From positions 62,001 through 126,000 of the forward strand of contig VCJN01001699.1 in NCBI GenBank assembly GCA_006384855.1: DNA of 64,000 nucleotides, written 5' to 3'. The notes beneath the pieces were generated by a model. That model was not told the origin of the DNA. It searched no databases and was given only the letters and a program-made list of their open reading frames with translations. Within the stretch, counting starts at the first letter, position 1, and every line of letters starts with the position of its first letter. The stretch comes from Tetraselmis striata. Its lineage: Eukaryota; Chlorophyta; Chlorodendrophyceae; Chlorodendrales; Chlorodendraceae. The position numbers were made by a program, and so were the translations under genes. Positions 1 through 64,000 of the stretch are shown one piece after another.

Positions 1-444
1 GTATATTAGACGGGGATACATCTGCGCACGCTCCGCCGGTGGGTAGTGGCGCCAAGAACGCTACCCTGTACTCGGCCTTCGTCGCCCACGACACTGCTCC
101 TTCCAGTGACACGGACGCCAGCCAACTTGCCACCCCTCCTCCACCTCAGGGGTTAGCTTCAAGGCAGCAGGCGCCGCTCCTAACCACGATTCCGTCGCCG
201 CGACCTTATCTCGCTTTCGCCGCCCCGCCCCAAGCGCTCTGGGCCGCGCCGGTACGGGCGTCGTCGGTTCCCGCGGAGATCCAGCCCCGAGCCACCGCTG
301 AAACAAGAAAGCACCTCTGGCTGAGCCGCTCAGCCCGGGTGCCCCGATAAGCAGCCGGGCGACGACGCAGCCTGTCCGACCTTCCCGCCCACTGTTTGTA
401 GCCACACCCCCAGGCGCTCCGCCCAAGCCAGGCGGCCCGGCGCG
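1..444. other. Upstream flank of the Sec22 gene; no gene seen
   Basis: GC-rich sequence with overlapping open frames on both strands and no recognisable protein. It lies directly 5' of the Sec22 start codon and probably holds its promoter and 5' UTR. I saw no clear TATA box or other defined site. Confidence 0.4.
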
Positions 445-661
445 ATGGTGCGGCTGACGCTGATAGCGCGGGTGACGGACGGGCTGCCGCTGGCGGAGGG
501 GTTGGAGAGCGACAAGAGCAGCGACCTCGAGACGTACAAGCAGCAGGCCAAGGTGGGTAGTTGGGAAGGGGGGGTGTCAGATATGCGTTCAGACTGTCAG
601 CCAAATATCGGGATCGCCTGAAATCGGAACAGGAATCACGTGTGCAAAGCACGCTCATCCG

Positions 662-695
<34 letters not shown>

Positions 696-1969
696 CCGGC
701 GATGCGCAGACGCTGTTCAAAAAGCTGTCGCAGGCGGGCGCGCCGCCCAGCCGCTGCTCCTACGAGAGCGGGAACTGCTACTTCCACTACATCATCGAGG
801 GCGGCGTGTGCTACCTCACGCTCGCGGAGCGCGGCTACCCCAAGAAGCTGGCGTACCAGTACCTGGAGGAGCTGCAGAACGAGTTCAGCCGGCTGTACGG
901 GACGCAGATAGAGACCGTCGCGCGCCCCTACGCCTTCATCAAATTTGGTGAGCCCCTGTGTCTGTGTCTGTGTGCCGGGCGGGGTGGGGGGGGTTCTTTG
1001 GCGTGTGGCCCGCCCTGCGGTGGCTACCCCCTGACCGCGCCCCATCTCCTCCCGCCCCTGCCACCACCACTCAGACACATTCATTCAGAAGACCCGGAAG
1101 CTGTACCTGGACACCCGTACCCAGCGCAACCTGAACAAGCTGAGCGAGGACATCGCGGAGGTGCACCAGATCATGACCAAAAACATCGCGGAGGTGCTCG
1201 GCCAGGGGGAGCGCCTGGACAGTGAGCCCCCCACCCACCCCCACCCGCTCACCCAGGGGGGGCAGCCTGAGCGCATGCGCATAGGATGCGGGGGAAGGAG
1301 CTCAGGCCGTCGCGTGGTTTTGTCCTGACGCCCCACCCCCGCCCTCCTACCCTTCCCCCCACGGGGCAGACATGACGCAGATGTCGGGGGCGCTGAGCGA
1401 CGCGTCGCGCGGGTACCGCTCCAAGGCCAAGGAGATGGAGCGCCAGGTGCACCCCCTCCCGTCCTCGTTACTCATGTCCCCCTTCCCCAGTTGGGCGGCA
1501 TGCTCAGAGCGCGGCCTCAATGTGGCGCGAGGCAGCCGTTCCCCACGGACACACCATACCCGTGGTGGGGCATGCGTGTCGAAAAAATCGGAAGCGTTTT
1601 GCAGCACCGGGATGCATGGCGTTACATTAGATGCTTCCGCCCCTCTCGCGATGAAGGGAAAGCTGTGCCTATCCAACACAGAATACGCCACCAACGTAGC
1701 CCGGAAACTCCGAGTAAGTGATGCTGTAGCATTTTGCACTCTACACAACTGCGACGAGTACCCTACTCTTTTTTTGGGGGGGGGGGGAGGGGGGGGGGAT
1801 GAAGTGGTGCGCCCGCGACCCCAAATCATGGTACCCGCCGTCCTCTAACCCCGTACCCCTCCCCCCACGTGCGGGGCGACGGCAGGCGCTGATCCGGAAG
1901 TACATGCCGCTGGCGGTGGTGGGCGGCGTGGTGCTGTTTGTGCTCATCTTCCGCTGGATGTTCTACTAG
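445..1969 (+). CDS. SEC22: Sec22-family R-SNARE, five exons
   Basis: Vesicle SNARE of ER-Golgi transport. Exons: 445-552, 710-947, 1075-1221, 1370-1446, 1886-1969, all with GT-AG introns and matching phases, giving 217 residues, the usual Sec22 length (about 215). The N-terminus (MVRLTLIARVTDGLPLAEG) and the stretch YFHYIIEGGVCYLTL belong to the longin domain (about residues 1-125). A SNARE coiled coil follows (about 130-190) and a C-terminal membrane anchor (PLAVVGGVVLFVLIFRWMFY) ends the protein. The ATG at 445 is chosen because it gives the conserved Sec22 start. Introns 1 and 4 contain long poly-C and poly-G runs. Oddity: the residue at the SNARE zero layer, Arg in known Sec22 proteins (EVL.RGE), is Gln159 here (EVLGQGE). 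Family assignment is secure; splice sites are inferred. Confidence 0.95.
662..693 (+). repeat. Poly-C run in Sec22 intron 1
   Basis: About 32 uninterrupted C residues end 16 bases before the intron's AG. Similar runs occur in many introns of this window (see findings). Such tracts are usually length-unstable, so the exact count in the assembly is doubtful. Confidence 0.9.
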
Positions 1970-2538
1970 CTCCGCGGCGGCAGCGGATGTAAGGGACCCC
2001 ACACGGGGTGGAGTCTGCCCCCGCGGCCACGGAGCGTGCTGTGCACCGTCATTTCCCATATTGGCCCGGCATGCGCGCGCATGTGCCCCGTAGCTCTTGC
2101 CCGGGCCTCGCCACGGGCGGCACATCACACTGCCGCAGTGAGGGCGATGGGCCCTGGGGACACCTGAGTATGAAGCACCCTGCGAGGCGGTCGGATTACG
2201 AGTACAGGGACGCGCACAGTAGTGCACAGAAAGGAAGGAATTTGCCCGCCCTGGTGAGCTGCCACACCACCGGAACTATTTCCTGGGCGAGCGACCTCCC
2301 AGCGCCCCGCCCGCCACGGGGCCAGCATGCCGCCCCCGCCGAGCAACAGTTCATGGCGGTGGAGCTGGGCGGGTGGCTGCATGTAGGCAGTTGGGTTCAG
2401 GTGTGCAATCTAGGCTTGGTGTCATCAGGAAGTCATCGGGGCGTATGGCGGACGCGGTGCGGGGCGGGGGCAGAGGCAGCGGGTGCGCGCTTACAGGCCA
2501 GAGGGGCCGTGGTGCCGCGACGGAGGGCGCCGCCCGCC
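1970..2538. other. Convergent intergenic region between SEC22 and SDHC; no gene seen
   Basis: The Sec22 gene ends at 1969 on the plus strand and SDHC ends at 2539 on the minus strand, so this stretch must hold both 3' UTRs. Open frames here are shadows without recognisable domains. I saw no canonical AATAAA signal close to either stop codon. Confidence 0.4.
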
Positions 2539-2838
2539 TCACAGCGCCGCCACGCCCAGGGTGGCCACCACGCTGGCGCCGATCAGGATCTTGGAGGACA
2601 TCGGGACGACGTTCATGTCCAGCGGGCTCGTCTTGTCGGCGTTGTTCCCGAGCTTGGAGTAGTCCCAGTAGAGGTGCCGCAGGCCGCCCAGCGTGTGGTA
2701 CACAAAGGGGAACGCGACGACCGCCTTGGTGGGGAGCACCAGCAGCGGGAAGGCTGCTTTGTAGGCCTCGATCAGGGACGGCACGTCGGTCACCAGCGCC
2801 AGGGCGCCCACGCCAGCAAAGCCTGCGGTTTTTTTGGG

Positions 2839-2869
<31 letters not shown>

Positions 2870-5100
2870 TTCAGCGTTCGCCATGGGGCTCCCGTCCCTG
2901 CCTAGCAAGCAGGAGTAGCGAGGTATCATGATATCAGGGATCCCCGCCCAAAGAAGACTAAACAGAGACTGGGCGCCTTTAGCCGCCTCCCTGCACACAC
3001 ACCTCTCTGAGACGGGGAACAAGCTCAGGCGGGCATCCGCACCTCATCGGACGATTGTACAATACATGCATGTGCGCACGGGCGTCTGGCCGTCTACTAC
3101 ACAAATACTGACGCTGATAGCAGCACTTACGGGTGCCTAACCGGGTATAAGATCGCTGCGGATGCGAGCCTGCACCAATTGCCGGGGGTCAAATGTGGGC
3201 GAAACGATAGCGAATCTTCCTATAGGGTTCCAGGAATCCCGACTAAGGGATTATCATAAGGCGTGTGCAGGCAAATCCGGTAAATGCAATACGTACTACG
3301 TACCTGTACACTACCTCTGGCCCTCTACGACACAAATTCTGACGCTGATACTAGTACTTACGGGTGCCAGTAAGTAATAAGATCACTGCGAATACGAGCC
3401 TGCCCTACATTATCTGCCGGAGGTTAAAAGTGGGCAAAACCATGACAGATCTTCCTACTGGGTTCCAGGAAGCCCGACGAAGGGATTATCATAAGGGCTC
3501 CTCTAGGGCCGCCCCGTCTTCCTCAAACAATGCCTCCACGGTATGGTTGATCCCCCCCCCCCCCCCCCCCCAACTCCACCACCACACAAGCATACAGCGG
3601 TTCCGGTGGGCGCTAGCATTAGATTCCGGTAAATCTCGCACTCCGTGTATATCCAGTCAGTGCTCGCGAAACCCGAGTGGACATCACGTGCGCTGCTACA
3701 TCCACGCCGGCTACTACAGCGTGCGATGCTGTTGCGCCGACTACATTTCCGTACTCGCGATACGCCGTAACATTGATTGATATGATATCACCACTGATCG
3801 CCGGGTACTCGTCTTGCTCACGTTGACCGATTATCGCGAAGTACTGCAGTTCTGCCGCCGCGAGAAAGCCCCGGGAACCGCTGTGCCCCCGCCCCACCAT
3901 CACTCACCACCTCCCCGGCCGGCATCCGCTTCTCACCAGAGCCATGCCATCAAGGAGATCTTTGACATCAGAGCCCAACGATCAACACGGTCCGAGCACG
4001 GAGTAGTGCCACAGCAAAGCTTTCTGCCCGCAGACGCCATTATTGACGGCATGGGGACTGTGAAGCAAGGGGGGGGGGGGGGGGGGGGGGAGCTCACCCA
4101 CGGACAGCCCGGCGCCGGTGACGCGGTTAATGATGGACGACAGCGCGGTGATGGGCATCTTGTAGTGCAGGGCCGGCGCGCCCGCGTGGGAGTTGAACAC
4201 GTCCGGCGACATGGGGCGCTTCTTCAGCAGCTGCGCGGGCAGCGGCGGCGCCTCAGAGCTGGCAGGGCTGGGGAGATGGCTACGCAGGGGGCTGGCTGGG
4301 CCACACTAACCGAGCCGGTGTATATGTGTTAAATATGTTCATGTAAAGAGACGACAATTACCTCCCCTCCCCCTCCTCCTGTCATACAAACACACACGCT
4401 ACGGTGCCCCTTGTGCGCAGACTGGCGTGTGCAGGTACCCCTCTGGCATGGGGGGGGGATCCCTTGCAGCCGCACCTCCTGGTGGTTCTTCGGGGTGCCC
4501 AGGAAGTCGGTGCCTTCGGTGTAGGGCGATGGCTTGGCAAAGTACTCGGGCCACTTGCCGCCCAGGTGCCTGATGGGAGCGGAGGGAGCGCATCAGCATG
4601 GAGCACCCGCACCCCAGCGCCCGGGTCGCCTCCTTTAGGAGTGTTCGCGAAACCCTAAACCTCCGCAAAAGCATGACGAAAGTTTGTTCTTTTGGCAGCT
4701 TTATGTCAACACCCTCTTTCCCTATATGCCAGCCTCCTGCCGCATAGAATCCCTCTTTCCCACAGAGCCCCGCTCGCCCCGTGCGCGGCCACTGCCTAGA
4801 AGCTAAGCTGCCTCGGCCATTAGCGCAAAGCGGGTGCCTAAGCCCTAGATAAACCCCAGCTTGAGCCGTGCCCCCCCGACATAGCCCTTGCGTAGGGGCC
4901 CGCCAAGTGCGCGCGCGCATGGTGGATGGGGCGCAGGAGGACCTTGTGCTCTGCAGCTGCAGGCCGGCGGCCGTCGCGGCGGGCAGGGACGCGGAGGAGG
5001 TGGCGGTGGCGGCGAGGCCGACGGAGGCGAGGCCAGCGGGCGCGCGGAAGCCGCCCAGCAGCCCGGAGGCCCGCCCAAGCGCCCGGAGCCCGGAAGCCAT
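2539..5100 (-). CDS. SDHC: Succinate dehydrogenase cytochrome b subunit (SDHC), four exons
   Basis: Membrane anchor subunit of mitochondrial complex II; it binds haem b and ubiquinone in the inner membrane. Exons on the minus strand: 5100-4943, 4569-4476, 4251-4098, 2822-2539; phases match and give 229 residues. Exon 1 encodes an Ala/Ser/Arg-rich start that looks like a mitochondrial presequence. Exon 3 carries RPMSPDV and the family motif SSIINRVTGAGLSVG, with the Ser and Arg of the quinone site. Exon 4 carries HTLGGLRHLYWD, in which His178 should be the haem ligand, and ends in a hydrophobic helix. The protein is longer than animal SDHC (about 170), mostly because of the presequence and the exon 2 segment. 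Intron 3 is unusually long (2823-4097) and has a poly-pyrimidine run at each end on the coding strand. Assignment is firm. Confidence 0.93.
3085..3500. repeat. Imperfect tandem duplication inside SDHC intron 3
   Basis: Two diverged copies, period about 231 bp. Shared blocks include ACAAAT.CTGACGCTGATA (3102 and 3332), AAGATC.CTGCG.AT.CGAGCCTG (3149 and 3380) and GGGTTCCAGGAA.CCCGAC (3225 and 3457). No coding content. It contributes to the unusual length of this intron. Confidence 0.75.
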
Positions 5101-6976
5101 GGCAGCGGCAGGTGTGTGACTTGTCCTGTTTGGAGAATGGGGTGCCTTGATGTGAAGATTGGGGTGCTCGCTGTAAGGAGGGAGGCGTAGGGGTGCTGCT
5201 GCCAGGCATGTAATCCCGGAGCGGCCGGGTGCCGTGGCCGCCCTGCCGGGCTACTGATGACGACGCGTTTCCGACACCAGCAGCGCGCTTCATCGCTTTC
5301 GGTGATGTCGACACGCGACTCGCGCCTTCTAGGGTCTATGTAGGGCGTGTTCTAGGGTATTTTGCAGATACCTCTACTCGTACTCGTGCTGTACTGTACT
5401 CGTACTGTATATGTGCCTACGAGGTACAACTGCGCTGAAGTACCGGTACTTTTACCGATCACTCGGAGACAATAACGGAGACGACTCCCAGGCCTCACCA
5501 AGCATCCATCCTTACGTATGCGACTACAGCTTTTGATTTAGAAAATCGGCCCTCTATTATTCTGCCTCCTCTCCCGCTTCTTGATTTTTAGAAGTAAATT
5601 GGGCTTCTGCGGGGTTTCGTGACAACAGTTGACGGCGGAAAAGCATCTGACTTTCAATCCTCGGCGCTGCAATTGTTGCAGGCATTGCGCAACCGCCCGA
5701 TGTTGATGAGTGAGCCAAAGCCTGCATCGAAGTATCGTGCTGTTGCCGTTTTCCTAATAGTCCGTTCAAAACCTTTCTTCGCAGTACTTGTGCGGGCAGC
5801 AACCACCGCGCTATATATAATATAACAGCAGCAGCACTTCTCATCAGCAGTAGTCTGCTCTGTGATGATTGGGGGCCATTTTCCCTGTCTTTTTGCGTAA
5901 GAAGATTTAAGGTCCCTACATCCGACCACAATGTTGCAAAACTCCTACCCGTATCCCTTGTCAGGACCACCCAAAGGAGTCATCAGTGCTGCATTTTCCA
6001 CATCAGCAGTCGCCAGACGGTACACCATAATCCATTGCATTTTGAACTGTCTCACAACTTTGTTTCTGCTTGGTCTTTGGTGCTGAACATGCCAGCTGCC
6101 GTACGACCCTGCTGCACGAACCTCCATAGGGTCCACAATTGACAGCGCGTAGCGTATAGCCCTCTCAGGGCCAGACCATAATCAATCATTCACTGGCGAC
6201 TCGCCGCTCCCTCGAGGAGCTGTAGTCAAGCACCTACATCCCGGACTGGAGTGCTGTGCCTCGGATCCATTCTTCAACGGTGAATCCTTCTCCGCCACTG
6301 CGATTTAGCATGTGAATGCCGCCATGCTGTATTCCGGCCGCCCCGTCCGCACACGTGCCATATAAGTAAAAGTGAGTTTGCCCCGGGACCAGCCAAAGCC
6401 GCCTCAGCACTTTACCTCTTGCGCAAACTGCAGTCGCAGGCTTGGCATAGCCTTTCGACCATTGCCTCATTTGAACCCCGAAGGGCTAATGCATCAACCG
6501 GGTAAACCCGGGACACGCCGGGCCGATATTGCCCTCAATCTGAGAACCCGGGACCAGATCATTAACACTACTTGATGGGAGCAAGGAATGTACCATGTCT
6601 CATTACCAGCGCAATGCAGGAATTACCGCACTTGACACATTACTTCTGGCGGGTTGGCTTCTGCTGTTAGAGAAGGCGCGCCAGGTTAAGTGGGACATAC
6701 ACGCATCAAAGCTTGCGCAATGCGAGCAGGCAGAGGGAGACCTGGATCCCAGGCTGGCCCAGTTAAATATTTGGAAGAATGCGGCACTGTGCCGCCACAA
6801 TAACTAACAGCTTGTTCTACCTACGACTACGTGTGCCAGTGCACCAATGTAACTTGAACTCCTGGCCCCCTTCCCCCGATGCAGCCCGATGAGCCAATGG
6901 TTAACGGGGCCTACAGCAGCCCATGCTCCCGCCGTGCTGCCCCATGCGCCAGAGGTGACTGGCAGGCGCCTCAGGC
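5101..6976. other. Gene-poor, AT-richer region with transposon remains
   Basis: Between the 5' end of SDHC and the 3' end of the dioxygenase gene. It is lower in GC than the flanking genes and its frames are short. Apart from the relic at 6234-6470, minus-strand frames at 5557-5970 and 5945-6136 have protein-like composition but no family I recognise. A short plus-strand frame at 6595-6807 (70 codons) has no recognisable feature. Confidence 0.4.
6234..6470 (-). pseudogene. Mobile-element protein relic, related to the one at 51.2-51.7 kb
   Basis: A 78-codon minus-strand frame contains GKVLRRLWLVPGQTHFYLYG. The minus-strand frame at 51253-51690 contains GKVLGRLRPTSRGELYLYH at the same relative spacing, and the DNA of the two places also matches over about 55 bp (around 6372-6420 and 51317-51362). 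Two separate copies with protein-level similarity suggest a transposase or retroelement fragment. The layout vaguely recalls piggyBac-type transposases, but I could not confirm this, so no superfamily is assigned. Confidence 0.35.
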
Positions 6977-8746
6977 TCACATCGCGCGGTCCCCAAAGAA
7001 GTCGTCGCGGCGGCGGTCGCCGGGTTGGCCGTCAAAGACGATGCCGCGCGTGAGGCGGCGCCCCTCCGGGCTGAGCTCCTCCCACCAGGCGCGCGGCAGC
7101 ATGCCGTAGTCGCGCGCGCCCAGGCGGAACCACGGCGCGGTGAGCTCCACGTTGAGCATGGGGCGCGCGTACCCGGCCGCCGGCCCCAGGCACTCCACGC
7201 CCAGCGCGTCGGCGGGCGGCGGCACGGGCAGCTGGTTGGGGGTGCCGCCGTGCCAGGCGCGCACGTCGCGGATGAGCGCGGCGCCCGCGGGCGCGCACAC
7301 GAGGGCCTCCTTCATCCAGTCCGGCTCCTCAGCCAGCGTGGGGATTTCCTCTAGGGAGCTCTGCGTGCCGGGCACCTGCCGCGTGGGGCCGTTGCGCGGC
7401 GTGAAGTCCACCAGCGGCAGGTTGATGCACACAAAGGGCACCGGCAGGTGGTTGACCGTCACGGCGCCCTCGGGCGCGCCCGGTGGCTCCACTGGAAAGC
7501 CTGCAGGTAGAGTGGGTCGATCGGGGTGCAGGGTGGAGTTATGGTCCGTTATTATCGAAAGCAAACATAACATTTCTTGTTTTTTTCTGTTCTTTTTATT
7601 TCTATTTTTTTCTTTCTTTCTCGTAAACTTGGGAATGTGACCACGCTCCGCTCAGGCCTCGCAGGTCCGAGGGAACAAGAAAACTGCATTGGGCTGGCCC
7701 TCACCCGGCACGCCAAACAGGTCGGAATGCAGCGGCTGGTACTTGGCGCCCGGCAAGCTAAAGTCACCGCCGGCGCCGATGCACCGGTAGTCCGAGCTGC
7801 CGAAGATGGCCTGCAGCAGCGGGCCGCACGTCTGCAGCAAGTAGTCCAGCAGCTGCGCCCACTCCTCCCGCGGGAACTGCTGCACCGAGCCGAAGGAGTA
7901 GCGCCGGCCGCCCAGCCCCACATTGCGGTTGCCCTGAAAGTCTGCGAGCGAGCAGAGCGGAGGGTGGGACGGCGATTAATGCTGCTCAGAGTACCGCTTT
8001 CGTACTCGGACTGGTGGGGCTGCACTCGATGTATTACCCCTCTCTGCCCCCCCCCCCCCCCCCCCAACACGCTCTCCGCCACCCCCAGCGGAGCCCTTTC
8101 TACCCAACACCCGGACGTAAACACTTGTTGTTTTCTGAAATGCACGCCTGCGAACCCGTTGGCTCGACCCCGAGTAGGAGGCCCCGACGAAAATGGCACC
8201 CCCTTCGCCAGCCCCCACCTGGATCGGCCGCCAGGATGCTCTCGATCTCGCCCTCAGCCGCAGTCCTGAGCAGCGCCAGCTGGTCAGGGGTCACAGCGTT
8301 GGGAACCAATACGTAGCCGTCTCGCTGCGGGGTGCGGGCAAAGGCCGGCCAGCAGTTAGTCCAGTACTGTTAGTTTCGGGAGGATTCGTCCCGGAGCGCT
8401 ATAATTATAATCATTTTTACGGAAAAGGCGCAGAATAGTCTTGTGGACATGGTATCCGCACAGGACTGCAGCTCACCTGGAAAGCCTCCAGGTAGCCCGC
8501 GACCTGACCACATGCAGTCGACTCGGGCTTCCATGCCTTCCTGGGTAGGCCCAGCTTATCTTCAGGCGCGGCAGAGGTCGACATGCTGGCGGCCGCTGGG
8601 TTGGCCGAGCGGCGCGGACGGGGCGAGGCGGGGGCCTGCAACCGTGCAGTGCGCACGCTGCGCTGCAGGGCTGATGATCCTGCTGCTGCTCGCGGGTGGC
8701 TGGGAGGCGCGACGCTCTGGCTGGCAGATGCCGCTGTCAGTGGCAT
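6977..8746 (-). CDS. Phytanoyl-CoA dioxygenase (PhyH)-family Fe(II)/2-oxoglutarate oxygenase, four exons
   Basis: Predicted non-haem iron oxygenase that hydroxylates a substrate while converting 2-oxoglutarate to succinate; the substrate cannot be told from sequence. Exons on the minus strand: 8746-8477, 8324-8219, 7941-7705, 7500-6977; phases match, giving 378 residues. FQRDGYVLVPNAVTPDQL is the typical PhyH N-terminal motif. Metal ligands visible are His197 and Asp199 in PLHSDLF and distal His288 in VRAWHGGTPN; Arg317 in YARPMLNVEL is the likely 2-oxoglutarate anchor. The first about 60 residues are Ala/Ser/Arg-rich and could be a targeting peptide. The start at 8746 is the first ATG of the exon's Met-Pro-Leu-Thr frame; an in-frame ATG 54 codons later is an alternative. 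Intron 2 (7942-8218) contains a poly-C run on the plus strand, that is poly-G on the coding strand. Confidence 0.88.
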
Positions 8747-9232
8747 CGTAGGGCGACGGAGAAGTTGATCAGAGGCGCAGCGTGTTTCGAGCAGGTCCCG
8801 CAAACTAGAGAGTTGGGCGGCAGCCGTGGTTGCTTTGCAAGTGTAACGGCACCAGCACGAATTGTTGGCGAGGTGAGGACACGGGTGCAAAAACATCACC
8901 AAACATCACCCGGGCGGGTGCACGTGCATGCTGCGCTGCTGCGCACAGCTTGGAAGTGCGAGCAGGCGAGTAGACGTATGGAGATACGACCCGAAATAAA
9001 GTGGAAGGGCCCTACAGCAAAAAGTTAAGGGCGCTGTATTCCTTCGACAGTCGAGCGTAAAAATAATTATGAAATTCGCCATGCATCAGCATCAGCATGT
9101 AAACGGCGTAGTGATGGTACGTACCGGTATTTCAAACATGATGGAATCGAGTCTGGTTTTGCCAATATGGGTGCAACGGCCGTTTTACACGGAAGAATCG
9201 CCATTTTATGGCTAAGAGGGCTCAGCGAAGAA

Positions 9233-9263
<31 letters not shown>

Positions 9264-9861
9264 TGCTGCAAGGCGGAAACGGAAACGGGAGGGCGCTGCC
9301 GAATGGAGGGATCTGGAAGACGGCAGGCGAGCTGGTGGTGGCTGTCTTAAGTAGCTCTTCGGCCGGGAACGCAGGGCTCACGGGCGATGGGGAAACAAGT
9401 ATTAAAACCTGGGGGTACCGGTATCTCAACCGGTTGATGAAACCGCCAACATGCTGTACAACTTGTTGTTATTGCCCTGCGACAGTTAACAACTTTAAAA
9501 CAGTTGTTGGGAAAACTTAAGAACAGGTTTAATGAGCATTGTCACCAAATGGCCACACCAACAATTGGCCATAAAATTTAGTTTTCACTGAATAACTTTG
9601 TAAGGAAAACGAATTTGCCCCAAAACTATGGTACCCTCGGATTCCTCAGCTCCTCAGCTTTCCGGGGATGGTTTCAAATCTGGGATCGGGCCGCTGACCG
9701 GCCGGCTGCGGTCTGCGGCCCGGCCCGATGTTAACTGATCCGAGTTAAAAAAACCGTCACATTGTGAAGCACTCGCTCGCACCACCTGGCCGACCTCTTT
9801 GCTCGCCACCGACCCCCTCCACCCATCCCAGACCACTTTAATTTGAGGTGTCTGCGGAGCT
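8747..9861. other. Intergenic region with poly-G run and a dispersed coding relic
   Basis: Upstream of the dioxygenase gene. It holds a poly-G run of about 28 bases at 9236-9263, a relic at 9290-9420 related to one at 59.7 kb (listed separately), and AT-rich DNA from 9480 to 9660 with short palindromic runs. No host gene is visible. Confidence 0.45.
9288..9420 (+). repeat. Dispersed repeat with conserved reading frame, copy 1
   Basis: The plus-strand frame reads ALPNGGIWKTAGELVVAVLS and continues with NAGLTGDGE. The minus strand at 59696-59830 reads PLPNAPSWKMAGELVATVLS and NAWLTGDGT. DNA identity is high over about 125 bp and the peptide is conserved better than random drift would suggest. 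It is probably a fragment of a mobile-element protein; the family is not recognised. Confidence 0.6.
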
Positions 9862-11228
9862 ATGGTTCGTCGCGTGCCGCCCCATTCGGTGCGTGGCGGG
9901 TCGATGAGCGTACCGTTTTACAGTGTGAGTTTTCTGCGATTTTTGCTGCCGCTCTTGGCGTTGGTCGCCGTCGGCCGTAAGAAGCATGCTCGCGCTAAGA
10001 GCCAGGCCCGAGCCAAAGCCAAGGCAGCAGCAAAGGCAAGATTCGCTCAAGGCCGTCGAAATTCGGCCGACGATGGTCGTGGCTCGTACAATCAGTGGAG
10101 TGAGGAGGACATGGAGTAGTGTGCGCTCACATAACTCGTTAAGGCTGCTGCCTGTTCGAAAAACCCGCACATGGAGTTCAACTTAAAGGCGATTGCTACC
10201 AAGTGGAATAAACCCCGAAAGACCATGGAGCGCTACCACCACCGCCCTGGCCATTTTGAAGCCATGACGATGAGTTCAGCCAACAAGGGGAGAGGGATAC
10301 TATTGCGTGATGATGAGGAGGAGATACTCCAACTCCTCCTTTCCCGGCATGCTGCCGGTATTGCCATGCACCACACCCAATTGAAGTGGGTGATCATGGA
10401 GATCATCCGCAGGATGCCAACTCTCGAATCGGAAAGGCATGGATCAAGAACAACAAGCCCAGCTACACCTGGTACCGTCGCTTTCTGGACCGCCACTCAG
10501 ACATGATTAGCAGCCGAGTTGTCGAGAATCTAGACCCGAAACGGTGGAAGGTTTCTGTCGAGGACATCAAATCGCTGTATGACATTCTTCACAATCTGAG
10601 GAAGCAATACTCTGATCTACCAGCGCCGAACGTCCGCACCCTGGATGAAACTAACATTACGCCAGAGAGGCGGAAGTCAAGGGTGGCGAAAGGAGCTCGG
10701 CGCACGCACACAATGTGTAACGACGCACGCTTCTCTATGACAGCACTGCCCGTTGTCTTCGCAGATGGCATTGGGATGGCACCCCACTTCACCATTAAGG
10801 GCAAGAGCCGCCCTGAGTGGTGGGGCAGCCACAAATACTGTATGGATCTACTAGGGACAGAGTTTACATATGCCACCCTTTCTGTGCAAGACAATGGATG
10901 GATGGACTCAGAGATATTCCTAACCTGGTTCACTACGTATTTCTTTCCCTTCACTGCCGACCACCGCTCTGAGGAGACCCCGGTCATCCTGGTGCTTGAT
11001 AACTTCTCCGGGCATGTTCATCCTGCGACATTGAGAATGGCGAGGGAAAACAACGTCATCATGGTGGGGCTGCCCCCGCACTCTACGCACATCACCCAGC
11101 CCCGGGACGTCACCCTCATGAAGCCCCTGAAAAACTATTGGACTACAAAGCTCAACCACGATGGCGTCGAGAACTTCTCACTTTCCAGCCGGCCCTTAAC
11201 ACCGGGCGAAGTACTGCCTATGTACTAA
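9862..11228 (+). pseudogene. Pogo-like DDE transposase with frame breaks
   Basis: Transposase of the Tc1-mariner/pogo type. The first frame (9862-10119) ends in YNQWSEEDME, the usual start of a psq-type helix-turn-helix, then hits a stop; the second (10171-10506) continues the DNA-binding part. The third (10386-11228) begins in a CENPB-type segment, KAWIKNNKPSYTWYRRFLDR, and runs through the DDE_1 domain: first Asp in LDETNI, second in LVLDNFSGH, third in ITQPRDVTLMKPLK. All three catalytic Asp are present, so the break is recent or partly explained by unrecognised introns. Between frames two and three a single-base shift near 10420 would join the two. No terminal repeats were found. GC content is close to that of host genes. 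Confidence 0.8.
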
Positions 11229-11256
11229 ATCCGGGCGAGCCGGTGCGGCTCTACTG

Positions 11257-12429
11257 ATGATGATAGTGTACTCCTGTGAAACGGTGGACCGCCCGACGAC
11301 CGACCGACCCACCACCAAACAGGCCCCACAGGAGGTCATCACTACAGCCACCATGGAGATCAACAGACCCGAGGAGCAACAAGAGGCCGCGGTCGGCGCC
11401 GCTCTCGATGCGCCGCGCGGCGGCAAGACCCAACTACCCAAGATCCGATCCGCCATCCGTGCGGAACAAATTGCAGGCACCCGACTTCCACCGGCCGCCC
11501 GCCCCAGGCAAACTGACGGCCAGCGCCCTCCGCGGCGTGAAGAGCACGCTCCGCAGGAGACTACCACAACAACCAACATGAACATCAACAGACCCGAGGA
11601 ACACCAGGCGGCCGAGGTCGGCGCCACTATCGATGCGCCGCGCAGCGGCAGAGCCGTACCCCCCAAGAATCCAGCAACCATTCCCGCGAAAAACTTCACA
11701 TACACCCGCCTCCCACATGCTGTCCGCAGCCCCCTCCGCGTTTCGAGCCGCCAGTCCCGCCCGCTCCCGATCGATCTTCTCTTTGATACCGACGGTGCCA
11801 CGCAAGTCGCCCTGCTGTTCGGCAATCCGGCGACTCGCAACCGTGCGACCCAACCTCCCAAGATCCGATCCGCCATCCGTACGGAACAAATCGCAGGCAC
11901 CCGACTTCCACCGGCTGCCCGCCCCATGCTAACTGACGACCAGCGCCCTCCGCGGCGTGAAGAGTAGGCTCCGCAGGAGACTACCACAACAGCCAACGAG
12001 AACATCAACATACCCGAGGAACACCAGGCGGCCGAGGTCGGCGCCACCATCGATGCGCCGCGCAGCGGCAGAGCCGCACCCCCCAAGATCCCCAAGATCG
12101 CGACTGCTCACCACCCGGCGCCGCATACAACCGACCAGTCGGCGATGCACCACGGCCAGCTCCCCCAAGAGCTCCAGCCACCACCAACTACCCAGCTTCA
12201 AGTGGCTCACGACCCGGCCGCGGCAGCCCCTCAAGCCACGGAGATGGACAGCGCCAACTCGCCACCAGCAGTCGCGCAGCCCACGACAAGCGTCGATCCA
12301 GCCCCGCACCCCGAGCCGGCTCCACCGGCCGCAGCCCAAGCCCCCACCGCGACAAGAGAGACCTTGGAGGCCACCAACCCCTCGAGCACACCCCCACATC
12401 CAGTACACCAGCCCAGGCGTCCCGCCTAG
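11257..12429 (+). pseudogene. Proline/alanine-rich open frame with internal repeat and one in-frame stop
   Basis: The frame runs from 11257 to 12429 with a single TAG at 11965-11967. It contains two copies of a segment that includes RSAIR.EQIAGTRLPPAARP and NRPEEHQAAEVGATIDAPRS-like stretches (about 11440-11680 and 11862-12085). At the TAG, the first copy reads GAAGAGCACGCTCC and the second GAAGAGTAGGCTCC, so the stop arose by mutation of a coding copy. The protein would be low-complexity and disordered. It follows the pogo-like transposase by 28 bp and may be part of the same element. No function recognised. Confidence 0.45.
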
Positions 12430-13489
12430 CCCAGCTCGCGGCAGAGACTCATCGCCCCCGGCGCCGCCCCCCGCGCCGGAAGGCCCCCTTGCAGCCGCAG
12501 GTGGATCGTATGCGGATGCTCCACCGGCAAGGCACCCAACCCCAAGCTGGCCGCACGCTTGCGACTACCAGCGCCGCCACCCAAGAACCCCGGACGTTTC
12601 TAGCCGGTATGCCCGGAATGAATTTTTCGAATTTACCAGCACTATTCCCCGCAAATATTACAAACAGTGTATCGCCCGACCCGCGGGCTTGGTACCGGTA
12701 CATGCACGAGACGAAGTCGTCATGCCATTAAACGCGGTATACTGTGCCAAAAAGAAACATAAATATTTTTTAGAAATGGAGGGCAATGTAGCCCCCCCCC
12801 CCCCCCCCCCCCCCCCCAAGCTAGCCGGCTCAGCGGTACATAAATACTGAGCACCATGTAGCTATTCCGGTTGGCTCCCCTCCCCTGTCACACCTCAGTC
12901 GCAGCAGGCGGGACGCCTCTCGCTGCCTTAGCGTGCATGCGGAGCTCTCAATGGGATGGGTCTGACTTAGGTAGGGACAGCAGGGGGGGCGGGCCTGCTG
13001 TCCTAGCTATAGCCCACTGGAAGGGGGAGGGGCTAGGAAACATTGGAGGATGGCCGGTAGCTTGAGCCGTGACCAAACTTCGTGTTCCCCACTGTGGTTA
13101 GAGATAGCAGGTCTTGAGAGCGAGTCGGTCTGAGCAAGTGGATGCTGCAGACTAGACGTTGTTACAAATTTGAAATTCAATTTCGATTGGCGTCGAGAAT
13201 CCATGGAAGCGATACCAGGAGAAGGACGTCATCATGATGTTGTACGAGCCATGTGAGGCCTTGGGTAGGAGGGAGGGGCACCCAACAAAGTTTTGGAGCC
13301 CGTGGGCGAAGGCATTTCACGGCACAAAACATCTGGTCCGCGTTCCGCTCTACCGGGATATGGCCCGTCGACTTCCAAGCAGTCGTTGACCATGCCTACG
13401 CTCTCTACACCACCTAGTCCGGCACACAGTCTTCGCCTACAACGGGAGGCGAGACCGCACCTCCAGCAACGGGGCAGCCTTCCGCACCT
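12430..13489. other. Region between the proline-rich frame and the LTR; poly-C run and SINE-like repeat
   Basis: Contains a poly-C run at 12790-12818, the SINE-like copy at 13018-13190, and short open frames with no recognisable domain. No host gene is visible. Confidence 0.45.
13018..13190 (+). repeat. SINE-like dispersed repeat, copy A
   Basis: Shares with copies at 37292-37445 and 40868-41045 the ordered blocks GGCCGGTAGCTTGAG.CGTGA, GTGTTCCCC, GAGATAGCAGG and CGGTCTGAGCA.GTGGA, followed by a T/A-rich tail region. All three copies are on the plus strand. No coding capacity. It could be a SINE or other short non-autonomous element; I could not locate clear A and B boxes. Confidence 0.6.
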
Positions 13490-13847
13490 GTACTCGTGGC
13501 AGTAATTAATGAAACAAGGCTCTACTCGTAGCGTTTGGCGAATTGAGTTGGTTGCTGAATGTAATCTCTCACAAGTTGCCAGTGGCATTGGATATTTATC
13601 CTATATAGCGGTCCGACTCAGCACCGCGGACATGCAGCTAGTATCCTGATGATCAACTAAGGAGTTCTAGCGCGTACTGTATGTTTCAAGGAATATTACT
13701 ACCGCTGGCGTTTGGTTGTGGCCGTACCAGTAAATAACACGCGTGCTGAAATATCAGCACAGCAGTACAGGTACAAATACTTGGCCATAATCTCGGCGTC
13801 ACAGGTTTATGGTGGTATTAGGGTAGTCGCTAGGCGCAACCCTAACA
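13490..13847 (-). repeat. 3' LTR of the minus-strand Ty3-type element
   Basis: About 358 bp, matching 31577-32019 over its full length apart from an insertion in the other copy. The boundary at 13847 is sharp: the LTR starts TGTTAGGGTTGCGCC on the minus strand and is preceded by the purine tract AGGGGGGTGGGAA, the usual signature of a 3' LTR. Confidence 0.85.
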
Positions 13848-13861
13848 TTCCCACCCCCCTG
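13848..13861 (-). promoter_or_regulatory. Polypurine tract of the LTR element
   Basis: Reads AGGGGGGTGGGAA on the minus strand immediately 5' of the 3' LTR. In LTR elements this tract primes plus-strand DNA synthesis. Its position defines the orientation of the element. Confidence 0.75.
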
Positions 13862-14144
13862 ATAAATGACGAACTGAAAAGTGTATGTTCGCGTCGCCGA
13901 AGGCCTGGCGCAGATGTCGCAGATGTCGGCTGGCAGTGGAAGCGTGATATAGCAACAGCAACAGCAACAGTAGCAGGTGTCAACGCTCCGTAATGTACTC
14001 TGGAAAACGCGACGGGTGGCGCGCTCGCAGGTTGGCGTTTTCCTTTGAGCGTACAGCGCGTCTTGTAGATGTCGGCTCGCCCTCACGAAGTCGTGTAGCG
14101 CTTCGACACGTCGCAGCGCGCTGAACGGCTCCCAGCTGTCGTGA

Positions 14145-14460
14145 CTACATACTTGAGTCGTAGTTCAGCCAACGCACCAGAAAGACGAGGCAGAGTCCTC
14201 GCTTGAACAGATCCTCGCGGCGCTCGATAGAGAAGTCGAGCACGCGTTCAGCGACGAACTCGTCGACAGGGGACTCCACACTGGACGGAGTTGTATCGGG
14301 CTGTGCGTATGGGTTGACGCACTGGCGCAGTCGGCTGATGTGAAACACATTGTGGCAGTCGAACGTGGGTGGCAGGCGCAGACGATACGCCTGGCTGGAG
14401 ATCTTGGCCGTGACCGGGTAGGGGCCGATGTAGCGCTGTCGGAACTTGCAAGCAACTTGC
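14145..14460 (-). pseudogene. Ty3-type integrase C-terminus and chromodomain-like tail (fragment)
   Basis: The minus-strand frame contains KFRQRYIGPYPVTAKISSQ, DCHNVFHISRL and then VDEFVAERVLDFSIERRE and FLVRWLNYDSS. This is the standard Ty3 pol ending: the GPF/Y-type integrase region followed by a chromodomain that guides integration into chromatin. The frame is open, but the N-terminal pol part is missing at 14460, where the sequence changes abruptly into GCATGC-rich repeats. A second, inverted copy of the first part lies at 17763-17872. Confidence 0.85.
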
Positions 14461-14935
14461 ATGCTTGAAAAATGCATGCAGTGGCAGCTAACAAGCTAGC
14501 CAAGCAAGTCGGAAAATCGACTCAGACAAAGTATTCCATGCCAAAAAATGCATGCGAGTCCATGCGAAAATCCATGCACTGCCAAGCTGCCTGATTAGCC
14601 CCCGCATGAGATCGAGGATACAGATGTCGATATGGTTGAGCATTGCGCTTCCGCGGCACTGAACCCCTCCGACTCACAACCTGAGCATGAAGCTCATGGG
14701 TGTTCCTGTGCTCAATCACATCTCGTTGCCGACATCGAGGACGAGACAGGGTGCAGAGAAAATGTCGACAAAATTTCAAAGACAAAAGGATACATTCTAG
14801 ACTGCATGCCAAACTAACTATCATGCAAAAGGGATCTTAAGTGCGCAGAATAATGCGTACCAAAAACAATAATCGAAAGAATGACAATGAAACAAAAAAA
14901 TTGCAAAACCAAATGCATGTCCAACTGACTATGTT
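14461..14935. other. GCATGC-rich junction segment inside the retrotransposon
   Basis: Joins the GC-rich integrase end to the AT-richer pol segment. It has several ATGCATGC and CCATGC repeats between 14461 and 14580 and short open frames without domains. Confidence 0.5.
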
Positions 14936-17872
14936 GTGTCTGACCAAGCAGAATTCAAGAGACTGAATTATGCCTATGGTCCAGTCACTTTTGATGCCTG
15001 TGCCTCAGCATATTATGCTGTCTGTTCAGATTATTGCAGTGCTGAAAAACCATTTCTGCAACAGGATATCAAAGGTAAAACTGTGTTCATCAATCCAGTA
15101 AATGATGACACAGCCCTGCCTATCTTGCAGCATTTTGAGATGCAAAGACAAGCTAGAGTCATTATTGTTATCTTTTGACACAAGAGGCATTATTGTTATG
15201 CCCAGATGGTCCTCACAATTAGGACAATCCTGCTGGAAACCGCTGCTTTCAAAATATTAAGAAATTCACAGCTACCCGCCTGGAACATATCTGTTTCACA
15301 CAACCAGTTCAGTGACTGATACTGAACCTATGGGACCCACTGAGTGGTACGTTGATGTCTATCTTGCTGACTATACTGTTGAGGAACGTTCAGCCCAGGC
15401 AATTAATGACGTCGTTACCACTGAAGAACTCAAAACCATGCCGGCTGAACAGCAAGGTAAGGAATATAAACCAAAAGCCACAAAGTCCCATCAGTCACGT
15501 ATGATGACAGAAAAATGTTTTGTTACCAGCAAGTCTGATCATGATTTATTGCTGTTACACCCCACGTGTGCTGCATTTAATATAACACCTTCAGTACTGG
15601 TTGACAGCGGTGCTACTTTGAACTTTGCCAGCACCTAGTGTGTCAAAGAAAATAAAATACCAACTGCACCACTTCAAAATAAAGTAGGAGTTATTCTTGC
15701 TGATGGTAGAATGGTTCTCGCTTCACAAAAAATCACCCTTGAATTAAATATCAACAATTACACAATACCCATTGACTTCACAGTCACACCGTTACAAAAT
15801 AATTTTAATCTGGTTTTAGGGATACAATTCCTGAAACGACACAATCCACATGTTGAGTGGGAATCTGGTCTGATGACATTTCTCACATGACTGAAAGTCC
15901 AATGCCAAACAGAGCCCCGCCAGGCTAATGCCAGAATGATTCATGCTAATACCATGGCCAGAGAGATTGCCAAGCATGACCCTGACACTGTTCATTTCCG
16001 TGTCATTGTTAAACACGACAATGCCACCAAAGAGAGCAATGAGCTAGATATTGATGATGAGATAAATACAATTGACACTGACCAGTCTGCAGCTTATACC
16101 GCTCAGATCAGATACTTATTGCGAAGGCATAAACCAATATGCTCTCCGCTTGACAACCGTCCACAATTACGCCCTGGTCTTGATTATGAGATCCCTCTTG
16201 TTCCTGATGCTCAAGTTTCTGCAGGAAAAATACACAGATTATCACCTGCAGATTTAGAGGAACTAAGAACACAGCTGAATTCTTTTCTTGAGAAACAGTT
16301 TATACAGGAGACGTCCTTCTCTCCATATGCAGTTGTCCTCTTCGCCCGCAAGGCCAGTGGCGGTCTGCGCATGTGCATTGACTACCGTCAATTGAATAAG
16401 TACACCAAACAGGTTGAGTCGACGCATTACAGTTATAACTGACCATGCCACATTGAGGCATTTGCCTACACAGGAAGGACTAGGCAGACGCCATGCCCTA
16501 TGGTTACATGAAATTTCACCATACATGGCAGTCAACCCACAGACTAATGAACCTGTGTTGCAGATATTATATCGCAAAGGCGCTGACAGTGAGGCTGATG
16601 CTCTCTCTCGCCGGCCTGACTTGCAGTTTGCATTGACTGAATATGAAAACCAGCTGGTCGAAGCTGACCTCGAACAAATGCATGACTATTTGTCAGCAAT
16701 GTCCGCCTTGCAGATTGACAGCAAGGTGATCAGCGAGATCAAAGCTGCCTACATCATTGATGCTGCCTACAGCCATGGACGCACCCCTAACGGTGGGCGA
16801 CATGATGAGACTGATGGTCTCTACTACACGGCAGATAAGGTCTGCATACCCAATGATTCTGAACTGAGAAAACTCATCATTGAGGAGTATCATGTTGGTA
16901 ATGGACACACCAACCATACCCGCACTCTTTCCAACATACTGCGTATGTTTTGGTGGCCACGCATGAATACCACAGTTAAGCATTACTGCAAACACTGTGA
17001 TACTTGCGTTAGAATCAAAGCAGCTACCACCAAGCCGTATGGTTCTTTATTTCCCTTGCCAAAGGCAACCAAGCCTTGGGAGATAATCTCTATGGATTTT
17101 ATAACCAACTTGCCTGAGGTGGATGGCTACGATGCTATTGCTACATTTGTTGATACATTCACCAAATAGTCACATTTTGTGCCATGCAATATTAAGATTG
17201 ATGCGACACAGTTGGCCAGATTATATTTGGGCAATATTTACAGACACCGTGGTCTCAGCAGAAGTATCATCTCTGACAGAGATCCCAGGTTTACTTCAGT
17301 GTTCTGGAAATCGTTGTTTACAGCTCTGCAAACTAAGCTAAATATTTCCAGCGCTTATCGCCCGCAGACTGACGGTCAAACTGAACGCACCCACAGAACT
17401 ATTTAGCAAATATTACGTGCGTTTGTTCGCAAGCAACATGACTCTTGGTTGAGTTATTTGGCTCTTGCTGAATTTTCTTACAACAATTCAGTCCATTCAG
17501 CAACACATTATGCCCCTTTTGTGGCAATTTATGGCATGATGCCACTGACACCACCTGATATGATTGCTACTGCCAACCAGCAAGATGCACGCAACACAGT
17601 TGCAAATATGCAAGATATTCACATGTTGATTACTGAGCAACTGAAGCTTGCTGATGAATATCAAAAGGTCTATGCCGACCGCAAAACCAGCCATGTTGAG
17701 TTCGCAGAAGGAGACAAAGCCTGGCTCTCAACGGAGCACTTGCTTATACGCAACCAGCCGGCGCGCAAGTTCCGACAGCGCTACATCGGCCCCTACCCGG
17801 TCACGTCCAAGATCTCCGGCCAGGCGTATCGTCTACGCCTACCACCAACGTTCGACTGCCACAATATGTTGT
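14936..17872 (+). pseudogene. AT-richer Ty3-type gag-pol segment, internally deleted and with stops
   Basis: In order: a small domain (14936-15178) with YGPVTFDACAS and VFINPVNDD, resembling the adenine-methyltransferase-like domain seen in some algal retroelements; an aspartic protease with VDSGAT and LVLGIQFLKRHNP; the first part of reverse transcriptase (GGLRMCIDYRQLNKYTK); a deletion removing the RT catalytic core; the end of RNase H (ITDHATLRHLPTQEGL); and integrase with an HHCC zinc region, SMDFITNLP, SDRDPRFTS and RPQTDGQTER. The last 110 bp (17763-17872) are GC-rich and nearly match the integrase end at 14345-14452 on the other strand. In-frame stops: TAG 15636, TGA 15888, TAG 17167, TAG 17404. 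It is not autonomous. Confidence 0.85.
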
Positions 17873-18359
17873 CAAATTGTCGAGAAGAAGAAGATGGAAG
17901 CCCCCGTTGTGGCGCCAACCCAGAACATCTCTCACAAGCTCGCCGACGTTCATGATTTCCCAGCAGTCAAGGCCTTTCTGGAGATTGTCGACAAGGAGAT
18001 TTCCGACCGCAACAAGATTGTCTTTGGGTTCCTGAGATGGAAGCATGGCTCGGTAGCCAGTTCAAGACCGATTCTATCGCGGTGGCTCACACCCACCAAC
18101 TTGCTGTGCTCAACAGCTATGAGCTTCAGGTTCACATTGTCATGGGTTGCGAGGTCCTGACTCACTTCGCCAACAAGACTGGAAACAAGCTTTCTTCAAG
18201 GCCGCTTTCCCCAACGGCATTCAGACAGCCGTCGGAGACTACGCGCGTGACATATGCATCAAGCCGAGCGACCCCAAGATGGCTACTTGTTGTGTCGACA
18301 TGCAGCGCAAGCTACAAGCTGCATTTGCTTTGCTGCATGAACCTTTCGCTGTGCCTTAG
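17868..18359 (+). pseudogene. Gag-like gene of the LTR element, uninterrupted inverted copy with frameshift
   Basis: Begins at a junction where integrase sequence runs directly into gag-like sequence. Frames contain HKLADVHDFPAVKAFLEI, MEAWLGSQFKTDSIAVAH and WKQAFFKAAFPNGIQTAVGD, ending KLQAAFALLHEPFAVP-stop. Compared with the minus-strand copy, 4 bases are missing near 18174 (AACAAGACTGG versus AACTATCAAGACTGG), which breaks the frame. The fold resembles a retroviral-type capsid region only in general character; naming it gag rests on its place just inside the 5' LTR of the minus-strand copy. It supplies the empty target site for the 12.3-kb element (GTGACATATGCATC at 18247-18260). Confidence 0.6.
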
Positions 18360-18574
18360 TACTTGCAAGTGCAGCGCATTTTGCAGGCGATTCCCAAGCA
18401 CGAGAGAGCCGAGGTGCAAAAGAGCCGTGGAATTGGAGCCGAGGTGCAATTTATTTTATTATGCATGGACTTCATCTGAGTCGAGACAGTCTCGTTGGCG
18501 TGGTTAGCCATCTTTTGCACCTCGGCTCTCTCGTGCTTGGGAATCGCCTACAAAATGCGCGGCACTTGCAAGTA

Positions 18575-18682
18575 CTAAGGCACAGCGAAAGGTTCATGCA
18601 GCAAAGCAAATGCAGCTTGTAGCTTGCGCTGCAAGTCGACACAACAAATAGCCATCTTGGGGTCGCTCAGCTTAATGCATAT
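18575..18682 (-). pseudogene. C-terminal end of the interrupted gag-like gene
   Basis: The minus-strand frame reads DPKMAICCVDLQRKLQAAFA and LHEPFAVP-stop, continuing the frame broken at 30968 by the 12.3-kb insertion. Its end at 18575-18577 is the stop codon corresponding to 18357-18359 in the inverted copy. Confidence 0.65.
18679..18682. other. Target-site duplication ATAT, left copy
   Basis: ATAT at 18679-18682 and again at 30964-30967. The uninterrupted gag copy has a single ATAT (GACATATGC at 18249-18257), so one copy was added on insertion. Confidence 0.85.
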
Positions 18683-18708
18683 AACAGTAATTCAACCTAT
18701 TTTGCCCC
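18683..18708 (+). repeat. Left terminal inverted repeat
   Basis: AACAGTAATTCAACCTATTT then TGCCCC. It pairs with the complement of 30938-30963, with mismatches at two positions. Just inside, both ends carry ATTTTGC.CCG motifs (one on the left, two on the right), possible subterminal binding sites. Confidence 0.85.
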
Positions 18709-18789
18709 GAGGCACGCGGTGCATTGTGGTTAGGTCTAAATTAGGGTTTGGGGGCAGCAGTGGGATTGCAAGCTAATATGAATGCCGGT

Positions 18790-19010
18790 TGGTTCATTTT
18801 GTGCCAAGTCGGGGAAACCAATTCCGTCCAAGCAGGGACAAATCAAAAGAGTGAAGGAAACGGGATGGTTACAAGAAGTTTGCGCCAATTCGGGGCTGAA
18901 ACTCTGTCCAAACTGGGACAAAAATAAGGGCGGGGGCCGTGATGGCTACAAGTAGTTTGTGCCGTCCGGGGCTGAAACTCTGTCAAAGCCGGGACAAAAC
19001 ATATGAGCGG
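18790..19010 (+). repeat. Left subterminal repeats with GGGACAAA motif
   Basis: Three diverged copies of a unit of about 70-80 bp: TTGTGCCAAGTCGGGG...GGGACAAAT, TTGCGCCAATTCGGGG...GGGACAAAA and TTGTGCCGTCCGGGG...GGGACAAAA. The same GGGACAAA core occurs in the intron at 30001-30157. A repeated subterminal motif is the usual layout for transposase binding sites. Confidence 0.7.
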
Positions 19011-19029
19011 CTAATTTTGCGGAATTGTA

Positions 19030-22000
19030 CTACATATCATCATCTTCGATCACATAATCCCCTCGGCGCTCTGCCGCCTCTTGCCTCTTCTTCGCTGCCG
19101 CAAGACGCTCTGTGAACTCCTCTGACACGGTCATTGGATGGGGTAGACCCGGCCACTTCTCGAAGTCAGTTGGACGCAGTCTTTGAGTCTCGTCCCATGG
19201 CTTCTCTTTGAACCATGAGGTCATCCTGGACTTCATCCCAGCGATTTGCGTCTTCTGGTTGCCAATGAGGATAATCTTCAAGTTCCTGTGTGTGAACGAG
19301 TAGGTATGATCCATATGGTCCCACCACACGGAAAAGGCCGCGGCGACCTGGAAAAGGCGTGGCAAACCGCACAAGGCGTTAATTTTTTTATGTTGATCCC
19401 ATTAAGACACTCACCCGGGTTGCACCCCTCACGCACCGCGGTTGTCCCGGTTCCGGCTGTGACGTCGACGATTGTTGTCCCGTCTGTTGCCGCCATCTTA
19501 AGGTGCTTGGCGAAGAGAGCGATAGGCTTTTGGTACTTGTTCACCGTCTGTCTGTTCTCGTCCTTCAATTTCGAACTGTCTTTGAAGTGACCCAACATGA
19601 TGGATGTAGAGAATCTGGAAAGGCACAACCGGCTTAGCGAGTAGAAATATACAAGCCGGCTATTTTCCACGGATCAAATCTCACCTTCGGGGATCATCGA
19701 AACGGATGTTGTCAGCTATGATGCTTGGCGGGGGCTTCCTGACGTAGAGGTAGTACTCAGCGTCGTGACGCAGAGAGCTGCCCATCTTCATCCCGCAATC
19801 CTTGGCCCAAGTCAGGACGTGATAGATGAGGTCCTCAGCTTGTTTTTGAACGGCTGTGATTGCGGATCCAAGTTGCTGGTCCGAGAGGTGAATGAAGAAA
19901 TGGCACCCATCGAGAGCAGTGTGGACGTCAGAAGATCCAGTCAGGATATTCAACTGCCTGCGCGGGGGAAAAATCGGGAATGAGATAAATGAAAGCACAG
20001 TCATCTACGCACCGGGGTTGTGGGGGTTGTCTTGCCTGGCGAAAGCAAACACGTCGTTGAAGTCGTCCGTACCCCACGCAGCATCCTTCGAGTCCCATGT
20101 GTGCGAACCAGCTCCGAAAAGCGCGTCGGCAATGAAGACTGTTGCCTTTCTAGCACGAATTGCCGACATGGCGTCCGCGACGAATTGTTTTGTCGCGGGA
20201 GCCTTGAAGTTCCCCTCCACAATGCAAGTCTTGCAAAGCTCCGTGTTCAACCACACCTTGTGATCCTTGTCGACCCCTTCTCCCTTGGGCATCACCGGAA
20301 GTTCCTCGGCCTGTGCGTATTAGAAAACAGATTCGGGTTAATGCCTCACAACGAAAATTCAGAAGAGCATTTGTGGTTGCACAAGATCTTAGTTACCTTC
20401 ATCGATATCCACAGCTCATTAGAAACATTCGGAGCGGAAACCGCGATAAGCTCCGGCGCACATGCGAGAAGAGCAAACTCTGTGAAGAAGGAGATGACCA
20501 AGTCCGGCATCTGATTCTTTATGCGATACGCCTCACTCCTGATGGTGGTGTTGGTGGCCGCGATATGCTCTCGAACCGGTAGTGGTGTGAGACAATCGGC
20601 GGATTTCATGTCCCCCCATCTGGCAGGAGGGGCCAGCAAGACCATCAAAGGACCGGAGCGATGAGCACCTTTGAACAAATCCTGGAACTTTCTGGGGAAG
20701 CCTGTTGGGTTGAGGTCATCAACCTTGGCTCGGAACTTGGTGATGGCGTCAAGGCGAGCGGCCGCTTGCTCATCCGACACTTTGTCTTGCACATCCCAAT
20801 CGATTATGTGGTCCGAGAGATATTTCCCCCAATTCCTGGCCGGTTCGTCCGGCGTCAGCAGTTGGATTGTCTCCCTGCCCTTGGCCGTGTCAATGACATT
20901 CATGAGCTTGATGCTTGCTCGACGCAAGAGATCGCGAAACCTCCAGGTCTCAATCATCGCGAGCCACTCCGCGTTGGTGTGCGTAACAGCCATGGGGCCA
21001 TTGTCGCCGGCATGCTTAATGGCATCCACCAGCTCGTAGAGGCTCGGGGTCACACTGTGCTCGCCTTGGATGAGCAGTCCAACCACAAGGTACATCTGGC
21101 CCACAGGGAGATCCGCGCTGTCGCTCTGCTTGGCAAGAGACGGCTCGTCTAGCCAGGGCGCATGGGGTCCAAAGCCAACATCCTGGGTCGAAAAACAAAC
21201 TTCAGTACGGAGAAAGACATGTTAGTATTCCATATGATTAAGACACTGGGGTCGGTCACAACTTACCTCCATGAGGGCGACTCGGAAGTGAGCTCTGTCT
21301 TTCCCGAAGCCGTACTTCTTGTTATCGAGGATTGTATTGATAGGCTTTCGAATTGCTTCGTAAACCTTCCTCACTTCCTTCTGGGTGAGTTGCCTGCCGT
21401 AATTGAGACGCTCGACTCTATCGAGTTCTTGCTGGTAGTACACAAATAGGTCTCGGAGTTTGGTTATGGCTTCGTCCCATCCTCGAACACCGAGGTCAAC
21501 ATGCCGGTAGGCTTCAGAAATCTGCTCAAGGGGCTCAAAAACACTGCGCAAATCATTTGTCAGAATCTAATAGCATTAACAACACGATGAATTTTCATCA
21601 TGTACGCAGCTCACCGTTGTGGGCGCGAGCAGAGGTCAATCAAATTTGAGAACTCGCTGCTCTTCTCATCTTTGATGCCGATCTTCTCAAGTTCAACTTG
21701 AAGAACTTCAGACTTCTTGAACTCCTTCACTACTCTGATTTGCGGAAATGCCCTAAAGCCGGGGCGATTTGCATCATGTTCTGCATACCAGCTCTCGAAA
21801 CATCTGCGAAGGTTCTGCAGAAACAATTGCACCGATTTCAAAACTCCGAACGATTGTACCTCGATGACAAACCGTTTCGTCCCGCTGATGAGAGAACGTT
21901 TCGCCCCTTTTAATGACAGAACGTTTCGTCCCACTAATGACAAACCGTTTCGTCCCGCTGATGACAAACCGTTTCGTCCCACTGTGACATATTTTTAACC

Positions 22001-25000
22001 CGCTAACGACAGAACGACTTTTGTCACACTTTACGCCTATATTTGCTGCCACGGTCAGCTTAATAATAATTTGGGAGAATGGGCCACTCACCAGGAGTTT
22101 GTGCATCGACGTGTCTCCCACGACGGTGTGACCCGCCTCGTTGAGCTTCATAGACATGTAGCGGCAGACTTCCGGCGAGAGGCCGATGTACATCTTAGCC
22201 GACGTGAGGTGGATGCCTTTGTTGGCTTTGTAGATTTCCGGGTAGTTTTCTTTCACCATGCGCTTCGCCTCCCGTCTGTGGCTGCCGTCGATGTTGGCTT
22301 GAAGCGCGCCGTAGGCGCTAAGAAACTCGATGATGACGTCGATCTCTGGCTTGTAGGAACTTGAATCCGCCAACCTCGGGTTCTCCCCGCCTTCGTGTGC
22401 TGCGACTAGCTCCTTGAAGTTGGCCATGGTCAGAGCGAGGGGCTCGTACTGGAGAAACAATCGCGGTTCTTGTGGACTACTGGAAAGGACACCGAGAAAT
22501 TCTCGGCGGACAGGGAAGGATTCCTCTGAATAACAAATGCAAGAAATGGATGTCAGTAAGTTGCATTGTGTATTGATTTATATGTAACTACACATATCTG
22601 ACTTGGATAGGTACAACAGGTCGCGATAGGCTTTTACCTTGTAGCTTTGCGCCACCATATTGCAGTCTTGCAGCTTTGGGGAACGGAATTCAAATTCCGG
22701 CGGCGGAGCGACGAACTTATCGGATATGAAGCTGAAAATGTGAGGCAGCCCCGTATCCTTGTCGACGACGAGGTTGACTCTGTCGGCGTATAACGTGTTG
22801 ATGTCGCCACCGTGAGATGTCTTCACCTCTGGATCAGCAATCTCGACTCTGAGGTGGCCGTAAGAGATCCAGTCGACGGCACCGGTGTTGTGGAAGCCAT
22901 TCAAGGCCGGCGGGACGGCCAACGTGTTGACGTATGGAAGCGCGTTCTTAAAATCCTTGTCAATGTTGGTCAAGTCATCGATGTCAATCTGACCAGACGC
23001 GAAACCTGTCAGCGCCTGCGCCAGCACATTGCGCTCGACCAAAGTCTATGCGTAGTAAGACTAGAACCGCGGTTGGAAGCAGAGTGGCGGCTGGATCGCG
23101 TGGAGTAGCAACCTCTCAAAGCTGACATCGATCCTGAACTCCTTGTGCACTGTCAAGCGATAAGGTTCAAGAGAGATCTGCGGTAACAAGCATAAGAATA
23201 TTAATACTTATTGAAACACGACATTGACACGAATTCAGACATCATATAAGCTTTACTCACCTCGTAGTTTCCGGCCGAGTCTAGCTCGACGTCCTTGATC
23301 TTTCCGATACACGCGAGAAGTGGCCCCTTCGGATCATCGAAAAAGTCCTTGCCAGTCAGCAGGCTCGCCTTGTGCAATTCGATGTACAAATAGATCTCTA
23401 CCTCAGCACTTGCGTTCTTGAACCAATGGATAGTCCAGCTCCTTGAGGTAAAGTCGCTGTAGGAGTCATTTTCTTGGGACCCGTCCCTCTCGTCAAAGAA
23501 GTCGTCGTAAGAGGCGACCGTCATCAGCTTTGTCTTCCTCTCGGGTCCAGGAGTGCCGGTGATGTCGAGAGCTTGCTTACGCTTCTCTGCCGCCCGTTGC
23601 CTCTGTTCTTCCTCTGTGCCGAAGACCTCTTCATCCGTGCACACACTGAGGAATTCAGGAACCCTTCTCGGAGCCTCGGCAATAGGGGCTCGAGAACCAG
23701 AGGCTCCAGAACAAGACGCTTGCCCGGTAGTCGGCGCTGGAGTCTCGAGCTCGGCCTCTGGCTCCGGGTCAAGCCGAGTGGGCTCGGGCTCCGGCTCCGG
23801 CTCAGTGTGCTCTATTTCAGGCTCAAGCTCTGTTTCCGGTACTTGAGATGGGCCTTTAGACAAAGAAGAGCCTTGAGTTGGGGAACCTGTAAAGAATGAG
23901 TAGAGAGTACTCAACACACCTGCAGTGGGCGTCACGATTAACTACTGAACGGTATCGCCATACACCATCAAAGCCAAGCGTAATTTTTCTTACCTGGGGA
24001 TCCCGATTTACCAGCTGCTTCCGACGCGGTTGCCTGCGCCAATTTACGACCTGTTGGAACGTCAGATAACTCATTGACGAGAAAGTAATCGAAGGGAGTG
24101 AGAAGGCAGGGATTGATGCGTTCAGTCACAATTACCTGGAGTCACAATCGTCTCTGAAACCTTTTCTTTTCCCTTGGATTCCTTTGAAGCTTGAGTCGCT
24201 ACTGGCTCATGTGCGCGTCCTTTCGAACTTGTCAACACACATGATTTCAAACAATGTAAATATGACACAGTGCACTCACAAAGGCAGGGATTGATACCTT
24301 CAGTCACAATTACCTGGAATCACAATCGTCTCTGAAACCTTTTCTTTCCCCTTGGATTCCTTTAAAGCTTTAGTCGGTACTGGCTCATGTGCGCGTCCTT
24401 TCGAACCTGTCAACACACATGATTTCAACCAATGTCAATATGACACAGTGCACTCACAAAAATCATATGATTGGAGAGGCAAGGACCTGATTGATAGTAA
24501 GCTTGCATGAGTTTTTTCGTAATCGATTAGCCTTCGCGCTGTCTGCATTTGAGCATCTAAGAGGACATGGCCGCTCTTGATTCGCGCCGTCAAAAGAGCG
24601 GCGGCCGATCTTTCTCCTTGCGAGTGCGTGCCGTAAATCGGCACTCTACCTCCTAAAAGGCTCGGTTTCCAGGGGTTACCTGATGCCTCAGCGCCCGCTC
24701 TAGCTGCATAAGCTGAGGCTGCACGGCTCTTCTTCGCCGCCGGCTGCTCGGGCACAAAGATGACGCCTTGTGTTTTCTCCCGACTAGCGCTCCGAGCGCA
24801 TCGAATTCTTTTGCTTTCTCGGTAGGTTTTGATGTCCGCTTGGACCTTCAACCTATAAATATCATATCCTGTCAGACCGTTTCGTCCCACTGATGACCGA
24901 CCGTTTCGTCCCACTGATGACAGACCGTTTCGTCCCACTGATGACAGACCGTTTCGTCCCACTGATGACAAAACTTTTCGTCCCGCTGATGACAGACCGT

Positions 25001-26186
25001 TTCGTCCCGCTGATGACGGACCGTTTCGTCCCGCTGATGACAGACCGTTTCGTCCCACGGATGACAGACCGTTTCGTCCCACTGATGACAGAACGTTTCG
25101 TCCCACTGATGACAAACCGTTTCGTCCCACTGATGACAGACCGTTTCGTCCCACTGATGACAGACCGTTTCGTCCCACTGATGACAGAACGTATCGTCCC
25201 GCTGATGACAAACCGTTTCGTCCCACTGATGGCAAACCGTTTCGTCCCGCTGATGACAAACCGTTTCGTCCCACTGATGACAAACCGTTTCGGCCCACTG
25301 ATGACAAGCAAAGCGTTTCGTCCCACTGATGACAAAGCGTTTCGTCCCACTGATGACAAACCGTTTCGTCCCGCTAATGACAAACCGTTTCGTCCCACTG
25401 ATGACATACCGTTTCGTCCCACTGATGACAGACCGTTTCGTCCCACTGATGACAAACCGTTTCGTCCCACTGATGACAAACCGTTTCGTCCCACTGATGA
25501 CAGACCGTTTCGTCCCACTGATGACAAACCGTTTCGTCCCGCTGATGACAAACCGTTTCGTCCCACTGATGACGAACCGATTTCGTCCCACTGATGACAG
25601 ACCGTTTCGTCCCACTGATGACAAAACTACTTTCAATACATTATGTACTGCGGTTTAATAATGTAATGTATTTAAGTACTGCGCTTCTCCCTAATATTAA
25701 ACCACTCCTTACGGCGGAGTACATGCAGAGGTTCCCCCTGGCCGCTCTTCACCCCCACCCCCTCCCACCACCAATTAGCATCGATCCTTACTGCTTGCCG
25801 CAGCTGCCTCGACGGGACGTAATACTACCCTGCAGGACCTTGATGCCGCTCGTCTCGTTTGGGTTTCTATTCCCACTCGTCTGCCTACACCTCGAGCGGT
25901 CCTAGATTACACCGCTTCTACAGGGAACCCTAACCGAACTCGCTAGATCTGGCCGCATCACGCGTCGAGCAGGCAGGCGGCTACTGTACGCTGCCACTCG
26001 TCTGCCTACACCTCGAGTGGTCCTAGATTACACCGCTTCTACAGTGAACCCTAACCGAACTCGCTAGATCTGGCCGTATCACGCGTCGAGCAGGCAGGCA
26101 GCTACTGTACGCGCGCGCAACTCACCTGGGGTGGCGTCGTCCTTGTCTTCCTTGTCCTTGGCAGGCTCGTTCTTCTTCGGCGCCAT
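19030..26186 (-). CDS. Element-encoded multi-exon protein with a C-terminal beta-class-like N4/N6 methyltransferase fold
   Basis: Exons with matched GT-AG phases: 26186-26126, 24406-24314, 24227-24136 (acceptor damaged), 24050-23994, 23886-23261, about 23177-23121 and 23053-22607 (junctions unsure), 22525-22092, 21814-21615, 21543-21267, 21182-20397, 20310-20009, 19957-19685, 19614-19437, 19347-19030. The product starts MAPKKNEPAKDKEDKDD, then a Glu/Pro-rich linker, then about 700 residues I do not recognise. The last four exons look like an N4-cytosine/N6-adenine methyltransferase in beta order: motif IV position FIADALFGAGSH, then KYQKPIALFAKHL, then the AdoMet loop VDVTAGTGTTAVAAAF formed across the last intron, then IILIGNQKTQ. 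Motif IV is usually DPPY-like; here it reads DALF, so activity is uncertain. Starts back to back with the plus-strand gene. An extra open segment (24852-24463) has incompatible phases. Confidence 0.65.
21862..21990 (+). repeat. 24-bp minisatellite, array 1 (five to six copies)
   Basis: Degenerate copies of CCGTTTCGTCCC(A/G)CTGATGACA. It lies in the intron between exons 22525-22092 and 21814-21615 of the minus-strand gene. Same orientation on the plus strand as the two larger arrays. Confidence 0.9.
24120..24460 (-). repeat. Tandem duplication of an exon of the methyltransferase-type gene
   Basis: Two copies, about 178 bp apart, of a 93-bp exon (SKGRAHEPV...ESKGKEKVSETIV) with its flanking intron. 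The exon is symmetric (phase 1 at both ends), so duplication keeps the frame. In the downstream copy the acceptor CAG|GT has become CAAGT, shifting or losing the splice site. Confidence 0.75.
24876..25625 (+). repeat. 24-bp minisatellite, array 2 (about 31 copies)
   Basis: Unit CCGTTTCGTCCCACTGATGA plus CAGA or CAAA. Copies differ mainly at A/G in CCCACTG/CCCGCTG and in the CAGA/CAAA end. It lies in a large intron of the minus-strand gene, between exon 26186-26126 and the exons below 24.9 kb. Long frames across it (MTDRFVPL repeats and the like) are consequences of the 24-bp period. Confidence 0.95.
25873..26113. repeat. Tandem duplication of 121 bp
   Basis: Two near-identical copies (25873-25993 and 25994-26113), each with CACTCGTCTGCCTACACCTC and ending GCTACTGTACGC. 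Lies in the first intron of the minus-strand gene just after its exon 1 donor. No coding content. Confidence 0.85.
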
Positions 26187-26730
26187 TCTGGCGGTAGGTA
26201 GGTTGACGCGGTAGATGAGCGGGTTTCTTGGTGGGAAGCGGTGAGGGAGAGGTGGAAATGACGTGGTTTCTGTCTGCCGCCGCTCTGACCCCTGCTGGAC
26301 CAACGGCGCGCGTGCGCACACTACAGTGTACCTCGTCGTCGTCATCAAGTTCATGTATTTTGCACTGCGACGAATATACAGGGCTAACTATTGCGACTAT
26401 ATATTAATATTACTGGAAGATAAAATATTCCCTACTCGAGAGTCATAACGGTACGAGAGTACAGTGGCGTGGCAATAATATTCCTTCATGGGATGATATA
26501 TTCCTTGGATTGGATTCGGGTGTACTTACTAGTATAGAACTATTTCCGACATACGAAAGAAACACGAAATAATACGGTATTTGAGTCATCAATTATTTTG
26601 ACCCGTAGCTGGATATTATGCACCCCGGTCTACGGCCCGTCCGAGAACGGTCATCGGCCGTCACTCTTCCTCACCACATACATATCACAGTCCTTCACCC
26701 CCCCACCCCCACCCACTCGCCCCGCGCTGC
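26187..26730. promoter_or_regulatory. Divergent promoter region between the two genes of the 12.3-kb element
   Basis: Start codons at 26186 (minus) and 26731 (plus) face away from each other across 544 bp. The middle (26370-26600) is AT-rich, in contrast to the flanking coding DNA. Shared regulation of both genes is inferred from position only; I see no defined promoter element. Confidence 0.5.
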
Positions 26731-29700
26731 ATGGCGGCGGTCGAAAGCATGGCCTCTTCTCCAGGATCCGGCGCGTCGGACACTACAGTTACATTACCGC
26801 TGTGTTCGTGCCGCAGCGGGTACTCGTGTGATTGCGACGCGCGTGCGAGTGATCGTAAGGAGCCTGAGAAAAGGAAGTACACGTGGGGCAAGGGCTGCGA
26901 TGAGGTCGCCGAAAGCGATAATGGCAAGGTCTCGTCTCTGATCAGCAAGCGCACCTCTCGCGATTGTATCCGCCTCATGCTCGCCAAGGAGGCTAGCGAG
27001 CGGTCGCCATGCTGTTCGCGCAAGTGCGTGCACAAGCTATACACACAGTGCGGAGAGGCCCTCGTTGATGCCGTGTTGGATCGTGCGTTGACCGTATACT
27101 CTGGCAATCAGAACCGCTCCTTCGACCGGCTCGCTCAGGTTCTCAGGGGTGGCTACGAGTCGGCATCCGACAAGTTCGATTACATGTTCGATCACGGTGG
27201 CTACTTGCGATCTTTCGATCATCGCGGCCCCATCTACACGTGTGGGCGTGCGTGGGAGGCCTTGCATCAGGTCTCGAAACACAGACGTCTCGTGATCCAG
27301 CGGTCGGTGGTGGATAACGAACCCACGTACATCAGGCAGCGCAAGCAATACGAGAGCAGACAAACCGGACTGAGGGAGCATGTGCGCATGTTTCTCGAGC
27401 ACTTCTTCTCGGATGACCTCGGTCACGTCGAGATCATGCCTTTTCATGACGGAAACAGCGAGACCTTCAAGAAGCACCTACCTCCCTGGATGACCAAGAT
27501 TTGCGTCTACTACTACTACAAGTCGTGGGCCGAGGACGACAACGCCATTCTCCGTGGTGAGGCCCATTTTGTCCCACTGATGACATACCGTTTCGTCCCG
27601 CCGACGACAGACCGTTTCGTCCCACTGATGACAAACCGTTTCGTCCCACTGAGGACAAACCGTTTTGTCCCGCTGATGACAGACCGTTTTGTCCCACTGA
27701 TGACAAACCGTTTCGTCCCGCTAATTACACACCGTTTTTGTCCCGCTGATGACAAACCGTTTCGTCCCACTGATGACAGACCGTTTCGTCCCGCTGATGA
27801 CAAACCGTTTCGTCCCACTGATGACAAACCGTTTCGTCCCACTGATGACAAACCGTTTCGTCCCACTGATGACAGACCGTTTCGTCCCGCTGATGACAAA
27901 CCGTTTCGTCCCGCTGATGACAAACCGTTTTGTCCCACTGATGACAAACCGTTTCGTCCCACCGATGACATGCCGTTTTGTCCCACTGATGACAAACCGT
28001 TTTGTCTCGCTGATGACAAACCGTTTCGTCCCGCTATCGCCAGAACGTTTAGTCCCACCGACGCCGGACCGATTTCGTCCCACTGATGACATAACGTTTC
28101 GCACCGCTCATGGCATACCGTTTCGTCCCACCGACGACAAAAGCATTTGTCCCACATAATTAGCCGATATCGTCCCACTGCAGAGAGAACGTCTTGTCCC
28201 ACTGCTGAGAGACGGTTTTGTCCCACTACTGACATACCGTTTCGTCACACTGATGACAGATTGTTTCGCCATGCTGATTACATAATTATTCACCCACTAC
28301 CGATATAATTATTTCGTCCACTTTAGACCGAACTTTTCTGTCTCGCATTATGCGACCTTATTTGTATACCGACCTATCATGCCCCTACCCCTTTGTAGAT
28401 TTGGCTACCGAGAGCGAAGTGAAGCTCGCATCGTTCGACACTTTCCGCCGGACTTGGAAGGAAGACTTCCCGGATGTCACCACGCCGAAGGTGAAGCGAT
28501 TCAGCCACTGTCCCATATGCGCGGCGGGCAAAGCACTCAGAGACCAAGCTCGCGAGATTTGCACAAAGGACATGACGCCAGAGGAACGTCAAGTGCACCG
28601 TCAACATCAGCAGCTGGTGAGGCGTCAGGTCAGAGCTGAGCAGAAGGTACACCTCGAGAGAGTGCGCCAGGAACGAAGGGATCTGAACAACGCCGTCTTC
28701 CAGTCGCGCCTTGGCCATGGAAACTTCTTCTTCTTCGAAATTGATAGCATGGACTCCGCGAAGACCCTGCTGCCTCACTGGGTTCGCATCCCCAAGACTG
28801 TGAAGCCCGACATGCTCCTCAAGTACCACCTCACCTGTGTGAAGTACGACGGATACCGCCCGGACGACATCTACTACTACACCAACACCATCCCCCACGA
28901 TTCGTCCACGACGTGCACTCTGATATGGATCACGATCATGAAGGTGAGCTCGTTAGCCTCCCGATAGGTTCGCCGTGGTTGTCCGGTAGCCATGGACTGA
29001 TGAAATCTTGTCTGCGATGCAGGAAATTCAACACCGTGGTAGAAAGATTCCGTACATCAGAATCCAGATGGACAACACCGTCAGGGAGAACAAGAATAGG
29101 AACGTGGCGGCCCTCTGCAATTGGCTTGTGTCTATCGGCATCTGCGACGTCATTCATTTGGTCTTCTTGCCTGTCGGGCACACTCACGAACGGGTTGACC
29201 AGATCTTCAGCCGCATCAGTCTTGCGCTATCTCGCAGCTCCGCCTACACAATCGAGGCCTTTCTTGACTTGGTGGCGAAGGCATTCTCGCCCACTCCGGA
29301 GATTGCTGAGCTCTCATTCTCCCTCGACTTCTCTGAGTGGTTAAGGCCCCATTTCCAAGACCACATTCAGGACATCAGTAAGCCGCACAAATTCGAGTTC
29401 ACCCGTGACGACGCCGCCGCGTCTGGCGGCTCGTTGCGCACCGCCTTGTGGTCCAACACACCGCTTTCTGAGCCCGTGCAGATCTTGAAGAGCGCGCCAA
29501 CTGGGACGCCCGAGATTCGTGCGGGCCGGCCCCTTTTGTACGCTCTCTGCGACAAAAAGAAGCCCGACGCGGTGAAGGTCCAGAGGTACTTGGATGATTT
29601 CAAGAAGGTCAGGTCGTACATCACGGACCTGGCGGTCCAGTGGCACTTCTCCCCAGTCGAGCGCGAGAGCTGGAAGAATCTGCTCGACGACTTGGATGAG

Positions 29701-30670
29701 ATGCAAACTGCTCCTTCGGCAGCTTTCTCCGGGTTCTGGCCGCAACGGAAAGAGGAAGTTGACGACTTCTTGCGCGAGCACGGGCAGACCGCGCCTGCTG
29801 AGGCACGTCACACGATGGCTACCAACGCAGACCTCAACAATGCCGAAGCCGCTCGCGTGGAAGCCGAGGTTCGTGCTCAAGTGCTTCAAGATGACAGCGC
29901 CTTCCGGGGAGTTCACGCCGGCGCCAAGGAGAGGCTTCATGACAACACATCGCCCAGCGATGCAAAGGGCTCGAACCTCGTTGTCATCGACGTCTCCGAT
30001 GTGAGTCCCATTGTTTGTCATTTTTGTCCTTTACGGGACAAAACAATTTGGTTCTTCTACCTTGCTTGTTATTTTGTCCCAACTGGGACAAAAATGGCGT
30101 GGCGTCTCGCTCGGGACTAACATAGCTCGCGGTCTTGGTCATCGTTCGGTGCATGAGGAAGACAAGTGTCCTGAAACTCTTGGTGATTGGGAGTCGAGAT
30201 TTGTCATCGGGCTTGTGAAGTCGCGCGAGACTACCGAAGACACGTTGACCGTGGCCGTATACGAGCCCTTCCATGCCGATGCAAAGGGCAAACCCCTCAT
30301 GCCCCTATGGTTGTACGCGCAGACAAAAGGAGGGAAGAAGCCAGTTGACACAAGCTGGGAGAAGTGCCTGACGCTTCCTTGGAAGCTTGTTGAAGCCGTC
30401 CCCCTATCGTACGCGAAGGCCATCCACGACGCGTCGGGAAGTCGAGAGGTGTTCAACGAGGACGGCACCATGGTCAGAAAGAAGTGGTACGGTAAAAGCG
30501 TCCAAGTCGTGAAGACATACGCGCAAACTGGGTGGCAAATCAGCCAGCCACGGAACAACTGCGTCCACGTCATGCCAACCACCCCAGCGCAACGCAAACC
30601 CGGCGGAGTCGTCAAGTTTAACGCAGCCACGAAGAAGGACTTGCTTGAGTTGGGGATGCTCAACGAATAA
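26731..30670 (+). CDS. Element-encoded protein with RNase H-like transposase motifs (DUF7869-like)
   Basis: Exons: 26731-27556, 28399-28943, 29023-30000, then probably 30158-30670, with in-phase GT-AG junctions; about 953 residues. The N-terminal exon has a Cys-rich start (CSCRSGYSCDC) and CCSRKC. The central region has features I associate with an uncharacterised family (recalled as DUF7869) common in algal and invertebrate genomes: FFFFEIDSMDSAKT, IQMDNTVRENKNRNV and FLPVGHTHERVDQIFSRIS. Conserved Asp, Asp-Asn, Glu and His-x-His fit an RNase H-like nuclease, hence transposase as a guess. The intron 27557-28398 consists almost wholly of minisatellite array 3. The intron at 30001-30157 has a firm donor; the acceptor at 30156-30157 is the one that keeps phase. 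An AATAATCATAATAAAT stretch after the stop may serve polyadenylation. Confidence 0.65.
27569..28290 (+). repeat. 24-bp minisatellite, array 3 (about 30 copies)
   Basis: Same unit as array 2, regular from 27569 to about 28020 and decaying towards 28290. It fills the intron 27557-28398 of the plus-strand gene. Orientation relative to the plus strand is the same as in arrays 1 and 2, although those lie in a gene on the other strand. Confidence 0.95.
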
Positions 30671-30937
30671 ATTATCAGCAACGTCTTGTGGCTAGCTAGC
30701 CGCTGGATGTAATAATCATAATAAATATTGATTTCATTGCCGCATCTTTTCCCTTTTTGGACAAAATGCTCCAAAACCAACATTGGATATGCGTCGCGGC
30801 TGGCCTTCATGTTGTTGAATGCTGCACTGCACCCAAGGTCTACAAACCCAAGCTACATCACCAGTGAGTCTTAAGTACTGATAGTAAACCAGGGAACTAG
30901 GGTATAAACAAACCCTACGGTGCAAAATGAATTCCAC

Positions 30938-30963
30938 GGCGCAAAATAGGTTAAATTACTGTT
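30938..30963 (-). repeat. Right terminal inverted repeat
   Basis: On the minus strand AACAGTAATTTAACCTATTT then TGCGCC. Followed at 30964-30967 by ATAT, the right target duplication. Further inside, ATTTTGC.CCGT occurs twice on the minus strand (around 30938 and 30924). Confidence 0.85.
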
Positions 30964-30967
30964 ATAT

Positions 30968-31417
30968 GTCACGCGCGCAGTCTCCGATGGCTGTCTGAAT
31001 GCCCTTGAGGAAAGCGGCCTTGAAGAAAGCTTGTTTCCAGTCTTGATAGTTGGCGAAGTGAGTCAGGACCTCGCAGCCCATGACAATGTGAACCTGTGGC
31101 TCATGGCTGTTGAGCACAGCAAGTTGGTGGGTGTGAGCCGCCGCGATAGAATCGGTCTTGAACTTGCGACCGAGCCATGCTTCCATCTCAGGAACCCAAG
31201 CTTGTTGCGGTCGGAAATCTCCTTGTCGGCATTCTCCAAAAAGGCCTTGACTGCTGGGAAATCATGAACGTCGGCGAACTTTGTGAGAGATGTTCTGGGT
31301 TGGCGCCACAACGCGGGCTTCCAGCATCTTCTTCTCGACAATTTGACGCAGAGACTGCTCGGCGGGTGGACCACCGGGAGGGTAGCCGGCTTGACGGGCG
31401 CTCCGCTGCGATGCCAT
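30968..31417 (-). pseudogene. N-terminal part of the gag-like gene, cut by the 12.3-kb insertion
   Basis: Starts at ATG 31417 (MASQRSARQAGYPPGGPP), followed by VVAPTQNISHK, a one-base insertion (CACAAAG against CACAAG in the inverted copy), then DVHDFPAVKAFLEN, MEAWLGRKFKTDSIAAAH and THFANYQDWKQAFFKAAF up to the ATAT target. Here the region around THFANYQDW is intact, while the inverted copy has lost 4 bases. Its place 160 bp inside the 5' LTR is where gag begins in LTR elements. Confidence 0.6.
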
Positions 31418-31576
31418 GGTGACACGCGACTCGGAGAAAGGTTAAAGGATTCAGAATCGTTACCAAACGTCGGCAGGACTAGCGAAATCACGAATGTATC
31501 GTCGTGCGTGCGAGAGCGGGTCGCGGTGGGTCGGCAGGTGGAGATAGAACGTAACAGGAAGCCGAAACCAATGTAA

Positions 31577-32019
31577 GTACTCGTGGCAGTACTTCATGAA
31601 ACATGGCTCTACTCGCAGTGTTTGGCGAATTGAGTTGGTCGCTGTAGAGGACCTTTCTGATTGCCCTTTTATTTTGGTGATTTCCGATATCGCCTTCTGC
31701 TGCTAGCTCATGTAAATATATAGTTGGTTGCTGAATGTAATCTCTTACAAGTTGCTGGTGACATTGGATATTTATCCTATAGCGGTCCGACTCGGCACCG
31801 CGGACAGGCAGCTAGTATCCTGATGATTAAGGAGTTGTAGCGCGTACTTTATGTTACAAGGAATATTAATGGCGTCTGCTGGTTGTGGCCGTACCGGGAA
31901 TAAATAATATACACGTGTTGAAATATAAGTACAGCAGTACAGGTAGAAATACTTGGCCATGATCTCGGCGTCACAGGTTTATGGTGGTATTAGGGTACTC
32001 GCTAGGCGCAAACCTAACA
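31577..32019 (-). repeat. 5' LTR of the minus-strand Ty3-type element, carrying an 82-bp insertion
   Basis: Matches the 3' LTR (13490-13847) over about 354 bp; the extra length is the insertion at 31640-31721 plus its 7-bp target duplication. Starts TGTTAGGTTTGCGCC on the minus strand. A possible primer-binding stretch, TGGTTTCGGCTTCC, begins about 6 bases downstream of its end on the minus strand. Confidence 0.82.
31640..31721 (+). mobile_element. 82-bp dispersed insertion element inside the LTR
   Basis: Flanked by AGTTGGT on both sides (31633-31639 and 31722-31728); the empty site is the matching place in the other LTR (GAGTTGGTTGCTG around 13544-13556). Starts CGCTGTAGAGG and ends CTAGCTCATGTAAATATAT. 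It has no coding capacity. Related copies are at 50743-50825, 51203-51235, 58446-58480, 58582-58602 and 58822-58905. Confidence 0.85.
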
Positions 32020-35000
32020 GCGCCGTCTCAGCCCTCCGTCACATCTCGCTCCTCCAGGCCCTCGGTGTCATCACGCGAGTCCGCCGCTTAACCACTCCCC
32101 AGCTCCGTTGCGCATGCCTTTGCAGATCAAGAGCTCAAGGCGTCGCCGACGTCCGCCGATGGATCCTGCCATCGTTATCGCGTTCGAGGCTGCACATGCA
32201 AGCGTGGATTCAGCCAGGCAGGCGATCGCCACAGCCCGCCTACTCGCGGACATGGCAACGACCTCAGCACTTCTGGCCGCGGCGAGGGAGGCGTTCTGCA
32301 AGGCAACGAAACCTAAGGCGACCAGACGTCGTGGCGCGGCGGCGGTCGCACCTCGTGCTCCACTGCTGGACATCACCAACTGCCCGCCGACCGACGATGC
32401 CTAGCGACGCTCGTCCCCCGACCCGCTCTCCGCGCCACAGCCGCCTAGACGTCCCGAGCGTGGGCAAGGCATATGGGATGTAAATAATAGTTTGGGTTGA
32501 CGGGGGTGACGCTCACGGTTGCCCAGCGAGGCGAGTGAGACAGGGCGGGAGCGCCCGTGTGCTGCTGTGGTGGCGGTTTACAAGTGTGGTCAAACGATGC
32601 GAACCGATTGTTTTGGCGATGCACGACCCACCCACATGCGACCGGCTGGAACATAACCGTCCGGTGGTAAAATCAAGCCGTACGACACGCAGTAGATAGC
32701 CATACATATAACCTTTCCATGCCCTATTGCCCGCCGAGGGGCATCATGCTGAACGTCTTTTAGAGAGGGGCAGTTCCGTCATAACATGGCCAAACCTCAA
32801 TAATGCTCCTTAGATCATTTCAAACATGCAATCGAGTATGGTTTTGCCATTTGTCATCATCACGCGGTTCGTTTACGACTGCTACTGCGAGCGTGGGTTG
32901 TTATGCGTGCCGACTAGACGATGGCGTCGGATGATATCTATAGATTTATTGTGTGACAATTATTATACTAGTAAAATATGCTACGAGCTAGTACATGTAC
33001 TATGTGTACGAGCACTAGTATTATGTGCATCTTTGGCAAAACGCTGGTGTGATGTAGGTACTGTTGCGGCGAGCGGCCACTGCATATTTACAACGCACAA
33101 TAACAGCCAGCGGGGTTCTTGTCTAAGGGAAGCATGCAAGTGCTATCTGGGTGCGTGGTAATGTGAGACCAGATGGCATGTTGCTTGGGAGAGGCGGGAA
33201 TTGTGGGCGCGGGTGCTGTGCATTTTTGGCAACGGGATGGTGAACACAACTGCGTTGTATGATGAGATAGCGAGCACGCTCTCGAGCAGCAGCCACCAAA
33301 CTCATGACCCCGAGGAAATCACCGGCGAGTAACGCCTCCTGGTGAGCCGTGGCGGTGCACCGAGTGCCCCGCGATGAAACGGCGCCCCAATCCGCGGCCA
33401 ACCATGCGACAGCGCGCACCGTGCGGCGCACCCCCATTCACACCGCACCCATTGTGCGGAATAAGACCATGCTGTTGTACTCCAACATGTCAAGGATGTC
33501 TCGAAGTGGCCCTGCCCCAGCTCCGTGTTGTGCCACGCCGCATCCCGTATTGCCAGCCCCCGTTGCATGTCGCCCAATCTGGAGCGCTCAAACCGATCCG
33601 CAACCGTGGCCCGGGGCGCACCGATGTGTACTTGACCATGTACCGCATAGTCTTGACCTCATGTAGCGTGGGCTTCCGGGAGCTCCGGAATCGTAGCTCT
33701 CGGCCACGACGTTGAACGACGGGAGGGAAGGCTCAGTCCGGCTCCATGTCATTGAGTTCATCCATGGGTACGGTATTGTTGCCGAGAGGCACTGCATGCT
33801 GGCCGGCCCAGTCATCCACCTCAGCATGCTGACGTAGTACAACGATATTTGGGTCATTAACACATTGATTGCTAAAGGCGAAGGCAATATGATTTGTTAT
33901 GGTATCTATAACAGCATATATAACAATGCTCGAGCGTAGATCGTTGAAGATTCATGCACCAAAATGACCCAGAAAGCCAAGCGACACGTTTAGTCGTCGC
34001 TGACATGCGCTGCCATCATATGCATTCTCCGCTTGCTGCGCACGTCGCCGATGCTTCAATGTAGGTGGGTTTGGTTACACAGGAAAGATTTGGGTGAAAA
34101 CACAACACTACAGGCGGCAGGACGGGGCGGTAAGCAGCAGCAAGCAGACATCACTGAAGCGGTAAATTTCTCAACTTCGCTGTCTCATCATTCATCAATT
34201 GAAGCCACTGAATAGGTTACTAAAACAAAGAAAATACACCCCTCCTCGAAAGTCTTGACATGTACGCATCTGTCCATATCGCCACGTCAGCACCGGCGGC
34301 GCCGACCGCCGAGTGGTACAGTGGCGCATTTTATAATATAATTAGCTTAGAATATTTATCAACGGCTTGAGATGCATGTGATAGGTGGCGGAGGGGGGCC
34401 CTGCCTGTTACGCTCGTGATTCCGCTCTGCGCAGGTCGAACCCTGCCGGCCCCCTCGGTGGAAATATAACCGAGGGGGTAGGGGGGGGGGGGGGGGGGGG
34501 GGGGGCGATGCAAATATATTTAGGTTCTCCTACAAACCCTATAGTACAGTGGCTTACCGCGCGACCCGCATCCCGATAAAAAGGCGATGTACTTGCCCCG
34601 CACGGGCGGATTTTCCCCGCTTAGGGGCCCTCTAGGCGCAGCCCAATAGTAGAAGAATATGGGAGCGTATTGATGGCCAGCCCTACCACATACCCTGGAC
34701 GATTCCCTAGCAGGTGACCATATGGACCCACCCGCTGACTCGGGGGCTGCACCTCTGCGCAGTATGGGCTGAAGCCCGGCGGCTCTATGCCAAGGGCGCA
34801 TTAAATGCGGACAGCAGCTGTAGGTGTGCTAGCTTTTGAGCAAGCCTTTATCGCAGTATTGGCCATTTTGCGGGAACTGCTCATCACTTGCTTGCATGCC
34901 TGCGGTGGGGAGAGCGCGCCTTTGTGAATGTGCTCTACGATGGTAGGGCTAACTCTTGGCGTGCATCCGTACAGATAGAACGCATATGCGTGCGATATAA

Positions 35001-35930
35001 AAATTCGTGCCCTTGTGACATTGGGTTATCAAGCAAGTTCATTACTAGCCCTGAAAAATGACACACACACGTATGGCATCACACGTATGGCATTTACGAG
35101 AGCCCAACAAACGCCACTTACGGCTCCCCCCACGCATGCATGATGTCGTGTTCACGTATGGCACATGGAAGCAGGGCGCGGCCGGAAACGAAGGTGAGGG
35201 CTCATAATGGGCCAATGTACAATTGATGCTTGACAAGGGGGCAAGACGTTTGTGGGCAGCTGTACGCTAGTACCCCCGACACTGCGCCGTCTTATTTAGC
35301 GTATATACATGTACCTAAAATCAGCACCAGGTATTCACAGTCTGTGGTCATTATATGATTCATTTAGCGTCGCATCAGATGCTGGCGGTCGTCGAATTAT
35401 GAAGAATGACTCGGGTACTCGTATACCGTCACGTGTAGTTGTCGCTAATTGAGCCATAATCGTCACGGCGGCGCCCTGGATTATGCCGTAGCCATTGAGC
35501 CCGAGCTATGGGAGCTGACGTCACTGCGTCACCACCGGTGTTGGCGGTCCCATCAGCGGCGTGCCGACGTGAGGATCGCGGCGGGAGAATGCGCCATACT
35601 CCGCGAAGCAAAGCAGTCCCGTACAACGTTGCTGCCACCCGCACTTGCCGAACCCTTGCGGCCGTGTTAAGGCGGGAGCACCGCTGAATGGGGCGACTGT
35701 AAAATCTGCACTCATCTGGACCAGCCACGGCGGTGGCGAAACGGTGAGGGCGACTGCTGCGCGCGAGGCTGTGAAGCAGCCGAGTCAGTCGTCGGGGTGC
35801 GAGGCAGGGTGTCGCAAACTCCATCCACCCACGACGAGCACCCAGTCTGCCTAAGCGGGGGGGGAGGGGGTGCTGGGAGCGTAAGGGCCAGCCGGATCTG
35901 CTGCCTCGACAGGGACGGGGCGGTCCGCCC
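32020..35930. other. Long region without a supportable gene
   Basis: A 98-codon plus-strand frame at 32108-32404 is Ala/Arg-rich with no recognisable domain. Minus-strand frames between 33123 and 33887 overlap in three phases and look like a decayed transposon protein. There are AT-rich stretches (32820-33060, 33850-34000), a tRNA-like sequence and a poly-G run near 34.4-34.5 kb, and GC-rich sequence from 35450 to 35930 that may hold the promoter of the next gene. Confidence 0.45.
34403..34466 (+). other. Degenerate tRNA-like sequence
   Basis: A possible acceptor stem, GGGGGCC with GGCCCCC, encloses a T-arm-like GCAGGTCGAACCCTGC. The interior is about 11 bases too short for a normal tRNA and no good D-arm or anticodon arm is seen. 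It may be the head of a tRNA-derived SINE or chance; a poly-G run follows at 34481-34507. Confidence 0.25.
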
Positions 35931-37197
35931 ATGAGCGGCAACGCCATGGACGCGCTGCTCAAGCGCGTGGCGCACATGAGCGTGGACCGCTTCTCGTGCC
36001 TGCTCCCCTGCCTGCACTGCCTGCTCCACTCGCTGCCGCCCATGTGGCTGTGCGGCTGCGCCTGCGGGCGGTCGTTCTACATCCACCAGGCCAAGCGCTG
36101 GGCGCGGCACAACATGGACCTGGAGCTGGACATGGAGGACCTGACCTACTCCATAAAGGTGAACAGAGGGGAAGGGCGGGGAGGGGGAGCATGCCCATGC
36201 TGCGAGTGGCTGACACGTGGCCGGGGCTGCGCTGGCCGACCCCGTGCCGGTGCCCAGTCCTCGGAGCCGCTGCTGATCGAGGTGGAGGTCCTGGGCCTGC
36301 GCCTGTTCTCGCCGACTGAGTGGAACGAGGTCGCGGGAGAGGAGGCGGTGGTGGTGCCGGAGCTGCACTGCGTCTTCCGCCGTGGCCTGGACAACGACGC
36401 GCGCGAGCGGCTGTGCCTGGACGTGACGGTGGGCGGGGGCGTGACGGTGGTCTACGACGCCCGCAACGCCTTCCTCACCGAAACCAACTTTGACTGCATC
36501 ATCAGCCACATACAGGACTCCAAGTTCGGGCGGGAGCAGGCGGCCAAGGAGGCGGCCGAGAAGGCGGCCGAGGAGGCGGCCGAGCAGGAGCGGGCGGCGG
36601 CGGAGGCGGCGGAGGGGCTGTCCCCGCCGCTGCTGCCGGCGGAGGGGCGCCCCCCGCTGTTGCACCTCACCGCTGTCACGCTGCGCGGGGACACCTGGAT
36701 CCGGCTGCAGCAGAATGGCCAAAAGTCAGTGCTGCCCGACATCCAGGTACCCCCCCACCCCCATGATGGCTTGCATCCTGTGCAGGCGGGATCCTGCGCT
36801 GAGCCGCGATGTGAGCCGCAATGTGCCTCCGTTTCCGCCACGCGGGCAGGTGCCCGAGTTTGAGCTGAGCCCAAGTGAGGTCAACTCCCCCGTGAAGCTG
36901 GCCAGCTTCATCAACGGCCTGGTGGCGCGCGAGATCGGCAAGTTCCTGGTCCAGCAGGGGCAGGGGCTGGTGGACATGGGCGGCGCGATCGGGGTCGCGG
37001 TCGTGGCCGCCTGCTCCGGCAGCGTGGAGCACACGACCAAGGGCGCCGACACCATCGGCGCCTCGCTGACGCACAACCACCGCGTCCACCCGCTCCGTGG
37101 CAAGAACCGCCGCAGCAAAGTCACCTCCCCCATCGCCTCCCCCGGCGGGTCCCCTGTCCTCTCGCCCCGGCAGAGCTTCGAGCGGCCGCCGGTGTGA
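35931..37197 (+). CDS. Unrecognised three-exon gene, 354 residues
   Basis: Exons 35931-36158, 36258-36746, 36850-37197, all joined in phase 0; intron 1 is 99 bp and has no stop in frame, so its retention would also be readable. The product starts MSGNAMDALLKRVAHMSVDR, has a Cys-rich hydrophobic stretch (CLLPCLHCLLHSLPPMWLCG), then RWARHNMDLELDMEDLTY, a beta-rich middle (PLLIEVEVLGLRLFS), a coiled Ala/Glu segment (AAKEAAEKAAEEAAEQE, about residues 155-185), and a C-terminal part with ASFINGLVAREIGKFLV and a hydrophobic GAIGVAVVAACSG. The Ser/Pro/Arg-rich tail looks disordered. The coding look (GC-rich third positions, clean splice sites) supports a real gene. I do not recognise the family; lipid- or membrane-binding is only a guess. 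Confidence 0.75.
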
Positions 37198-38646
37198 CAC
37201 CGGAGCACCCGGCGGGCGGGCACATCAAGGCCCTACCAGCCCAGGTCGCGCACTGCCGGGCGCGGCGCACGGCGGTGCCTACACCTGTAAGGAGGAGGAG
37301 GGGCTGGACACCACAGGAGGCAGGCCGGTAGCTGGAGCGGTGATAACGCTTTTGTGTTTCCCAGGGCGGCGGAGAGCATGCAGGCCCTCCAAGCGACACG
37401 GTCTGGGCAGCAGACTAGCACGCTGCAATCCATTTCAGTTTCAGTTTTGTTGGTGCACATCAGCAAGTGGCACTGCTATTAGCGTGCCGAGGTGTGCGGG
37501 ACTCCTGGGCGGGCAGGCGCATGTCCGTGTCCGTGCCGGCCGGAAGGAGTACTGCGGGAAGGAACGCCGCGTGATCGCGGATAACACCGACCCCGTGGCG
37601 CCGGAAGGAGCCGGCAAGCGGGCGGCACACTCCACGGGCTGCCCATGGCCTGCTGTCAGGGGCATTCCGCAATCGGGGGGGGTGCAATGGCGCTGCTGCC
37701 GAGGGAAACCTGATGTCCCGCGTTGATCCGGTGGTGGGCCATTCCTGGACGCCGGTACGCTAAAACACACTGGAGCCGGCACCTGGGCAATCGCTCCTGC
37801 TTGCTGGGATGATCCGCCATATAGTCCAGCCCTGGGAAACATTCCTAGAGTAATTGTGCCGTTGTTCTCATAGTATATGTGGACTTGGCAATGAATCGTG
37901 GGTATATATGGTGCTGCGTATCACTGAGGATTATTCGCTATTTCGCTGATGGTTTCGGAGCATGTAGCGGTTCCATATGTATGTATTTGGGAGCATGCGG
38001 GCGGGAAATGAAACATCCCCAGCAACGGGTGGAGGAGAACAACAAAGCAGAAACGACGTGCTGTGCCTATGCCGCGCCTCACCCACCGCGCGTGGCCGCC
38101 AATACACACCGAAACCGGAGAGCTTGCTCAGATGTAGCGTTCTTGTCTTCAGCACAGTAAACTTTATTACAGATGGAGTGCTACAATTCTACTGTACTGG
38201 ATGATAAACCCTAAACTATCCCCGCGCGTTGCAAATGCTGAGTGCTGGGCCACTGCATGGTTATTGGTCGCAATGCTGCCACACTTCACAAGCTCGATGA
38301 AGAAAAAGAAACTGGCCTTATCAGAAGGGCCTCTCACGCACCACAGGCCCGGTGACGGCTCGTGTGCGGCTATTTCACGTGGCGGTTCTCAGCACGTTAT
38401 TACCATTATTGCGGTCATTTCCTTCTTGTGGCTCAAGTCATGTGTTTCGCCGATAAACTCGTGGACTCTCTGGGGCGCCCTCGCGCGGGATATCCACAGC
38501 TTCTTCGCTTATTGATACTCGGCACTGCTGAAGCGGCGGAGCCCGCACTCCTCCCGGTAGCAGCCCCGTGTCTCGTGGGCCTTCCTCGGGCGCACCGACC
38601 CACCGGCAAGGCGGTCGGCCCCGGACGTCGACGGGTAACCGGGCGC
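37198..38646. other. Convergent intergenic region with a SINE-like repeat
   Basis: Lies between the 3' ends of the genes at 35.9-37.2 kb (+) and 38.6-50.1 kb (-). It contains the SINE-like copy at 37292-37445. The rest shows only short shadow frames. Confidence 0.5.
37292..37445 (+). repeat. SINE-like dispersed repeat, copy B
   Basis: Contains GGCCGGTAGCTGGAGCGGTG, TTGTGTTTCCCAGG and ACGGTCTGGGCAGCAGACT in the same order as copies A and C. It lies 95 bp after the stop codon of the preceding gene, so it may sit in its 3' UTR. Confidence 0.55.
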
Positions 38647-40074
38647 TCAGGGCGCCGTCGAGTCACCATCCTCGTCCTCGTCCTCGTCGTCATCCTCGTC
38701 GTCCTCTGGGTGCAGAGCCGCCGCAAGTGAGCGGTTGCTGCGAAAGCTCTGCTGCGCCTTGCCCCCAAACTTCCACACGGTCTCGGTGATGGCGGCCATG
38801 TGCTGCGTCAGCTCCTCCACGTCGCAGCCGGCGACGTCCCACAGGCGGCACAGCGCGCCGACGACGTACTCGAACAGCGCCTCCAGCCGTTCCGGCAGCG
38901 CCCGCGAGTCGGGGGCGCCCGGAGTGGGCCGGTGCTTCCGGAGCACGTGGTCGCTCGCCTGCGCGCGGGCAGCACCGCGCCAACCGTCAGCACCAACGCA
39001 GCGGACCAAGCAGCAGCAGCAGCCACTAATCGCATGCCTCGACGTGGTGCATCTGATAAGGGCGGGTATTCAGCCTGCTGTGATCATGCAGACGTACGCT
39101 GCCGATTCAGACCCACAGTCTTTCTTGCCTTGTTATTGCATACAATCAAGCTTAACATCTCTGGGATCTGCTCCCGCGGCTTAGGGTTTGTATGATTTAG
39201 GGTTTAAGTTATTATACTGGTGCTGACGAGCTCATGAGAACCTGCGTGATAAGGCGCTACTAACTGGGCTTGCCTGCCACCAGCAATAAGAACCTGGGTG
39301 GCTGCTATCGTCACAGGCCGGGATATTTTTCGACGGTTACACCGGCGCTGAACTCCACCCGATAAATCTCCCGCATTCACGTCCCGGGATCGACCGACCA
39401 GCCCGCGGGCCGAAGTGAAAGCGCGCAGGCGCGCCCCAGTGCACTTCTCTATCGCCAGTGAAGGTGGCCGGAGGGGGGGGGGGGGGGGGGGTCTCCTTAT
39501 TAGTCCAGGGACCCTTGCACCATTGCGATCCGATGGCAATTGCCTTTGGACGAGCCGAGGTATAATATTCCGACGTTTACCTCCAGCGATATCTTCATCT
39601 CCGGAGATACACCGGCGGTTAATTCGACCCGAGAAATCTCCCGCGATCATATGCCGGGATTGGCCGACCAGCAGCGCCGGCTTCGGTGAGAGCGCGCAGG
39701 CGCGCGACAATGCACCTTTCTATCGCAAGTAGTCAGGTGGGGCCCTTCTCCAGTCCTCCTTAGTTCAGGGACCTCGTCGGCATCCTTGCGGTCCGATAGT
39801 CAGCTGCATATGGTCGCTGCCTTCGCTGGCTGGGCAATAATAAGGCGCGACGACACCATCGGGCCGTCGAGAAGGTTGCTGTCGTCGCCGGCGGCCCGCG
39901 TGGCGCATGCGACCCCGATGAGAGCGTAAACGAGCTACCGGCATACTACGGTGTGCTATAACTGCTGTAACGGTTTAGTGGATGGCGCGTTTGTTGCTTA
40001 TATTAGCCCAAGCTCAGGTCGGCGTCTTTGTATGACCGGCGTGGGTTTTAGTGGTGGTGGTGGTGTGTGTGTGT

Positions 40075-40126
<52 letters not shown>

Positions 40127-41507
40127 CGGGGTACGCAGTATGTACCCCGTGTATACCAGTAGCTGTACCTGTAAAATTGGGGTGAAAAATGTACTCACCC
40201 GGCACCAGTTTACAGCAGCCCAGATAAGAACATCCGCTGCAGTTCCACCACAGGTTTCCTCTGACAGGCACGGCAGCCGGCCGGCCCTTCTTTGCAGTGT
40301 TCTAATTACCGCGTCGGCACCCACAGACTACATATGAACGTATTTGGGCTTGGTTATAAGCGGCATTATATTCAGACATTGGCGGCATGGTGGATCTATG
40401 CTGCCGCCGGCAGAGGCGGGCGGCGCTCACGTTGGTGAGGTAGTCCACCATGTGGAAGCCGGCGTCCGGGTCCTTCCGCAGCGGCTCCAGCGTGTATACC
40501 CGCCTTATCTCCTCGGGCGTCGGGAGGCGGATGTGCGCCGCCAGGCGGGCCAGCCCCTCCAGCAGATCAAAGATGCTCATGTGCGGCTCCTCCAGCGACT
40601 CCACGTCTGGCGCGCGCAGGCCGAAGCTCGCCTGCACGTACAACAGCCTGGCGGCCTGCGGGGTGAGGCCTACAAGGAGCACCACAACGCTGTCTCAGCA
40701 ACCACGGCACGCCCAGCCGCGCTTCCGGCAATCCCTGAGTATCAACAAGCCAGCCACTGCGCATCGCTGCGACATTATAGGCATCCCCGCACTGCCAGTT
40801 AGCGGTAGTCGCTCGTACATAGCAAATACCCGTAGGTATCCGGAAATGACAAAGCGACTGATCATGTGATGGAAGGAGGTGGGCATGGGAACGAGGCCGT
40901 AGCTTGAGTTGTGATTACACTATGTGTTTCCCATCGAGGTGGGAGATAGCAGGCCCTAATAAGAACAGCTCGGTCTGAGCAGTGGAGAGCGGCAGACTTG
41001 CATGTTGTCATCAATCTCAATTTAAAAACTTTCGCGTCGCTATGCAGCGCTGCGAGCCTTCCGCTTGCTGCAGTCATTTCTCTGACAATTAACTGAAGTC
41101 ATTAAAATACCCGTGGTTTCAAGTGTACATCATGAAAAGTCCACAATATAGTCACAGCCAACATGGCCCAGCGCGCGGCTCAGCTGATGGCGTTCTCAAC
41201 GACTAAACAGGCAACGCTGTGGCGCCACGGTGAAGCGTCTCTGTGATCGGAAAGACGGCCAACCACATTAGCTTCAAACAACCCAAGTGAGTGTGTATGT
41301 ATGTGTGTGTGTGTGCTTGTGTGTGTGTGTGTGTGTGCTTGTGTGTGTTCGTGTGTGGTATAGGCATGCTGCCGGTATAGGCCTGCATGCTGGTATAGGC
41401 ATGCTGCCGCCATCAATACATAGCGGGACACAGATGGATAGATAGATGGATATATATATATACACTATGTACAATGTATATATATATATATATTATATAT
41501 ATATATA

Positions 41508-41554
<47 letters not shown>

Positions 41555-44500
41555 GGGAGGCCCAGAGGGGGGGGGGGGTTACCAATGACGGGGGTGCACA
41601 TCTGCACCGCCTCCAGGAAGGTCATCCAGTGGCGCATCGCAAAGCATTGCAGCCGGTCCCTGGCCTTGTAGAACTCGAAGATAGCCTTCACAAGCCGGTG
41701 ATGCCGCTGCCATGCATGGCGGGGCACAGGGTGGCCATCAGTCTGCCCCTGCCATGGGTACGGGTAGCCTCTGCACACTCCCTAAAGTGTCTGCCTGATA
41801 GGTACTTGATAGTAAACCTAGTTGATAGTTCTTTTAACATCAATATATCTGATTGCCATACTATCGCGACTACTAAAGTCATAATTCAGTTTATTCTACG
41901 CACATATATGTTTGTATATATATGTGTATATATTATATACATATTTGCATGATTACATAACACAACACATACACACATAATATATGCATAAGAGATAACA
42001 TAACATGCATAATATACAATATGTAATTACTATATATTATATAAACGCATATATCTTGTACGGGACGTATACGGTTTTGAGAACTCCAGTCGTGTTTATT
42101 ACGCATGCTGCCTGTGGGTCGAACTTCCTGCACCGAATACTTATTAAATATGTCACTGTCTCGGTTCATGGCAGTATTTCTATGTTGTGATTTGGATTTC
42201 ACAGTATGGAGATTCTTTTCGACTCTTTGCAGCCGAAGTGTGTGGTGCCAGTCACGGGGGACCTCCCCACCTTGAAAATGTTCTCCACGCGGTCGCAGTG
42301 CATACTGTGGCGCAGCGGGGTGGGGTTGTACAGCGCCTCTGGGGGCAGCGCCCGCCGGATCTTCTCCTCGAACAGCTGCACCGCCAGCGGCAGCGGGTTC
42401 TCCGTCATGCCGCCGGGCTCGTTCTCCGCGCCTCCCGCCAGGTCGGCGGGCTCGGTCCGGGTACTGTTGCTGCTGATCCGGCTTACCAGTACCTCCACGG
42501 CGTCGCCGCCCCAGGTCGGCTCCTAAGGGTGAGGATATGATGGCGCAATAGCAGTATCAGCGCTGAGCACTGACCTCGGGCACAAGCCGCCACCTTTCTC
42601 AAGGGGCGCGACACCAACACAGCCTCGGTGAATTCCGGGCGGAGCGAGGGAGGTGTGCGGGCCCCAATGGAGTGCCCCCGTCGAGCGAGGTAGAAATTTG
42701 CACAATAATACTGACCTTGTTGAGGCCCATTGCATTACTTGGCACTTTTGAGTCTGAATTCTAAAGTCGGAAGCCAAAAATGATTTCTTTTTGGGAAGCC
42801 AAAATGACTTCCTTCGAAGAGCCCCGAAAATCGCGACTACGTGCAGCTGCTAGCTTGCGTGCCCGCGACTGCGCATGTCGCATACATCGTCGCTATCATG
42901 ATGACAGGGTTGCGCAGGGGCCAAAACGTGTAGCTGACAGTGCCTCGGTCCATACATCTTTCAGCGGGCAATCTTAACTGCAGGTCAATCAGAGGATAGA
43001 GGTTGGGGGTGATGGGAACAGGGGGACGGGTCGTACCGGGGGGCAATACACTCGGATGGCGAGACGAATGAGCGCCTCGAGCCACTCCGCGCGGTTGAGC
43101 GGCTTCAACCTGTGACATGAAAATGCGAAACTCTCAAAAGCACTAGACAACCGCCTATGTTCTCCGCAGACATTCGGCGGCCGGTCCACGAAAAAAAAGC
43201 TGGTGACCGATGTCAAGATACCAGGGCGTCGTTGGACTTTGGGTACATGAAAAATGGCGACAGCAGGTTCATTGTCATGTAATATATCCAACTACGAGAC
43301 GGGCTACTGCGTGAGTTGCCACAGTCTGATTGCGACTAAGTATGTTAGACTTATGGCCTGTGGCATATAGGTCGGATGTCAAAAACGAAATTCTGTGAAC
43401 TTTCGATTCAGCAGCTGTCCCGTTGAGGGATCATTATATACATATAAAGACTCGTGAATCTGAAGTTAGCATGTCAATGCGCTTCATACCGTATTAGTAA
43501 TGTACAAAACAAGTTGTGAATGTCCTGAGCACACGTGTTGACGGCAAAGTTGACATTTGAGTTGCCATCTGCCATTGCGAAGGCGTACGGACATGGAATG
43601 AAGCCCTACCTCTCGCAACTCGTTCATATTATCAAATACTATGATTGAGAAGGTGCTGGTGTGTTTCTATACCAGTTTAAGTAGAAATGTATCAATGTTT
43701 CAATAATTGAGTATCAAAGTGTGCATTTTGAAGGCTTCAAAGCTATACAAGTTTCCGTTTGACCTGCGAGGGAGTGCCCACTTGATGCCAAACTGATATC
43801 GCAGCACCTTTATGATATATGTAAAGCATGTGCGGAGCGGTTTTACGCCTAGCAATTTGCTCGTCATGTACTATGATGGTCCAGCTACATATGTGTATGG
43901 CCACGCAGACAACATTGTGCGCACATATGTGCCAATATTGCAAGTACCCAAATGCACCCTAAATTACCCATAGAACCCATCCTATAGCAATCAGACACAT
44001 ATATTAGATGTATTTGAAGCGTTTGTGTGCTTCGAGTCATGGTATGGGTTGTCCAGGGGTTGACTTGGGAATTACACAGAAGTACTGCTTAAGTACTAGC
44101 TGGTCAAGACCAGGGGCATACATGCCACATTGCATGCTTTAAACTTGCCCAGCTGCCTCTAGAAATGTGTTTTCCAGTTCAAGAGGGACAATGTAAGTGA
44201 GGTGCTTTGCCTTTTTGATCTTGGGACAGCCAGGCACCGGTTGATCCAAACCTTTCCCAAGGCGCACGAGCTCGAACTGCACAGCCCCAACCAAATGAGT
44301 GTACTGGTATGCCAGCTTGCTCTTGTCCAAGGTTTCTGACTTTCAAATGTGCGCAGGCCCATCTTGATTCCCAGTAAAGGACCACGCTGGCTGCTTACGG
44401 TGGCGCACTGCTTCTGGAACTCACGATAGAAATCAAGCTGAGAGACCTCCAACCAATGACGAGGGTGTGGCTCAGTCGGGCCCAGTCGCCGCCGCAAAGC

Positions 44501-47500
44501 AGCTGGTGCTGTCAGGACGTCCTTCTTCTGTGGGCTGACGCGCGTATGGTCCCGCCAAAACGCTGCAGCATATTGAAGCCATGCATCTGGAATTCGTCTG
44601 ACCTGCTGAGCATTACCTCTATTAGATAACTCACATCGATGAATGCAATAATAGCATGTAGCCATGCAACATACCTTCTGGTTGCCTGCATCATGCACCA
44701 GGTGACGTTCGACGGCTCGCTTCCAGCCAGCAACTCAACTTTCTCTTTTGCAGCTTGATAAACAGCTCGACCAGAGAGGCCAAATGCACGTGCAGTTGCC
44801 TTGCCAGCCCGTTGCTGAATGGTTTTGTTTGACACACCAATCCTTGCTACGGCTCGCCGAGCTGCGTTGGCATCTGCAGTGCGGCTCTTCGCTAGCACTT
44901 TCATGGACTCTTTCGAGCCCTCGGCAAACAGCTTCATTGCCACCCCGGTCTTCTTCGACGGCACCACACTCATCTCTCCATACGCAGCCATGGCTCCCTC
45001 GATGACAGGCTTGCCGAGAAATGCTTCCAGCGCTCTGACCATGCGCTTTGGATGGTCGAATGTCTTAGCAACATCCATGAATCTCTTGATGTCCGTCTGC
45101 CGTGGGCGTGTGTTTGGCGTTGGCACGTCAAGATTGGCCTTCGGGAAAAACTCACTCAAACGCTTCCTCGAATACCGCCCCGCGTCTGCTCGCTTCCGTG
45201 CTGCCCCTGGCTCCTTCTCGTCTGCGTCCAGCACGTCACCGCTCTCCTCCACCTCAGGCACAGCTTCGTCACAAGACGGCTTAAGATGCTCATGCACGCG
45301 ATCCTCCTGTCCCCTATCCTTGAAGGCCTTGTACCAGGTCTTTAACTTCTTTGAGCCACGCGTGTGCCCTGCAGCTAAGTAGTTGAGCACTGTCCTGAGC
45401 TTCTTCTCCACCTGCAACTCTGTGAAGGGTCGCATGCGCTTTCGCCCCACCACCCCAGCACCGCCATCGGCTGGGCTAAGCTCCACGACCGCCACCGCCG
45501 CCGCCGCTGGCGAGCCACTCATTGCGTAGAGGCCACCTTGGGCGACTGAGACGTGCCTAGGCGTTCTCTGAAGGTCGGTACAGAGCAACAATGTGTGGCT
45601 AGTTAGCAAACCGCCGCACATGTCCGCCGATCAGTACATTACGGCAGTACTGCAGATCGGCGAAATGCCTCGCAGGTGCAGCTCTGAGGCACGCAAACGA
45701 ACCTCCAGTGACGTCCAGCAGCGCCTATGTGAGGTCTAGACCGCTTCTGGAGGGAGGGGAGCCAGTGCAGCGTGGCTTATGGTGCGCCAACGAAAGTTGG
45801 ATGTGGCCGACAGCCCTGCCGCATCACACATCCAATTTGGCAGGCGGCGGGTGGTGACTCGGTTCTAAGCCAGCCGGCTCCACGCGGCCGGCTGCTGATA
45901 GCTCATAACTAGGGCTAACTACTGTGAGAGACTGGGCTTAAACCCGTGCAACCTTGAGGCTGTACGGGCCGTTGCCGTGAGGTGGGTCGGTCGGCGAAAA
46001 TGCGGAATTTCGTTTTTTCCTACATTTCGGCCCCGCGGTACGTGCCACAGGCCTTATGCGAATCGTAAGGCAAGATCGTTGGAGGCAGGGATGTCTCACT
46101 CGTACGCATCCATTCGGGCTTTTAGCCCTCGTCGGTCGTCCATCCTCACGCTTCGCCCGGTCGTGAGCAGGAGCCCATCCGCCTCCTCCCTCCGGTCGAC
46201 CTCGAACTCCGCCGGACGGAACAGCTGCGACAGCGTCACATCCAGGCGCGACTCTGCGCGAGCCGCGGCCTCTGCCGCGGCCGCCTCTGTAGCCTCCTCC
46301 TCCGCCGGGCTCAGTCGCCGGGTCCGGGATTTGCCGAGGCTCAGTGCCGGCGAAATGTCGGCGAAGTCGGCTTCGGCGGTCAGCGCGCCGCTGTCGGCAC
46401 ATAGCGCCTTAAAGGCCGCGAAACTGAGGGTGCAGCCGGCGTCGTCACCACCGCTGTCGTCGCTGACCGCGTAGTAGTAGAAGGTCTGACAGAGCGCGGG
46501 GTAGATGCGGCTCAGGGCATCGAGCACCTGCGGTCGTGGGAAGCAGAGAGGCCCGGAGAGTCAGTACTTGTCGTACGACAGACCGGCGCACCTAAAGTGA
46601 TATACAAGAACCCTGGGAAATTTAAGCCTCGGATTTGGGCCGCATGCTGGATGGAGGGAAATTATAATTCCCCAATAATCTACTTACATTCGACATCTGA
46701 CCGGCGAATGTGCAGGTGCCTAATTGGATTTACTCCTACGAGATGTTGCCGCGTCGGCACTCGCGGCCTCCGTGGCCGGCTTCCCGGTGCTTCACTCGCA
46801 CGAGTTCCCGCGGCACGATTTCCCTTTGTTCTGGAAGAGGCGGAGGGAGCAGCGCGTCGGCTGCACAGGGCCGCCTGGGTAAGCGGCTGCCGCTCACCTG
46901 CCCCCTCTGCTGCGTTGGCTCCGCGCTGCCGAGCACCGTAGCTAGCGATCGGTGCAGGGCGCCGCGCTGCTGGTACCAGTCGAACTCCAGCTGCCGCGGC
47001 TGCATACCATACCGGCATACACACCCAATCCGTCAGCAGCAATGGCGCATATATATAAATATTAATAATAATAACAATAACAACAAAACAACAACACGAT
47101 TGATGATGATGATCATGATAATACGGATGATGATGATCATGATGATGATGACGTCAAGAATGCCATCATCACAGCCAACATCAGAGGGCCCACACACACC
47201 AGGAGTGACTCCGGCGTGGTGGACAGCCCTTGCGCCAGCTTCTTGTAGCGCGCCGCGAAGATGGACTTCTCAAACTGCCAGGCCCGTGGCTGCCCGTGCC
47301 GGTCCAGGCTGCGCTCCAGCCGTTTCTTGAGCTTGCTTTTGTCCGGCCACACCATCGCGGGCCGCGTGGCCTTGAGCTCCTTCAGCTGGTGCATGAACTG
47401 GCCGTGCAGCTTGACGTCCTTGCCTGCTCAGGAAGCACCCACATGGCGCAGGCCTCAGCAACATGGCGGCGGCTCGGCTGCAGACCTATGTATGTCACCC

Positions 47501-50123
47501 CAGGCACATAAGACGAGCACAGGTGTAAAGTACATCCCCCCCCCCCCCCCCCCCATCTAATTATCAGCATCGGGCCGCCCACCTGGGTTCTGGGAGATGT
47601 GGGCCACGCTCCTCTTCGCCTTGCGGACCTCGCGGCCGTACTCCTCCTCCTGCACCTGCGCCGCCTCCACGTCAAACGCCACCGGGTTGCACTTGGCCAC
47701 GTCCTGTCGGCAGACACACAGAGGCCACAGCAGGCATCACTTCATCAGTCATCCCTTTCAAATTGAGACTGATCACAATTTGCTCTGCGCGGGGATGCTA
47801 CAAGGGGCCGGTGGACGTTCCCACATGGAGGAACAGGGAAGAGGGGGGGGGGGGGGGGCACCTTGATGAAGCGGTGCTGCTGCCCGTGGAATGCGCTCGG
47901 AAGGCCAAAGGACCCAGAGAAGGCATAGTCCTCGTGGGAATCCAGACGCAGCTCCGCCTGCATGCGCTCGTACTCCTTGAGCTCGGCCAGCCATCGCTCC
48001 CGGCGCGCCTTCTCCGCCTCGCCCATCTCGGGCGGGGGCGGCCTCAATGCGACAGGCGGCTGCGGCGACTCTGTCTGCCGTGCCGCCGGCTTGGCCGAAG
48101 TGCCCCGGCTGGCCATGCTGCCGCGGCTGCCCATGTTGGAGCGCCGGCCGGCACAGCGCCGCCGCTCCTCATCGCTATCCTCCTCCTCCTCCTCCTCCTT
48201 CTCCTCCTCCGCTTCTTCCTCAGTGCTGCTGGCGTACCCGGCAAAGCGCACCATGGACTCTCGCGCCTGCTCAATGTCCGGCACGATGCGCTTGAGCGTG
48301 TGGAACTTGCTAGCCAGCTGGTCGCGACTGCGTGCCGCGGAGGAGAGCGCGAGCGCCTCCTTGCCCTGCGGTCAACCACACACAACTCTCAAATCAAGAA
48401 GGGCATCGGCAATTGACTGGCGCTCTGTGTGACCATGTCCGTGTCTGCAATATATGTAATCATGGGTGAATAGCTGCATTATTCTACGGGGGGGATGGGC
48501 ATGGGAAAAGCATGACTCTCACTTGCGCATATCGCACAGCGAAGACATGTACAACGTTGCATTTAATCTACATACCGTAGCGTTTACTACGGTCCGCGGG
48601 GCCAAACAATGATAAATTGTTTTGCACCTTCGCATCGGAATATTTGTGTTGTATACGTGCTTTATTTTGACCTATTTCTCAGTTGTAATAGTTTTCCCTC
48701 TTCACGGGGGGGGGGGGGGGGGGGGGGGTTCAGAAACGTAATTTATCTGCAGACCGTTTGTGTATGTACGGTATGCATGTTGGTCCCGGGGCGGTTTGGA
48801 GGGCCACACGACGCTTGCATCGGCTGTAGATGCTGGCGGAGCTCTGGATGCGCATCAAAGCAGAACGGCATGGCCTGGGCGTTATGTGAGGCCCCTCACG
48901 TAGGATTGGTTGAGTTGCCGGTCCTTGCCGCTCTCCTCATCTGTCGCTGATGCAAAGCGCGCGCCTCGTCTGGTGCCGGCCCTCGATCTGCAATATCATG
49001 ATGGCGGCGCAAACCTTCACCGATTCTAAACTTACACACAAATATTCGCCCATCCTTGCACCGGTTCCCTGTCCATAATGATACATGGGAACACCGACTC
49101 AATGCATTGTGGCCGGGGAGCGCACGCGGCGCTTGGGTCGATGGACAGCTGGGACTTGAGCGAGCGCATCGAGTCGCCCCGCCGATTGCGCGCCGTCAGC
49201 GGCGATGGCGGCTTCCAGTCCGGCTCGCCGGGCCAGTGGCTGGGGATAGGGAGCAACGCCTTCTTGGTGGATGGAGCGCGCTCCAGGGCTGGCGGCGTTT
49301 CCGGCTCCTCCTCACTCTGCACGGGCCCGCAATGCATGAACGTAACGGGTGGCTGTGTCTGTCAAAACCAGGGACAAGTTCCAGGGCAAGCCCGCTGCTT
49401 ACCTCGCTCGTATACACCTCGCGGCGCACCGCTTTCTTCATCGCCCGAGCCACAGGTCTGGTGAGCGAAGCCGCGCAGGAATCGAGCAGATGTCAGTGTG
49501 ATTGCCTCATGTGATGTCATCTTGTAGGCAGCAGAGCTTTGGGTGAGGTTGGTAGGGGTCAGCTAGCCAACGCTGCGCACGGGATAGGCTCACAAGCCCA
49601 GGCACTCAGGGAACCCCAGCGACAAGGGGGAGGAAAGCAGGAGGGCGGGGTGGGGGGGGGGGGGGGTGAGAGAGGGGGGGTTACTCTGTCTCCATCAGCA
49701 CCAAGTTGTTGCTACCGTAGCAGACAATCGTGGGCAGCATGAGGATGCGCCGCGCCTGGTAGTCTGCCAGAGCTGCGTGCTGCTCCTCCGCCCACGCCTG
49801 ACGCGCCCCCAGATCGGGGTGGTGGCCTGTGTTTCCATCATATCAGGCACTCTGAGCTTCCATGCTGCGTTGTCAAGTACTTGGCGGGGAACTGCTGCCT
49901 CTAAGCTCAGGCACGCAACTGACAAACCCCACCGAGTTGCCAGCGAAGGATCTCCAACAGCTATACGTATCGCATACCACCACGGACTGTCTCCCGGGCA
50001 GAAGGCGGGAAGGCGCCAACCTGGCTCACTGGCGCCGCTGGATGTGGACATGGAGGAAGGCGAATGCTGCACGGAAGGGCGCGTGGCATGCGCATCCACC
50101 GTGCCAGTGGGTGCGCTGTCCAT
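38647..50123 (-). CDS. 14-exon gene for a conserved protein of about 997 residues (family seen in flagellated protists)
   Basis: Exons: 50123-49928, 49826-49685, 49457-49403, 49316-49095 (end unsure), 48365-47862, 47703-47583, 47423-47200, 46999-46898, 46527-46100, 43109-43037, 42522-42271, 41706-41583, 40669-40431, 38958-38647; every other junction keeps phase. Starts MDSAPTGTVDAHATRPS; ends in an acidic tail (DEDDDEDEDEDGDSTAP). Landmarks: LMLPTIVCYGSNNLVLMETE, an acidic stretch in exon 5, EAAQVQEEEYGREV, LDALSRIYPALCQTFYYYA, NRAEWLEALIRLAIRVY, AIFEFYKARDR and SIFDLLEGLARLAAHIRLP. I have an impression that the EALIRLA/EALARLA pattern recurs in large proteins of flagellated algae, which would fit a ciliary role, but this is recall, not a search. 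Intron 9 (43110-46099) contains a transposon gene; other introns carry poly-C, microsatellites and a SINE-like repeat. Confidence 0.75.
39330..39850. repeat. Imperfect tandem duplication in the last intron of the 14-exon gene
   Basis: Two copies with a period of about 268 bp; shared blocks include TACACCGGCG, GA.AAATCTCCCGC, GGGAT.G.CCGACCAGC and GAAAGCGCGCAGGCGCGC/GAGAGCGCGCAGGCGCGC. The first copy is split by a poly-G run at 39473-39491. No coding content. Confidence 0.7.
40074..40126 (+). repeat. Poly-G run of about 50 bases in an intron
   Basis: Preceded by GTGGTGGTGGTGTGTGTGTG. On the coding strand of the surrounding minus-strand gene it is poly-C. It is the longest homopolymer in the window. 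Confidence 0.9.
40868..41045 (+). repeat. SINE-like dispersed repeat, copy C
   Basis: Contains GGCCGTAGCTTGAGTTGTGA, GTGTTTCCCATCGAGGTGGG, AGATAGCAGG and CGGTCTGAGCAGTGGAGAGC. It lies in antisense orientation in an intron of the 14-exon gene. Confidence 0.6.
41289..41550. repeat. Microsatellite cluster: (GT)n, (TA)n, (GA)n
   Basis: GT repeats at about 41289-41355, TA repeats at about 41450-41510 and GA repeats at 41511-41551, all in the intron just downstream of exon 41706-41583 on the minus strand. The intron also starts with a C-run right after its donor (41582-41571 region on the minus strand). Confidence 0.9.
44159..45522 (-). mobile_element. Transposon protein gene inside an intron of the 14-exon gene
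   Basis: Exon 45522-44675 and a second exon from 44597, joined in phase (AGA AG|A CGA). The first exon starts MSGSPAAAAVAVVELSPADG and encodes a basic, helical protein with LQVEKKLRTVLNYLAAG. The second has RIPDAWLQYAAAFWRDHTRVSP, KKDVLT, HWLEVSQLDFYREFQ and LLGIKMGLRTF, a pattern I have seen in transposon-encoded proteins of algae and invertebrates (TR.SP..KDV type). Downstream (44330-44139) the frame breaks, and the catalytic part expected in a transposase is absent, so the copy is probably truncated. No terminal repeats were found. Confidence 0.55.
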
Positions 50124-50742
50124 TGAGCTGTTGCAACAAACGGAGCAGATAAGGCCGCATGCATCACTCACATTTACTCCCCATGCGTGCTAGGGATTTG
50201 TGAGCATGTATGGGCGCATACGACAGGATGGTGCACAACTTCAACATACTTCATCATAAGCATGTGCGCAGCAGGCACGTAATTTATCGTGTGCATCACC
50301 TCACAAAAAATGTATGAGTAATTTTTACTCGTACGCTTTCTTGTGTTCCGGTTCGCGAGAGTGTACGGTAGGCACCTACTACGTGTGGGCGATAGCAACA
50401 TTCATAAAACAACAGTAATTTATTATAGCTATTTTAATCACTAAGCGCGTATGTTGTCATCGCGTACGCGTGATCAGCGTGGCAGTATTTTCAGACAGTC
50501 GGCAGCGTATGTACGCGCATGGCGGCCACTGTGTATCAGCCGAGGTCATGCTGCAGTAGGACCAATCTATGCTACGACAATGTGGCAAAAACCTGAAATG
50601 GGCTGCCCTAGCCGAGTTTTGCCACCCTTCTAGCGCAAGTTGGTTACTCAGGATCGGTACATGGTACAGTAGTAAAAATGTAGTGATATGCTGCTCGCAC
50701 TCGTGTATTATGTATTAATTTTATAAGTGTATATTAGCGGAG

Positions 50743-50825
50743 TGCTGTAGTCGACATTTCCTATTGACTTTTCGGGTGATTTCCTGATATCCCGATATCG
50801 CCTTTCGCAGCTAGCTCATGGAACT
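50743..50825 (+). mobile_element. 83-bp dispersed insertion element with 13-bp target duplication
   Basis: Starts TGCTGTAG and ends AGCTAGCTCATGGAACT; flanked by TATATTAGCGGAG at 50730-50742 and 50826-50838. Same family as the copy in the 5' LTR (31640-31721): shared blocks GCTGTAG, GGTGATTTCC, GATATCGCCTT and AGCTAGCTCATG. No coding capacity. Confidence 0.85.
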
Positions 50826-51212
50826 TATATTAGCGGAGAAGTTTTGCTAGCTCGTCACGCACTGGCATATTTCGTATCTCATCACATGCTATGAATAACA
50901 AGTCGTAGTTTCGTACTAATAAGAACGCGTACTGATGCGGGAAAACGCGTTAAGGATTATTTGTGTATAGGGCTTTCCGTATTTACTACCTGTAGCAGGT
51001 GGTATAGTCGTACAGACAAAATCTGTATCGCTGCACATACAGATAGGCACACTATAGTCGCTACGTACATGAAGTCGCTACGAATTCGAGTACAGGGGTC
51101 GCTACCTGTAGTCGCTACATACTGTACCTGCAGTACAGTATGCAGGACTGTACAGTCGCTACATACAGTACCTGTACATTTTTCAGTGGTTTATTATTAG
51201 TTATTACATGAG

Positions 51213-51690
51213 CTAGCTGCAAAAGGCGATCAGGAAACCTGTACCTGTACATTTATTGCAATGCTGCACTCGCACGGGGAACCGGCATACTCTTACCGGC
51301 CGGTACATGGTACAAGTAAAGTTCGCCCCGGGACGTCGGCCGAAGCCGCCCCAGCACTTTACCCCAGGACACCACGAAAAATTGCCTGATGATAATGATC
51401 GTAATTTCATCGTTGTACATCGGTAAGCATTCCTGCAACTTTTCAAATTTTAAAAAATACGTGTACGTTTTCTCCATTTTTTTATGACCAGTGTTGCCCT
51501 CGGGACAAGAATGGCAACAGTGTAAACAGTATTTATTGCAGCGTCTACGACAGCCGTTCAGGCAGAGATCCAGATACGGCAAGCCCTGAGTATGGGGTAT
51601 GGGCAGTACACACCATAAAATGTCCTTTGTCCGAAATCGATTCGCAATACGACTACGATAGTTTTCTTTCATGAAAAGCCAAATTAGCAA
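51213..51690 (-). pseudogene. Mobile-element protein relic with Cys-rich segment
   Basis: The minus-strand frame at 51253-51690 (145 codons) contains a Cys/Arg-rich stretch (CLNGCRRRCNKYCLHCCHSC) and GKVLGRLRPTSRGELYLYH, the latter related to the relic at 6234-6470. The Cys cluster could be a zinc-binding end of a transposase. The superfamily is not recognised. Confidence 0.4.
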
Positions 51691-51965
51691 AACATTTATC
51701 CATTCTTTTCTTTTCTTTCTTCTTAAGGTCCATAATATTCTATCTCAATCGCCGCACGTGCATCCTAATATTGTGGCGAGTTACCAGTAATACGAGGGTA
51801 CTGGTACTACAACTATAGGCAACCTCTGAAACTCGGCCGGAAAAGTGGCGCCTATGCTCTCACAGTAAATCCCGCGATGCGCGGCAGTTGAGCTCACTGC
51901 CCCAGGCGTCATAACTGGTGATAGTGTCACACGCGCCACGCGTATCTCGACTGCCCACCGCGCGA

Positions 51966-51967
51966 TT

Positions 51968-52002
<35 letters not shown>
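51966..52002 (+). repeat. Poly-G run
   Basis: About 37 consecutive G in a region with no gene, so not all such tracts in the window are intronic. Confidence 0.9.
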
Positions 52003-52003
<1 letters not shown>

Positions 52004-54222
52004 GGTCTCCGACAACCGCACGGCAGAGCCCCTCGACAACTGAACGCGCGTAGTCATCCTTGCGAGGCGCAATTCTACCCGCTCGCCCGAATGGTCGCCA
52101 CAAGTCAGGCGCGTGGGGCATCAGATTTCACACCAAGTAGTTGGTGGGGATATGCAACTTTGAGCGTGGCGTTTGTGCCGAGTCCCTATCTATGTGTGCT
52201 TTCTGGTGGCCTCTCCAGCACCAAGCGGGGGTGCAGGCTACCCTATCATTAGTGCCTTCTATGAGAGCAAGATCAAGATCGCTTTAACATAAATTTAGTT
52301 AAATGCTCTTCAATACACGCAGGTTGCCCCGGATCCTCTCGCACCCACCATCATCACCGACCCAATTGAGACACCGGCTCGCGGCTCTCACACTGAGCTA
52401 GACCGGACCCAGCCCTGCAGGCACCCTTAGGAGGTTCTGCAGGACCAGTCAACGACCAGTCGGTAAGTTTGCTCTCCCACGGTCACTGACATGGTGTACG
52501 CCCTCCGATGTGGCATGTCACATATTTGTCACTTAACCAAGAACAACCGCAGCAACCATAGACCCAACGCTGACGGTGGAGATGGCAGAGAGGGGACCTC
52601 AGCAGGTTTCCACGGCGGGGAATCGAAATTGGGTGTGTGTGCGTGGCGTCACTCCTTGGGACATGGGAGGTGGTGGCACATGTCAGATAGTACTAAGGGC
52701 TCGGCTTTAAGTACATATGTAAATCAGCGGCATACTGTAACATAAAACAAATATCTCTAGTATACTTACGCGACATGTACTGACGCTGCAAGCAGCCTCG
52801 CGGCTCAGTGCGAGGCACCACGCGTCAACACGTGGTCCACCATGACTTTTTAGGACCTAAACATGATTATATGATAGATTTGGCCACGTTAGATTAATGT
52901 ATCGCACCTCCACGTGGCGGGGAACGTGCCCTCTAGATGCCGGTACATGCCGGTCGATGCCATCCTCGACTAGTAGATACAAATCTCGCACCCGCACGCC
53001 CTCTTGGAGCGTGCCACACGTCTGTAAGGCCCACTGCGATGTGATACATCTCTGAGCTGCATGATATGCCCTCCACACTCTCCGCACTACCCCTTGATGT
53101 GGCGACCGCCAGTGACGGCTATGTGCACATGCACTGCGCCGATTTATGTTGTCACCACGCGCCCCTCTTTGAATCATAGCACCGTCTCAGGTCCCACTCA
53201 GGCCCCATACACGGCCCGAATAGGTCCAAACTAGGCCTGGGAAAGCGGGTGGAGGGTCCTGAGCGCCATGGCTTGGGCGCAGGCCGGTGCGTGAGCGGGC
53301 TGTATGCGCACGTATTCTTTTGCATTTTCCGGCTCTTCACTGCGCTGTGACTGGTGACGAGCGGCAACTAAGGATACACCCTTAACATGCCGGCAAATGT
53401 AAACGGCGGTGAATATATAAGGGTAACGACTAAGAATTATATCGCGCGGCATGTACCGACTAGCGCTCCTAAACATTGAGGCGTTTCCTATTTATGAATG
53501 CCGCTACACGTAGTAATACTCCGAAAATGCCAAGCCGATATACTCGAGTAAATTAAATATATAAATTAAATCATACTGTAAAGAGAATAAGGATTAATCC
53601 TGGTAAATTCGAGTTAATTCATATTTTAATGTTTTAAGTTGCAAATAGGTTCATTCACAGTCGCTACGTACCGTATTGGTCGCTATCTGACGATGCGCAG
53701 CCCGGACCTGTATGTATAATCGTCTTTTTTATTATGCGGCGCGGATCTCTATATTCATATATTTCGCGGGCGGGCGAATTACACAGATCGAGGACTCCTC
53801 GTGATGTACCCGAATGGTACTGGTATGGTACTGGTGTGAATTACAAAAAAAGGCAGTATACTGCTAAAAGTATGGTACTGATTCGGTACTGGTGTGAATT
53901 ACAAAAAGGGCAGTTCCCCATAATTACGGTACCGGTACGAGTATGAGAATGAGGGGGGGGCGTGGGACAAATACAGCGTAGGTAATGGAACGACCACTAA
54001 ATCCTCATATTGTAGCGACTGTACAGCGGCGACCATAGTGACCCCAGCGTTGCTATTGTAGCAAGGCCAGCGCCAGCCGCCACGGCTACCATAGTGACCC
54101 CAGCTAAGGTGAGCCGGCCAGCCGGCAACGTGCGAGAGTGCACTCCAAAGGCCAGCAAAGACGCTGTACACGGGCACCTTTTAAGCTGTAGCGATTATTA
54201 TTCTGTGGCCTTTTGCGGAGGG

Positions 54223-54255
<33 letters not shown>

Positions 54256-54325
54256 CTGCGCTAGTGCCGCCCAACGGTGCGTCCCCCTCGGTACAGAGGA
54301 CTGTAGGGCCATCACTGTAGGGCCA

Positions 54326-55063
54326 TCACTGTAGGGCATCGGGCTGGGAGAGAGGCGCATACCTCCGGGCCTGCGACTTCTGTTTGTGTTGGGGCGCCGG
54401 CATCGGTGGAGGCGTGCCTCGTACCGCTGGGGTTGTGTGATAAGCCGTCATGATATCCGAGGCCCTCGTACCAGCACAATATCGGCCGACGCCGCCGGCT
54501 CCGGGTACGACGGGGTTATTGCTGGCGGCAGTCGGATGTGCTTGGCCCCGCTTGCCGGGCCGCCGCTTGGAGAGCGGCGTATTGAGCGCCAGAGCACGCC
54601 GTGCAGCTTCCCGGTTGCGGCGGCGGCGTAAAATGACGCCGTCCGGCGGGCCCGTGCCGGTGAAGGAGTTGGTCGTGTAGCTGCTACTGCCGGCAGTCGC
54701 AGACAACGACAGCTTGTTGGCGGAGAGAGAGGTACCCGTACCCGTGCATATAGAAGGCAGCGACGACGGCAGCGAGCGAGACACAGCCGGGAGAAGCGCG
54801 CCGGGTCTATCCTCCCCCAGACTGGCAAGCCTCCTGTGCGCAGACATCAGCGCGTAAGGTGGAAGGGCGGCATCGTTGTTGGCTGTGCTATGCCTCCGCG
54901 CCTCCCTGTACGATGTCCACGACACGCCGCCTGCCTCGGCCCCCGACGGGGGCAGCGTGGCTGCAGCCAGGCTGTTGCTGCTTCCGGGCGCGCGCCAGCC
55001 ACTCCCGCTGTAGCTGGAGTAGGCGTGGAATATCTCGCCGCGTTCTTCCTCACCAAGAGCCAT
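54326..55063 (-). CDS. Hypothetical single-exon frame, 245 codons
   Basis: An uninterrupted minus-strand frame from ATG 55063 to a stop at 54326. The product is Ser/Ala/Gly-rich and mostly disordered in character, with one strongly basic stretch (ILRRRRNREAARRALALN) resembling part of a bZIP basic region, but no leucine zipper follows. The neighbourhood is GC-rich like host genes, and a poly-G run lies just beyond the 3' end. It could be a real gene, one exon of a larger gene, or a chance frame in GC-rich DNA. Confidence 0.35.
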   Translation of the reverse strand: MALGEEERGEIFHAYSSYSGSGWRAPGSSNSLAAATLPPSGAEAGGVSWTSYREARRHSTANNDAALPPYALMSAHRRLASLGEDRPGALLPAVSRSLPSSLPSICTGTGTSLSANKLSLSATAGSSSYTTNSFTGTGPPDGVILRRRRNREAARRALALNTPLSKRRPGKRGQAHPTAASNNPVVPGAGGVGRYCAGTRASDIMTAYHTTPAVRGTPPPMPAPQHKQKSQARRYAPLSQPDALQ

Positions 55064-55372
55064 GACACCGCGCCCGCATACACCGTTGAGACGTTTTGGC
55101 TGGACTCGGGCGGGTGGGTGCAGGTTTGGGCGGTGTAGCGACTAGTGCTGGCTATCTATGCAAGGGCGGCATGAAGTGAAGTTGGTGGTAATAAGGATCA
55201 AGTGATGGCGTGGCAGTAAAGATTTAAAATAGTAATGATGCTGACTGTCGGCCAACGAGGATTCCCAACCGGCGGCAACCAGCAGCAGCAGGTGACCTGT
55301 ACTCGTGTGAATTACAAAAAAGCAGTAACAGATATCCACTTATTCGCGCTATCTCCTATCTCTAACGAGCTA

Positions 55373-56717
55373 CACCCCTCCACATAAGTTTGGGGTCCCT
55401 TTTCGGCAGTCTCAAGACTTCAGAAGTCTAGGGTACCTGAACGTAGGTTATATGAGATGAAACCCTGGAATCTCAGAGGGTTTTATAAGACCTGCATAAC
55501 GAGTGGCTCAAACCGAAGCTTAAAGACCTTTGACTAGGGTGTCACGCTGCACTTGGTGCGTGGATGGGCGTCGCCTGCAACTGCACCAAAACCAGGGTCG
55601 GTATCGCGCACACGCCGACGCGCGTGAATAGACAACCACACGGCGGGATGGCCATGAACGCGTGAGGAAACACATTGGTGAGGGGCTCGGGTGCATTTGG
55701 TTGGGGTGCAGCCGTGTGGGTGGCTGCTAGTACATGTCGCGTTGCGATACTGACATGGCATCAGTGTTGGCCACGCTCAGCAACACCCCCTCGGCTTTAA
55801 AACGCTACAACTTCTCAGGGTTTGCTCAGAAAACCTTTTTAAAAATACCACGCAATTCCTCGTTCAAATCTGCGTCAAAATCAGTCCTCCAATATCAAAA
55901 ATCGATTTTTGGGGCCCCGGGAAAAATCCCCAAAGATGATCATCCAAGTTGCCCCTCACTGCCTCATGTGCCCACCCATGTCGGGCGCGTGGCTTTGCGC
56001 CAAGTGCGTGTCTAAGCCCCATACTCGGTTGCGCGAGAGCGTTATGTGTGTGGATGACCACGGACCACCAACACTTGGCATGTGCCGCCTCCTAGCGATA
56101 CACACACCTACCAGCCAAAATGTCATTTTCCACAGCATTTTTCAAGGAATTTCATATTAATTAAACTCCACGCCCCTACCGCGCCACCCCGCCCACGAAA
56201 CGGTGCAACTGGCATTCCACCACGCGCCCCCATAGTAGAGCATTGCCCCACGCCAAGGGGGCCATCGAACGCCTCTCCTACGTGCGTTCGCCACAGAAAC
56301 AGCAGCATTTTCACCCCAAAACTGCCCCCCACAGTGGCCAACTTGTCGTTGGGGTGTCACGTCGTGCCTATAGCGACATGCTTTCAGTGGCCTACACGCA
56401 CGGTGTGTGCAACTTTATGCCAAGGGCCGTATTCACCGAGTTTGGTGCGACGAGTGCCGCTATTTCCATAGGTTTGGACGGTTGGCGCAACCCACAATTT
56501 TCTAGCGCCAACGCATCATGCAATGATTTCGCGTTTTTTTCAAGGGCGCTCACAAATGGTCGTGTTGTCGCGCGGGTGGGTATAAAGCGCACAATAGGCG
56601 TTTGCCCGAACTATTCCCACTGTAGTTGGCATGTATGCACATGCAGCCGGCGTTATCCTCGCCCATGCATGCGCTTTGCGATCTAAAATGCAAAACCCAG
56701 ACTTATGTGGAGGGGTG
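55373..56717. mobile_element. 1.35-kb TIR element with TA flanks
   Basis: The left end CACCCCTCCACATAAGT.TG pairs with the right end as an inverted repeat of at least 20 bp (left 55373-55394, right about 56696-56717), each flanked outside by TA. The interior has frames of up to 147 codons with no recognised domain. TA target sites are typical of Tc1-mariner-type elements, so it may be a non-autonomous member, but the TA could also be part of the inverted repeat. Confidence 0.7.
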
Positions 56718-56845
56718 TATTAAAAGCAGGACTAACCAAAAGACTAACTAAATAGACTAACTAAAAGATGAACACAGCAAGCCGCCCACAGGCGGCCTGT
56801 AGTGGTATCGACTACACCTGCTGTACTACTACTAATCCATGTTTT

Positions 56846-58400
56846 TTCGTTGTTAAGTATTAACTGAGGTTAGAAAACGACAACGGAGTGATGCCCCAAT
56901 CCTATAGCGGTGCCAGCCCTAGTCGGCCGTGTGCAATCGGCGCCACGATGCTCCGGAAATTTCCGGAATCTTCCTGCGCCGATTCGTACATCGGCCGCCG
57001 GCATCCCCGGCACCGGAGGGTTGGTGGCAGCAGCTCTAGACCCTTCAACAGCACTGGCTATTTAGACGGGACACGGACTCGGCACAGTCCATCCCTTTTG
57101 CTGTTGCTTGCGCAACAGACAATCGCACGGTGCTCTGCGCCGTGAGGGACCGTGTGCTCGGCATCATCGGTGCACGTTAAACCTCCGCAGCGATGGCGTT
57201 CCGCTGCTAGGTTGTTCATGGGCCGCCCAATCGCGCAGAGCGGGCGTGCCAGCCGCGCCGGCCCGTATGGCGTAGCACGCCTGCGCTTTTCCCATCGCGC
57301 GCCGGCCCCGCGTTGCTCGCCCGCCAGCGTGACGTCCGACACTCCTGTGGTATCAGCCGTCCATGGTGCTTGCAGCCCGGATCCTTCCGACCTCTGCTTG
57401 CCTTCGGCGTGGCGGGAGTCCGTCACCCTTGCGCGAGACGACACCCGAGTTGTTACCCTGCTGACATCCCGGCGCGTCGTGCGCTGATCTGCCGGGTTTT
57501 TACTACTGCTTCCGACGTGTGGCGCCGCCGGAGCTTTCTTCTAAAATTACTGGCCACCTTATCGCGCGCGACGTGTCACTGGAGCGCTACTCGAGCGCCT
57601 CGTGGTGGAAACGTTGGAGAGGGGGCCGAATCGCATCTTCTTGCGCGTGTCGTCGCGACACTACGGTCCCTGCGTGAGCCTGGCGTCACGCGTTCGCCTG
57701 CACGATCGGCTCCGCGGCGCTTCCGATGCGTCGCGCGAGCCGTGCTCGTTGTTCGGCAAGTGGAGCGTCCGCAGCTTGCGCACAAGCGATGAACGGGGAG
57801 CGTGGAGACAGCCGCCGCTCGTGTGGCCGGCCCGCGCATCCGTCGGTGTGTTGTTTGTTCTCAAACACCGGCCTAGCGGGCACGTGGGAAGCGCGCGCCG
57901 CTAGGCCGCTGTGGACTTCGGCTTCCTTGGCAAAAATGGCTGTGCCTCCCTCTGCCCAGTGCCTACCTGCCTGCTCATGGAAGTAGTTTAATCGTTGTTA
58001 AGTATTAACTGAGGTTAGAAAACGACAACGGAGTGATGCCCCAATCCTATAGCGGTGCCAGCCCTAGTCGGCCGTGTGCAATCGGCGCCACGATGCTCCG
58101 GAAATTTCCGGAATCTTCCTGCGCCGATTCGTACATCGGCCGCCGGCATCCCCGGCACCGGAGGGTTGGTGGCAGCAGCTCTAGACCCTTCAACAGCACT
58201 GGCTATTTAGGCGGGACACGGACTCGGCACAGTCCATCCCTTTTGCTTTTGCTTGCGCAACACCCACCCTCCACTCCCATCCTGGTTGTCTTGCCAGGCC
58301 TCAGCGCCGATGTAATTCATCGACACTGGTCCTTTGGCAAAACTGGCTGTGCCTCCCTCTGCCCAGTGCCTACCTGCCTGCTCATGGAAGTAGTTTAACT
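56846..58400 (+). repeat. Two direct repeat units, the first carrying an about 0.8-kb insert
   Basis: A block of about 270 bp, starting TCGTTGTTAAGTATTAACTG and ending TTGCTTGCGCAACA, occurs at 56849-57119 and 57992-58262, nearly identical. A second shared block (GGCTGTGCCTCCCTCTGCCC to GGAAGTAGTTTAA) follows at 57928-57990 and 58336-58399. So one repeat unit occurs twice in tandem, and the first contains an extra GC-rich segment (57120-57927). The 270-bp block begins TGTT and ends AACA internally, like an LTR, but no matching target duplication or primer site was found. Confidence 0.7.
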
Positions 58401-59685
58401 TATTCTTATTCATGTTTTTCTTATTTTTCACACATTAATTAGCGACTACATGAGCCAGCAGCAGAATGCGATATCAGGATATTTGTAACACCATTGCCTT
58501 AACATGTGCGCACTGAAAGCAGCACTAAATGTGCTGTACTATGGGCATAGTAATATACTCCCATGAGTACCGGTATTATAATTACATGAGCTAGCAGCAG
58601 AAGTACATGTATGGCCTGCGTCATTTGGTTCTGTAATCGTCTCCATGTACCTGGGTACCAGTACTTGCTGAACATGATGTGATATTCACACTGTACTGCA
58701 CAGTTTTTGCTGCAAGGGAATCACTGTTGCTAGTCCTGTCCCGGGGGCGGAAAAACCGCAAAGTTTTATTGGATTGGTGTTACAACATTCTGAGGATCGC
58801 TATGTATGGTCCCTGTGGTCTATATAGTTACATGAGCTAGCAACAGAAGGCGATATCATGAAATCACCCAAAAAAAGGACAATCAAAAAGGTCCTCTACA
58901 GCGACTGCGAGGTGGAAGCAGTAACATGAGAAGACGCAGAATGGGCACGAGCCCACGCATCAGACTTGGCCATCTGCACACCGGGAGAGAGAATGCCGCC
59001 CAGCAGGGTACCATGCACGCAAGCCGAGACCCGCTGCAACAGCCCCCGCCGTGTGCGCGATAGGTGACGGCGGAACTCGGCTGGTTGGCTGGCGACAAAG
59101 TTCCGAAGTGCCTAAACGGATTGACCACGAAGAAAGCATATATGAGGTCGGGGCGGAAGGACCGCCAAGGAAGTTGCGCACAGCCAACAACACCGCGAAG
59201 ATGTAGACCACCGTCAAAGCGGACTTCCCGAGACGGTCCTCAACCAAAAAAGGGTCACATAACGTAGCACCGGTGAGCACCCTGCACTGGGGCGGAAGAC
59301 GCCCGGTCCGCTGCCAACTTACCATGCTCCGCCTCGGCCGTTGCGATTCCCGGGGTGCACCAGCGGGGGTCGTATATGGATGGCGTATATGGTCGCTATA
59401 GCTTTCAGATTCCCCGCCAAAAAGGCCCGCCATGTGGGATATTCAAAATATTCGCAATGGCTGAGCACCCCCGCCATGTAATTATTCTTGCTATTTTAAT
59501 ACCGATATATTCCTTTCAGTGTTTGTTTGCGTATATGTGACCGCATTTTAACCGGAAATAGTCTGCAAGCCGTATTTTAACAGAAATAAACTACACGCCC
59601 GCCAGCGGATGGTGAGCAAGTGCGTGAGAAACCGCCATCCTGGACACTCAGTGACATTGAAATATGTGTTCATCCGCTTAAGAAG
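58401..59685. other. Repeat-rich region without a gene
   Basis: Contains three minus-oriented copies or fragments of the 82-bp element (58446-58480, 58582-58602, 58822-58905). Frames between 58883 and 59433 on the minus strand show no recognisable domain. Confidence 0.5.
58822..58905 (-). mobile_element. Copy of the 82-bp dispersed insertion element
   Basis: On the minus strand it begins GTCGCTGTAGAGGACC and ends GCTAGCTCATGTAACTATAT, close to the copy in the 5' LTR. No clear target duplication is visible here. Confidence 0.75.
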
Positions 59686-59985
59686 TTAACGGCACCACCA
59701 GGTTTCAATACGGGCTGTCCCATCGCCCGTGAGCCATGCGTTCCGTGCCAAAGAGCTACTTAGGACAGTCGCCACAAGCTCCCCTGCCATCTTCCAGCTC
59801 GGTGCATTCGGCAGCGGTGCTTCGCGTACTTGTGCCCGCGAGGGTCGCAAAGGCTTATCAATAAGTTCGCACAAGCGCTCGATCGGTCGGGGTTCCTTTT
59901 CTCGGTAGTGAGTCGTCATGCCACGCACATGCGTTACATCATCGGCAGCGATAGACAACCCCTTGGTAGTGTGGTTTACCGGCAA
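59686..59985 (-). pseudogene. Coding relic, partner of the repeat at 9.3 kb
   Basis: A 99-codon minus-strand frame with PLPNAPSWKMAGELVATVLS and LTGDGTARIETWW, homologous to 9288-9420. The part before it (MPVNHTTKGLSIAADDVTHV and following) extends beyond the shared region and indicates that the source protein was longer. The family is not recognised. Confidence 0.45.
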
Positions 59986-62530
59986 CTCGTGCGCCAGAAG
60001 TCGCTCTCCGTTTTTGCTATGGCTTTACAGCTGGGACGTTTTTGGGTGGCGATGTGCACGCCGGTATGGAATTGGAGCTGGGGGGAGGGGGGGTCCCCTT
60101 TGGGGGGGATTTTAAACCTCAGCACCCGAAGTCGAGTGAGTCGTAGCACGTACGGGCTTTTGTGGGCTCCCGCAGTGGAGCACCTCTCGAGTCACCTATT
60201 GAAGCTAGGTGGGGCGGACGCGCTCGATGCCATGGCCGTTGCTCGTCACGGTTGCCAACGACGACAACTACGCCTACCGCAAGAAACCGGCGCGGACGAC
60301 GAAGGAGGACGTCCGTGTCGTCATGACGGCCGTTTGCCGTCTCGCAAGATACTTCAACTCGGTCTGCGGGTCCTCGCAACATGGCATCGTGGCATCGACG
60401 GTCGTTGCGCGTGAGTGTTTTCCCGAACTACTCGCGGAATTGGTCCGTTACGGGGATGGCTCTGCTCATGCGCCCGTGTTTTGAGAGGGCTCGGTGCCCT
60501 CGTTCTAACCGTGCCGCAGCAACGTTTGCTGTGGGTGCAGTGGGAAGCATCTGAGCGGCTCGGTCCGTCGCGTTTCCGACGTTTTCTATTGCAAAGTCGT
60601 CGTCATATATAGAGGGGCAACGACTACAACTTGAAGCTGCCCGCCTGGGGGCAGCTCTATCACGACCGCCTAGCGTGCCCGACGTCTCGTGGTGTCCGTA
60701 ACTACCCTTTGCCAGTTCCCGGTTTGAAACCTCTGAGGGCGTCGCTAGTGCAGCAGCGACTGCGGGCTCATCACAACCTTCGTCCTGACAACACTTGCAT
60801 CGTTGCGAGCCGGCGTAGAATATCAGAGTCTACGCCGAACAACCCGTTCCCGACTACCCGACATCTCACCTCTAACATATGGAGATGCCCCCGCGGACAA
60901 CTCGTTTTGGCGACACTCGACCACTTAGCGTGGCCTGTGCGTTTCCTGGCGTCATCGTAGACCTGCGACCTGCGACCTCATGGTCGGCAACCATCGCTAG
61001 TGCAGCAGCGGCGGTCGCCTCGCCACACTCCGCGAAGCGAGGCCCGCGAAGACGACTTACCGAGACGGCGAGTCTTCTACGACGTCGCCGGCAACCGACC
61101 CCGACACACATCAACACCGGTACGGCACGACCACGTAGTGCCCCGATGCGCTATGAGTTTCAAGTGCCGCCCTCGTGCGAGGCGGTGGGACGACCGCCGC
61201 TGGTGGTGATGGCAGCGGCCGTACACGATCGTCGTCGCACGGCGTCACATATGCCCACCGCTCGCAATGCACATCGCCGGTATAGGTGCATAGTTACCGC
61301 CGTGTCGCGTACAACGTACAATACTCCACATGGTTGGACGCGGCGCGCTCGCGCGCCAGCGCGTGTAGCCCGTACTCATCGTACATGTGCCGTTGTGTTG
61401 GGCACTTGCCAACCTTCCCGCTCATGCTGGCCTACACTTCATGTAAGGTATTGTAATGTAAATGCAATGGAGAGGCAAAGGTTGCAAGAAGAACCGAATG
61501 TTACAGATATTTGCATAGCATTGGCACTTCTAGCGAACCGGCTATCGGTCAGAACAAAGCAGAAGCAGTAGCCGTGGCAGATGGTGTAGAGCAGAAGCAA
61601 TAGCCGTGTGAGATTGTTCGGAAGTGTTCAGGATCTTCGGGACATTGCATATCAGCATTGTCATTGTTAGCACAGTTAGTTGGTTGGTTGCAAGCAGCAT
61701 TCTGCATTTGGACATGTTGTAGAGGTGCGGTACAGTACATGCGCCATCATAAAGTAGCATGTATGCTCACGCGGCAGATATAGAAGGCGTGTATAATAAC
61801 TCACGCGCGCTGGGACGCGCCGGCGACGCGCGAGGGGTCCACGGGCGCGCGGATAATACCAGGAGTGGCGAAGTATTCCGTGTTTCTGAAGTACGGGAAC
61901 TCCCGCGGGGGCAGCTCGTGCCGAATGCTGACATGGAGCAACATCGCGGGCGTTAACCGGGCGGCAACCGAGAATCATGTATTATTTGTTTTTTACATCA
62001 GTGCTTTAACATGATATGCGCACTACAAGTAGAACTAAAAGCAACAAAGGTTGCCAGCAAGAAGATTAGAGACAGAAGCATGAAACCAAGGTCAAGCAGG
62101 AGGCCAGGGAGCCAGGAGCCAAGGAAGAGCCAAGGGAACCACGAAGTCGCCAAGCTCCCAGGAACCAAATGGTCAAGGAAAGCACTGAAGCCAAGGAACA
62201 ACCAGAAAGACCGCAAGGGAAACATGAAACCAATAGAGACCACCGCCCCGGGGTAGGCCATCAGCTGCGGCGAGAACGCTTGCAACCAATGACCCGGGTC
62301 ATAGCAACACAGGCCGACGAGCGACGCGACGCAGGCGCAGGAACACTATCACGTGCCGCGCGCGCCGCCGCGACCCCGCCAAGAACGTTGTTTGTATGTG
62401 CCATGTTGATGAGCAAGGAGAAACGGTGGCGCCACACAGACAAGAGCCGGCCGATTTTCTGGCCAATGTGAGTGTGGCTAGCTTTCGCGAGGTCCACCAA
62501 GAAGGCATCAGCGTGCGGGGCCAGCGAGCC
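59986..62530. other. Region without a supportable gene
   Basis: GC-rich, CG- and CGAC-rich stretches (60120-61430) give overlapping frames in several phases with no domain; a frame at 60879-61571 (230 codons) is Arg/Thr/Pro-rich and looks like a chance frame. From 61990 to 62250 the plus strand is purine-rich with AGCCA/AAGG motifs. No RNA gene seen. Confidence 0.4.
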
Positions 62531-62533
62531 GAG

Positions 62534-62935
62534 CTAGGAGACGGCGAAAGGAAAAAGCGATGCATGCCGGCGGCGTTTCGGACACCCTCGATCATACTTT
62601 TGGATTTTGTGGCGCTCTGCGGCTCGCAATGCAGTCGTTGGATCCCAACTTGACACGCCGAGGATAGGGGCAATGGTGGTATCGACAACAACCGTGTTCC
62701 CGCGGATATCACCAAAGTTACCCAGAGAGCCCAACACCGGCCGGCCGGCCGTCGCTGCCCCTCGGAAGAGAAACAAGCACCGACGGGTCCGTGTGCATCT
62801 GGATACACTAGGCTCCCAGACTGTCTCGTAATAACACTGTAATGGCCCGAAATCGCGATTTTCCCACGGAATGGGCTTGTGATCGCTATATACACCGTGT
62901 AATCGCCACTTTTTTGCTAGGCTCGGTAGTCGCAA
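62534..62935 (-). pseudogene. Possible retroelement-protein relic
   Basis: The minus-strand frame contains NTVVVDTTIAPILGVSSWDP, TTALRAAERHKIQKYDRGCP. The pattern of a hydrophobic strand ending in Asp, an Ala-rich helix and K..KY..C recalls a region found downstream of reverse transcriptase in non-LTR retroelements of algae and chytrids. This is recall from general pattern; no reverse transcriptase is seen nearby. Confidence 0.3.
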
Positions 62936-63254
62936 TGAAGTGCCTGGCGAGCCCGCATTCCGTAATTGCTACTATTACCATGTCGTGCCGTCCCCATAGT
63001 ACATTGGGCCCACATTGCGCCTCGCGCGGCTACCCGTAATCGCTCCGGGTTTCGCCACGCTGTACTTTAACACCTCACATGCTCCGTGACGACGCCCAAC
63101 GGCCAACGGTATCGTAGGGCTCAAACCGGCTGAATTGCTACAAGTGCGGGCGGGCAGTTAACCATATGCATAGCAGCAGCGTCAGCGCCAGTTACTAGCT
63201 CCTACCCACCCCGAAAGCACGCTGCGAGCCGCCGGCGCCAAGTAGTGGTGTGCC

Positions 63255-64000
63255 ATGGGGCGTCGCAACTCCAAGCGCCGTATTCCTCAGGGCAAGGAGG
63301 ACTGGACCGGTACCAAGAGGACTTGGGAAGAGGTGACCAAGAGAATGCGATGCCACGCGTGTGGCGCCTCTGTCTCGAAGACTTACTTCTACGACATTCG
63401 CAGATGGACGGAGGCGAGCGCCAAGCCTCCGGACACCGCCGCGCCTGTCGCAGCCGGTGGTGATGGTGCCCCTGCTGCACCGTACGTCCGTCACGACTCT
63501 GCTCCATCCGGACCCGGTCAGACCGAAACGCGGGGCGAGCCGGATGATGCGTCGATGCTGTCGCCGCCGCCATCCCCCCGCCTCCCTCTCCGCCGCTCCC
63601 GTCTCCCCGAAACGAATCAGCGAGCCCCGCACTACCCAGCGGCGGGAAGGGGCGTTCGGTGTCGTCTCATGGTGGCCTGGCAGCAAGCATGGCAGCGCAT
63701 GAGATGAATGCCGAGCTTCGCGTGGGCGTAGTCATAACCAAGATGTTCGGGACGCGGGGGAGCTTTCTCGGCCAGGTATCCCCCCCCCCCCCACCCACCC
63801 ATGTTGCCCAGCCCGACGTCCCGTTTCTACACCTGCCATAGGCCCACCGCCGCCATGTGATCGCCACCCGTGTGCATCACCCAATGTTCATGTCGTCATT
63901 TGGAGATGGGATAACGAGGACGCAGACCCGGCGGATAGGGAGCTGGTGATGAAGGTGATTTGCGACGACGGCGACTCGCAAGAGCTAAGTAAGACAGTAA
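63255..64000 (+). CDS. Partial gene at right edge, product with Tudor-like DGD motif
   Basis: A frame starts at ATG 63255 (MGRRNSKRRIPQGKEDWTGT) with RMRCHACGASVSKTYFYDIRRW, a possible half of a zinc site, and runs to 63707. Another phase, 63659-63774, reads AELRVGVVITKMFGTRGSFLG and ends at a donor GTATCC followed by a C-run (63779 onward). After it, 63887-64000 reads VHVVIWRWDNEDADPADREL and VICDDGDSQELS. The pair G..V.K.F...G.F.G and DGD.(E/Q)EL is a motif of small Tudor-like domains found in chromatin and retroelement proteins. How the first frame joins the second is unresolved (a missed intron or frameshift between 63430 and 63659). The gene continues beyond the window. Confidence 0.45.

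Follow-up and report, generated by a model that had tools for sequence, protein, structure and literature searches.

Organization of the element

The window, a 64,000-nucleotide stretch of Tetraselmis striata DNA, carries at positions 18683–30963 a 12.3-kb DNA transposon that is multicopy in this marine green alga (Table 1). The terminal inverted repeats (TIRs) begin AACAGTAAT, and between them lie two divergent, intron-bearing genes, designated T and M, as a preliminary description made from the DNA letters had proposed; annotated T. striata proteins match both. A palindrome, TGTCC-N6-GGACA, occurs 14 times in the window when up to one mismatch is allowed, with all 14 occurrences inside the element and 2.28 expected by shuffling. 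Searches of the window found no Rfam match and no tRNA.

Table 1. Features of the transposon and its borders in the window.
Feature	Position	Strand	Basis or remark
Target-site duplication ATAT, left	18679–18682	.	ATAT once in empty site 18247–18260
Left TIR, AACAGTAATTCAACCTATTTTGCCCC	18683–18708	+	sequence comparison of ends and copies
Subterminal palindrome TGTCC-N6-GGACA, three copies	18825–18840, 18905–18920, 18981–18996	.	one perfect, the other two with a single mismatch; putative binding sites
Gene M, about 16 exons, inner limits approximate	19030–26186	-	acidic/variable N-terminal part, long middle, C-terminal amino-methyltransferase
AdoMet-binding loop VDVTAGTGTT (motif I)	19440–19469	-	PF01555, E 1.3e-5
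Motif IV position, DALF replacing DPPY (FIADALFG)	20116–20127	-	IADALFG: 58 matches among proteins compared
24-bp minisatellite, 5 units, M intron	21863–21989	+	repeat search
Four-base loss in M	22450–22451	-	bases present in 6/9 copies; other three differ locally otherwise
Two nonsense codons in M	23046–23063	-	CAG and TGG at these codons in 9/9 other copies
Same 24-bp minisatellite, 31 units, M intron	24876–25625	+	repeat search
Gene T, DUF7869 protein, putative DDE transposase	26731–30670; exons 26731–27556, 28399–28943, 29023–30000, ~30149–30670	+	profile and copy comparison
Same 24-bp minisatellite, 29 units, first T intron	27567–28258	+	repeat search
Candidate first catalytic Asp (EIDSMDS, strand 1 of predicted core)	28743–28745	+	D in 14/14 rows with residue (18 rows total)
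Candidate second catalytic Asp (QMDN, after strand 4)	29071–29073	+	D in 12/12 rows with residue (18 total)
FLPVGHTHERVDQ, with E or D as candidate third acidic residue at the start of the helix following strand 5	29164–29202	+	E, D each in 11/11 rows with residue (18 total)
Palindrome TGTCC-N6-GGACA, two exact copies, last T intron	30025–30040, 30075–30090	.	pattern match
Lost acceptor, last T intron	30147–30148	+	TTCGG here; TTAGG in 6/6 other copies covering site
Palindrome, one mismatch, near right end	30748–30763	.	pattern match
Right TIR	30938–30963	-	terminal 12 bases identical in 30/30 right ends
Target-site duplication ATAT, right	30964–30967	.	comparison with other copies

Target sites and copies

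The inverted ends, the flanking ATAT and the uninterrupted target were all found as first described. The empty site sits within an inverted copy of the element's flank (17871–18255 against 30964–31347, 92% identity over 390 columns) and has ATAT once; thus, the ATAT pair bordering the element is a genuine duplication. Other copies with two ends carry identical 4-bp duplications of GCCC, AATT, GTAC, CCTG and TTGC, and a further one reads GCAG/GCAT, matching at 3 of 4 bases. Counting the window's copy, the duplication is identical in 6 of 7 two-ended copies, where chance would give a match in 1/256 of cases each. The duplications therefore vary in sequence between copies and are fixed in length at 4 bp.

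Searches with the ends returned 416 left and 429 right first-look candidates, 40 of each being scored; among the matches listed, identity is at least 96% in 40 of 41 left-end rows and all 40 right-end rows. Thirty right ends, including that of the window, have 30 different flanks, and their sequences differ by 0.4%. The element terminates in AACAG at 8/8 left and 30/30 right ends, and two right ends in the two-ended copy comparison (C1059 and C1401) are one base off AACAG. Judged by its multicopy TIRs and fixed-length duplication, the sequence at 18683–30963 is a class II, cut-and-paste type DNA transposon, and the original assignment stands, with many copies at separate sites. The expectation that other copies would share the gene pair, the ends and the 4-bp duplications holds for full-length copies, but in two of nine fetched copies T is absent within 14.6–14.9 kb of the left end. 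The preliminary description had named copies lacking a gene as evidence against its reading; we read these two as truncated or interrupted copies.

Gene T encodes a DUF7869 protein with a predicted integrase-like core

Proteins of the FLPVGHTHE..DQ type, recognized at the outset in T, correspond to the Pfam family DUF7869 (PF25273), which T matches with 150 bits against a curated cut-off of 26. No Pfam transposase family matches T at E 1 or better, solved structures searched by sequence with T yielded nothing credible, and Foldseek with the whole T model (mean pLDDT 50.7) returned no hit at or below E 0.001. The predicted core nonetheless has its secondary structure in RNase H order, and in a second-look structural alignment 50 of 50 rows are integrases or DDE transposases, including retroviral integrases, Mos1/SETMAR, IstA and TnsB; this second look speaks only for the families listed in it. 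The candidate acidic residues, D385, D468 and E507 or D510 in P0012 numbering, are conserved wherever the residue is present, and their secondary-structure placement is as expected. The predicted fold agrees with the early view of T as an RNase H-like transposase candidate: T is modeled as an integrase-like protein that probably moves the element, and the likely function of DUF7869 is that of a transposase.

Gene M encodes a predicted permuted amino-methyltransferase fold

In M, motif IV precedes the AdoMet loop, the permuted order of beta-class methyltransferases noted in the initial reading, and the same order appears in the structure comparison. The N6_N4_Mtase profile (PF01555, curated cut-off 26.7) scores 25.7 against the window model, 27.5 against P0118 of the same family of elements (family 1), 39.4 against family 2 (described below) and 20.8 against the metagenomic P0169. 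The nearest solved structures and profiles are the adenine-N6 methylases CcrM, MboIIA and M.BceJIV; a sequence search of solved structures with M reaches MboIIA at 6e-4, and structure matches of the model (mean pLDDT 48.2) include MTA1 complexes, METTL3-METTL14 and 8s9o. In its predicted structure, M is a permuted (beta-class) amino-methyltransferase fold, closest to the adenine methylase CcrM. Prediction of both products, with RNase H order in the core of T and permuted amino-methyltransferase order in M, bears out the two folds originally put forward.

The catalytic (D/N/S)PP(Y/F/W) motif is absent from M. Three methyltransferase lineages have DALF, DSNY and DANY at this position, keeping the Asp and the aromatic residue and losing both prolines. 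The motif IV Asp, the aromatic residue and the next Gly, together with the motif I D..GTGTT loop, are kept across lineages at ~30–40% identity. CcrM, MboIIA and M.BceJIV have an intact DPPY-type motif; M differs from them by its motif without prolines and by a long N-terminal extension. When the copies were tested for CpG decay, C/G transitions stood at 0.00414 at CpG and 0.00437 elsewhere, with no signature of host cytosine methylation. GATC density is 3.3 per kb in the element and 2.4 per kb in the remainder of the window, with 2.9 and 2.4 for GANTC, in an uncontrolled comparison from which nothing is drawn.

A second family carries the same gene pair

A second T. striata element family contains the same divergent T/M pair, with T 48% and the methyltransferase 35% identical over aligned codons. 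The gene pair recurs beyond the window's copy, both in full-length copies elsewhere, as the transposon reading had anticipated, and in this diverged family. Because the pair recurs in so distantly related an element, the methyltransferase probably belongs to the transposon. Between the two families there is a codon-position bias of constraint, and the methyltransferase matches lack a stop in 8/8 paired family-2 contigs; among the best candidates scored, 18 of 26 family-2 T matches have no adjoining methyltransferase match. The M-side end of family 2 is clear, with AACATTGATTCAAAATAAAT in most of the matches listed with letters, and the T-side end was read in one copy that may be truncated; family 2 is grouped here by its gene pair.

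Decay and selection

The window's copy bears lesions in both genes (Table 1). Lesions were scored in nine other copies over T exons 1–4 and M exons 6–16: 7/9 have stops or frame changes in M, and in 6/9 T is broken or missing. Two of the nine (C1955 and C1497) keep both ends and a perfect duplication, and none of their scored exons contains a stop or a change of frame. The proposal that the element is, or recently was, autonomous therefore fits the family, in which these two copies are open, but not the window's copy with its lesions in M and T. By sequence, the latter has decayed, while other members of its family are apparently still intact.

Changes shared between copies were counted in T exons 1–3 and in M exons 6, 8 and 10–16, from alignments covering at least 60% of an exon. 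T shows purifying selection in these changes; T exons 1–2 have S 7 and N 7 in 8 copies. Methyltransferase exons 13–16 have S 4 and N 13 in 12 family-1 copies, with no sign of constraint, and differ from T exon 3 (n=34 copies) with a Fisher p of 0.008. In 10 copies, M exon 12 has S 12 and N 15 (0.48 of neutral), and M exons 6, 8, 10 and 11 have S 10 and N 25 (0.98 of neutral). The dN/dS of ten copies is 0.34 for T, with the start of exon 4 taken inside the intron, and 0.79 for the methyltransferase exons; the value for all of M, 0.66, and those for M exons 6–11 are unreliable, because exon 7 was read in the wrong frame and exon 9 in the frame as shifted in the window's copy. Since T shows constraint and the methyltransferase exons of recent copies show no sign of it, these data count against a strict need for M.

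Comparison with known systems

The element resembles DDE (RNase H-like) cut-and-paste transposons in its TIRs, fixed-length duplications, predicted RNase H-like core and three candidate acidic residues, and differs from them by its DUF7869 transposase family and its AACAGT-starting ends. Several known groups were considered and rejected. Pfam holds a KDZ (Kyakuja-Dileera-Zisupton) model, and no KDZ match to T was obtained at E 1 or better, nor at 0.1. The target of piggyBac is TTAA, and the duplications here are varied; piggyBac ends are CC..GG (PMC10045372), whereas those here are AACAG. Ginger1 and Ginger2 are alike in their 4-bp duplications and integrase-like core, but PMC2836005 gives them TGTNR ends, with CCGG or CCGT targets for Ginger1; TGTNR ends are required for membership, and the element has AACAG ends and varied duplications. 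Polintons and Polinton-like viruses have 6-bp duplications (PMC10045372), against 4 bp here.

Two systems invite comparison with M. Fungal transposons bearing TET/JBP genes (Kyakuja, Dileera, Zisupton, Plavaka and others) likewise place a DNA-modification enzyme beside a transposase; in those transposons (PMC12730594), however, the enzyme oxidizes 5-methylcytosine, whereas M has a predicted amino-methyltransferase fold and accompanies another transposase family. The bdelloid rotifer N4CMT is, like M, a permuted bacterial-type amino-methyltransferase in a eukaryote, and it is among the structure matches as 8s9o, but N4CMT is, according to PMC8885841, a host gene with SPPY that helps to silence transposons, while M is transposon-borne with D-x-[NL]-[YF].

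Proposed mechanism and alternatives

We propose a two-gene transposon that couples a DUF7869 transposase to a carried adenine-N6-type methyltransferase acting on element DNA, a reading to which we assign a probability of roughly 0.7. T, with its RNase H-like DDE core, would be the transposase, would bind the element ends, the TIRs and the TGTCC-N6-GGACA palindromes being its probable binding sites, and would insert the element with a 4-bp stagger to produce the 4-bp duplications. M would be an adenine-N6 type permuted amino-methyltransferase carried with T since before the two families diverged, most likely acting in trans on element DNA, where adenine methylation could set a permissive state or the timing of transposition. 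Several results weigh against this reading: the unconstrained shared changes in recent methyltransferase exons, the lesions of M and T in most copies, the loss of the motif IV prolines, the lack of a CpG decay signature, the empty Foldseek result for the whole T model, the mean pLDDT of about 50 in both models, and in family 2 the single clear end and the T matches with no methyltransferase beside them. That T is catalytic and that M methylates DNA is what we infer, along with the targets of M and the advantage it gives; to these belong the roles suggested for M at first, self-marking and countering silencing. A more specific version, held tentatively and at somewhat below even odds, is that these elements constitute a new superfamily with a DUF7869 transposase, 4-bp duplications, AACA-starting ends and its own adenine-methylating enzyme with D-x-[NL]-[YF], which would mark element DNA, perhaps at TGTCC-N6-GGACA, for epigenetic self-control or replication-coupled transposition.

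M may instead be a catalytically dead methyltransferase fold that serves as a DNA-binding or scaffolding partner, helping T to recognize the ends or recruiting a host adenine methyltransferase, much as METTL14 and MTA9 are partners serving METTL3 and MTA1. Loss of both DPPY prolines in all three lineages, the structure matches to MTA1 complexes and METTL3-METTL14, and the lack of constraint in recent copies are in keeping with such a partner, but the conserved Asp, aromatic residue, Gly and D..GTGTT loop are more than a dead site needs, and we regard a dead M as less likely than an active one. That M is a mere passenger, a captured gene hitchhiking with no benefit to the transposon, would suit the unconstrained family-1 methyltransferase exons and the breakage of M in the window's copy and most others. 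Yet a useless gene is not expected to survive the divergence that separates the two families, which retain the same divergent pair, the codon-position bias and, in family 2, methyltransferase matches free of stops; the passenger reading is accordingly improbable.

The active-methyltransferase reading also has to be set against two accounts of the locus as a whole. Polinton-like viruses are integrated in Tetraselmis, and such insertions can carry methyltransferases and integrases, as reported in PMC10120064; the element could in principle be the remnant of such a DNA virus. Between the TIRs, however, T and M alone were recognized in the products scanned, with no capsid or DNA polymerase gene recognized among the exon products in the Pfam scan; three scans of viral contigs (one with M, two with T) found no relatives, and the duplication length differs from that of Polintons as noted above, leaving a viral origin very unlikely. 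Nothing was found in favor of T and M being unrelated host genes between chance inverted repeats, and whole-element copies with both genes at independent sites refute it, to the point where we give it almost no weight.

Implications

Literature searches turned up no description of DUF7869 transposons, nor of an amino-methyltransferase carried by a DNA transposon in a eukaryote. DUF7869 is a Pfam domain of unknown function for which these elements suggest a likely one, that of transposase. A transposon-borne amino-methyltransferase, if confirmed, would write DNA marks where the TET/JBP enzymes of fungal transposons erase them, and retention of the Asp and aromatic residue with loss of the prolines would, if M is active, represent a new version of the textbook motif for catalysis. 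The nearly identical recent copies, some of them apparently intact, constitute a natural test system for DUF7869.

Transposon ends, copies and novelty

The element at 18683-30963 is firmly a real, recently mobile transposon, probably of an undescribed type. The preliminary description had claimed inverted ends with ATAT on both sides and an uninterrupted target nearby; both claims hold, with 26-bp inverted ends and a single ATAT at the target, which lies within an inverted duplicate of the flank. In the 224-Mb assembly, which carries the window at C1376:62001-126000, a left-end search gave 416 first-look candidates and a right-end search 429; with 40 scored in each, identity is at least 96% in 40/41 and 40/40 listed rows, respectively. 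Ten other copies were taken from the left-end list, one of which ran past its contig edge. Support had been expected from copies with the same pair, ends and 4-bp duplications, and six of the nine usable copies indeed have both ends and both genes within the stretch fetched. Their target duplications are GCCC, AATT, GTAC, CCTG, TTGC and an imperfect GCAG/GCAT; with the window included, six of seven two-ended copies have identical 4-bp duplications. Of the remaining three, C1950 has no T exons 3-4, and in C340 and C42 T is absent from the first 14.6-14.9 kb after the left end; truncation or interruption may account for all three. The right end of the window element and its 29 best matches occupy 30 different flanks and have identical termini, with a mean difference of 0.42%, a value biased downward by the choice of best matches. 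Ends, duplications, copy number and recency are established by these comparisons, and recent movement of the family is clear.

Among known kinds, PMC12730594 describes TET/JBP dioxygenases carried by fungal transposons and SET histone methyltransferases in oomycete transposons, and PMC8885841 describes rotifer N4CMT, a host amino-methyltransferase reported to lack eukaryotic homologs. No open-licence paper on DUF7869 was found. The DUF7869/MTase pair is unreported in the titles and abstracts of the best-ranked open-licence papers on transposons with adenine or DNA methyltransferases, on Tetraselmis striata transposable elements and on new transposon superfamilies.

The T/M gene pair and a second family

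The JGI Tetraselmis striata set (Tetstr1, which we take to be the JGI label for this species) includes annotated proteins with full identity to T across the part searched, which identifies the host as this chlorophyte or a very near relative. When 67 numbered Tetraselmis T genes (of 74 hits) were compared with 97 numbered M genes, an M gene lay within three gene numbers of 27 T genes, versus a mean of 0.83 and a maximum of 5 in 2000 trials of random placement. In family 1, a divergent MTase hit lies 8.6-13.2 kb inward of 19/40 right ends. T and M are fused in two annotated gene models that match both searches, P0033 (TSEL_005106) and P0054 (TSEL_031801); rearrangement of copies, or joining during annotation, is a likelier explanation than true fusion. 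Metagenome relatives of T (P0061, P0066) and of M (P0169) hint that the pair may be present beyond Tetraselmis striata; on their contigs of about 2 kb, linkage is not visible.

Assembly searches with P0067, a T-side protein, and with PF01555, for the MTase, gave hit lists falling on the same contigs; the 26 T hits that match P0067 at about 52-54% were taken for family 2. Among the best candidates scored, at least eight of these have a divergent MTase hit within 30 kb and 18 had none; the paired MTase hits are stop-free in 8/8, with a spacing of 9.5-11.7 kb in six. One copy, on C2707, was read in parts. Compared with family 1, its MTase has 28% identity across 276 alignment columns (E 1e-23), or 35% when counted on 186 aligned codons; for T the figure is 48%, from 170 codons. 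The gene pair, its recurrence and the predicted folds of its products are likewise established. The M-side end of family 2 starts AACACTGATTCAA in the C2707 copy and AACATTGATTCAAAATAAAT in most matches printed, both close to the window element's AACAGTAATTCAA.

Intactness and selection

The window copy itself is damaged. In M, TAG replaces CAG and TAG replaces TGG, where 9/9 other copies have sense codons; exon 9 lacks four bases that are present in 6/9, the other three differing there otherwise. In T, the acceptor of the last intron, kept in 6/6 other copies covering that position, is lost. Lesions in the nine other copies were counted for T exons 1-4 and M exons 6-16, each read in its correct frame. 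Two copies, C1955 and C1497, show zero stops and zero frame changes, and the family therefore has apparently intact members over these exons. C1302 has a single stop, in M (M exon 6 coverage is 87% in all three), and in the other six copies both genes are broken or T is absent.

Between families 1 and 2, the MTase has identities of 0.48, 0.58 and 0.37 at the three codon positions and T has 0.55, 0.67 and 0.39, which is how long selection on a protein shows itself. Within family 1, changes common to at least two copies were taken to reflect the active lineage. T exon 3 (up to 34 copies) has 14 such changes that are synonymous and 6 that are non-synonymous, versus 4 and 13 in MTase exons 13-16 (12 copies; Fisher p 0.008), with M exon 12 intermediate (12 and 15). 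T is constrained in recent copies. No constraint on the MTase is seen in the recent burst, from few sites and fewer copies than for T, which argues that family 1 does not at present strictly require M and is to be weighed against its long-term retention.

Possible roles of the methyltransferase

M is an unexpected, long-retained second gene whose role in the element is putative. T would cut and join with a 4-bp stagger, and M would act in trans on element DNA. According to PMC12695648, expressed genes carry 6mA in Chlamydomonas and several other eukaryotes and 5mC is limited to transposons, which makes it plausible that an element writing 6mA on itself would stay permissive. A CpG test on element copies gave no support for cytosine methylation, so timing or end-marking would be as likely as anti-silencing. 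The main rival to a methylating M is a dead-enzyme scaffold, because motif IV has lost both prolines.

Palindromes and neighbouring loci

All 14 occurrences of TGTCC-N6-GGACA in the window (at most one mismatch) lie inside the element, versus an expectation of 2.28 and a maximum of 6 in 100 shuffles. They are proposed as candidate protein binding sites. The unit of the 24-bp minisatellite resembles the subterminal palindrome.

A nested inverted duplication surrounds the element, whose left flank is an inverted copy of the right (92%). Two neighbouring loci resemble other transposable elements by eye. Stronger N6_N4_Mtase hits elsewhere in the assembly (61-117 bits, stop-free), not tied to the element, are possibly viral insertions or contaminants.

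Positions of features in the window and of other loci in the assembly
Feature	Position	Strand	Remark
Uninterrupted target	18247-18260		
Nested inverted duplication	17871-18682; 30964-31347		
Foldback	18252-18682		85%
Pogo/Tigger-type DDE transposase-like frame	10317-11225	+	VLDNFSGH..., LPPHSTHITQPRD
Ty3/gypsy RNase H and integrase-like frames	16396-17955	+	directly left of element
24-bp minisatellite	21863-21989; 24876-25625; 27567-28258		fills two M introns and one T intron
TGTCC-N6-GGACA, three copies	142-314 bp from left end		
TGTCC-N6-GGACA, one copy	near right end		
TGTCC-N6-GGACA, two copies	last T intron		
TGTCC-N6-GGACA, eight copies	T intron		in minisatellite units
N6_N4_Mtase hits	C1010:99804-100724; C2009:26599-27024; C1597:22582-23154 and 15473-15940; C803:199293-199844
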